Shown one piece after another: positions 1-35,224 of a stretch of 35,224 nucleotides of DNA. This stretch comes from Frankia alni (GTDB taxonomy: Bacteria > Actinomycetota > Actinomycetes > Frankiales > Frankiaceae), in assembly GCA_026225295.1 (NCBI GenBank), contig JAMFSN010000146.1:1-35224 (forward strand). The letters are read 5' to 3'. The notes beneath the pieces are model-generated. The model made no database searches. It saw only the letters and a program-made list of their open reading frames with translations, and had not been told where the DNA came from. Numbering within the stretch: position 1 is the stretch's first letter; each line of letters opens with the position of its first letter. Made by a program: the position numbers and the translations under genes.

Positions 1-370
1 AGCCCCAGGTATCCCGGTATGCCTTTTCTTCCAACACCGACGAGATTTTCGTCAGATCTGTATCGGTGCCCACGTCGCCGTCACCGACGGCGATCCGCAC
101 CTTGTAGTCCTGGCGGGAGTCGAACGGTGGATCGATATAGACCAAGTCGACCTGACCGGCCAACTCGTCGGCGAGGCTCGCGAGTACGTGCAAATTGTCG
201 CCCCAGATCAGCCGGTTGCGCCAGACCTCGTTGTCGGCGTCAGCCAGCCCCTCGAACAACGAGCCTCGGTCGGCTCTGGGGCTTCCGACCGTCTCTACGA
301 TCTGAAGCGGCAAATGTAGGCGTGGGATCTCGGCGGACTTGCCGTCCCACTCCAGTCGAACCTTCGTCAC
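1..370 (-). CDS. Site-specific DNA-methyltransferase, N-terminal part (runs off the left edge)
   Basis: A minus-strand reading frame starts with GTG at 370-368, preceded by a strong ribosome site (GGAGGTGG, about 372-379), and stays open to the window edge, giving about 123 residues. About 60 residues in it reads LIWGDNLHVLASL, followed by DLVYIDPPFDS. The DPPF tetrapeptide is the catalytic motif IV of amino-methyltransferases (N6-adenine or N4-cytosine), and the GDN stretch just before it is typical of the type III Mod-like group. The later EEKAYRDTWG segment also fits this group. The enzyme would transfer methyl groups from S-adenosylmethionine to DNA as part of a restriction-modification or defence locus lying to the left. 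The SAM-binding FxGxG motif and target-recognition region are outside the window, so subtype and partner nuclease are unknown. Confidence 0.85.
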   Translation of the reverse strand, partial: MTKVRLEWDGKSAEIPRLHLPLQIVETVGSPRADRGSLFEGLADADNEVWRNRLIWGDNLHVLASLADELAGQVDLVYIDPPFDSRQDYKVRIAVGDGDVGTDTDLTKISSVLEEKAYRDTWG

Positions 371-435
371 GGGCCACCTCCAGGTCTTAGTATCGGGGAT
401 CCGGGCGACAGTCCGTGCGACGCCTGTGGATAGCG

Positions 436-485
436 GTGCGCCGCGGAACAGTGGTTGCGTAGGCAACCACGGTTCCGCGGCGCAC
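436..485 (-). terminator. Large hairpin downstream of clpB, probable terminator
   Basis: The arms 436-449 (GTGCGCCGCGGAAC) and 472-485 are perfectly complementary. An A/G mismatch follows, then a second 8-bp stem (451-458 with 463-470), closed by a GTAG loop. The result is a nearly unbroken 22-bp stem that begins 11 nt past the clpB stop codon and ends about 65 nt before the methyltransferase start. There is no U tract, which is common for actinobacterial terminators. The role is inferred from position and stability. Confidence 0.7.
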
Positions 486-495
486 CCGCGAGCGG

Positions 496-3099
496 TCAGA
501 TCGCGGCGACCGCCCGGCCGACGCTCAGCTCCGTGCCCGACGGGGCCACGTCGACGACGATCTCGTCGCCGTCGCGGACCTGCCCGGACAGCAGCTCCCG
601 GGCCAGCTGGTCACCGACCGCGGTCTGCACGAGCCGGCGCAGCGGCCGGGCCCCGTAGACCGGGTCGTAGCCGGTGTCGGCCAGCCACCGCTCGGCGGCT
701 TCCGTGACCGTCAGCGTGAGCCGGCGGTCGGCCAGCCGGGCCCGCAACCGGTCGAGCTGGATGGTCACGATCCGGGTCAGGTCCTCCCGCGCGAGCTGGT
801 CGAAGACCAGTACGTCGTCCAGCCGGTTGAGGAACTCCGGCTTGAACGCCTCGCGGACGGCCATCAGCACCGACTCGCGCCGCGCGGTCGGGCCGAGCGT
901 CGGGTCGGCGATGAACTGCGAACCCAGGTTGGAGGTCAAAATCAGGATCGTGTTGCGGAAGTCGACCGTGCGACCCTGCCCGTCGGTCAGCCGGCCGTCG
1001 TCGAGCACCTGCAGCAGGACGTCGAACACGTCCGGGTGGGCCTTCTCGACCTCGTCGAGCAGGATCACGCTGTACGGCCGGCGACGGACGGCCTCGGTGA
1101 GCTGACCGCCGGACTCGAACCCGACGTACCCGGGGGGCGCCCCGATGAGCCGGGCCACCGAGTGCTTCTCGGCGTACTCGCTCATGTCGACGCGCACGAC
1201 CGCGCGCTCGTCGTCGAACAGGAAATCAGCCAGCGCCTTGGCCAGCTCGGTCTTCCCGACGCCGGTCGGTCCGAGGAACAGGAACGAGCCGGTCGGCCGG
1301 TCGGGGTCGGCCACCCCGGCCCGGGCCCGGCGCACCGCGTCCGACACGGCCCGGACGGCCACGTCCTGGCCGATCACCCGGGCGTGCAGCTCGTCCTCCA
1401 TCCGCAGCAGCTTGGCCGTTTCGCCCTCCAGCAGCCGGCCCGCCTGGATGCCGGTCCAGGCGGCTACGACGTCGGCGACGTCGTCCGGGCCGACCTCCTC
1501 CTTGAGCATCGTGGGGGCGCCGTCGGACGCCGCCAACGCGTCGGCCGCGTCGGCCAGCCGCTTCTCCAGCGCCGGAATGGTGCCGTAGCGCAGCTCGCCG
1601 GCCTTGGCCAGATCGAGATCGCGTTCGGCCAGCTCCAGCTCGCGGCGGGTGTTCTCCAGCTCTTCCTTCACCTTCTGGACGTCGGTGATGGAGCTCTTCT
1701 CCCGCTGCCAGCGGGCGGTCAGGGCGGCCAGACCCTCGCGCTTGCCGGCCAGCTCGCGCTGCAGCCGCGCGCGCCGGTCCTTGGACGCGTCGTCGGTCTC
1801 CTTCGAGAGCGCCAGGTCTTCGATCTCGAGGCGGCGGACCGCCCGCTCCAGCTCGTCGATCTCGACCGGCCGGCTGTCGATCTCCATCCGCAGGCGGGAC
1901 GCGGCCTCGTCGACCAGGTCGATCGCCTTGTCGGGCAGGAACCGGGCCGTCACGTACCGGTCGGACAGCGTCGCCGCGGCGACCAGCGCGGCATCGGTGA
2001 TGCGCACGCCGTGGTGCACCTCGTACCGCTCCTTGAGACCCCGCAGGATGCCGACGGTGTCCTCGACGGTCGGCTCGCCCACGGTCACCGGCTGGAAGCG
2101 CCGCTCGAGCGCGGCGTCCTTCTCGATGTGCTTGCGGTACTCGTCGAGGGTGGTCGCCCCGATCAGGCGCAGCTCCCCGCGGGCCAGCATCGGCTTCAAC
2201 ATGTTGCTGGCGTCCATCGCGCCCTCGGCGGCACCCGCGCCGACCACCGTGTGCAGCTCGTCGATGAACGTGATGACCTGGCCCTCGGCCGCGGTGATCT
2301 CGCCCAGGACGGACTTGAGGCGCTCCTCGAACTCGCCGCGGAACTTCGAGCCGGCGACCATCGAACCGAGGTCGAGCGACACAACCCGCCGGCCCCGCAG
2401 GGACTCGGGCACGTCGCCGGCGACGACCCGCTGGGCGAGACCTTCGACGATCGCGGTCTTGCCGACGCCCGGCTCACCGATGAGCACCGGGTTGTTCTTG
2501 GTCCGGCGCGACAGCACCTGGATGACCCGGCGGATCTCGGCGTCGCGGCCGATGACCGGGTCGAGCTGGCCGGACCGGGCCCGCTCGGTCAGGTCGACCG
2601 AATACTTCTCCAGCGCCTGGTAGGAGCCCTCCGGGTCACGGCTGGTGACCCGGCGGGCGCCCCCGCGGATCTGCTCGAACGAGCCGCGCAGCGCGTCGGG
2701 GGTGGCCCCGACGGCGGTCAGCGCCCGCCCCGCCTCGCCCGGGTCGGCGGCGATCGCGACCAGCAGGTGCTCGACCGAGACGTACTCGTCGCCGATCTGT
2801 CCGGCCTGCCGCTCGGCCTCGTTGAGCACGGTGACGAGCTGGCGGGACAGTTGCGGGGGAGCGACGTTGCCGCCGGTGGCGTGGGGGAGGCGCTCCAGCG
2901 CGGCGTCCGCGCGGGCCCGCAGCTGCGCGATATCCGAGCCGGTCGCGGCCAGTAGCGCGGTGGCGACGCCGTCGCCCTGCTCGAGCAGGGCGACCAGCAG
3001 GTGGAGGGGATCGACCAGGGGGGAGCCGTCGCCCGTCGCGCGGTTCAGAGCGGCGGACAGCGCCTCCTGAGAGCGGGTGGTGAGCCGGTCAGCGTTCAT
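496..3099 (-). CDS. clpB: ATP-dependent chaperone ClpB
   Basis: This is a Hsp100 disaggregase of 867 residues, the usual ClpB length. It extracts polypeptides from aggregates and threads them through a hexameric ring, working with DnaK/DnaJ/GrpE. Visible in order are the paired Clp_N repeats (first about 150 residues), the first AAA+ module with Walker A GEPGVGKT, the long charged coiled-coil middle domain that distinguishes ClpB from ClpA/ClpC, and the second AAA+ module with Walker [10 protein letters not shown]. The C-terminal D2-small domain contains the GARPLRR motif. The ATG at 3099 is chosen because [14 protein letters not shown] matches the family N-terminus and GAGGAAG lies just upstream. 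The frame stays open to 3150, but that extension is unlike ClpB. It is controlled by an HspR operator overlapping its promoter. Confidence 0.97.
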
Positions 3100-3155
3100 G
3101 GTCTTCCTCTGCCTCGGCCTTCGGGACGGAAACCGTGTCTCCAGTGGCAACGCTC

Positions 3156-3186
3156 ATCATAGTTGAGTCGTTCCCACTCATGCCAA
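3156..3186 (-). promoter_or_regulatory. clpB promoter with HAIR (HspR) operator
   Basis: Reading the minus strand, a -35-like TTGGCA (3186-3181) and a -10-like TATGAT (3161-3156) flank the inverted repeat at 3162-3182. On the plus strand this repeat reads GTTGAGT-N7-ACTCATG. It matches the HspR-associated inverted repeat consensus CTTGAGT-N7-ACTCAAG at 12 of 14 arm positions, with the exact 7-nt spacer. The operator fills the 19-bp spacer between the hexamers, so HspR binding would directly block RNA polymerase. Confidence 0.88.
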
Positions 3187-3197
3187 TTTTGGGCATG

Positions 3198-3225
3198 AAA
3201 AAACCCGGCCCACGAGGAGCCGGGT
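3198..3225 (-). terminator. Rho-independent terminator, leftward
   Basis: On the minus strand ACCCGGC (3225-3219), a 9-nt loop and GCCGGGT (3209-3203) are followed directly by six T residues (3203-3198). This is a textbook intrinsic terminator, unusual in such GC-rich DNA. It ends a transcript arriving from the hspR side, about 390 nt past the hspR stop, just before the clpB promoter. Confidence 0.85.
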
Positions 3226-3618
3226 GGTATGACTTTTGATCGTACGCCACGCCTCCGACTCGTTCCGTCGGTCATCCATCCCGGCCGGTCGCTGGCTCGG
3301 GCGCTGGAAGCACCCTAAGTCGGACGAGTGCCGACGATGGGGGCCCTCTGCGGCGTACCCGCGCCATGGTCATCTCAGTTCAACCACCGAGCGGTCCTAA
3401 GACTCCATACACCGTCGGTCTCATCGAGCGGCTCCAGGATGCTTGTTCCTGATCTTCTGCTCACAGGATGGCTCGATGTTCACCACCGCGATGTAAAAAT
3501 TGGCCGTCATCGCGCTGGCACCGCGGACACGGGCTGAGAGCGGATGTTCACAGGGACAAAGTCCCTCTGCCCGCGGACCCTGGCCAACGCTGGCCTCGGT
3601 CAGACGGCGGCGGCGGGG
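3226..3618 (-). other. Gene-free stretch with hairpins between hspR and clpB; possible non-coding RNA or long 3' UTR
   Basis: No convincing protein is visible on either strand. Composition is less GC-rich than the neighbours. Several inverted repeats occur: CATCGAGC at 3422-3429 with GCTCGATG at 3471-3478; CGCGATG at 3487-3493 with CATCGCG at 3508-3514; GGGAC-AAA-GTCCC near 3554; and a short CCGAC/GTCGG pair near 3256-3271. Together with the strong terminator at 3198-3225 this suggests a stable minus-strand RNA, either the tail of the dnaK operon mRNA or an independent small RNA. It does not match any RNA family that I recognise (not tmRNA, RNase P or 6S by inspection). Confidence 0.45.
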
Positions 3619-4167
3619 TCAGGGGCGGCGGCCGGGGCGCCAGACGACGATGGCGGAGCGGTCGACCGGGACGAGGTCGCGGCGATGGCTCTGGTGGGCC
3701 TCGGCGACGCGCCGGTCGGATTCGACGCGGGTGCGTTCCAGCTCGTCGGCCAGCTCGCGGACCTTGGCCCTCAGCAACAGGACGTGGGCTTCCAACTCGA
3801 GAATGCGGCGGATGCCCTCGAGGTTGATGCCCTCTTCCTGGGACAGCCGCTGGACCTCGCGCAGCAACGCGACATCGCGGGCCGAATACCGGCGGCCCCG
3901 CCCGGGGCTGCGCCCGGGCGTGACCAGGCCGAGCCGGTCGTAGGACCGCAAGGTCTGCGGGTGCATGCCGGCCAGTTGGGCCGCGATCGAGATGACATAA
4001 ACGGGCGCGGTCTCGTCGTGGGCGGCCCCGCCCCCGGCGCGGTGGCCGGGCGAACCGGCCCCGCCGCCGCCGCCGACGCCGACACCGCCGCCCGCACCAC
4101 CAGGACCCGGACCGCCGGGGCCGGACGCCGACGGGGGGTCGGCGGTCCGGTTCGGCCGGGTGGTCAT
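3619..4167 (-). CDS. hspR: Heat-shock repressor HspR (MerR family)
   Basis: This is a MerR-type DNA-binding autorepressor of 182 residues. The winged helix-turn-helix begins near residue 57 with [19 protein letters not shown], then [12 protein letters not shown], essentially the HspR signature. A coiled-coil dimerisation helix follows (residues about 115-160). In Streptomyces and Mycobacterium, HspR binds HAIR sites with DnaK as co-repressor, and three HAIR-like sites occur in this window. The ATG overlaps the dnaJ stop in an ATGA, so it is translationally coupled as the last gene of the operon. Odd feature: a Gly/Pro-rich N-terminal extension of about 55 residues ([20 protein letters not shown] region). 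A shorter internal start cannot be excluded, although no other good ribosome site is evident. Confidence 0.93.
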
Positions 4168-5363
4168 GCCCGGTCCTCGAGCAGGACCGTCAGGTGCTCA
4201 CGGGGGTCCTCCGGCAGTGCCTTGGCCAGCTCCTGGAAAGCCGCCCGCGCCTTCGGGGACAACTTCGGCGGGACCACCACGTCGACCGTCACAATCAGGT
4301 CGCCGCGCCCACCACCGGCCCGGGGCGCACCCCGGCCGCGGACCCGCAGGCGACGCCCACTGGACGTGCCCGGCGGCACCTTCACCGTCAGCGGGGTCCG
4401 GTCGAGCGTCGGCACCTTGACCGACGCACCCAGCGCCGCCTCGGCCACCGAGATCGGCAGGATGATCGTCAGGTTGGCACCGTCCCGCCCGAAGATCGCG
4501 TGGGCCAGGACGTGCACCGTGACCTCGAGGTCCCCGGCCGGCCCACCCCGCTCGCCGGCCGAGCCCCGGCCCCGGACCCGCAGCTTCTGACCGTCCGCGA
4601 TGCCGGCCGGGACCCGGATCTTCTGCATCCGCTCCCGCCGGCCGCTGCCCCGGCACTCGGGGCACGGCTGGTCGATGATCGTGCCGAGGCCGCGGCAGTC
4701 GCGGCACGGCTCCGACAACGCGAAGCCGCCCTGCGAACGCGACACCACGCCCAGGCCGCGGCAGGTCGGGCAGGTCCGCGGCGAGCTGCCGGGCCGGGCC
4801 CCGCTGCCGTGGCACTGCGCGCAGGGCGCCGCGCCGGGCAGCCGGACCGTCGTCTCCAGCCCGGTCAGCGCGTCCTCGAAGGAGATCGTGAGTTCGGCCG
4901 CGATGTCGGTCCCGCGCTTGGGACCGCGACCGGCGCTCGGGCCGGGACCGCGCTGGAACAGGTTGTCGAACAATCCGCCCAGGTTTCCCGATCCGTTCTC
5001 CCGCAGCAGGTCGTCGAAGGCGAACGAGCCGCCCCCGCTGCCCTGCTGACCGAAGCCGCCGTAACCCGGTGGGTAGCCCCCGCCCCCGCCGCCGCCCGGG
5101 CCGTAACCGGCCGGGCCGCCCCCGGAGGCGAACAACGCCCGGGCCTCGTCGTACTCCCGACGCCGGGTGTCGTCGGACAGCACGTCATAGGCCTCGGAGA
5201 CCTCCTTGAAGCGGGCCTCGGCCTTCGCGTCGCCCGGGTTCTTGTCCGGGTGCAGCTCCCGGGCCAGCCGCCGGTAGGCCTTCTTGATATCGGCCGTCGT
5301 GGCGTCCTTGGGGACGCCGAGAGCGGCGTAGTAGTCCTTCTCGACCATGTCACGAACACTCAC
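4164..5363 (-). CDS. dnaJ: Molecular chaperone DnaJ
   Basis: This is the Hsp40 co-chaperone that delivers unfolded clients to DnaK and stimulates its ATPase. It has 399 residues in canonical type I order. The J domain (residues about 9-75) contains the HPD tripeptide at 38-40. A Gly-rich linker follows, then four zinc-binding CxxCxGxG repeats ([32 protein letters not shown], roughly residues 180-245), and then the C-terminal beta domains. The GTG start at 5363 sits 6 nt after a strong GGAAGGAGGGG site; a downstream ATG ([12 protein letters not shown]) lacks its own site. It follows grpE by about 58 nt and overlaps hspR by 4 nt. Confidence 0.96.
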
Positions 5364-5421
5364 GGCGCCCCTCCTTCCTTCGATGGTCGGTCATCGGCGT
5401 GCGGATCCACCGTCCGGGTCG

Positions 5422-6222
5422 TCAGTCCGCGTTGACCGAAGGCCCCCCGCCGCTGCCCGGCAGACTGCCGGTGTCGTCGGGGGTCCCGGTGAACCCGTCG
5501 TCGGGGCCGACGGACGGCGGATGCGGCGCGCTGTCGAGCGGTTCGGACGATGCCTCGGGCTCGGCGACCGACACCTGGGCGGGGCGGAGCACCCGACCCG
5601 CGTGCCGGTAACCCGACCGGAAGACGTCGACACAGGTCGGCCGGGAAACGTCCGACCGGTACGCGTGCATGAGGGCATCGTGGACCAGCGGGTCGAACTC
5701 CTCACCCACCGACCCGAACCGCTCCAGGCCGGCCGCCTCCAAGGTGCTTTCCAGCGACTCGGCGACCGCCTTGAACGGCCCTTCGAGGTCCCCGTGTTCG
5801 CGGGCCCGGCCGATGTCGTCGAGCGTCGGCAGCATGGCCGCGAGAACCCGCGCCGCGGCCTGTTCGGTCACGGCCTGCCGGTCCCGCTCGACCCGCCGAC
5901 GGTAGTTGTCGTACTCCGCCTTGAGGCGCTGCAGGTCGCCCGTCCGTTCGGCCACCTGCCGCCGCAGCGCGTCGAGCTCCGCCGGGTCGGCCCCGTTGCC
6001 GTTCGGCGGGCTGCTCGGACCGGCGCCGCCCGGCCCGTCGGTCGGCCGTTGGTCGGCCGGCGACTGGTAGGACGCGGCGCGGACCTCGCCGCTGTCGGGG
6101 TCGATGCGCCGCCGGTCGCGCACGACGACCGGCGTCTCCGCCTCGTCGACGCCCCGCCCGCCGGCGGAGCGGCCCGGGAAACCCGGACCGCCCGTCCGTC
6201 CGTCGCCCTGGGGCGAGGTCAC
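5422..6222 (-). CDS. grpE: Nucleotide exchange factor GrpE
   Basis: GrpE releases ADP from DnaK. The protein has 266 residues, long for the family because of low-complexity tails on both ends. The core is clear: the long dimerisation helix with [17 protein letters not shown] (about residue 105), then [15 protein letters not shown], then the beta domain with [12 protein letters not shown] and the terminal [17 protein letters not shown]. About 95 N-terminal residues are acidic or Gly/Pro-rich and about 45 C-terminal residues are disordered-looking; these do not occur in the minimal family. Its ATG overlaps the dnaK stop in an ATGA, so translation is coupled to dnaK. Confidence 0.95.
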
Positions 6223-8054
6223 TTGGAGCCCTCCTCGTCGACGATCTCCGCGTCCACGACATCGTCGTCGTCGGAGTCCTCGGCGCCCGGGGCCCCGGGC
6301 GCGCCCGCCGTGCCCTGGGCGCCGGCGTACATCGCCTGGCCCATGGCCGAGCTGGCCTTGGCCAGCTCCTGGGTCGCGTCCCGGATGGCCGGGATGTCGG
6401 TGCCGCCCGACGCCGCCTTCAGCGCGGAGAGCTTCTCCTCGACGTCGGTCTTGGCGGCCGCGTCGACCTGCTCGCCGTTCTCGGCCAGGAAGCGCTCGGT
6501 GGTGTAGATGAGCGACTCGGCCTGGTTGCGGGTCTCGGCCTCCTCGCGGCGGTTCTTGTCCTCCTCCGCGTACTGCTCCGCGTCCCGGACCATCTGGTCG
6601 ATGTCGTCCTTGGGCAGCGCCGAGCCGCCGGTGATCGTCATCGACTGCTCCTTGCCGGTGCCCAGGTCCTTCGCGCCGACGTGGACGATGCCGTTCGCGT
6701 CGATATCGAAGGTGACCTCGATCTGCGGGACGCCCCGGGGGGCCGGCGGCAGACCGGTCAGCTCGAACATGCCGAGCTTCTTGTTGTAGGCGGCCATCTC
6801 ACGCTCGCCCTGGAACACCTGGATCTGCACCGACGGCTGGCTGTCCTCGGCGGTGGTGAAGATCTCCGAGCGCTTGGTCGGGATCGTGGTGTTGCGCTCG
6901 ATCAGCTTGGTCATGATGCCGCCCTTGGTCTCGATCCCCAGCGACAGCGGGGTCACATCGAGCAGCAGGACGTCCTTGACCTCGCCCTTGAGCACCCCGG
7001 CCTGCAGGGACGCGCCGACGGCGACGACCTCGTCGGGGTTGACGCCCTTGTTCGGGTCCTGGCCGTCGGTCAGGTCGCGGACCAGATCGACGACGGCCGG
7101 CATCCGGGTCGAGCCACCGACCAGCACGACGTGGTCGATGTCGGAGACCTTGGCCCCGGCGTCCTTGATGGCCTGGGAGAACGGGCCCTTGCAGCGGTCG
7201 ATCAGGTCAGACGTCATGCGCTGGAACTCGGCCCGCGAGAGGCTCACGTCCAGGTGCAGCGGGCCGTCGGACGACGCCGTGATGTACGGCAGGTTGATCG
7301 TCGTCTGGGTCGACTGGGACAGCTCGATCTTGGCCTTCTCGGCCGCCTCGCGCAGCCGCTGGGCGGCCATCTTGTCCTTGCTCAGGTCGACGCCGTGCTG
7401 GCCGTTGAACGTCTTGACCAGGTGGTCGACGACGCGCTGGTCCCAGTCGTCGCCGCCCAGGTGGGTGTCACCGGAGGTCGACTTGACCTCGACGACGCCG
7501 TCGCCGATCTCCAGCAGGGACACGTCGAACGTGCCGCCGCCGAGGTCGAAGACGAGGATCGTCTGCTCTTTCTCGCCCTTGTCCAGCCCGTAGGCGAGCG
7601 CGGCCGCGGTGGGCTCGTTGACGATCCGCAGGACGTTGAGGCCCGCGATCGTGCCGGCCTCGGTGGTGGCCTGGCGCTGCGCGTCGTCGAAGTACGCGGG
7701 CACGGTGATCACCGCGTCGGCGACGGACTCACCCAGGTAGGACTCGGCGTCCCGCTTGAGCTTCTGCAGGATGAAGGCGCTGATCTGCTGGGGAGTGAAG
7801 TCCTTGCCGTCGATGCCCATCGTCCAGTCGGTGCCCATGTGACGCTTGACCGAGCGGATGGTCCGCTCGACGTTGGTCACGGCCTGCCGCTTGGCGACCT
7901 CACCGACGAGAACCTCGCCGTTCTTGGCGAACGCGACGACCGACGGGGTCGTGCGCGAACCCTCGGCGTTCGCGATCACCGTGGGCTCGCCACCCTCGAG
8001 CACGCTCACGACCGAGTTCGTGGTGCCGAGGTCGATTCCGACCGCTCGTGCCAT
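6219..8054 (-). CDS. dnaK: Molecular chaperone DnaK
   Basis: This is the Hsp70 chaperone, 611 residues from the ATG at 8054. [21 protein letters not shown] at the N-terminus is the Hsp70 phosphate-1 loop. Also visible are [19 protein letters not shown] (phosphate 2), [13 protein letters not shown] (adenosine site), the interdomain linker [18 protein letters not shown], the peptide-binding domain and an acidic C-terminal tail ([12 protein letters not shown]). The 8054 start is chosen over the upstream in-frame ATG at 8081 because family members begin [10 protein letters not shown] and an AAGGGG site lies about 10 nt upstream. It is first gene of the dnaK-grpE-dnaJ-hspR operon, with two HAIR-type operators upstream. 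Confidence 0.97.
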
Positions 8055-8117
8055 GTCTGTTAACCCCTTGATTGTCTCCACGACCGCCCACCGGAGCGGG
8101 GGCCGAGCTGGTTTGGG

Positions 8118-8138
8118 TTTGAGTCGTACTCACTCAGG
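8118..8138 (-). promoter_or_regulatory. HAIR operator 1 upstream of dnaK
   Basis: The plus strand reads TTTGAGT-N7-ACTCAGG, matching CTTGAGT-N7-ACTCAAG at 12 of 14 arm positions with the exact spacer. It lies 64 nt upstream of the dnaK start codon. HspR binding here is inferred from family knowledge. Confidence 0.87.
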
Positions 8139-8169
8139 ATGGTGGCCGGGGTCGACCCTCGTCAAACAC

Positions 8170-8190
8170 CCTGAGCACACCAGGCTCAAC
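8170..8190 (-). promoter_or_regulatory. HAIR-like operator 2 upstream of dnaK
   Basis: The plus strand reads CCTGAGC-N7-GCTCAAC, a weaker HAIR (10 of 14 arm positions) but with the exact 7-nt spacer and symmetric changes in both arms (GAGC/GCTC). Multiple HAIR copies in front of dnaK are known from Streptomyces. Its centre lies 52 bp from the first operator's centre, about five helical turns, so both would be on the same DNA face. Confidence 0.7.
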
Positions 8191-8531
8191 CTTCCTGCCG
8201 TGGTTCATGTTCCCACATAGGAAAGGTTCCCGGCCACCCGGGTCTCCCGCACGGGTAGTCAGGCGGTGACGTATCCCAACAGCCGGTCCGGGCGGGCCCT
8301 ACCCCTGATCCGCTTGAGCCCCACGACCGCTCCGACGCGACCCCCGCCGGGGCGCTCGTCGGCCGGCGCGGGTCTGGAAGCGGCCGGCTGCCGCAAGTGA
8401 CATCGTCACTGCGCCTCCCAGCGCCGGCTCACGCCGATTCTGGCCCGGAGCGGCGCCGAGCGTCAGTGGCAACGCACGCCATAGCCGCCGTTGACCAGGC
8501 CAATTCGCAGCCCGGCCGACAGCGTGGGGGC
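8191..8531. other. Intergenic stretch between the dnaK promoter and the NERD gene
   Basis: No gene or clear regulatory element is seen. Translations on both strands are short and unlike proteins. One short stretch (about 8374-8390, GGAAGCGGCCGGC) resembles 18675-18690 in the large repeat region, too short to claim a shared element. Confidence 0.5.
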
Positions 8532-9602
8532 TCAGCTCTGGTCGTCGTCCTTGAGGGGTCGGACAGCGGTCAGGACGGTGGTGCCCCGGCGCCGCTCACC
8601 GGTCCGCACCACCTCATCCGGCCCGAGCAGTTGCTCTTCGTCGAACCGTTCGCCGCCGGCGGGCAGGCCGGGACGCCCGCTCGGATCGGCCTGCAGGCCG
8701 AGGTCCTGCTCGATCTGGGCGAGACGGTCGAGGATGTCGCGGGCGTCGCCGTCGCGTTCGCGGATGGTCCGCAGCGCGTCCATGAGGGCGATCCAGTGGT
8801 CGCGGTCGACGGTGATGTCGGTGGCCAGCCGGTTCGCGGTGTAGGCCGGGAACAGTCGCTCGGCGGCCGCCACCACCTTGGTGACGTCCATCGGGTTGAG
8901 CCGCTGCGGACGGTTGCGGATGAACGTGTTGACGTCCTTGAGGCTGATGATCGTGACGTCGTCGATCGCGCCGTCGCTCCACAGCACGTCCGCGTCGACC
9001 ATCACCAGGGTCGGCATGACCGGCACCTTGGTCATCGGCATCGCCCGCCGCAGCTGGTCGCGAACCTCACCGCCGAACCAGGCCGTCCGGTCGATCACCG
9101 GCCGCAGCGGGTTGCCGTCCCGGTTGACGCCGTCCTTGGAGTACCGCACGACCCCCTTGCCCGGCTCGCTGGTCATCACGAACACCCCACTGGGGCCGAT
9201 GACGATGTGGGCAATGGTCTCTTCGGAGCCGTAGATGCACCGGTCGTGCAGCACCACATAACCGCGCCGCCGAAGGCGGGTGATGGTCCGGGCCGTGGTC
9301 CGCTCGCCCTCGGCGAGATCGCGCAGCACCTCGATGTCGGGCACCGGATCGAATGCGCGCAGGAGCACCAGCAGTGGCCAGCCGGCAAGAACGAGGACAA
9401 ACACGATAACGGAGATGGTCACCGGCGCATGGGCGCCGAGCGAAAGTATGGCGGCAATCACAAAAGCGACCGGAATTGCCTGAAGGGCCGCGCGGGGTAG
9501 GCGGCGACGCAGCCGGTCACGGCGCATCATCGCTTGTTCTTCGCAGGCGCGGCGGTACTCGGTCCAGGTGGAGTGACCCGCCCTACCGTCGTACGTTCTC
9601 AT
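8532..9602 (-). CDS. NERD-domain membrane protein
   Basis: The protein has 356 residues from the ATG at 9602, preceded by GAGGG; a GTG nine bases upstream (9611) is an equal alternative. A basic N-terminus (MMRRDRLRRRLPR) leads into two hydrophobic segments (about residues 41-62 and 66-84). A cytoplasmic NERD (nuclease-related) domain follows, recognisable from EGERTTARTITRL, then RGYVVLHDR and the IAHIVIGPSGVFVM beta-hairpin (about residues 95-165). NERD proteins resemble restriction-type nucleases by fold but most have no demonstrated activity. The rest, including LPAGGERFDEEQLLGPDEVV, is unassigned. It is a single gene, divergent from the Fe-S reductase. Confidence 0.72.
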   Translation of the reverse strand: MRTYDGRAGHSTWTEYRRACEEQAMMRRDRLRRRLPRAALQAIPVAFVIAAILSLGAHAPVTISVIVFVLVLAGWPLLVLLRAFDPVPDIEVLRDLAEGERTTARTITRLRRRGYVVLHDRCIYGSEETIAHIVIGPSGVFVMTSEPGKGVVRYSKDGVNRDGNPLRPVIDRTAWFGGEVRDQLRRAMPMTKVPVMPTLVMVDADVLWSDGAIDDVTIISLKDVNTFIRNRPQRLNPMDVTKVVAAAERLFPAYTANRLATDITVDRDHWIALMDALRTIRERDGDARDILDRLAQIEQDLGLQADPSGRPGLPAGGERFDEEQLLGPDEVVRTGERRRGTTVLTAVRPLKDDDQS

Positions 9603-10208
9603 CGCGCTCACCCTCGATCGTCCGACTCGCCAACGTCCGGTACCGCCCGCCCCCCGGGCGCGCCGAGCATCATTGCGTGGCCGCGCGGACAATGCTTCGT
9701 CTATCGTGCCGTCCCATACCCCGCCGGACAAGGGAAACCCAACATTCCCTGTCCTGTTCAGAGGGTGGCGGAACGCCGCCGCGACCGGTGTAGTGGAACA
9801 CAAACTGAGCCGGCCCTGCTTTCCTGCGCACGATCACCATTGCGCCGGGAACTTCTGAGCCTGGCGGGCCGGCCGGGGCACCGATCTCCCGATCGACCCG
9901 GATGCGGAAAGTAGCAGCCCTCGGCCTCCGGATCACGCGGTCGCCCGGCGGCGCGCGGGGGTCGGGTCGGTCCCGCGGTCGTCCGGCCCGGCCCGGAAGC
10001 GGTGGGCGGTGGTCGCCCGGCCGGGATCCCGTGTGGTCCGTGCGTCGTCGACCCGTTGACCTGGTCGGGGTGGGCGTGGCGCGCGCCTCGTCACGTCAAC
10101 GCGCGCCGGGGCGCAGGTACTGCGAACATGACCCGGAATCCGGTAGCGCATGTTACCGGCCGGTAGGGATAGGGTCGGTCCCATCGTCGGGACCATCTGG
10201 AGGACTTC
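9603..10208. other. 606-bp divergent intergenic region
   Basis: No convincing gene. A strong hairpin lies at 9726-9754 (GGACA AGGGAA, 8-nt loop, TTCCCT GTCC, one bulge), of unknown role. Near the right end are the regulatory repeats of the downstream reductase gene (10140-10194). The remaining open frames lack ribosome sites and read as low-complexity Arg/Pro/Gly peptides. Confidence 0.5.
10140..10194 (+). promoter_or_regulatory. Repeated TACCGG/CCGGTA half-sites and leader inverted repeat before the EtfD-like gene
   Basis: CCGGTA (10140-10145) is followed by a perfect 12-bp palindrome, TACCGG joined to CCGGTA (10154-10165). A second inverted repeat, GGTCCC-N6-GGGACC (10177-10194), sits just before the ribosome site. 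The first group looks like a repressor operator overlapping the promoter and the second like a short 5' leader hairpin. The regulator is unknown. Confidence 0.5.
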
Positions 10209-12440
10209 GTGAGACTCGGTATCGGGCTGGCGATCACGGTGATCGCCCTCGCGGTGGCCGGCCGGCGGGTGTGGTGGCTCTTTCGGCTGATCCGGTCGGG
10301 TCAGCCGGCCCTCGGTCGTACGGACGACGCTCCGCTGCGCGTCTGGTCGGAGATCAGCGAGGTCGGTGGGCAGCGCAAGCTGCTCAAGTGGTCGGTGCCG
10401 GGCATCGCGCACGCCCTGACCTTCTGGGGTTTCACGGTCCTGATCCTCACCATCGTCGAGGTCTACGGCGGCCTGTTCCAGGACGACTTCCACATCTGGG
10501 GCTTCGGCCACTGGTTCTGGGTCGGCTTCCTGGAGGACCTGGTCGCGGTGGGCGTGCTGGTCGGCCTGGCCGTCTTCGCGGTGATCCGGCTGCGCAACGC
10601 GCCGGCCCGCCTGGAGCGCCGGTCCCGGTTCTACGGTTCGCACACCGGCCCGGCCTGGGTCATCCTCGGGCTGATCACCGCGGTGATCGTCTCCCTGCTG
10701 CTGTACCGGGCCTTCCAGTGGAACACCGACCACCTGCCGCAGGGCCAGACCAGGTGGGCCTTCGCGTCCTACCTGGTCAGCCGGCCGTTCTCGGGGTTGT
10801 CCTACGACACCAACAACAACCTCGAGACCGCGTTCATGCTGCTCAACATCGCGATCATCATGGGTTTCTCGGTGCTGGTCGTGTACTCCAAGCACCTGCA
10901 CATCGGCCTGGCCCCCATCAACGTCGCCCTCAAGCGGGAGCCCGACGCGCTCGGCCCGTTGGCCACCACGCCCGACATCGAGGCGCTGATGGAGGAGGAG
11001 GACCCGCTGGTCGGGGTGGGCAAGGTCGAGGACTTCTCCTGGAAGGCCATGCTCGACTTCTCCACCTGCACCGAGTGCGGGCGCTGCCAGAGCCAGTGCC
11101 CGGCCTGGAACACCGGTAAGCCGCTGTCGCCCAAGCTGCTGATCATGGACCTGCGCGACCACCTGTTCGCCAAGGCCCCTTATCTGTTGGCCACCAAGGG
11201 GGCCGAGGGTGCGGACGCCGAGAACGGTTCCGCCCCGGCGAAGGCCGTCACCGGCGTGGAGGAGGACGGGAAGTCCCACGCCGTGCACGGGGTGCCCGAG
11301 TCCGGCTTCGGTCGGGTGCCCGGGCCCGGCCAGCCGCAGGTCGACCGGCCGCTGGTCGGCGACGCGGAGTCCGGCGGGGTCATCGACCCGGACGTGCTGT
11401 GGTCGTGCACCAACTGCGGGGCGTGCGTCGAGCAGTGCCCGGTCGACATCGAGCACGTCGACCACATCGTGGACATGCGCCGCTACCAGGTGATGATCGA
11501 GTCGGAGTTCCCCAGCGAGGCCGGCGTGATGCTGCGCAACCTGGAGAACAACGGCAACCCCTGGGGCGTCTCCCCCCGCTCGCGTACCGACTGGACCCAG
11601 GACCTGCCCTTCGAGGTCCGGATCCTGGACGAGGGCGAGGAGATCCCCGCGGACGTCGAGTACCTGTACTGGGTCGGCTGCGCCGGCGCCATCGAGGACC
11701 GGGCCAAGAAGGTCACCCGGGCGTTCGCCGAGCTGCTCGACACGGCCGGCGTCTCGTTCGCGATCCTCGGCACCGGCGAATCGTGCTCCGGCGACCCGGC
11801 CCGCCGGCTGGGTAACGAGTACCTGTACCAGGAGCTGGCCAAGGCCAACATCGAGGCGCTGAACGGGGCCAAGGCCAAAAAGATCGTCGCGACCTGCCCG
11901 CACTGCTTCAACTCGCTGGCCAACGAGTACCCGGCGCTGGGCGGGACCTACGAGGTCATCCACCACACGCAGCTGCTCGGCAAGCTCGTCGAGGAACGCA
12001 AGCTGGTGCCGGTCACGCCGGTCGACTCCTCGGTCACCTACCACGACCCGTGTTTCCTGGGCCGGCACAACAAGGTCTACACCCCGCCGCGCGAGATCCT
12101 GTCCGCGATCCCGGGCGTGAAGAGCCAGGAGATGCACCGCTGCAAGGAGCGGGGCTTCTGCTGCGGCGCCGGTGGTGCGCGGATGTGGATGGAAGAGCGC
12201 ATCGGCAAGCAGATCAATGTCGAGCGGATGGACGAGGCGCTCACCCTCGACCCGGACATCGTGTCGACGGCCTGCCCGTTCTGCATCGTCATGCTGTCCG
12301 ACGCGATGACGGCCAAGAAGCAGACCGGGGACGCGAAGGAGACCGCCGAGGTCCTCGACGTGTCCCAGCTGCTGGCCCGGTCGCTGATCGCCCCGACCCC
12401 GACCGTCGCCACCCCGGCCGAGCCCACGCCCACCGCGTAG
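10209..12440 (+). CDS. etfD: Membrane iron-sulfur oxidoreductase, EtfD-like (CCG-domain reductase)
   Basis: The protein has 743 residues, starting at GTG 10209 after a good GGAGG (10201-10205 region). The N-terminal about 230 residues form several membrane segments of the NarI/HdrE type. Two ferredoxin-like motifs follow: CTECGRCQSQC near residue 287 and CTNCGACVEQCPVD near residue 400, each suited to a [4Fe-4S] cluster. The C-terminal half carries two cysteine-rich CCG domains (WVGCAGAIED near 488, CPHCFNSL, HDPCFLGRHN, GFCCGAGGARMWMEE), as in HdrD/GlpC enzymes. The architecture is that of mycobacterial Rv0338c/EtfD, which passes electrons from electron-transfer flavoprotein of fatty-acid oxidation to menaquinone. 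That role is inferred by similarity; no etfAB is present in this window. Confidence 0.85.
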   Translation: MRLGIGLAITVIALAVAGRRVWWLFRLIRSGQPALGRTDDAPLRVWSEISEVGGQRKLLKWSVPGIAHALTFWGFTVLILTIVEVYGGLFQDDFHIWGFGHWFWVGFLEDLVAVGVLVGLAVFAVIRLRNAPARLERRSRFYGSHTGPAWVILGLITAVIVSLLLYRAFQWNTDHLPQGQTRWAFASYLVSRPFSGLSYDTNNNLETAFMLLNIAIIMGFSVLVVYSKHLHIGLAPINVALKREPDALGPLATTPDIEALMEEEDPLVGVGKVEDFSWKAMLDFSTCTECGRCQSQCPAWNTGKPLSPKLLIMDLRDHLFAKAPYLLATKGAEGADAENGSAPAKAVTGVEEDGKSHAVHGVPESGFGRVPGPGQPQVDRPLVGDAESGGVIDPDVLWSCTNCGACVEQCPVDIEHVDHIVDMRRYQVMIESEFPSEAGVMLRNLENNGNPWGVSPRSRTDWTQDLPFEVRILDEGEEIPADVEYLYWVGCAGAIEDRAKKVTRAFAELLDTAGVSFAILGTGESCSGDPARRLGNEYLYQELAKANIEALNGAKAKKIVATCPHCFNSLANEYPALGGTYEVIHHTQLLGKLVEERKLVPVTPVDSSVTYHDPCFLGRHNKVYTPPREILSAIPGVKSQEMHRCKERGFCCGAGGARMWMEERIGKQINVERMDEALTLDPDIVSTACPFCIVMLSDAMTAKKQTGDAKETAEVLDVSQLLARSLIAPTPTVATPAEPTPTA

Positions 12441-12457
12441 GTCCGGTCGCCCCGGAC
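12441..12457 (+). terminator. Short hairpin directly after the EtfD-like gene
   Basis: GTCCGG, a 5-nt loop and CCGGAC start at the base after the stop codon. It is a 6-bp GC stem without a T tract, so only a weak terminator candidate. Confidence 0.35.
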
Positions 12458-12576
12458 TTGCGCCTTGACCGCGTGAGCAGACGTCGGGCTGTCCGTTGGC
12501 GCTGACGTTCGACCGGCCCAGTTCGCGTTGGCCGGGTCAACGCGGCACAGAGGGTCCGCCGACGATGACGCCTGCC
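12458..12576. repeat. Intergenic repeat, diverged copy
   Basis: This segment shares the order of short blocks seen in 18745-19500: GCGCCTTGACC, a GTCGGGC-type block, GTTGGCCGGGTCAACG, then CCGCCGACGATGACG followed by CTGCC. The match to 19094-19210 is partial but collinear, indicating the same repeat family. Confidence 0.5.
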
Positions 12577-12650
12577 GGGGGGTTGCGGTCGGCGGCGGGC
12601 CGCGCGGGCCGGAGCTCTGCTGGAGACTGGCGTCCGTGGCCAACCTCGGG

Positions 12651-13406
12651 TCAGGGGGTGACGGTGACGGGCCGGCTGGCGACCACGGTCGTTCCGGTCG
12701 GCGTTACCCGCAGCAGGTTCACCTGGTGGACGCCTGGATCGAGGACGATCGGGAAGGCGCCCGACTTCCGGCAGCCGCCGATCGTGCTCATCGCGACCGC
12801 TTCGACCTTGCGGCCGGTGGCCGGTGACACGGCGGCGTACTTCCCGTCGGCGCCGCGGCGTACGGCGGTTGCGTCGACCGTGACGGCGTACTGCCCGCTC
12901 GCGGGGCCGGCGACGGTGTAACGGACCACCGCGTTACGGGCCACGGCGGCCGGCGCGACGGCCAGCGCCGGGATCGCGCAGCTGCGGGCCAGGGCCGGCC
13001 CCGACGTCGACGAGCGCCCGCGGATCGCGAACACCACGACGACAAGCAGCCCGAGCAGCAGCAGCGCGGTGATCCGGAAGCCGAGCAGGCGGCGCCAGCC
13101 CCGCCGCGCGGCCGGCCGGCCGGCGCCCGGGTCCTCGTCGAAGGACGCGCCGCCGCCGGGCAGGTCCGAGTACTGACCGGGCCGGGGCGCCGGCACCGAC
13201 GGGCCGCCGGTTGACGATGAGGGCGGGGTGGGGGCGGCGGTTCCGGCGGTCGGGTCGAGCCAGCCGCCCCGCAGCCCGACCAGACGCAGGCCGCTGCCGC
13301 GTTTCTGCTGCTTGCGCTCCCGCCGGGCCTGCTCGAGGGCCTCGGCCCGCAGCTTGCCCTTGCTCGGCGGCCGCGGTGGTTTCCGCGGTTTCGGATCGGT
13401 CGGCAT
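12651..13406 (-). CDS. Single-span membrane protein of unknown function
   Basis: The protein has 251 residues; the ATG at 13406 follows AAGGGGGAG. A Lys/Arg-rich N-terminal stretch (KPRKPPRPPSKGKLRAEALE) and a Pro/Ser/Gly-rich region lie inside the cell. One membrane helix (ITALLLLGLLVVVVFAI, about residues 112-128) precedes an outer domain of about 120 residues. That domain reads like two beta-rich strands blocks (VVRYTVAGPASGQYAVTVDA; GVHQVNLLRVTPTG) with two cysteines (SCAIP and GGCRKS) that could form a disulfide. I do not recognise a family. It is transcribed away from dcd across a perfect 24-bp palindrome. Confidence 0.75.
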   Translation of the reverse strand: MPTDPKPRKPPRPPSKGKLRAEALEQARRERKQQKRGSGLRLVGLRGGWLDPTAGTAAPTPPSSSTGGPSVPAPRPGQYSDLPGGGASFDEDPGAGRPAARRGWRRLLGFRITALLLLGLLVVVVFAIRGRSSTSGPALARSCAIPALAVAPAAVARNAVVRYTVAGPASGQYAVTVDATAVRRGADGKYAAVSPATGRKVEAVAMSTIGGCRKSGAFPIVLDPGVHQVNLLRVTPTGTTVVASRPVTVTP

Positions 13407-13428
13407 GGCTCCCCCTTCCGTCGCACGC

Positions 13429-13452
13429 TACCGGGCGGCGCGCCGCCCGGTA
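13429..13452. promoter_or_regulatory. Perfect 24-bp palindrome between divergent genes
   Basis: TACCGGGCGGCG (13429-13440) is followed immediately by its exact reverse complement (13441-13452). It sits 23 bp from the start of the anchored unknown protein and 33 bp before the dcd -10 box. A symmetric, loop-free site between divergent promoters is more like an operator than a terminator. Confidence 0.6.
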
Positions 13453-13484
13453 GGGGCGGAGCACGGCTCGTCCCGGCCCCGGGT

Positions 13485-13496
13485 TAGCGTGCCCGC
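13485..13496 (+). promoter_or_regulatory. Leaderless -10 box of dcd
   Basis: TAGCGT at 13485-13490 is six bases before the GTG at 13497. There is no ribosome-binding sequence, so transcription probably starts at or within a base of the GTG and the mRNA is leaderless. Confidence 0.6.
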
Positions 13497-14081
13497 GTGC
13501 TGCTGTCCGACCGCGACATCCGAGCCGAGATCACCGCTGGGCGGGTGTGTCTCGAGCCGTTCGACGCCGGGCTCATCCAGCCCAGCAGTGTCGACCTGCG
13601 CCTGGACCGGTGGTTCCGGGTGTTCCAGAACCACCGCTACACCCATATCGACCCGGCGGTCGAGCAGGAGGATCTCACCGAACTGCTGGCCCCGGACCGG
13701 GACGAACCGTTCGTCCTGCACCCCGGGGAGTTCGTCCTGGGCTCGACCCTCGAGGTCATCACGTTGCCCGACGACCTGGCCGGCCGGCTGGAGGGCAAGT
13801 CGAGCCTGGGGCGCCTCGGTCTGCTCACCCACTCGACGGCCGGCTTCATCGACCCGGGCTTCTCCGGCCATGTCACCCTCGAGCTGTCGAACGTCGCGAC
13901 GCTGCCGATCCGGCTCTGGCCGGGCATGAAGATCGGTCAGCTGTGTCTGTTCCGGCTGTCGTCGCCGGCCGAGCACCCGTACGGCTCGGCCGTCTACGGT
14001 TCGCGCTACCAGGGGCAACGGGGTCCGACGCCGTCGCGGGCCTACCGCGACTTCACCCGGGCGCCGGTTCCCGGCGACTGA
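13497..14081 (+). CDS. dcd: dCTP deaminase (probably bifunctional, dUMP-forming)
   Basis: The protein has 194 residues, full length. It begins [16 protein letters not shown] and has the family blocks [68 protein letters not shown] and [10 protein letters not shown]. The SSLGR arginine and the AGFIDPGF loop, carrying the catalytic glutamate nearby (TLELSN), are the active site of the trimeric deaminase. Actinobacterial members also cleave dUTP to dUMP, which keeps uracil out of DNA and feeds thymidylate synthesis; that bifunctionality is inferred from lineage. GTG at 13497 is chosen because the conserved N-terminus starts there; it is convergent with the next gene. Confidence 0.96.
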
Positions 14082-14101
14082 CCCGGCCCGGTCCGGCCCG
14101 C

Positions 14102-14905
14102 TCACGACACGTGGTTCAGCACGATGTTGAGGTAGCTCCAGCTCTTGCCCTGCGGCGAGTCGGCGGTCCAGGCGCCCGTGGACGTGGCCAGTTCCTGGGC
14201 CCAGGCCGGCGCGTGGTGGGCGGCGATGGTGAGTGCCCAGTGCTGCAGCGACGCGTAGAACGCGGCCTGCGTGCGGGCCAGCAGCTGCAGCGCCGTGAAC
14301 GGGTTGAAGGCGCCGGCCTCATCGACCAGGACGCCGTCGTGCTCGAGCGGCGTCCGCCACTGCGCGAGGCCGAGATCCTGGGGGGTCGTGCCGCCGACCG
14401 CCCCCGGGTCCCAGCCCGACTCGAGCTCGATGATGCCGTGCGCGACCCCGACCGGGACGTTGAACTGCAGGGCGTAGGCGCTCGCCATCGGCGCGAACAA
14501 GGCGTAAGCGGTGCCCTTACCGACGACGCCGCTCGGATCGGCCGGGTGGACGGTGTCGACGTACGGCTGGCCTGGCAACGACCGCTGGAACGCGGCGACC
14601 GCCGCCGCGGTCGCCGCCCCGAACTTCGCGTCGGCGATGACCGTGCTGCCGTGCCAGCGCAGCGCGAACTGGATCGCCTTGACGCCGTAGGCCACCGCCC
14701 GGTGATCGAGGTCGGCGGCGGCCAGGCCGCCGGAACCGACCACGGTCGAGCCGGCCCGGTAGAGGTAGTAGCCGCCCGGCGTCCCGTCCAGGGCGAGCGT
14801 GCCGCCCCGGCCGGTCACCGGCCAGGCCCCCCGACCGGTCGGGGGATCGGCAGCCGGCGTCGCGCTGGAAGGGCCGGCCGGATCGGCGGCGTCAGGGGTC
14901 GTCAT
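14102..14905 (-). CDS. Peptidoglycan-binding and lytic transglycosylase-like protein, no signal peptide
   Basis: The protein has 267 residues from the ATG at 14905 (MTTPDAADPAG). Residues about 70-140 form a peptidoglycan-binding helix bundle (AVAYGVKAIQFALRW, DAKFGAATAAAVAAFQRSL, VVGKGTAYALF). The remainder looks like a lysozyme/SLT fold: GVAHGIIELESGWDPGAVG contains the ES pair in the position of the catalytic glutamate, followed by QDLGLAQW, where family members have a GLMQ-like block. There is no signal peptide or membrane segment, unlike typical wall hydrolases. Such proteins occur in phages or are released by other routes. An upstream start at 14998 extends the frame but adds only Arg/Ser-rich sequence. 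Substrate and role are uncertain. Confidence 0.7.
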   Translation of the reverse strand: MTTPDAADPAGPSSATPAADPPTGRGAWPVTGRGGTLALDGTPGGYYLYRAGSTVVGSGGLAAADLDHRAVAYGVKAIQFALRWHGSTVIADAKFGAATAAAVAAFQRSLPGQPYVDTVHPADPSGVVGKGTAYALFAPMASAYALQFNVPVGVAHGIIELESGWDPGAVGGTTPQDLGLAQWRTPLEHDGVLVDEAGAFNPFTALQLLARTQAAFYASLQHWALTIAAHHAPAWAQELATSTGAWTADSPQGKSWSYLNIVLNHVS

Positions 14906-15006
14906 GCCTGTAGATGATGGCCGGCGGGCCGGCGACCCACCCCGGCGACACCGGGCCAACGGGGCTGATCGGTGGTCACCGGCGGCGGGGCGGGGCAAGA
15001 TGACGC

Positions 15007-15894
15007 ATGGCCTGGATCGTCACCGATGATCTGGGCGTCTTCCTGGGCGCGGCCGGTGGGCTGTTGGCCGCCCGGCCGGTGGAGAACACCGTCGCGCTGT
15101 CGCTGACCGAAACGCTGCGGGCGGCCGGCCCGACCGCCTACGGCCAACCAGGCCTGTTCGGCTGGTGGCGGCCGGCGACCGGCGGCCCGACGGCCGCTTT
15201 CGTCGTCACCCCGCCCCGCCCGTTGCTGCTGGTCGACGTCCCGCCGGAGGCGATCGGCCCGCTGGCTGTCACGCTGCGGCGGCTCGGCCGGCCGATCGCC
15301 GGGGTCGCCGCCGAGGCCGGCCCGGCCGGGCAGTTCGCCCGGGCCTGGGTGGCCCTGACCGGCGGGGTCTTCCGGGTGGTGCGCGAAGACCGTCTCTACC
15401 GGCTCGGCACCCTGACGCCCCCCGACCCGCCGCCGCCCGGCGCGGCGCGGGTGGCGACCGACGGCGACCGGGAGCGGCTCCTAGCCTGGCTGGCCGCGTT
15501 CGCCCGGGACATCGGGGAAGAAGCGGGCCGGCCGCCGTCGGCGGTCTTCGAGCACCGGCTCGCCGCGGGCGACTACACGCTGTGGGTGGTCGACGGGCAG
15601 CCGGTCGCGCTCGCGTCGACGACCCGGCCGGTCGCCGGCATGGTCCGGATCGGGTCGGTCTACACCCCGGGCGCCGGGCGCCGCCGGGGCTTCGGGGCGG
15701 CGGTCACGGCCGCCGCGGCCCGCCGCGCGCTGGCCGCCGGCGCCACCGACGTGCTGCTGTTCGCGGATCTCGCCAACCCGACCAGCAACGGCGTCTACCG
15801 GCGGCTGGGCTTCGGGCCCGTCGTGGACCGCACCGTCGTCGCGTTCGAGGCCGGGAATCCCGGCCCGGCGGGGCCCGTTAACGTTTCCCTATGA
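15007..15894 (+). CDS. GNAT-family N-acetyltransferase
   Basis: The protein has 295 residues. The C-terminal half carries the GNAT core: the acetyl-CoA pyrophosphate loop region GAGRRRGFGAAVTAAAARRAL (RxxGxG-type) and the final NPTSNGVYRRLGFGPV block that contacts CoA. The preceding VRIGSVYTP strand is also typical. The N-terminal half (about 140 residues) is a divergent, GNAT-like domain without a clear CoA loop, as in two-domain members. Substrate is unknown. The ATG at 15007 follows a purine-rich GGGGCAAG. The stop overlaps the ATG of a tiny upstream frame of the next gene. Confidence 0.85.
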   Translation: MAWIVTDDLGVFLGAAGGLLAARPVENTVALSLTETLRAAGPTAYGQPGLFGWWRPATGGPTAAFVVTPPRPLLLVDVPPEAIGPLAVTLRRLGRPIAGVAAEAGPAGQFARAWVALTGGVFRVVREDRLYRLGTLTPPDPPPPGAARVATDGDRERLLAWLAAFARDIGEEAGRPPSAVFEHRLAAGDYTLWVVDGQPVALASTTRPVAGMVRIGSVYTPGAGRRRGFGAAVTAAAARRALAAGATDVLLFADLANPTSNGVYRRLGFGPVVDRTVVAFEAGNPGPAGPVNVSL

Positions 15895-15926
15895 GCGACC
15901 ATCACTGCCGTTCCGAGACCCCGTGA
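15879..15926 (+). promoter_or_regulatory. Possible leaderless 11-codon upstream frame before the exporter
   Basis: TAACGT (15879-15884) lies six bases before an ATG at 15891, which opens the frame MSDHHCRSETP and stops at TGA 15924-15926. That stop overlaps the exporter's GTG start (15923) as GTGA, so ribosomes ending here could restart on the exporter. Sequence-based inference only. Confidence 0.35.
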
Positions 15927-17437
15927 GTTCCACCGCTGAGAAGACGGGTCCGCCGGAGGCGTCGGAACCGGCCGCGCCGACCGCGCGGGCCCCCGACTGG
16001 GCGATCCTCGCGATCGCCTGCCTCGGGCAGTTCATGGTCGTCTTGGACGTGTCGATCGTGAACGTCGCGCTGCCCTCCATCCACAACGAACTCGGGTTCA
16101 GCGACGCGGGCCTGCAGTGGGTCGTCAACGCCTACACGATCGTGTTCGCGGGCTTCCTGCTGCTGGGCGGCCGGGCCGCCGACCTGTTCGGGCAGCGGCG
16201 GCTGTTCCTGATCGGGCTGTCCCTGTTCACCGGCGCGTCGCTGGTCGGGGGTTTCGCCCAGAACCAGGGCATGCTGATCGGCGCGCGGGCCGCCCAGGGC
16301 CTGGGGGGCGCGGTGCTGTCGCCGGCCACCCTGACCATCCTCATCACCACGTTCCGCGAGCCGGCCGCCCGGACCCGGGCGCTGGGGGCCTGGAGCGCCG
16401 TCGCGGGCGGGGGCGGCGCCGCCGGGGCGCTGGCCGGCGGGATCCTCACCGATCTGATCTCGTGGCGGTGGATCCTGTTCGTGAACGTCCCGATCGGGGT
16501 GGTCGGGCTGATCCTGGCCCGACTGGTGATCCCGGAGAACCGCAACGCCCGCGCCAACCACCGGATCGATGTGCCGGGCGCCGTCCTGATCACCGGCGGC
16601 CTGACCGCCCTGGTGGCCGGCATCGTCCAGAGCGGTTCGCACGGCTGGACGTCGGTCGCCACCCTGCTGCCGTTGCTGGCCGGCCTCGCGCTGATCGGCT
16701 TCTTCATGGTCTACCAGGCCCGGATCGCCCCCGATCCGCTCGTGCCGCTGCGGCTGTTCCGCTCCCGGGCGCTGGCCGTGGCCAACGGGTCGATGTTCTT
16801 CCTGGCCTCGGCCGTGTTCGCGAGCTGGTACTTCCTCACGCTCTACCTGCAGGGCCCACTCGGGTACTCGCCGCTGAGCGCCGGGTACGTCTTCCTGCCG
16901 CAGACCGTCGGGATCATCCTCGGGGCGCAGGTCAGCTCGCGGCTGGTCGGCCGCATCGGGCCCCGGCCGCCGCTGCTGGCCGGCTGCACGGTGTCGGCGA
17001 TCGGCCTGGCCTGGATGTCGCGGATCCCCACCCACGGCGCGTACGTCGCGAACCTGATGGTCCCCAGCGTGCTGGCCACGTTGGGCATCGGACTGTCCAT
17101 GACGCCGCTGGCCTTCTCGGCGACCGCCGGCCTGGCCCCGCAGGATGCCGGCTTCGGTTCGGGCCTGATCAACGCGATGCGGCAGATCGGCGGCTCGCTG
17201 GGCCTGGCCGTGCTGGCCACGATCGCCATCGACCACACCCGGGCGCTGCGCGGGGCCGGGCAGGCCGCCGACGCGGCCGTGGTGTCGGGCTACGGCCGCG
17301 CGTTCGCCGTGTCGGCCGGGTTCGCGGTGGTGGCCGGTCTGATCGCGCTGGCCCTGCCGTCGCCCGGTCGCTCGCCCGGGGCGCCCGACGCCGTCCCGGC
17401 GGCGGGAGTCCCGCCCGCGCGGGAACCGGAAGGCTAG
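15923..17437 (+). CDS. DHA2-family MFS drug exporter (EmrB/QacA type)
   Basis: The protein has 504 residues and about 14 hydrophobic segments, the DHA2 pattern of proton-coupled drug efflux. Helix 1 contains AILAIACLGQFMVVLDVSIVNVALPSI, with the conserved D and the NVALP signature of this family. LQWVVNAYTIVFAGFLLLGGRAADLFGQRR is the motif A loop, and WRWILFVNVPIG is the family's mid-protein block. Substrate cannot be deduced. The GTG at 15923 is used because the protein N-terminus (SSTAEKTGPPEAS) is a short cytoplasmic tail just before helix 1. It lies downstream of the GNAT gene, close enough for co-transcription. Confidence 0.92.
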   Translation: MSSTAEKTGPPEASEPAAPTARAPDWAILAIACLGQFMVVLDVSIVNVALPSIHNELGFSDAGLQWVVNAYTIVFAGFLLLGGRAADLFGQRRLFLIGLSLFTGASLVGGFAQNQGMLIGARAAQGLGGAVLSPATLTILITTFREPAARTRALGAWSAVAGGGGAAGALAGGILTDLISWRWILFVNVPIGVVGLILARLVIPENRNARANHRIDVPGAVLITGGLTALVAGIVQSGSHGWTSVATLLPLLAGLALIGFFMVYQARIAPDPLVPLRLFRSRALAVANGSMFFLASAVFASWYFLTLYLQGPLGYSPLSAGYVFLPQTVGIILGAQVSSRLVGRIGPRPPLLAGCTVSAIGLAWMSRIPTHGAYVANLMVPSVLATLGIGLSMTPLAFSATAGLAPQDAGFGSGLINAMRQIGGSLGLAVLATIAIDHTRALRGAGQAADAAVVSGYGRAFAVSAGFAVVAGLIALALPSPGRSPGAPDAVPAAGVPPAREPEG

Positions 17438-17454
17438 GCAACCGGACCCGGGGC

Positions 17455-17493
17455 GTCAGTCGGTCGGTCGTCAGTCGGTCGGTCGTCAGTCGG
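17455..17493. repeat. 15-bp tandem repeat, 2.6 copies
   Basis: GTCAGTCGGTCGGTC occurs twice in full (17455-17469, 17470-17484) and once in part (17485-17493), running into the stop codon of the ferritin-like gene. On the minus strand each unit carries a TGA in the same register, so the stop codon is duplicated. It lies between two convergent genes. Confidence 0.85.
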
Positions 17494-18589
17494 CGGCGCT
17501 GGCGACGATCCCGTCGACTTCGGCGCGCCGGGCCGCCTGCTCGGCGGCGAACCGGTCGGCGTCGAGCTGTTCGGCGATGTTCTCGTCCTGGGTCATCAGC
17601 GCGTCGAGGTTCGCGTCGCCCAGCTCCAGGACCCCGAGGTCGACGTACGCGCGCTGGAGGTCCTTGCCCCACAGGCCGATGTCCTTGACGCAAGGCACGA
17701 TGCGGGTGAACAGCAGCGTCTGGAACAGCCGGTTGTACTCGGACTGTTCGGTCAGCGCCAGCGCCTCGTCCGCGTCGATCCCGAAGTTCTCCCAGATCTC
17801 CCGGCCCCGGATCCGGTCGCGCATGAGGTAGCAGCCCTCGATGACGAACTCCTCGCGTTCGTGCCGCTCGGCCCCGGTGAGCTCGCGGTAGTAGTCGCGC
17901 AGGGCGATCCGTCCGAACGCCACGTGCCGGGCCTCGTCCTGCATGACGTAGGCGAGCAACTGCTTGGGCAGCGGCTTGGTGCAGACGTCCCGCACGACCC
18001 CGAACGCGGCCAGGGCCAGCCCCTCGATCAGCACCTGCATGCCCAGGTAGGGCAGGTCCCAGCGGGAGTCGCGCAGCGTCTCGTCGAGCAGGCCCTGCAG
18101 CTGGTCGTTGATCGGGTAGACCAGCCCGATCTTGTCCTGCAGGAATCGGGCGAACAGCTCGACGTGGCGGGCCTCGTCCATGGTCTGGGTCGCGGCGTAG
18201 AACTTGGCGTCGAGGTCGGGTACCGATTCGACGATCCGCGCCGCGCAGATCATCGCGCCCTGTTCGCCGTGCAGGAACTGGGAGAACTGCCAGGACGCGA
18301 AGTGGCGCCGCAGCTCAGCCTGGTCGTCCTCGGACATCGCCTTCCAGAGGTCGGTGCCGTGGATCCCGATGCTGGCGTCCGGCAGGCCGAGCGCGTTGTA
18401 GGGGTCGACCTCCAGATCCCAGTCGATCCGGTGGGCGGCGTCCCACTGCTTGTCCTTCCCCTTCTGGTACAGGGCCAGCAGGCGGTCCCGCCCGCCGTCG
18501 TACTCCCAGGTGAAGCGGGCGGCACCGGCTGCCTCGACGTCGAAGGTGTCGTGTGGGACCGGATTGGTGTAGATGCGGTGAGTGGTCAC
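17486..18589 (-). CDS. Ferritin-like diiron protein of unknown function
   Basis: The protein has 367 residues. The helical bundle shows two diiron half-sites: HGEQGAMICAARIVE with a first glutamate followed by QTMDEARHVELF, and LIEGLALAAFG followed by VMQDEARHVAFG. The two DEARH (ExxH) motifs and matching single glutamates form a complete carboxylate-bridged iron site, as in ribonucleotide-reductase-R2-like and AurF-like oxygenases. The start at GTG 18589 has GGAGGAG just upstream. The frame continues open to 19084, but that part is translated repeat DNA. Close relatives are widespread in actinobacteria; I know of no assigned reaction. It is a lone gene in this neighbourhood. Confidence 0.85.
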   Translation of the reverse strand: MTTHRIYTNPVPHDTFDVEAAGAARFTWEYDGGRDRLLALYQKGKDKQWDAAHRIDWDLEVDPYNALGLPDASIGIHGTDLWKAMSEDDQAELRRHFASWQFSQFLHGEQGAMICAARIVESVPDLDAKFYAATQTMDEARHVELFARFLQDKIGLVYPINDQLQGLLDETLRDSRWDLPYLGMQVLIEGLALAAFGVVRDVCTKPLPKQLLAYVMQDEARHVAFGRIALRDYYRELTGAERHEREEFVIEGCYLMRDRIRGREIWENFGIDADEALALTEQSEYNRLFQTLLFTRIVPCVKDIGLWGKDLQRAYVDLGVLELGDANLDALMTQDENIAEQLDADRFAAEQAARRAEVDGIVASAAD

Positions 18590-18602
18590 GACAGCTCCTC
18601 CG

Positions 18603-19568
18603 TACGGTGTACGACAGTGGCCAGGGTCACATAGGGCGCAGACGGCGTCAACCGCCCGTCGGCGGCCGCAACCTTGGAAGCGGCCGGCGGCGCCGGGGAC
18701 CGGTCGCGTTGGCCACGCCGGTCGCCGGGGGCCAGAACCGGTCCGGTGACACTGACGGACGCCGAGAACTGCGCCCTGACCGGGTAGACGGGCGTTCCGT
18801 GGCCCGCTCACGCCGACGCCGGGCCGGCCTCCGGGGACTGGTCGGGTCAGCGCGCCCTGGAGGGCCCGCGGACGATGACGTCTGCCCACGGACCATCCGC
18901 CCCGCCCCGCCCCGAGCCGCGGCGGACTGGCCGTACCAGCGCACGCCCGGTAGCACGCTGGCAACGACGGACCCGCTGACGATGATCGGATACCCGGGTT
19001 CCGGTGGACCGGCAGGGTCAGCGTCAGCGGGCCGCTGGCGGGTGTCCAAGCGGACGATCCCGGTCCGGCAACGCTGACGGTCACCGAAAACCGCGCCTTG
19101 ACCGGGTGAACGTGCGCTCCGTGGTCCGCTCACGCCGACGCTCATCGGGCCTCTCCGAACTGGCCGGCTCAACGCGCCGGGGAGAGCCCGCCGACGATGA
19201 CCTCTGCCCACGGAGCGTTCGGGTCGCCGGGGCGGCCTCGGACTGGGCCCGTCAAGGGGCCTTTGAGGGCTCGGACACGATGACAGCCCGCCGACGATGA
19301 CAGTGGCCCGGTTTGGGGCCGGACCGGCAGCGTCAGCGGGCCGCTGGCGGGTGTCCAAGCGGACAATGCCGGCCCGGTAACGCTGACCGTCGCCGAAAAC
19401 CGCGCGTGACCGGGTAGACGGACGTCCCGAGGCCCGCCCGCTGACGACGACGACGACTATCGGCCTACGGGCGTCCCCGAACTGGTCGGGTGAGCGGCCC
19501 CCGGGCCGGGCAGACCGGTTGCCGGGGCCCGGTCGAGCTGGCCCGGCCAGCCCCGGCGGGCGCTTACG
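18603..19568. repeat. About 1 kb intergenic region built of diverged repeats
   Basis: No gene is supported. A block of about 150 bp recurs at 18745-18893, 19067-19215 and, less completely, 19373-19500. Each has an ACGCTGAC-type start, CCGAAAACCGCGC (or similar), TTGACCGGGTGAACG or CTGACCGGGTAGACG, a CTCACGCCGACGC block, ACTGGTCGGGTCAGCG or similar, and CCGACGATGAC followed by CTGCCCACGGA. A partial copy lies at 19236-19285. The stretch before the second and third copies (GCCGCTGGCGGGTGTCCAAG at 19032 and 19341) is also duplicated, giving a repeat period of about 310 bp. Mobility genes and CRISPR features are absent. Confidence 0.75.
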
Positions 19569-20366
19569 ATGACGGCGGAATCAGCCGAGACGGGGTACCG
19601 GATGTCGATGCCGCCCACGGCCGGCGAACGCGCGCCGGCCGGGTCCGACCCACCGGGCGTGGGCGCGCGCCCGGCCCGGCCCGGCCGGACCCGGTTGAGC
19701 CGGGAAGCCATCGTCGCCGCGGCCGTCGAGGTGATCGAACGGGACGGCGAGCAGGCCGTGTCGATGCGGCGGGTGGCGTCCGAGCTCGACACCGCCGCGA
19801 TGTCGCTCTACACCTACGTGTCGAGCAAGGCGGCCCTCCTGGACGGGGTGGCCGAGTACATCCTCGAGCGGATGGAACTGCCCGGGAACCCGACCCTGGG
19901 CTGGAGCGACCAGGTCCGGGCGCTGGTCCGGGGTTTCCGGGACTGCGCCCGCCGCTACCCGAACAGCATGGGAGTGGTGCTGACCCGCCAGCTGTCCTCC
20001 TCGGCCGGGCTGCGGCCCATCGAGCTGGCCCTGGCGACCGCCCGTTCGGCCGGGTTCGACGGGGCCCAGGCGGTGCGGATCGTGCGGGCCTTCGTCGCCT
20101 ACACGCTGGGCACGTTGACCAGCGAGCTGGCCCGCGCCCACCAGGACGCCCAGGCCCGCGTCCCGGACGGCGAACTCCTCAACGGGCGGGGCCTGGTCGG
20201 CCGGCTCGACCCCGACCAGTTCCCCAACGTCCAGGCCCTGGCCGGCCCGCTGCTCGAGGTCGACGACGCCGCCGACTTCGAATTCGGCCTGGATCTGCTG
20301 ATCCGCTCGGTCGAGAGCCTGCCGCGGGATGCCGTCCGGGGCCCGGCGGGAGAATCACCGGTATGA
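19569..20366 (+). CDS. TetR/AcrR-family transcriptional regulator
   Basis: The protein has 265 residues. After a Pro/Gly-rich N-terminus of about 40 residues comes the TetR helix-turn-helix: TRLSREAIVAAAVEVIERDG, then AVSMRRVASELDTAAMSLYTYVSSKAALLDGV. The TAAMSLYTYVSSKAAL recognition helix is close to the TetR class proper. The all-helical C-terminal domain resembles TetR_C-type ligand-binding domains with RRYPNSMGVVLTRQ and a GTLTSELARAHQ helix. The inducer is unknown. The start could be ATG 19569, or 19602 or 19608 (MSMPP). Its last codons overlap the next gene (ATGA), so the two are coupled. No matching operator was found. Confidence 0.9.
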   Translation: MTAESAETGYRMSMPPTAGERAPAGSDPPGVGARPARPGRTRLSREAIVAAAVEVIERDGEQAVSMRRVASELDTAAMSLYTYVSSKAALLDGVAEYILERMELPGNPTLGWSDQVRALVRGFRDCARRYPNSMGVVLTRQLSSSAGLRPIELALATARSAGFDGAQAVRIVRAFVAYTLGTLTSELARAHQDAQARVPDGELLNGRGLVGRLDPDQFPNVQALAGPLLEVDDAADFEFGLDLLIRSVESLPRDAVRGPAGESPV

Positions 20367-21616
20367 CCTTCGCGGGGGACGAGGCCGACGCCCGGCGCCG
20401 GTTGCGGACCATGAAATCGGTCGCCACCGGGCTGCTCGGGCTGGCCGTCGTCACCTACGCCGTGGGCCGGCACTTCCAGAGCGACGGGCCGGCCTGGGTC
20501 GGCTACCTGGTGGCGGCGGCCGAGGCCGGGACGGTGGGGGCGCTCGCCGACTGGTTCGCCGTCACCGCGCTGTTCCGCCGACCGCTGGGCCTGCCGATCC
20601 CGCACACCGCGATCATCCCGACCCGCAAGGACGCCATCGGCGAGAGCCTCGAGCGGTTCGTCTCGACGAACTTCCTGTCCGAGGCGGTCGTGCGGGACAA
20701 GATCGCGCAGGTCGAGGCGTCCGCGCGGGTCGGCGGCTGGCTGGCCGACCCGGCCCATGCCCGCCGGGTCACCGACGAGGCCGCGCCGCTGCTGCGGACG
20801 GTCGTCGCCAATCTGCGCGACGACCAGGTCCGCGACCTGCTGGCCGGCACCGTTCTGCCGCGGCTGGCCGAGTGGCCGATCGGCCCGGCGGCCGGCCGGT
20901 TGCTGGCCGAGATCGTCGCCGGCGGCAGTCATCACCGGCTGGTCGACCTGGTCGTCGGCGAGATCGACACCTGGCTGGGCGACAACCGGGACCTGATCCT
21001 GACCATCGTCAAGGCCCAGGCCCCGTCGTGGTCACCGCGGCTGCTCGACGATGTGATCAGCGAGCGGATCTACCACGAGCTGACCCGCTTCATCCGCGAG
21101 ATCAAGGTGAACCCGCAGCACAGCGCGCGGTTGTCGGTGGATGCGTTCCTGGCCACCTTCGCCGGCGATCTGCAGTCCGACCCGGACACGATGGGCCAGG
21201 CCGAGAAGTTCAAGGAGCGGGTGCTCGGCCACCCCGACCTGCCCCGGGCGTTCGCGACGATGTGGGCGTCGACCAAGAAGGTGCTGCTCGGGGCGCTCGA
21301 CGATCCCGACAGCGAGTTGCGGCGGCGGTTCACCGAGGTGCTGGTCTCGTTCGGCGGTCGACTGTCGGCCGACGCCGAGCTGCGGGCCCGGATCGACGGG
21401 TGGCTGGCCGGCAGCATCGCGGTGTTCGTGAGCCGTAACGGCGCGGAACTGGTCGGCGTCATCTCCGACACGGTCAAGCGCTGGGACGCCGACGAGACGG
21501 CCCGCAAGATCGAGGTCCAGGTCGGCCGGGACCTGCAGTTCATCCGGGTCAACGGCACGGTCGTGGGCGCGCTGGCCGGCCTCGCGATCCACGCGCTGAC
21601 CGCGCTGTTCACCTGA
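20363..21616 (+). CDS. DUF445-family membrane protein
   Basis: The protein has 417 residues. The N-terminal hydrophobic segment is followed by the DUF445 signature: VGYLVAAAEAGTVGALADWFAVTALFRRPLGLPIPHTAIIPTRKD, then ESLERFVSTNFLSE. The long middle is helical and amphipathic, with repeated VRDKI/VGEIDTWL blocks. The C-terminus ends in a second membrane segment (VNGTVVGALAGLAIHALTALF). DUF445 proteins (YheB/YjiN relatives) are membrane-anchored and of unresolved function. Translation begins inside the TetR gene's last codons, which suggests that the regulator and this membrane protein act in the same response. Confidence 0.9.
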   Translation: MTFAGDEADARRRLRTMKSVATGLLGLAVVTYAVGRHFQSDGPAWVGYLVAAAEAGTVGALADWFAVTALFRRPLGLPIPHTAIIPTRKDAIGESLERFVSTNFLSEAVVRDKIAQVEASARVGGWLADPAHARRVTDEAAPLLRTVVANLRDDQVRDLLAGTVLPRLAEWPIGPAAGRLLAEIVAGGSHHRLVDLVVGEIDTWLGDNRDLILTIVKAQAPSWSPRLLDDVISERIYHELTRFIREIKVNPQHSARLSVDAFLATFAGDLQSDPDTMGQAEKFKERVLGHPDLPRAFATMWASTKKVLLGALDDPDSELRRRFTEVLVSFGGRLSADAELRARIDGWLAGSIAVFVSRNGAELVGVISDTVKRWDADETARKIEVQVGRDLQFIRVNGTVVGALAGLAIHALTALFT

Positions 21617-21624
21617 GGCGGGCG

Positions 21625-21663
21625 TCACCGCAACTGGAGGGCCCTCACCGCAACTGGAGGGCC
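21625..21663. repeat. 20-bp tandem duplication at the ferredoxin 3' end
   Basis: TCACCGCAACTGGAGGGCCC (21625-21644) is repeated at 21645-21663. The second copy is the last codons and stop of the ferredoxin gene on the minus strand, so the first copy is a duplicate of the gene's tail, including a second in-register-like TGA, just downstream. Confidence 0.85.
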
Positions 21664-21863
21664 AGGGTCGGGCAGGCGGTCGCGGCCCGGCGGGCGGCGG
21701 CCCGGAGGCCGGCGTCCAGCGGGCGACCGTCGATGATCGGATAGCCCCAGTCGTCCAGCGTGACCCGCTCCGGCAGCAGTTCTGCGCACAGGCCGTGCGC
21801 CGTGCACCGGATCGGGTCGACGGTGATGAGGCCGGGTTCCGGCGCCCGCCCGGTCAGCGCCAT
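21645..21863 (-). CDS. Small three-cysteine ferredoxin
   Basis: The protein has 72 residues and is the last gene of the redox operon. RCTAHGLCAELLPERVTLDDWGYPI is followed by ATACPTLALQL. Only three cluster cysteines are present (20, 26 and 64); the position of the second cysteine of a [4Fe-4S] motif is His23. This is the pattern of P450-type actinobacterial ferredoxins, which carry a [3Fe-4S] or His-liganded [4Fe-4S] cluster. It would pass single electrons from the NuoF-like flavoprotein to a membrane or soluble acceptor. Its ATG overlaps the stop of the previous gene by 10 bp. No cytochrome P450 is in the window. Confidence 0.88.
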   Translation of the reverse strand: MALTGRAPEPGLITVDPIRCTAHGLCAELLPERVTLDDWGYPIIDGRPLDAGLRAAARRAATACPTLALQLR

Positions 21864-23179
21864 GGCTCCGCCTCGTCGCCGGTCGGCAGCGGGCAGACCG
21901 GCGGAGCCTCCGGCCGGGCCGAGCACCGGCCCGTCACGTGCTGGTCGACCTCGGCCGCGAACACCGTCAGGGCGCTGGTCACCAGCTGCGTCACCCCGTC
22001 GGGATGCGCGCAGGCCCCGCGCCCCCGGATCTGCCCGGCCCACCGTTCGAGGGTGGCCACGCCCCCGCGGTCGAGCCAACCGGCCGCCAGCGCGGTCAAC
22101 TGGGCGCTGATGGCCGGCAGGCCGAAGGCACACGGACCGCACTGGCCGGCCGACTGGTCGGCCAGCCAGCGGGCCAGGCGGGCCGTCTCGCGGACCCCGC
22201 ACCCGTCGGGCGGCAACGCGATGACCACTCCCGCGCCGAGGGCCACGGTGCCCGGGCCGCGCCCGGTGGTCAGCGGGGCGGCCCGGAATCCGTCCGTCGA
22301 CACCCATCGGCCCCCGTAGCCGCCGACCAGCACGGCCTGGACGCCGCCCGGGCCGCCACCGGCCCGGGCCAGCACCTCCGCGCCCCGCGCTCCGCCGGCC
22401 AGCTCGTAGACGCCGGGATCGGCCACCGCGCCGCTCACGGTGAACAGCCGGGTGCCGGGCTCGTCGGGGGTCCCGACCGAGCGGAACCAGGTCGGCCCGA
22501 AGCGGCCGATCAGCGCCAGATCGGCCAGCGTCTCCGCGTTCTGGACGAGGGCCGGGTGTTTGCCGACCCCGCGTTCCGAGGGTCGGGGCGGAGCGACCGT
22601 CGGCCGGGCCTCGCCGCCGCTCAACCAGCGGACCAGCGCGGTCTCCTGGCTGGCGACGTAACGCCGGGGAAGCTGGGCGATCTCGACGGGGGCGGCCGCC
22701 GGCCAGCGCGCGGCCCGCTCGTGGACCGCCGCGGCCAGGGAATCGGCCGCCGGGTCGCCCCGGTGCACCGCGACCGTGATCCGCCGGGCGCCGATGGCCG
22801 CCGCGGCCAGCTGGGCGCCGTCCAGGACGAGATGCGGCGCGCCCGTCATCAGGGCCCGGTCCTTGGCGCTGGCCGGTTCCGATTCGGCCGCGTTGACGAC
22901 GACCACCGGCGCGCGCCGGCCGCCGGCCCCGGCCACGGCCCGCAGTTTGGCGGCGGTCGGGAACCCGCCACCGCCCCGACCCCGCAGGCCGGCCGCCGCC
23001 ACCGCGTCGATCAGCCCGGCGGCCGCCGACCCCCGCGGATCGTCGAGGCCGGCCGCCGGACCCCACCGGCGGAGATGGTCGTCGAGGCGGTCCGGGGGCC
23101 GGCCCGGCCCGGCCGGCGGGAGCAACCGGCTGGGGGCGGCCGGCGCTTCGGTGGCCCGTTCGTCGATGACGCTCGTCAT
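21854..23179 (-). CDS. NuoF/RnfC-like flavoprotein with incomplete cluster motif
   Basis: The protein has 441 residues and belongs to the Complex I 51-kDa family. The FMN-binding glycine loop GRGGGGFPTAAKL (residues 67-79) and the NAAESEPASAKDR block (96-108) are clear. An SLBB-like domain follows (RLFTVSGAVADPGVYEL, about 244-260), and the C-terminal iron-sulfur region has SAGQCGPC (343-350) and Cys390. The usual motif is SCGxCxPC, so the first cysteine is alanine here (344). Three ligands remain, which suggests a [3Fe-4S] or labile cluster. The NADH loop typical of NuoF is not obvious, so the electron donor is uncertain. ATG at 23179, coupled by ATGA to the cytochrome gene. Confidence 0.88.
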   Translation of the reverse strand: MTSVIDERATEAPAAPSRLLPPAGPGRPPDRLDDHLRRWGPAAGLDDPRGSAAAGLIDAVAAAGLRGRGGGGFPTAAKLRAVAGAGGRRAPVVVVNAAESEPASAKDRALMTGAPHLVLDGAQLAAAAIGARRITVAVHRGDPAADSLAAAVHERAARWPAAAPVEIAQLPRRYVASQETALVRWLSGGEARPTVAPPRPSERGVGKHPALVQNAETLADLALIGRFGPTWFRSVGTPDEPGTRLFTVSGAVADPGVYELAGGARGAEVLARAGGGPGGVQAVLVGGYGGRWVSTDGFRAAPLTTGRGPGTVALGAGVVIALPPDGCGVRETARLARWLADQSAGQCGPCAFGLPAISAQLTALAAGWLDRGGVATLERWAGQIRGRGACAHPDGVTQLVTSALTVFAAEVDQHVTGRCSARPEAPPVCPLPTGDEAEPWR

Positions 23180-23832
23180 GCCGGGGTCCTTCCGGAGGTG
23201 GTCGGCAGCGGTTCGCCGGTCGGCCCGGACCGGAGCTGGGAAGGGGCCGGGGCCGGGTACGGCTCGTACGGGGCCCGGTCGGCCGCCGACGAGCGCCGGG
23301 ACCGGGAGCAGGCCAGGTCGGTCAGGCGCCAGATCCCGCCGCCGACGACCGCGGCGGCGCACAGTCCGGTGAGGCACCGCAACCAGAGGGTCGCGCTGTC
23401 GCTTCCGACGCCCAGCCCGTGGCAGACGGCGATCGGCCAGACCGCGTACCCGGCCCAGTGGATGGTCCGCCAGGCCCGGTAGCCGAGGTGGCGGCGGGCC
23501 AGGCTGGTGACCGCGACGGCGAGGAGCAGATCGACGGCCAGCGTGCCCAGTCCGACCCAGACCGGGTGGTATCCGGCCCGGAACGGGACGACGGCGTCCA
23601 GCAGGCTGACGGAGACGTAGCCGTCGAGGACGACCGCGCCGATGTGCAGGACCAGGACGGTCAGCGTCATCAGGGACAGGTTGCGGTGCAGGCCCTGGGT
23701 CACGAACCGCGGCCAGCCGGGCGCGGCCACCCGCTTCGCGGCGACGATGCCCAGCACCGTCGTGGCGGTCAGCCCGAGCAGGGCGACGATCCCGGTGCCC
23801 CGGCTGAAGTACCACAGCGCGCTGCCGGTCAT
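23176..23832 (-). CDS. Ferric-reductase-like transmembrane cytochrome b
   Basis: The protein has 218 residues and six hydrophobic segments. Two spaced histidine pairs in membrane helices, His49/His63 and His125/His138, match the ferric reductase-like/MsrQ heme-binding arrangement, giving two b hemes across the membrane. The last about 45 residues are a Pro/Ser-rich tail. There is no cytosolic FAD/NADPH module on the same chain, which suggests that the NuoF-like protein and ferredoxin encoded downstream are its electron source. Start ATG at 23832 overlaps the stop of apbE (ATGA). Confidence 0.87.
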   Translation of the reverse strand: MTGSALWYFSRGTGIVALLGLTATTVLGIVAAKRVAAPGWPRFVTQGLHRNLSLMTLTVLVLHIGAVVLDGYVSVSLLDAVVPFRAGYHPVWVGLGTLAVDLLLAVAVTSLARRHLGYRAWRTIHWAGYAVWPIAVCHGLGVGSDSATLWLRCLTGLCAAAVVGGGIWRLTDLACSRSRRSSAADRAPYEPYPAPAPSQLRSGPTGEPLPTTSGRTPA

Positions 23833-24968
23833 GAGCGCGTTTCCGGCCGGATGGGGTGGGAGCGGGCCTCCGGCGAGGCGAGGTGCGGTCGGGTCCCGTG
23901 CGGGGCCGGGTCGTCGGGGTCGGGCTCCGGCCAGCCGGCGACCCGTACGAGGTTGCCCTCGGCCCCGACCAGCAGGGCCGGCAGACCCAGCCGGGCCAGC
24001 CAGCGGGACGCCTCCCAGCCCAGGACCACCGCCGCCGTACTGGCGATGTTGGCGTCGACGCAGGTCGCGGCGGTGACGCTGACCGTCCGCCAGACCGGGG
24101 CGGCCGGGCGCAGGGTCCGCGGGTCCAGGATGTGGTGCAGCGGCTGCCCACCTCGGGACCAGCGCCGGACCGCCGTGCTCGAGCTGGCCAGGCCGCCGGC
24201 GCGGATCGCGATCGTCTGGCCGGGCGCGTCCGGGCCCGCCGCGTGGTCGTCCGTCACCCGGACGGGCCAACCACCGGCCGGTGGGGGACCGGCCACGGCG
24301 AGGTCGCCGCCGGCCGAGACGAGCACCCCGGCGGCGCCGATCTGGGCCCGCGCGGCCGCCGCGGCCCGATCGACCGCCCAGGCCTTGGCGGTCGCCCCCA
24401 GGTCGAGGGCCACGCCGACCGGTACCCGTACGGTCATGGCCAGCCGGTCGATCTCGACCGCGATGGTCGGCCGGCGGACGGCGGGCCCGCTCGCCGAGCC
24501 GACGGCCGCCGCGTCCGCCCACGATCCGGCCGGCTCGTCGCCGATCCGTTCGACCAGCGCGAAGTCCCGGTCGTAGCCGAAGCCGGCCAGGGTGCCCCCG
24601 AGGGTCGGATCGACGATCCCGCCGGTCAGCCGGGAGGCCCGGAACGCCACGTCGAGGGCGTCGATGAAGTCGACCCCGACTCCGACGGTCCGCCCGGCGG
24701 CCGCGTTGACCCGGCTCAGCTCGGAATCGTCGCGGAACCGGCTGCAGGCCGCGTCGACCCGGCTCAGCTCGCCGCGGACGGCGTCGACGGCCGCGGCGAG
24801 GACGTCCGGATCGGTGACGACCACGCGGATCCCGGTCCCGAGAGCGTGGAAATCGGCGCTGTTGGTGGCGGCGCTGATGGTGGCGGCGCTGGCGCCGGTG
24901 GCGGCGGACAGGGTCGGTTCGGGGGCGGGTCGGTCCGTCGAGAGCCGGCCCGACTGCATCGTGGTCAT
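23829..24968 (-). CDS. apbE: FAD:protein FMN transferase (ApbE family)
   Basis: The protein has 379 residues. ApbE attaches FMN from FAD to a threonine or serine of a target protein through a phosphoester. Visible blocks: FHALGTGIRVVV, ACSRFRDDSELSRVNAAAG, FDPTLGG-type motif (VDPTLGG), VALDLGATAKAWAVDRAA, VSAGGDLAVAG and HHILDPRT, with the Mg-binding residues in the last two. The N-terminal about 38 residues are Ala/Ser/Thr-rich; no signal peptide or lipobox is seen, so it may act in the cytoplasm. ATG 24968 follows GGGGGGAG and lies two bases past the upstream stop. No obvious flavinylation motif ([S/D]GAT[S/T]-like) exists in the neighbouring proteins. Confidence 0.9.
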   Translation of the reverse strand: MTTMQSGRLSTDRPAPEPTLSAATGASAATISAATNSADFHALGTGIRVVVTDPDVLAAAVDAVRGELSRVDAACSRFRDDSELSRVNAAAGRTVGVGVDFIDALDVAFRASRLTGGIVDPTLGGTLAGFGYDRDFALVERIGDEPAGSWADAAAVGSASGPAVRRPTIAVEIDRLAMTVRVPVGVALDLGATAKAWAVDRAAAAARAQIGAAGVLVSAGGDLAVAGPPPAGGWPVRVTDDHAAGPDAPGQTIAIRAGGLASSSTAVRRWSRGGQPLHHILDPRTLRPAAPVWRTVSVTAATCVDANIASTAAVVLGWEASRWLARLGLPALLVGAEGNLVRVAGWPEPDPDDPAPHGTRPHLASPEARSHPIRPETRS

Positions 24969-24970
24969 GG

Positions 24971-25324
24971 TCAGCTCCCCCCGGACGAGGTGACGGCGGA
25001 GCTGCTGGAGCTGCTCGGGGCGGAGGTGGCCGCCTTCAGTCCGTCGGATGAACCGGACGAGGTCGTCCCGGAGCTGGTCGTCCCGGAGCTGCTGGAGCCG
25101 GAGCTGGTCGTCCCGCTCGAGGTGCTGCCGGTGCTGGTGCCGCTGGTGGTCGTGCCGGCGGTCGCGGCCACGGCGGTCGTCCCCGACGAGCCGAGGTCGA
25201 CGGCGGCCGTCGCCGAGAAGACGCCGACCAGTCCCACCCCGACCGCCGCGATCACCCGGGTCGTCCGGCGCAGCCGGCGGGCGCCCGCGTCCCGCCGGCT
25301 TTCGCCCCTGTCTGAGGTGTTCAT
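24971..25324 (-). CDS. Secreted or anchored Ser/Thr/Gly-rich low-complexity protein
   Basis: The protein has 117 residues and is first gene of the redox operon. ATG 25324 follows GGGAGGG. Residues 1-22 are basic (RRDAGARRLRRTTR), then a hydrophobic segment (VIAAVGVGLVGVFSATAAV, about 23-42) acts as signal peptide or anchor. The remainder is almost only Ser, Thr, Gly and Ala (SGTSTGSTSSGTTSSGSSSSG-type run). No domain is recognised. Low-complexity Ser/Thr tracts of this kind serve as cell-wall spacers or glycosylated linkers. It could be the outer partner of the redox chain, but lacks a recognisable FMN-binding or heme motif. Confidence 0.7.
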   Translation of the reverse strand: MNTSDRGESRRDAGARRLRRTTRVIAAVGVGLVGVFSATAAVDLGSSGTTAVAATAGTTTSGTSTGSTSSGTTSSGSSSSGTTSSGTTSSGSSDGLKAATSAPSSSSSSAVTSSGGS

Positions 25325-25507
25325 GCGGTGTCCCTCCCGTGGGTGGTAGGCGGCCGCGGTGCCCGCGATCGCCCACCACCAAGACAACCGGCCGCGGATA
25401 AGAGGGACGTCAGCGCGAGCTGAGAACTCGCCGAGAGATCCTTAACGCCCGCCCAGGGTCGGGTCCCGGGCGATCCGCCACGCCGTGCGGGTCACGGTCG
25501 GCGCACT

Positions 25508-25518
25508 TACGGTGAGGT
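25508..25518 (+). promoter_or_regulatory. -10 box of the DUF2142 gene
   Basis: TACGGT (25508-25513) is five bases before the GTG at 25519. The gap is a little short for a leaderless start; a GTG at 25517 is out of frame. No ribosome site fits better, so a leaderless or near-leaderless message is likely. Confidence 0.45.
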
Positions 25519-27237
25519 GTGCGCACTCGCTCGCGGTCGGTCGGGCCGGGCACCGGTACCGCCTCCACCGCGGCCGCGGTCGGCGCACCCGGCCGCCCGG
25601 ACACCGACGGGGCGTCGCCGCACCGGTCGGCGCGAACCAGGCGGAACCGGCGGCTCGTCGGCCGGCGGCGCGGGGCCCGGCCCGGGCGGTGGGCCGGGGT
25701 CGCATTCGTGGTGATCATCGTCGGTTGGTCGCTGCTGTGGGCCGGGTCGAACCCGCCGGGCGCGGCCCCGGACGAACCGAGCCACTACGCCAAGGCCGTC
25801 GCGGCCGGGACCGGGGACCTGACTGGTCGGCCGATCCCCTTCGTCGACCTGGAGCGGCTGCACGCCTTCAGCCCGGCGGCGCTGGGCCAGGTGCGCCACG
25901 CCTACCGGTCGTTCACCGTCCCGCGCCGGCTGCGGACCCAGACCAACCCGCCGTGCATGGCGTTCCAGCGGGACGCGTCGGCCGCGTGTCTGGCCCAGCC
26001 CCGCCGGACCCCGCCGGGGGCCGTTTACAGCATCGTGGGCGCCTATCCGCCGTGGTTCTACCTGCCCGGCGGTCTGCTGAGCGGACTGGCCTGGTCAGTC
26101 CGGACGGGGTACCTGCTGGCCCGGCTCGGTTCGGCGCTGGCCGCCGGGCTGCTGCTGGCCGGCGGCGGGTGGCTGCTGCTGGACCGGGCCCGGCGACCGG
26201 CCGTCCTGCTGGCCGGGCTGGCGATCGCGGTCACCCCGACGGCCGTCTTCCTGGCCTCGGAGGTCGGCGCCAGCGGGGCCGAGGGATTCGGGGCGGTCGC
26301 GTCGGCGGCCGCGTTCCTGCGGCTGTCCCGACCCGGGCGGCCGCGCGCGGCGGTGTGGTGGATGGCCGGCGCGGTGCTCGGACTGACGGCCGCGACCCGC
26401 CCGCTGGCCCCCGTCTGGATCCTGTTCGGGCTGGTCATCGCGGTGGCCCGGCTCGGTGCCCGGCCGGCGGTAGACCGCGTCCGGGCCGCTGGCCGGCCGG
26501 CGCTGGGAGCGGTCGGCCTCGCGGTCGTCGGCGGGATCGCGTCGCTGGGCTGGACCCAGGCGCTCGGGGTTCGTACGGCCGTCCAGTGGGGGCGCCTCGG
26601 CCACGGGATCCGCCAGGCCTGGGACGTCGCGCCGATCGTCGGTCGCCAGACGATCGCGGTCTTCGGCTGGCAGGACACGTACGCGCCGCTCGGCCTGGTC
26701 CGGGTCTGGTGGGTGGCCGGACTGGCGGTATCGCTGCTCGCGCTCGTCGTGACCGGGCGTCGTCGCGAGCGGGGGCTGCTGGTGGTGACGGCCGCCGCCG
26801 TCGGCGGGCTGTATGTCGCGATCGCGGCGGCGGTTTTCGAGCAGAACGGGTTCGGGATGCAGGGCCGGTACATCCTGCCCGCCCTGGTGATGCTGCCCCT
26901 GCTCGGTGCGGAGATTCTGGCCGAGCGGCTGCCGGCCGGGCGACCCCGGGCGGTCGCCGCCGGCGCCGGGGTGGTGATCGCGCTGTCCGGCGTCGGTCAG
27001 CTGGTGGCCTGGTGGGCGAACTCCCGGCGGTACGCGGTCGGGCGCCTTGGTCCGGTCTGGTTCCTGCCGGCCGCGCAATGGTCGCCGCCGGGCGGCTGGC
27101 CGCTGTCGGTGGCCGGCGCGTCGGTGCTGGTCGCGCTGACCGTCGGTACCGCGCTGCTGGTGGGTTATACCGAGTTATACTCAGCGGATGAAGACCGCGA
27201 TCTCGATACCGGACGACTCGTTCGAACGCGTTCGTGA
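25519..27237 (+). CDS. DUF2142 polytopic membrane protein, possible GT-C glycosyltransferase
   Basis: The protein has 572 residues. A basic N-terminal stretch of about 55 residues is followed by about 11 hydrophobic segments. The first extracellular loop has NPPGAAPDEPSHYAKAVA (around residue 84-93), the DUF2142 hallmark; the Asp-Glu pair is positioned like the catalytic acid of GT-C glycosyltransferases, and the later FEQNGFGMQGRYILPALVM block is also typical. Such proteins probably transfer sugar from a lipid carrier to surface glycans; the substrate is unknown. The last 17 codons overlap mazE and contain its promoter. GTG 25519 is the most upstream plausible start; some N-terminal residues may be absent. 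Confidence 0.85.
   Translation: MRTRSRSVGPGTGTASTAAAVGAPGRPDTDGASPHRSARTRRNRRLVGRRRGARPGRWAGVAFVVIIVGWSLLWAGSNPPGAAPDEPSHYAKAVAAGTGDLTGRPIPFVDLERLHAFSPAALGQVRHAYRSFTVPRRLRTQTNPPCMAFQRDASAACLAQPRRTPPGAVYSIVGAYPPWFYLPGGLLSGLAWSVRTGYLLARLGSALAAGLLLAGGGWLLLDRARRPAVLLAGLAIAVTPTAVFLASEVGASGAEGFGAVASAAAFLRLSRPGRPRAAVWWMAGAVLGLTAATRPLAPVWILFGLVIAVARLGARPAVDRVRAAGRPALGAVGLAVVGGIASLGWTQALGVRTAVQWGRLGHGIRQAWDVAPIVGRQTIAVFGWQDTYAPLGLVRVWWVAGLAVSLLALVVTGRRRERGLLVVTAAAVGGLYVAIAAAVFEQNGFGMQGRYILPALVMLPLLGAEILAERLPAGRPRAVAAGAGVVIALSGVGQLVAWWANSRRYAVGRLGPVWFLPAAQWSPPGGWPLSVAGASVLVALTVGTALLVGYTELYSADEDRDLDTGRLVRTRS
27164..27187 (+). promoter_or_regulatory. mazEF promoter and probable operator inside the DUF2142 3' end
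   Basis: GTTATAC occurs twice (27164-27170 and 27174-27180), 10 bp apart, one helical turn. The second copy overlaps a near-consensus TATACT at 27176-27181, six bases before the mazE ATG. No Shine-Dalgarno sequence is present, so the transcript is probably leaderless, and the tandem half-sites are a candidate site for the antitoxin's ribbon-helix-helix dimer. Confidence 0.65.
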
Positions 27238-27493
27238 GCACGCCGAGCGGTTGGGCATGTCCCGCAGTGAGTTTTTCACCCGGGCCGCCGAGCGGTGGGT
27301 GGAGGAGCTCGATGACCGCCGCTTGACGGAGGTCATCGACGAGGCGCTCGCGGCCACCGCCGGGCCTGGCCCGGTGCCCGGTTCGGCGCCCGGCGGCGAT
27401 GATTCGTCGCCCTTCGTCAGCCGGGCCGCGGCCCGGCTGTTCGCTCTGGACCCCGTCGGTGATGAGCCGGGCCGCGATGCCGACCACCGTTAA
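27188..27493 (+). CDS. mazE: Ribbon-helix-helix antitoxin, MazE-type
   Basis: The protein has 101 residues. MKTAISIPDDSFERVREHAERLGMSRSEFFTRAAERWVEEL is a classic ribbon-helix-helix: the beta strand TAISIP binds DNA and the following helices dimerise. The remainder is a flexible, acidic tail (PGGDDSSPF, DPVGDEPGRD) expected to fold on the toxin. It binds and neutralises the MazF endoribonuclease encoded 15 nt downstream and represses its own promoter. The overlap with the previous gene is 50 bp in another frame, so the pair probably inserted, or evolved its promoter, at the end of that gene. Confidence 0.9.
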   Translation: MKTAISIPDDSFERVREHAERLGMSRSEFFTRAAERWVEELDDRRLTEVIDEALAATAGPGPVPGSAPGGDDSSPFVSRAAARLFALDPVGDEPGRDADHR

Positions 27494-27508
27494 GGTGACG
27501 GGCTGGCG

Positions 27509-27877
27509 GTGATCAGGCGGGGCGAGCTGTGGTGGGCCGATCTCGGTGAGCCGCGCGGGTCGGCCCCGGCGCTCCGCCGCCCGGTCGCGATCGTGCAGGC
27601 CGACGCTTACAACCGGAGCCGGTTGCGGACGGTGATTGTCGTCGCGGTAACCACCAACCTGCGCCTGGCCGCGATGCCTGGCAACGTGTTCCTGCCCGCG
27701 TCGGCCACCGGACTGGCCGAGGATTCGGTAGCCAATGTCAGCCAGGTCGCAACCCTCGACCGCACGAATCTGGACGGCAAGATCGGGGCGGTGCCGCACT
27801 GGCTGCTGACCGAACTCGACCGCGGTCTGCACCGGGTGCTGGCTCTGGAGCCGCGCCGCTCCCGCCGCCCCGACTGA
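27509..27877 (+). CDS. mazF: Endoribonuclease toxin MazF (PemK family)
   Basis: The protein has 122 residues, full length for the family. MIRRGELWWADLGEPRGSAPALRRPVAIVQADAYN holds the conserved RGElWw and GsxpalrRPvvvvq blocks; the arginine of RRPVA and the later Thr/Ser (AVTTNL, VSQVATLDRTNL) correspond to the catalytic site. It cleaves single-stranded RNA at short sequences and stops growth when not bound by MazE. Start GTG 27509 is 15 nt past the mazE stop; no strong ribosome site is seen, so translation may depend on coupling. A strong hairpin lies 20 nt downstream of the stop. Confidence 0.93.
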   Translation: MIRRGELWWADLGEPRGSAPALRRPVAIVQADAYNRSRLRTVIVVAVTTNLRLAAMPGNVFLPASATGLAEDSVANVSQVATLDRTNLDGKIGAVPHWLLTELDRGLHRVLALEPRRSRRPD

Positions 27878-27896
27878 CGGGCCGGGACCGGGGCCG

Positions 27897-27918
27897 CCGT
27901 CCGCCCGAGGGCGGACGG
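27897..27918. terminator. Bidirectional hairpin after mazF
   Basis: CCGTCCGCC (27897-27905), a CGAG loop and GGCGGACGG (27910-27918) form a perfect 9-bp GC stem, between the convergent mazF and FAD-dehydrogenase genes. There is no T tract. Confidence 0.65.
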
Positions 27919-28019
27919 GCTGGGAACCAGCCCCCGACCAGACCCTCGGACCCACCCGCGTCAGCGTTCCCGCTCCCCTGCGTGAATTCAGACCGGGAAG
28001 AGTCGGGCATGGCGGCGGG

Positions 28020-29678
28020 TCAGGCGACCGCCTTGGCCGCTGCCCGCCCGGCAATGCGGCCGGAGAAGAGGCAGCCACCGAGGAAGGTGCCTTCGAGTGA
28101 TCGGTAACCGTGCATTCCGCCGCCGCCGAAGCCGGCCGCCTCGCCGGCGGCGTAGAGCGCCGGCACCGGCTCGCCGGCGGTGTTCAGGACCCGGGCGTCG
28201 AGGTCGGTGTGCAGACCTCCGAGGGTCTTGCGGGTCAGGACGGACAGCCGCACGGCGATCAGCGGGCCGGCCGCCGGGTCGAGCAGCCGATGCGGGGTGG
28301 CCACCCGGACCAGCCGGTCGCCGAGGAACGACCGGGCTCCGCGCAGCGCCGCGACCTGGAGGTCTTTCGTAAACGGGTTGGCCATTTCGCGGTCCCGGGC
28401 GACGACTTCGGGGGCGACCTCGGCGAGTTCGAGACGCGGCCGACCACCGGTGACGCGATTCATCCCGGCCACCAGCTCGGTCAGGGTGCCGGCGGTGACG
28501 AAGTCCTCGCCGTGGTCGAGAAAGGCCTGGATGGGGCCGGGGACGCCGGCCCGGCCCCGACCGAGCACGCCCCGCACGGACCGCCCGGTCAGATCAGGGT
28601 TCTGCTCCGAGCCGGAGAGCGCGAATTCCTTCTCGATGATGCGGCGGGTCAGGATGAACCACGAATGGTCGTAGCCGGTCGTGCGCAGATGCTGGAGCGT
28701 GCCGAGCGTGTCGAAGCCCGGGTAGAGCGGGACGGGCAGGCGCCGGCCGGTGGCATCGAGCCACAGCGATGAGGGTCCAGGCAGGATCCGGATGCCGTGC
28801 CGGGACCAGATCGGGTCCCAGTTGTGGATGCCCTCGACGTAGTGCCACATCCGGTCGGGGTTGATGACCTGGCCCCCGGCGGCCTGGGTGATTCCGATCA
28901 TGCGGCCGTCGACGTGGGCCGGGACACCGGAAATCAGGTGCTCGGGCGGGGTCCCCAGTCGGGCCGGCCACGCCTTGCGGACCAGGTCGTGGTTGCCCCC
29001 GATCCCGCCCGAGGTCACGATGACGGCCTGGGCGCGCAGCACGAACCCGCCGATCCCGGTGCGGGAGCTGGCCACCCCCCGGGCGACGTCGCTGGGCTCC
29101 AGAACCGTGCCGCGGACGCCGGTGACGGTCCCGCCGGTGGTCAGCAGTTCGTCGACCTGGTGGCGGAAGCGCAGGCGGATGAGACCGGCGGCGACCGCGG
29201 CCCGGGCCCGGCGCTCGAACGGGGCGACGACGCCCGGGCCGGTGCCCCAGGTGAGGTGGAAGCGGGGCACCGAGTTGCCGGGTCCGGTGGCGTTGTAGCC
29301 GCCGCGCTCGGCCCAGCCGACGACCGGGAAGATCCGGTGGCCCATCGCGTGCAGCCAGGCGCGTTTCTCGCCGGCGGCGAAATCGACGTAGGCCTCGGCC
29401 CAGCGCCGGGGCCAGGCGTCCTCGGGACGGTCGAAGCCGGCCGTGCCCAGCCAGTCCTGCCAGGCCAGCTCGCGGGAATCCTTCACCCGCAGCCGCCGCT
29501 GCTCGGGCGAATCGACGAGGAACAGGCCGCCGAGCGACCACCAGGCCTGGCCGCCGAGCGACTGTTCGGGTTCCTGGTCGAGCAGCAGGACCGAGCGACC
29601 GGCGTCGGCGAGTTCGGCCGCGGCGGTCAACCCCGCGAGCCCCGCTCCGATCACGATGACGTCAGCGTCGTCCGGCAT
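28020..29678 (-). CDS. FAD-binding dehydrogenase (3-ketosteroid dehydrogenase-like)
   Basis: The protein has 552 residues. The N-terminus is a Rossmann dinucleotide fold, VIVIGAGLAGLTAAAELADAGRSVLLLDQE (GxGxxG at 12-17 and the FAD-ribose acid at the end of strand 2). LGGQAWWSLGGLFLVDS follows. The C-terminal FAD block is PVPALYAAGEAAGFGGGGMHGYRSLEGTFLGGCLFSGRIAG. This belongs to the fumarate reductase/KstD-like flavoproteins (Rv0785 group). TRKTLGGLHTDLDARVLN is the family's cap region. A flavin dehydrogenase acting on a keto or enoyl ring is inferred; the substrate is unknown, and steroid genes are absent from the window. TAGCGT (29692-29687 on the minus strand) is 8 bases before the ATG at 29678. 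Confidence 0.9.
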   Translation of the reverse strand: MPDDADVIVIGAGLAGLTAAAELADAGRSVLLLDQEPEQSLGGQAWWSLGGLFLVDSPEQRRLRVKDSRELAWQDWLGTAGFDRPEDAWPRRWAEAYVDFAAGEKRAWLHAMGHRIFPVVGWAERGGYNATGPGNSVPRFHLTWGTGPGVVAPFERRARAAVAAGLIRLRFRHQVDELLTTGGTVTGVRGTVLEPSDVARGVASSRTGIGGFVLRAQAVIVTSGGIGGNHDLVRKAWPARLGTPPEHLISGVPAHVDGRMIGITQAAGGQVINPDRMWHYVEGIHNWDPIWSRHGIRILPGPSSLWLDATGRRLPVPLYPGFDTLGTLQHLRTTGYDHSWFILTRRIIEKEFALSGSEQNPDLTGRSVRGVLGRGRAGVPGPIQAFLDHGEDFVTAGTLTELVAGMNRVTGGRPRLELAEVAPEVVARDREMANPFTKDLQVAALRGARSFLGDRLVRVATPHRLLDPAAGPLIAVRLSVLTRKTLGGLHTDLDARVLNTAGEPVPALYAAGEAAGFGGGGMHGYRSLEGTFLGGCLFSGRIAGRAAAKAVA

Positions 29679-29802
29679 GTCAGCGGACGCTAGCTCACCG
29701 AGGCGTCGACCGAGGGGCTTCCGGGGGCGCTCTCGCCCTCATCGGCTGGGACGATGGCCTCCGGCGGCGCGCGAAGAGCATGATCGCGCCGCCTTCGGCC
29801 CT

Positions 29803-29815
29803 TAGGATCGTGGGC
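29803..29815 (+). promoter_or_regulatory. Leaderless -10 box of the PhzF-like gene
   Basis: TAGGAT (29803-29808) precedes the GTG at 29816 by seven bases. No ribosome site is present. Confidence 0.6.
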
Positions 29816-30652
29816 GTGCAGGTGCTGCGGTACGCCGCGTTCAGCGCCGACCCGGCGGGTGGCAATCCGGCCGGGGTGGTGCTCGACGCAACCGGGGTCG
29901 ACGAGGCGGACATGCTCGCCGCCGCGGCCGCGCTCGGCTACTCCGAAACCGCCTTCCTGGTTCCGCGCGGCGACCGGCACTTCGCCGTCCGGTACTTCAG
30001 CCCACTGGCCGAGGTGCCGTTCTGCGGGCACGCGACGATCGCTTCGGCCGTCGCCTACGCGGAGCGCCATGGGCCCGGTGAGCTGCGGTTCGACACGGCC
30101 GCCGGGCGGGTGGACATCGTCAGTGCGGTGGCCGTCGGCGGCGCGGTGACCGCCACGCTGACCAGCGTCCCGCCCCGCAGCGAGCCGTTCGGGCCGACCG
30201 ATCGCGCCGATCTGCTGGCCGCGTTGCGGTGGGCCGCGGACGACCTTGACCCCGCGGTACCGCCCCGGCTCACCTTCGCCGGCGCCTGGCATCCGGTACT
30301 GGCGGCCGGTTCCCGCCAGCGGCTCGCCGACCTCGACTACGACTGGTCGGCGCTCGGTGAGCTGATGGCCGCGCGCGGCTGGACGACCGTGAACCTGCTC
30401 TGGCGGGCCTCGGAACTGGTGTTCTTCGCTCGCAACCCGTTTCCGCCGGGTGGGATCGTCGAGGACCCGGCCACCGGGGCGGCGGCCGCCGCGCTGGGTG
30501 GTTACCTCCGCGAGTTCGGCCTGGTCACGCCGCCCGCGACCGTCACCGTTCACCAGGGCGACGATCTTGGCCGCCCGGGCCTGCTCACCGTGGGCATCCC
30601 GGCCGGACCGGGGACCGGCATCGCCGTGACCGGCACCGCGGTCGCGCTGTGA
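29816..30652 (+). CDS. PhzF-family isomerase/epimerase-like protein
   Basis: The protein has 278 residues from GTG 29816. The N-terminus reads VQVLRYAAFSADPAGGNPAGVVLDA, the PhzF signature with the substrate-site GGNPAGV; the catalytic glutamate follows in SETAFLVPR, and RYFSPLAEVPFCGHATIASA has the conserved GHAT block. The C-terminal copy of the diaminopimelate-epimerase-like fold ends in FPPGGIVEDPATGAAAAALGGYL. Such enzymes isomerise small acids; the true substrate is unknown, and no phenazine genes are nearby. The frame is open up to ATG 29780, but the PhzF homology begins at 29816 and a leaderless -10 box points there. Confidence 0.9.
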   Translation: MQVLRYAAFSADPAGGNPAGVVLDATGVDEADMLAAAAALGYSETAFLVPRGDRHFAVRYFSPLAEVPFCGHATIASAVAYAERHGPGELRFDTAAGRVDIVSAVAVGGAVTATLTSVPPRSEPFGPTDRADLLAALRWAADDLDPAVPPRLTFAGAWHPVLAAGSRQRLADLDYDWSALGELMAARGWTTVNLLWRASELVFFARNPFPPGGIVEDPATGAAAAALGGYLREFGLVTPPATVTVHQGDDLGRPGLLTVGIPAGPGTGIAVTGTAVAL

Positions 30653-30671
30653 GCGGGGAGGCGTTAGTAAT

Positions 30672-30696
30672 CGGAGAAAGTGTGGACAATTCTCCG
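30672..30696 (+). terminator. Hairpin after the PhzF-like gene
   Basis: CGGAGAA (30672-30678), an 11-nt loop and TTCTCCG (30690-30696) are followed by the T-containing CTTCTTGTT. This AT-richer stretch follows the PhzF stop codon at 30652 by 19 nt and fits a rho-independent terminator. Confidence 0.55.
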
Positions 30697-30743
30697 CTTC
30701 TTGTTACGGAAAGATCTGTATCGTGTTTCCCTGATTAACGACA

Positions 30744-30756
30744 TACGCTGTAAATC
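30744..30756 (+). promoter_or_regulatory. Leaderless -10 box of the small unknown gene
   Basis: TACGCT (30744-30749) is seven bases before the ATG at 30757. The preceding 80 bp are AT-rich for this genome, as expected for a promoter. Confidence 0.6.
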
Positions 30757-31155
30757 ATGCGTGAAGGTAGCTCCGAGGGGCCGTTCCGGTCTCTGGGTGG
30801 AGTGGTCGAGGAGACCGCCGATGTCGGCGCGCTCCGCCCGCATCCCGAGCACATCGCCGGTGTCTCGGTGGTCGACGGCGATCCACCGCATCTGGCGGTC
30901 CTGCCCGGCCTTACGGCCACGATGCGCGGCGACGTCGAGCAGTGGGCGACCGACCGGGTCATGCGCCTGCGGTCGGACGGCCCCGACCGGGACGGTTGGG
31001 GAGTCTGGGTCCTCGGCGACGGTCGGCTGGCCGCGCAGCTGTGGGTCCGCCCGGTCCGCACCGCACCGTCCCGCCCCCACAACCCGTACGGCGCGGAGGC
31101 CCCGGCCCGAACGGACCGCCGGCACCGCTCGCGGCGCAGCCAACGCCTCGGCTGA
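30757..31155 (+). CDS. Small unknown protein
   Basis: The protein has 132 residues. It is soluble, with no signal peptide or membrane segment. The middle (RGDVEQWATDRVMRLRSDGPDRDGWGVWVLGDGRLAAQLWVR) is a compact alpha/beta-looking unit, and the C-terminus is Arg/Ser-rich and probably disordered (RTDRRHRSRRSQRLG). I do not recognise a family. The leaderless -10 box upstream and the coding-like composition support expression from the plus strand rather than from the overlapping minus-strand frame (30664-31311). Possibly a stand-alone promoter-driven regulator or binding protein, but this is a guess. Confidence 0.6.
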   Translation: MREGSSEGPFRSLGGVVEETADVGALRPHPEHIAGVSVVDGDPPHLAVLPGLTATMRGDVEQWATDRVMRLRSDGPDRDGWGVWVLGDGRLAAQLWVRPVRTAPSRPHNPYGAEAPARTDRRHRSRRSQRLG

Positions 31156-31373
31156 GCGCGCGCCCGCCGACGGGCCGACCGGCTCCTGATCAGTCGGGCT
31201 CGGCGGAGAAACTCCTGGTCCCGCGGGGGTCCGCCGCGTACATTCAATCGGCATTGAGCGTATGTTGTGAAATCCCAGGGTGACCGCGAAGAAATTCGGT
31301 CCGACAGTCAACCTCGGAGGTCGTTAAACGCGTCTTTATCGGTGCGGCACCGCGCCGCTCCGAAGGGAGTCAC

Positions 31374-32354
31374 ATGTTCCCCACGCGCACACGACCATTC
31401 TTCGCAACGGGTGTCACCAAACGCAGAGCCATTGTGGGCGGTCTGCTCGTCGCAATAACGGCCGGTGCTTCGTTGGTGGGCGCCTCGGCGGCGGGCGCGG
31501 CGGCCCCCACGCCGGCGGCCGTCACCGCGGCCGTGACGTCGGCGGCCGCGACGCCCGCACCGGCTCCCACGCCCACGACCCCGCCGCCGCCGGCCCTGCC
31601 GAAGCCGGGCCGCCCGCCGCTGCATCCGGCCGCCGCGGCGGGGGCGATCCGGGCCGCCTATCACCAGGCGCTGACCGGGGGTGGGACGCCGGCTCGGGCG
31701 CTGGCGGCGGTTGACGACGGCCCGTCGCTGGCCGGCGCGCTGGCCCAGGCGATGGCGAACTTCCCGACGGCAACGGCGAACGCGAAGGTCAGCACCGGAG
31801 CGCTCGTCTTCACCAACCCGCGCACGGCGGCGCTCCGTTTCCACGTGACCTACCCGGACGGGCTCGACTTCGGGACGCAGGTTGGTGGAGCCGTCCAGGT
31901 CGGCGGTCGCTGGAAGGTCAGCCGCGACACGTATTGCCTGGTCCTGGGCTGGGCCGGCGCCACCTGCCCGCCCCGCGCCGGTCGTCCGCCGGCGGACCCG
32001 GCCGCGGCCCGCACGGCCATCGCCGCGGCTTTCCACCAGGCCCTCACCGGCGGTGGGACACCGGCCGAAGCCCTGGCCGCGGTCGAGGACGGCCCGTCGC
32101 TGGCCGGCGCGCTCGCCCAGGCGACAGCCAACTACCCCACGGCGGTCGCCTCCGCCCGGGTCACAACCGGCACGGTTACGTTCACCGACCCGCGCCACGC
32201 GTCGGTCCCCTTCAGCGTCACCGACCAGGACGGGGCCGACTTCGGGACGGCGAACGGGATCGCCCTGATCGTCGACGGCCAGTGGAAGGTCAGCCGCGAC
32301 ACGTACTGCGTCGTGCTCGGCTGGGCGGGCGCGAGCTGCCCGGCCCGGTCCTGA
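31374..32354 (+). CDS. Secreted protein with two MTB12-like domains
   Basis: The protein has 326 residues. A signal peptide (KRRAIVGGLLVAITAGASLVGASAAGAAA, residues 17-44) is followed by a Pro/Thr/Ala-rich linker. Two copies of a domain of about 105 residues follow: residues about 85-198 and 205-325. Both copies begin with an Ala-rich helix then HQALTGGGTPA, a V(D/E)DGPSLAGALAQA block and a PTA run, and end in (K/Q)WKVSRDTYC(L/V)VLGWAGA(T/S)CP. This resembles the MTB12/low-molecular-weight-antigen C-terminal domain of actinobacterial exported proteins; the two cysteines of each copy could form a disulfide. The ATG follows GAAGGGAG. The function is unknown; the family assignment is by pattern only. 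Confidence 0.8.
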   Translation: MFPTRTRPFFATGVTKRRAIVGGLLVAITAGASLVGASAAGAAAPTPAAVTAAVTSAAATPAPAPTPTTPPPPALPKPGRPPLHPAAAAGAIRAAYHQALTGGGTPARALAAVDDGPSLAGALAQAMANFPTATANAKVSTGALVFTNPRTAALRFHVTYPDGLDFGTQVGGAVQVGGRWKVSRDTYCLVLGWAGATCPPRAGRPPADPAAARTAIAAAFHQALTGGGTPAEALAAVEDGPSLAGALAQATANYPTAVASARVTTGTVTFTDPRHASVPFSVTDQDGADFGTANGIALIVDGQWKVSRDTYCVVLGWAGASCPARS

Positions 32355-32387
32355 CCGGTCCTGACCACGGACTGAACCGGCCCTGAT

Positions 32388-32437
32388 CCCGACCCCCGGT
32401 TGGCGCGGAAAAAAGGCCGCGTCAACCGGGGGTCGGG
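32388..32437. terminator. Long bidirectional hairpin between convergent genes
   Basis: A 21-bp stem (32388-32408 with 32417-32437) is broken only by one G/T pair. The arms begin CCCGACCCCCGGTTG and end with CAACCGGGGGTCGGG. The loop is AAAAAAGG. It sits between the secreted protein stop (32354) and the HxlR stop (32541), and would serve both strands. Confidence 0.8.
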
Positions 32438-32540
32438 GGCTGGTTGACTAGTGAACCAATGACGCTGAGCGTCGAATCCCGCGGTCCCGGAGATCCGATT
32501 CGCCAGGTGTTTAGTTCCGTTTCCCGGTCACGGGTTGACT

Positions 32541-32936
32541 TCAGCGTCCGGCGGCGTCGTGGGCGGCGCGGGCGGCCGCGATTTCGTCGCGGTGCGCGCG
32601 GGTCCAGGTAACCAGCGGCTTGATGATCTCCAGCAGGGTGCCGCCCAGCGGCGTGAGGGCGTAGTCGACCCGCGGCGGGACGGTCGGGTGGACGGTCCGG
32701 CGGACCAGCCCGTCGCGTTCGAGCTGGCGAAGGGTGAGGCTCAACATGCGCTGACTGATGCCGTCGATGGTGCGGCGCAGCTCGGTGAACCGGTGCGTGC
32801 CGCTGCCCAGCAGTTCGACGACCAGCAATGACCACTTGCCGCCGAGCCGGTCGAGGAGGTCCCGGATCTCGCAGGCGTCGGTCTGTCGGATGTCCGGAGC
32901 GCCGACGGCGGTCTCACCGGTGTTACCGGGTGACAT
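32541..32936 (-). CDS. HxlR-family transcriptional regulator
   Basis: The protein has 131 residues. The winged helix-turn-helix of the HxlR (DUF24) family is complete: CEIRDLLDRLGGKWSLLVVELLGSGTHRFTELRRTIDGISQRMLSLTLRQLERDGLVRRTVHPTVPPRVDYALTPLG, with the N-terminal cysteine often used for redox sensing (Cys22). It begins at ATG 32936, preceded by GGAAGGAGG. It is transcribed away from the luciferase-like gene next to it across an 87-bp gap with an inverted repeat. A truncated second copy of the same 5' end is at 34830-34878. Likely role: repressor of the adjacent flavin-dependent monooxygenase and itself. Confidence 0.9.
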   Translation of the reverse strand: MSPGNTGETAVGAPDIRQTDACEIRDLLDRLGGKWSLLVVELLGSGTHRFTELRRTIDGISQRMLSLTLRQLERDGLVRRTVHPTVPPRVDYALTPLGGTLLEIIKPLVTWTRAHRDEIAAARAAHDAAGR

Positions 32937-33169
32937 CAATGTGCCTCCTTCCGTCGCCGTCGATCGTCTCCCAGGATCGGGGTCGGTTACAAACCGGAAC
33001 CGACGACCCGAAGGAGAACCGTCATGGCCCTGGACGTGGGGATCTTCCTTCCGACGATGAGCGGGCCCGACGAGCGTCCCGGCGACGTCGCCGCGGCGGC
33101 CCGGCACGCCGAGGATCTCGGGCTCGAGTCCGTCTGGGTGGTCGACCAGCTGGTCGTCGGCGGCGGCGC
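32888..33169. repeat. 282-bp duplication, copy A (intact HxlR side)
   Basis: This segment aligns without gaps to 34830-35111 with about 10 mismatches (about 96% identity). It covers the first codons of the HxlR gene, the divergent gap, and the first 48 codons or so of the luciferase-like gene. Confidence 0.9.
32982..33004. promoter_or_regulatory. Inverted repeat between the divergent HxlR and luciferase-like genes, copy A
   Basis: GTCGGTT-N9-AACCGAC (arms 32982-32988 and 32998-33004). The identical repeat, with the same spacer, is kept in copy B at 34924-34946 although the surrounding copies have diverged. Candidate HxlR operator. Confidence 0.6.
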
Positions 33170-33533
33170 ACTGCGGGACCTGATCGCCGGCCGGCCCGTC
33201 CAGCTGGACGGGCGGCCGGACGGTCCGCTCGTTCAGCTCGCGCCGGGGGCGAAGGTGCCGCCGATTCTCGTCGGGGGGATGTCCGGCCCGGCGCTGGCCC
33301 GGGCGGCCCGTCACGCGGACGGCTGGTTCACGCCGCCGGTCCCGCCGGCGGATGTGGCCGACGGCCACGCCCGATTGGCGAATGGTACCGGCAGGCCGAA
33401 CTCCTGGCCGAGGCGCGCGCGTTGCTGGCCGGAGGCCCGGGATCGGCGGGGGTCCGCGGTACGCGGACCCTGGTGGCCGGCGTTCTCAGGACCCCGGCCA
33501 CCAGTCAACCGCGCTTACGAATGTCTTCAGTAG
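33024..33533 (+). pseudogene. Luciferase-like (LLM) flavin-dependent monooxygenase, deletion pseudogene
   Basis: The frame starts as an intact LLM enzyme (MALDVGIFLPTMSGPDERPGDV, good GAAGGAG site). At about 33170 it jumps from the barrel's first strand-helix (QLVVGGGA) straight to LRDLIAGRPVQLDG, a segment that lies more than 100 residues further on in full-length relatives; the loss is in frame. A second loss near 33378 follows ADVADGHARLA: the family's end block GEWYRQAELLAEARAL continues, but in a different frame. Full-length members have about 290-300 residues, so most of the barrel is gone. The frame's final 35 residues are frame-shifted noise, and it ends against the metalloprotease gene. 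Not expected to be active. Confidence 0.85.
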
Positions 33534-34537
33534 GAGTCAAGACCGCAGACGTGGTAGCCGACGACGTCCAGAGCGATCTTCTCGTTGGTGTCGAGGTTGA
33601 GCTGGAGGCCGGGGGTCGAGAAAGCGTCCTGAACCTGCGGCCGCTTGTTCAGGTCGCTACTCCAGTCGCCGTAGTCGCCGCCGCTGTCCTGGTTGAAGTA
33701 GCCACGGTTCGTGACCCCCCGGTTGACGGAGAAGTAGGCCTTTGCGTTCGGGTCCGTCGTGTAGCTGCGCACGCCGTGCGAGCTGTAGCGGAACAGGTCC
33801 ATCGACCCGACCTGGTTGGACAGGAGCCCGGAGCCCGCACCGCCGGCGCCGAGCACCTCGACGATCTCGTGCATCGCGACCTGCCTCAAGTCGTACTTCG
33901 CGGGGTCCTGCGGCCCGGTGCGCGACAGATTCATGATCGACGTGTTCAACATGACCGTGCTGTCAACATGGTTGCCGGTGTTTCCGAGGGCGGCTTCCCC
34001 GGTTGCCCGCAGCAGTGGCAGAGTCAGATTCACGTTGGCATTGCCGTTGACCGGGTTGGCCGAGGTCGTCGGCAGCGATCGCAGCGCCTGGTTGTCGTAC
34101 GTCGAGCGGGCCTTCTGGTGTGTGAGGTCCGATCGGTATTTCGAGTAGGGCTCCTCGTTGTAGTACGTCGCCGAGCCACCGAGCCCGTTCGAGACGCTCG
34201 CAAAGTCGATCGTCACGGTGACCGGTGTAGAAATGAGACGCCCGAGCGTATCGATGTCGTCTTTGACCCCCTTTTCGATCGCCGCGGCGTTCGGACTCTG
34301 GGTGATAGAAGTGTCGAACGACGCGACAATCTTGAAGCCAGAGCCTCCGTTGTGATATTTGTTTGCCGACTTGCCGAGGGGGTGGTTCAGATAGGCATTC
34401 CCTCTATGTACCAACCTCGGTGCTGACGTGCTCGCACTGCCTGCGGTGGCCGCCTGCGCCATACCCATACCGGATAGGGAAAGCAGCGTGAAACCGGACA
34501 GCAGACCGATACTTACCGATGCAATGCTACGACGCAC
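33527..34537 (-). CDS. Secreted NF038122-type metalloprotease
   Basis: The protein has 336 residues. A signal peptide (residues about 1-30, RRSIASVSIGLLSGFTLLSLSGMGMAQAA) is followed by a mature domain. The zinc motif is MHEIVEVLGAGG: HExxE, with two of the ligands being His and Glu, as in the NF038122 group, and the following VGSMDLFRYSS block is typical. The C-terminus LDVVGYHVCG is conserved in the family. The start at GTG 34537 follows GGGGAGCC, and a perfect TATAAT lies at 34645-34640 on the minus strand. Its coding GC is clearly lower than the neighbours, with more A and T in third positions, and it sits between the two copies of a duplicated module: a strong sign of recent acquisition. 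Confidence 0.82.
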   Translation of the reverse strand: MRRSIASVSIGLLSGFTLLSLSGMGMAQAATAGSASTSAPRLVHRGNAYLNHPLGKSANKYHNGGSGFKIVASFDTSITQSPNAAAIEKGVKDDIDTLGRLISTPVTVTIDFASVSNGLGGSATYYNEEPYSKYRSDLTHQKARSTYDNQALRSLPTTSANPVNGNANVNLTLPLLRATGEAALGNTGNHVDSTVMLNTSIMNLSRTGPQDPAKYDLRQVAMHEIVEVLGAGGAGSGLLSNQVGSMDLFRYSSHGVRSYTTDPNAKAYFSVNRGVTNRGYFNQDSGGDYGDWSSDLNKRPQVQDAFSTPGLQLNLDTNEKIALDVVGYHVCGLDSY

Positions 34538-34799
34538 AGTTGGCTCCCCAGAAGTCTCCCGTGCGGCTCCAGATTGGGGCCACGAGCCGGAACAGTAGAT
34601 CGACTCGCGCCGTATCGCAACGCTCGTGGACGCCCAGCGATTATACGGTGAACCAGCGGCCCGGCTGAAATTTCGTCATTTCACCCGCAAGAGGAGCGCT
34701 ATTGAGGGAAAATGGGAGCAGGCCGATTGAATTCGATTGATTATGGATAAAGTCGGTACCAGAACGGAAAACCCCATGCACCTGTGGTTCGATGGGTCG
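34538..34799. other. Low-GC flank between the metalloprotease and the tRNA fragment
   Basis: No gene is visible. It holds the minus-strand promoter of the metalloprotease gene (TATAAT at 34640-34645) about 100 bp upstream of the start codon. The remainder (about 34665-34790) is AT-rich compared with the rest of the window and reads as foreign. Open frames here have no ribosome site. Confidence 0.55.
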
Positions 34800-34826
34800 A
34801 GCGGGCGACGGGAATCGAACCCGCGT
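34800..34826 (-). pseudogene. 3' fragment of a tRNA-Gly gene, possible attachment-site remnant
   Basis: The minus strand reads AAC, then GCGGG-TTCGATT-CCCGT, an intact T arm, followed by CGCCCGC and T. This is the 3' half of the acceptor stem and the U discriminator of glycine tRNAs (5' partner GCGGGCG). The CCA is not encoded: GACC follows. The D and anticodon arms are missing, because the fragment ends at the edge of the duplicated module at 34830. Fragments of tRNA 3' ends are classic remnants of integrase recombination, so this could be an element boundary. No integrase gene is in the window. Confidence 0.7.
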
Positions 34827-34829
34827 TGC

Positions 34830-34878
34830 GGATGTCCGGAACGCCGACGGCGGTCTCACCGGTGTTACCAGGTGACAT
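34830..34878 (-). pseudogene. HxlR regulator, 5' fragment (second copy)
   Basis: The ATG at 34878 opens MSPGNTGETAVGVPDIR, identical to the intact HxlR protein except for Ala to Val at position 13. After 17 codons the sequence passes into the tRNA-Gly fragment. No DNA-binding domain remains. The upstream ribosome site and the divergent inverted repeat are preserved. Confidence 0.85.
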
Positions 34879-34923
34879 CAATGTGCCTCCTTCCGTCGTC
34901 GTCGCTCGTCTCCCAGGATGGGG

Positions 34924-34946
34924 GTCGGTTACAAACCGGAACCGAC
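34924..34946. promoter_or_regulatory. Inverted repeat upstream of the luciferase-like gene, copy B
   Basis: GTCGGTT-N9-AACCGAC again, identical to copy A, 20 bp upstream of the start codon. Candidate HxlR operator. Confidence 0.6.
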
Positions 34947-34965
34947 GACCCGAAGGAGAACCGTC

Positions 34966-35224
34966 ATGGCCCTGGACGTGGGGATCTTTCTCCCGACGAT
35001 GAGCGGGCCCGACGAGCGTCCCGGCGACGTCGCCGCGGCGGCCCGGCATGCGGAGGATCTCGGGCTCGAGTCCGTCTGGGTGGTCGACCAGCTGGTCGCC
35101 GGCGGCGGCGCGCCTGTGTTGGACAGCACGATCGCGCTGGCTGCGGCGGCGGCGGTTACCAGCCGGGTGCGGCTCGGGCTGGGGGTGCTGATCCTGCCGC
35201 TGCGACCGGTGGCGTGGGTGGCCA
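34966..35224 (+). CDS. LLM-class flavin-dependent monooxygenase, start (runs off the right edge)
   Basis: ATG 34966 follows GAAGGAG. The visible 86 residues are MALDVGIFLPTMSGPDERPGDVAAAA-type sequence, then GGGAPVLDSTIALAAAAAVTSRVRLGLGVLILPLRPVAWVA. This is the first quarter of the luciferase-like barrel, including the TSRVRLGLGVLILPLRP block that precedes the flavin-binding region. Members oxidise substrates with reduced FMN or F420; many actinobacterial ones use F420, but this cannot be told from the fragment. Unlike the first copy, no deletion is seen. The gene is divergent from a truncated HxlR gene, so regulation would have to come from the intact copy of HxlR in trans. Confidence 0.88.
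   Translation, partial: MALDVGIFLPTMSGPDERPGDVAAAARHAEDLGLESVWVVDQLVAGGGAPVLDSTIALAAAAAVTSRVRLGLGVLILPLRPVAWVA

What the first reader, a model, noticed from the sequence alone, without database searches (positions are those of the whole stretch)
21645..25324. Five-gene redox operon: secreted Ser/Thr/Gly protein, ApbE, cytochrome b, NuoF-like, ferredoxin
The genes overlap or abut by 2-10 bp and read as a complete electron chain across the membrane. The ferric-reductase-like protein lacks its own flavin module and the operon supplies a separate NuoF-like one plus ferredoxin, an arrangement related to but different from known Rnf, Nqr or flavin-based extracellular electron transfer loci. The first gene is an extreme low-complexity exported protein with no known homologue by inspection.
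Basis: partly seen in the sequence, partly recalled or inferred. Interest (0 to 1): 0.72.

Follow-up and report, generated by a model that had tools for sequence, protein, structure and literature searches.

The report
Redox operon with flavin-tagged tail protein
A five-gene operon widespread in actinobacteria appears to pass electrons from NADH through a membrane cytochrome to a small floppy surface protein whose very last amino acids form a flavin-attachment tag, which suggests a new kind of covalent flavoprotein with no folded flavin domain and a likely partner for many 'orphan' ApbE enzymes.

Summary
In detail: five minus-strand genes (25324 to 21645) abut or overlap by 2-10 nt: Ser/Thr/Gly protein, ApbE, ferric-reductase-like cytochrome, NuoF-like protein, 3-Cys ferredoxin. 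The ApbE-cytochrome-NuoF-Fd order recurs in 62 of 78 related loci across Actinomycetota and in Chloroflexi/Dormibacterota bins. MsrQ-like/NuoF-like flavinylation clusters are already reported (2021, 31 clusters), so the electron-chain layout is not the new part. The new part is the 'low-complexity' first gene. It belongs to an undescribed family: basic N-terminus, one membrane segment, unconserved linker, and a C-terminus ending exactly in [ST]-G-[AG]-[ST] (54/78 strict, 67/78 relaxed; shuffles give about 0.4; other operon C-termini 0/275; not a Shine-Dalgarno by-product). That is the core of the ApbE flavinylation motif. These loci carry a distinct ApbE clade (metal-site Asp replaced by Asn in 73/74; FMN_bind-linked ApbEs 10/10 Asp). 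Eight genomes with this ApbE lack FMN_bind, NqrB/RnfD, DUF2271 and DUF3570. Best reading: NADH -> NuoF-like -> ferredoxin -> two b hemes -> FMN covalently held at the tip of a membrane-tethered flexible arm. Flavinylation is inferred, not shown; the final acceptor is unknown.

The parts
24971..25324 (-). Small tethered tail protein (117 aa): Arg-rich N-terminus, one hydrophobic segment, Ser/Thr/Gly linker, C-terminus ...AVTSSGGS
   Evidence: profile of relatives' N-termini (window left out) finds it at 5.7e-8, best decoy 0.072
25160..25309 (-). Conserved N-terminal anchor region of the family (residues 6-55)
   Evidence: net charge before the hydrophobic segment exceeds that after it in 74/78 members, so N-inside/C-outside is predicted
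24974..24985 (-). C-terminal S-G-G-S: proposed FMN-attachment tag; attachment expected at the last Ser
   Evidence: 54/78 relatives end in [ST]G[AG][ST], 67/78 in [ST]x[AG][ST]; controls; motif literature
23829..24968 (-). ApbE-family FAD:protein FMN transferase (379 aa), no signal peptide, Asn-type metal site
24048..24050 (-). Codon for ApbE Asn307, at the place of a metal-site Asp in characterised ApbEs
   Evidence: N in 73/74 tail-linked ApbEs, D in 10/10 FMN_bind-linked ApbEs; alignment to solved ApbEs
23176..23832 (-). Ferric-reductase/MsrQ-like membrane cytochrome b (218 aa); His49, His63, His125, His138 = two bis-His heme sites
   Evidence: AlphaFold pLDDT 83 with the His pairs in helices 42-69 and 118-142; nearest solved folds STEAP2, SpNOX, STEAP1, csNOX5
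21854..23179 (-). NuoF-like NADH/FMN/Fe-S protein (441 aa) with altered Fe-S ligand set (Ala344 in place of the first N3 Cys; Cys347, Cys350, Cys390 kept; extra invariant Cys327, Cys419, His414)
21645..21863 (-). Small ferredoxin (72 aa), three invariant Cys (20, 26, 64)

Best explanation
This is a transmembrane electron-export operon. The NuoF-like protein oxidises NADH (FMN, then Fe-S), the ferredoxin relays electrons to the cytoplasmic heme of the two-heme membrane cytochrome, and the outer heme reduces an FMN fixed covalently, by the operon's ApbE, to the last Ser/Thr of a small protein that is anchored by its N-terminus and otherwise a flexible linker. The small protein thus works as a flavin-tipped tether, in place of the folded FMN_bind domain of other MsrQ-like systems, and hands electrons to an unknown acceptor outside the membrane. 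Shown here by sequence: the operon, gene-order conservation, heme and Fe-S ligand residues, the C-terminal tag and its family-wide constraint, the separate ApbE clade, and the lack of other known ApbE substrates in several genomes. Inferred: that the tag is flavinylated, that loading happens in the cytosol before export (this ApbE has no signal peptide), the topology, and the order and direction of electron flow.
For: The small protein ends exactly in [ST]G[AG][ST] in 54/78 and [ST]x[AG][ST] in 67/78; 8 more carry the strict motif within the last 60 residues. Shuffled tails: mean 0.36, max 3 in 2000 trials; C-termini of ApbE, CytB, NuoF and Fd in the same loci 0/275; the motif profile peaks only at the C-terminus; only 9/54 have a Shine-Dalgarno-like word there, TCN, AGY and ACN codons are all used, and Gly and Ala alternate. 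Seven related Streptomyces loci end in D-S-T-S-G-A-S, the full canonical D-x-x-[ST]-G-A-[ST] (motif in PMC12052999). Loci L114-L193 were chosen by ApbE similarity only, not by the tail. Tail-linked and FMN_bind-linked ApbEs fall on two sides of a 100/98 branch, with N versus D at the metal site. G037 (100% complete) has a single ApbE, of the tail type, about 1.5 Mb from its tail gene, and no FMN_bind. Eight genomes with tail-type ApbE have no FMN_bind, NqrB/RnfD, DUF2271 or DUF3570 above cut-off. Seven divergent NuoF-like operons without ApbE also lack the tail protein. Other operon proteins carry no conserved flavinylation motif.
Against: No flavinylation data. The motif is looser than the canonical one: Asp at -7 is mostly His, Val, Gln or Pro, and the Ala is mostly Gly (the window has SGGS). 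ApbE is predicted cytosolic while the tail is predicted outside. The metal-site Asp is Asn, so activity is not certain. About ten of the 80 loci picked by ApbE have no tail gene seen next to them, some because the contig ends. Some members have the motif before an extension, so a free C-terminus is not essential.
Confidence: 0.7

Rival explanations
1. The conserved C-terminal tetrapeptide is a docking, processing or export signal unrelated to FMN, and the operon's ApbE flavinylates some other protein.
For: The motif Asp is largely missing and Ala is often Gly; several genomes, the window's included, have FMN_bind proteins elsewhere.
Against: Match to the [ST]GA[ST] core, with the Ser/Thr exchange and full DxxSGAS cases; ApbE of FMN_bind loci is a different clade and usually lies beside its FMN_bind gene; no other known substrate in eight genomes; motif kept before extensions.
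Confidence: 0.17
2. The Asn-type ApbE is not an FMN transferase (for example FAD binding or hydrolysis only), and the small protein is a structural or regulatory tether for the cytochrome.
For: Metal-site Asp replaced by Asn in 73/74; no signal peptide or lipobox in 76 ApbEs.
Against: The other strongly conserved ApbE positions are kept, including the HH-I-DP and LDLGATAK motifs; the FMN_bind-linked ApbE of the same genome also shows no signal peptide in its reading frame; the tail matches the transferase's motif.
Confidence: 0.1
3. The C-terminal GGS is a by-product of the Shine-Dalgarno sequence of the overlapping apbE start.
For: Most junctions overlap by 4 nt, so the last codons lie in the ribosome-binding region.
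Against: Only 9/54 have GGAG, GAGG or AGGA there; TCN, AGY and ACN codons and GCN for Ala are used; other junctions of the same operons show 0/275.
Confidence: 0.02

Closest known systems
MsrQ-like flavinylation systems (Meheust et al. 2021, PMC8238504), including the 31 clusters with a NuoF-like protein
   Same: PF01794 two-heme cytochrome, apbE, NuoF-like NAD module, mostly Actinobacteria
   Different: No FMN_bind gene; the substrate candidate is a domain-less tail; ApbE has no signal peptide (the survey kept only clusters with a signal peptide or lipid site on ApbE, FMN_bind, DUF2271 or DUF3570); separate ferredoxin
Known ApbE substrates: FMN_bind, NqrB/RnfD, DUF2271, DUF3570, Flavodoxin_4, FMN_red with C-terminal extension (PMC8238504, PMC11334425)
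   Same: [ST]GA[ST]-like motif; FMN_red cases carry it on an unstructured C-terminal extension
   Different: Here there is no folded flavin-binding domain at all; the motif is the chain end of a membrane-tethered linker
NOX/STEAP/ferric reductase superfamily
   Same: Fold of the cytochrome and two bis-His heme sites
   Different: No fused FAD/NAD domain; separate NuoF-like donor
NuoF of complex I
   Same: FMN/NADH-site residues and three of four N3 cysteines
   Different: First N3 Cys is invariantly Ala; extra invariant Cys327, Cys419, His414

Membership tests
MsrQ-like flavinylation system (Meheust 2021) | PF01794 membrane cytochrome in an apbE cluster | tested here: met
MsrQ-like flavinylation system (Meheust 2021) | FMN_bind protein in the cluster (typical) | tested here: not met
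   no FMN_bind next to the operon; two copies elsewhere in the genome
MsrQ-like flavinylation system (Meheust 2021) | NAD(P)H module, PF00175 or NuoF-like PF10589 | tested here: met
   PF10589 6.5e-16
ApbE substrate | [ST]-G-A-[ST] motif, usually with D-x-x before it | tested here: inconclusive
   window has S-G-G-S, without the Asp; strict or relaxed form at the C-terminus in 67/78 relatives; full canonical form in seven Streptomyces loci
ApbE substrate | FMN covalently attached | not testable with these tools
   needs mass spectrometry or UV-gel fluorescence
ApbE (PF02424) FMN transferase | family match and catalytic motifs | tested here: met
   5.7e-47; HH-I-DP and LDLGATAK kept
ApbE (PF02424) FMN transferase | Asp at the metal site | tested here: not met
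   Asn307; N in 73/74 of this clade
Rnf/Nqr | NqrB/RnfD/RnfE membrane subunit | tested here: not met
   PF03116 absent from the window's genome
Flavin-based extracellular electron transfer of Listeria | Ndh2, EetAB, PplA, FmnB set | not tested
   not searched; no Ndh2-like gene in the operon by inspection
Complex I NuoF | four N3 cluster cysteines | tested here: not met
   Ala344 in 40/40 relatives

The most novel reading that the evidence does not exclude
A new class of covalent flavoprotein: no folded domain, a membrane-tethered flexible arm with FMN on its C-terminal residue, loaded by a dedicated cytosolic Asn-type ApbE clade and then exported, serving as the outer electron carrier of a widespread actinobacterial transmembrane electron-transfer complex and accounting for many orphan ApbE genes.
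Probability: 0.55. Interest if true: 0.85.

Novelty: new variant of a known kind. Interest (0 to 1): 0.72.

Why it matters
[quoted passage not shown] Here a substrate candidate is recognisable not by any domain but by the last four residues of a protein that annotation calls hypothetical or misses. If true, covalent flavin can be carried at the end of a disordered chain, a design not in the known substrate list, and a broad actinobacterial redox system becomes testable with one gel and one mass spectrum.

Tried and rejected
Shine-Dalgarno artefact for the C-terminal motif: rejected by codon, spacing and other-junction controls. Truncated FMN_bind protein: no FMN_bind hit in the operon, and relatives have none there. 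Internal D-G-L-K-A-A-T of the window protein as the FMN site: looks like the motif by eye, but relatives keep the terminal tag instead. ApbE acting on CytB, NuoF or Fd: no conserved motif. Tat export: twin Arg before the hydrophobic segment is common but not invariant. Structure prediction of the small protein was not run (low complexity). Paper searches found no description of such a substrate; only open-licence papers are held, so this is weak evidence of absence. The literature role of the metal-site Asp could not be checked in the one paper tried.

Full report
Observation. Five minus-strand genes lie between 25324 and 21645 and touch or overlap by 2, 4, 4 and 10 nt. Families: ApbE PF02424; Ferric_reduct PF01794 with no flavin or NAD domain; NuoF-like Complex1_51K plus NADH_4Fe-4S; Fer4_15. 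The first protein has no family in Pfam or NCBIfam, and five of its relatives have none either.

Conservation. A search with the NuoF-like protein found relatives at 45-55% identity in many families of the class. In the fetched neighbourhoods ApbE, cytochrome, NuoF-like protein and ferredoxin keep the same order, without any FMN_bind gene. A second sample, 80 loci picked only by ApbE similarity, covers Streptomyces, Nocardia, Rhodococcus, Amycolatopsis, Acidimicrobiia, Solirubrobacterales and bins labelled Chloroflexi and Dormibacterota. Of 78 non-redundant loci with a small protein, 62 show the complete downstream order; many of the rest end at contig ends. Plasmid copies exist in Cnuibacter and Arthrobacter.

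The small protein. Upstream of apbE there is nearly always a short ORF with a basic N-terminus, one hydrophobic segment and a linker rich in S/T/G/P/A. A profile of the N-terminal regions, built without the window, finds the window protein at 5.7e-8, with the best decoy at 0.072; charges predict N-inside, C-outside in 74/78. The linker is unconserved, but the last four residues are [ST]G[AG][ST] in 54/78 and [ST]x[AG][ST] in 67/78, and 8 more carry the strict motif within the last 60 residues. Shuffled tails give 0.36 on average. The C-termini of the other four genes of the same loci, most of which also overlap a start codon, give 0/275. Shine-Dalgarno words are present in only 9/54, and codon use is free. 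So the constraint is on the protein.

Meaning of the tail. ApbE attaches FMN to the last residue of D-x-x-[ST]-G-A-[ST]; seven residues are enough, terminal tags work best, and Asp to Ala has a minor effect (PMC12052999). The tails are this motif core at the chain end, and seven related Streptomyces loci have the full form DSTSGAS. No other operon protein has a conserved motif.

ApbE. Tail-linked ApbEs and the FMN_bind-linked ApbEs of the same set of genomes lie on two sides of a 100/98 branch (the bootstrap had not fully settled). At a metal-site Asp (alignment to solved ApbEs; its role is from my own knowledge) tail-linked enzymes have Asn in 73/74 and FMN_bind-linked ones Asp in 10/10. None of 76 tail-linked ApbEs has a lipobox, and the few hydrophobic N-terminal stretches are strands of the ApbE domain. 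Genome G037 (100% complete) has one ApbE only, of the tail clade, about 1.5 Mb from its tail gene, and no FMN_bind. Eight genomes with tail-type ApbE lack FMN_bind, NqrB/RnfD, DUF2271 and DUF3570 above cut-off. Seven divergent operons without ApbE also lack the tail.

Electron path. The cytochrome keeps His49/63/125/138; the AlphaFold model (pLDDT 83) puts them in pairs on two helices, and the nearest solved folds are STEAP and NOX proteins, with weak E-values (best 0.011). The NuoF-like protein keeps the FMN/NADH-site residues but has Ala in place of the first N3 Cys in 40/40, with Cys327, Cys419 and His414 invariant, so its cluster ligation should differ from complex I. The ferredoxin has three invariant Cys. 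Direction and acceptor are inference. Neighbours include two-component genes (histidine kinase in 28 loci, response regulator in 21) and a b561/DUF4405-like cytochrome in 12; one plasmid has a VIT family protein nearby.

Novelty. The MsrQ-like + NuoF-like combination was noted in 2021. That survey required a signal peptide on one of four target genes, which this operon's ApbE lacks. The known substrate list has no domain-less tail. I call it a new variant of a known kind, with a good chance of being a new substrate class. Flavinylation itself remains to be shown.

Noticed in passing
window 21625-21664: Tandem duplication of a 20-nt unit (TCACCGCAACTGGAGGGCCC) across the ferredoxin stop codon, 19/20 identical by eye.
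   Followed up: no
L001 / L195 and L002 (G000:C341, G000:C101): The same genome has two further ferric-reductase + FMN_bind loci with fused NAD modules; one has its own Asp-type ApbE, the other shows none nearby.
   Followed up: partly
L111 2881-3291 (Cnuibacter plasmid NZ_CP020716.1): The tail gene (ending SSHATTKGS) is missing from the gene table; it lies in a gap between a histidine kinase and apbE.
   Followed up: yes
L124 3880-4554 and 11 other loci: A b561/DUF4405-like membrane cytochrome lies close to the operon in 12 of 78 loci, on either side; possibly a partner or alternative electron entry.
   Followed up: partly
NuoF-like proteins, e.g. window 21854-23179: Invariant Ala instead of the first N3 cysteine, plus invariant Cys327, Cys419 and His414: probably a cluster ligation different from complex I.
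   Followed up: partly
L035, L184: Subgroup whose tail motif (VATSGGS / VVTSGGS) is followed by a C-terminal extension ending WRDD/WRDN.
   Followed up: partly
L051, L069, L070: Loci with two small linker proteins before apbE and a third ApbE type (AEVxxKxLF at the metal site).
   Followed up: no
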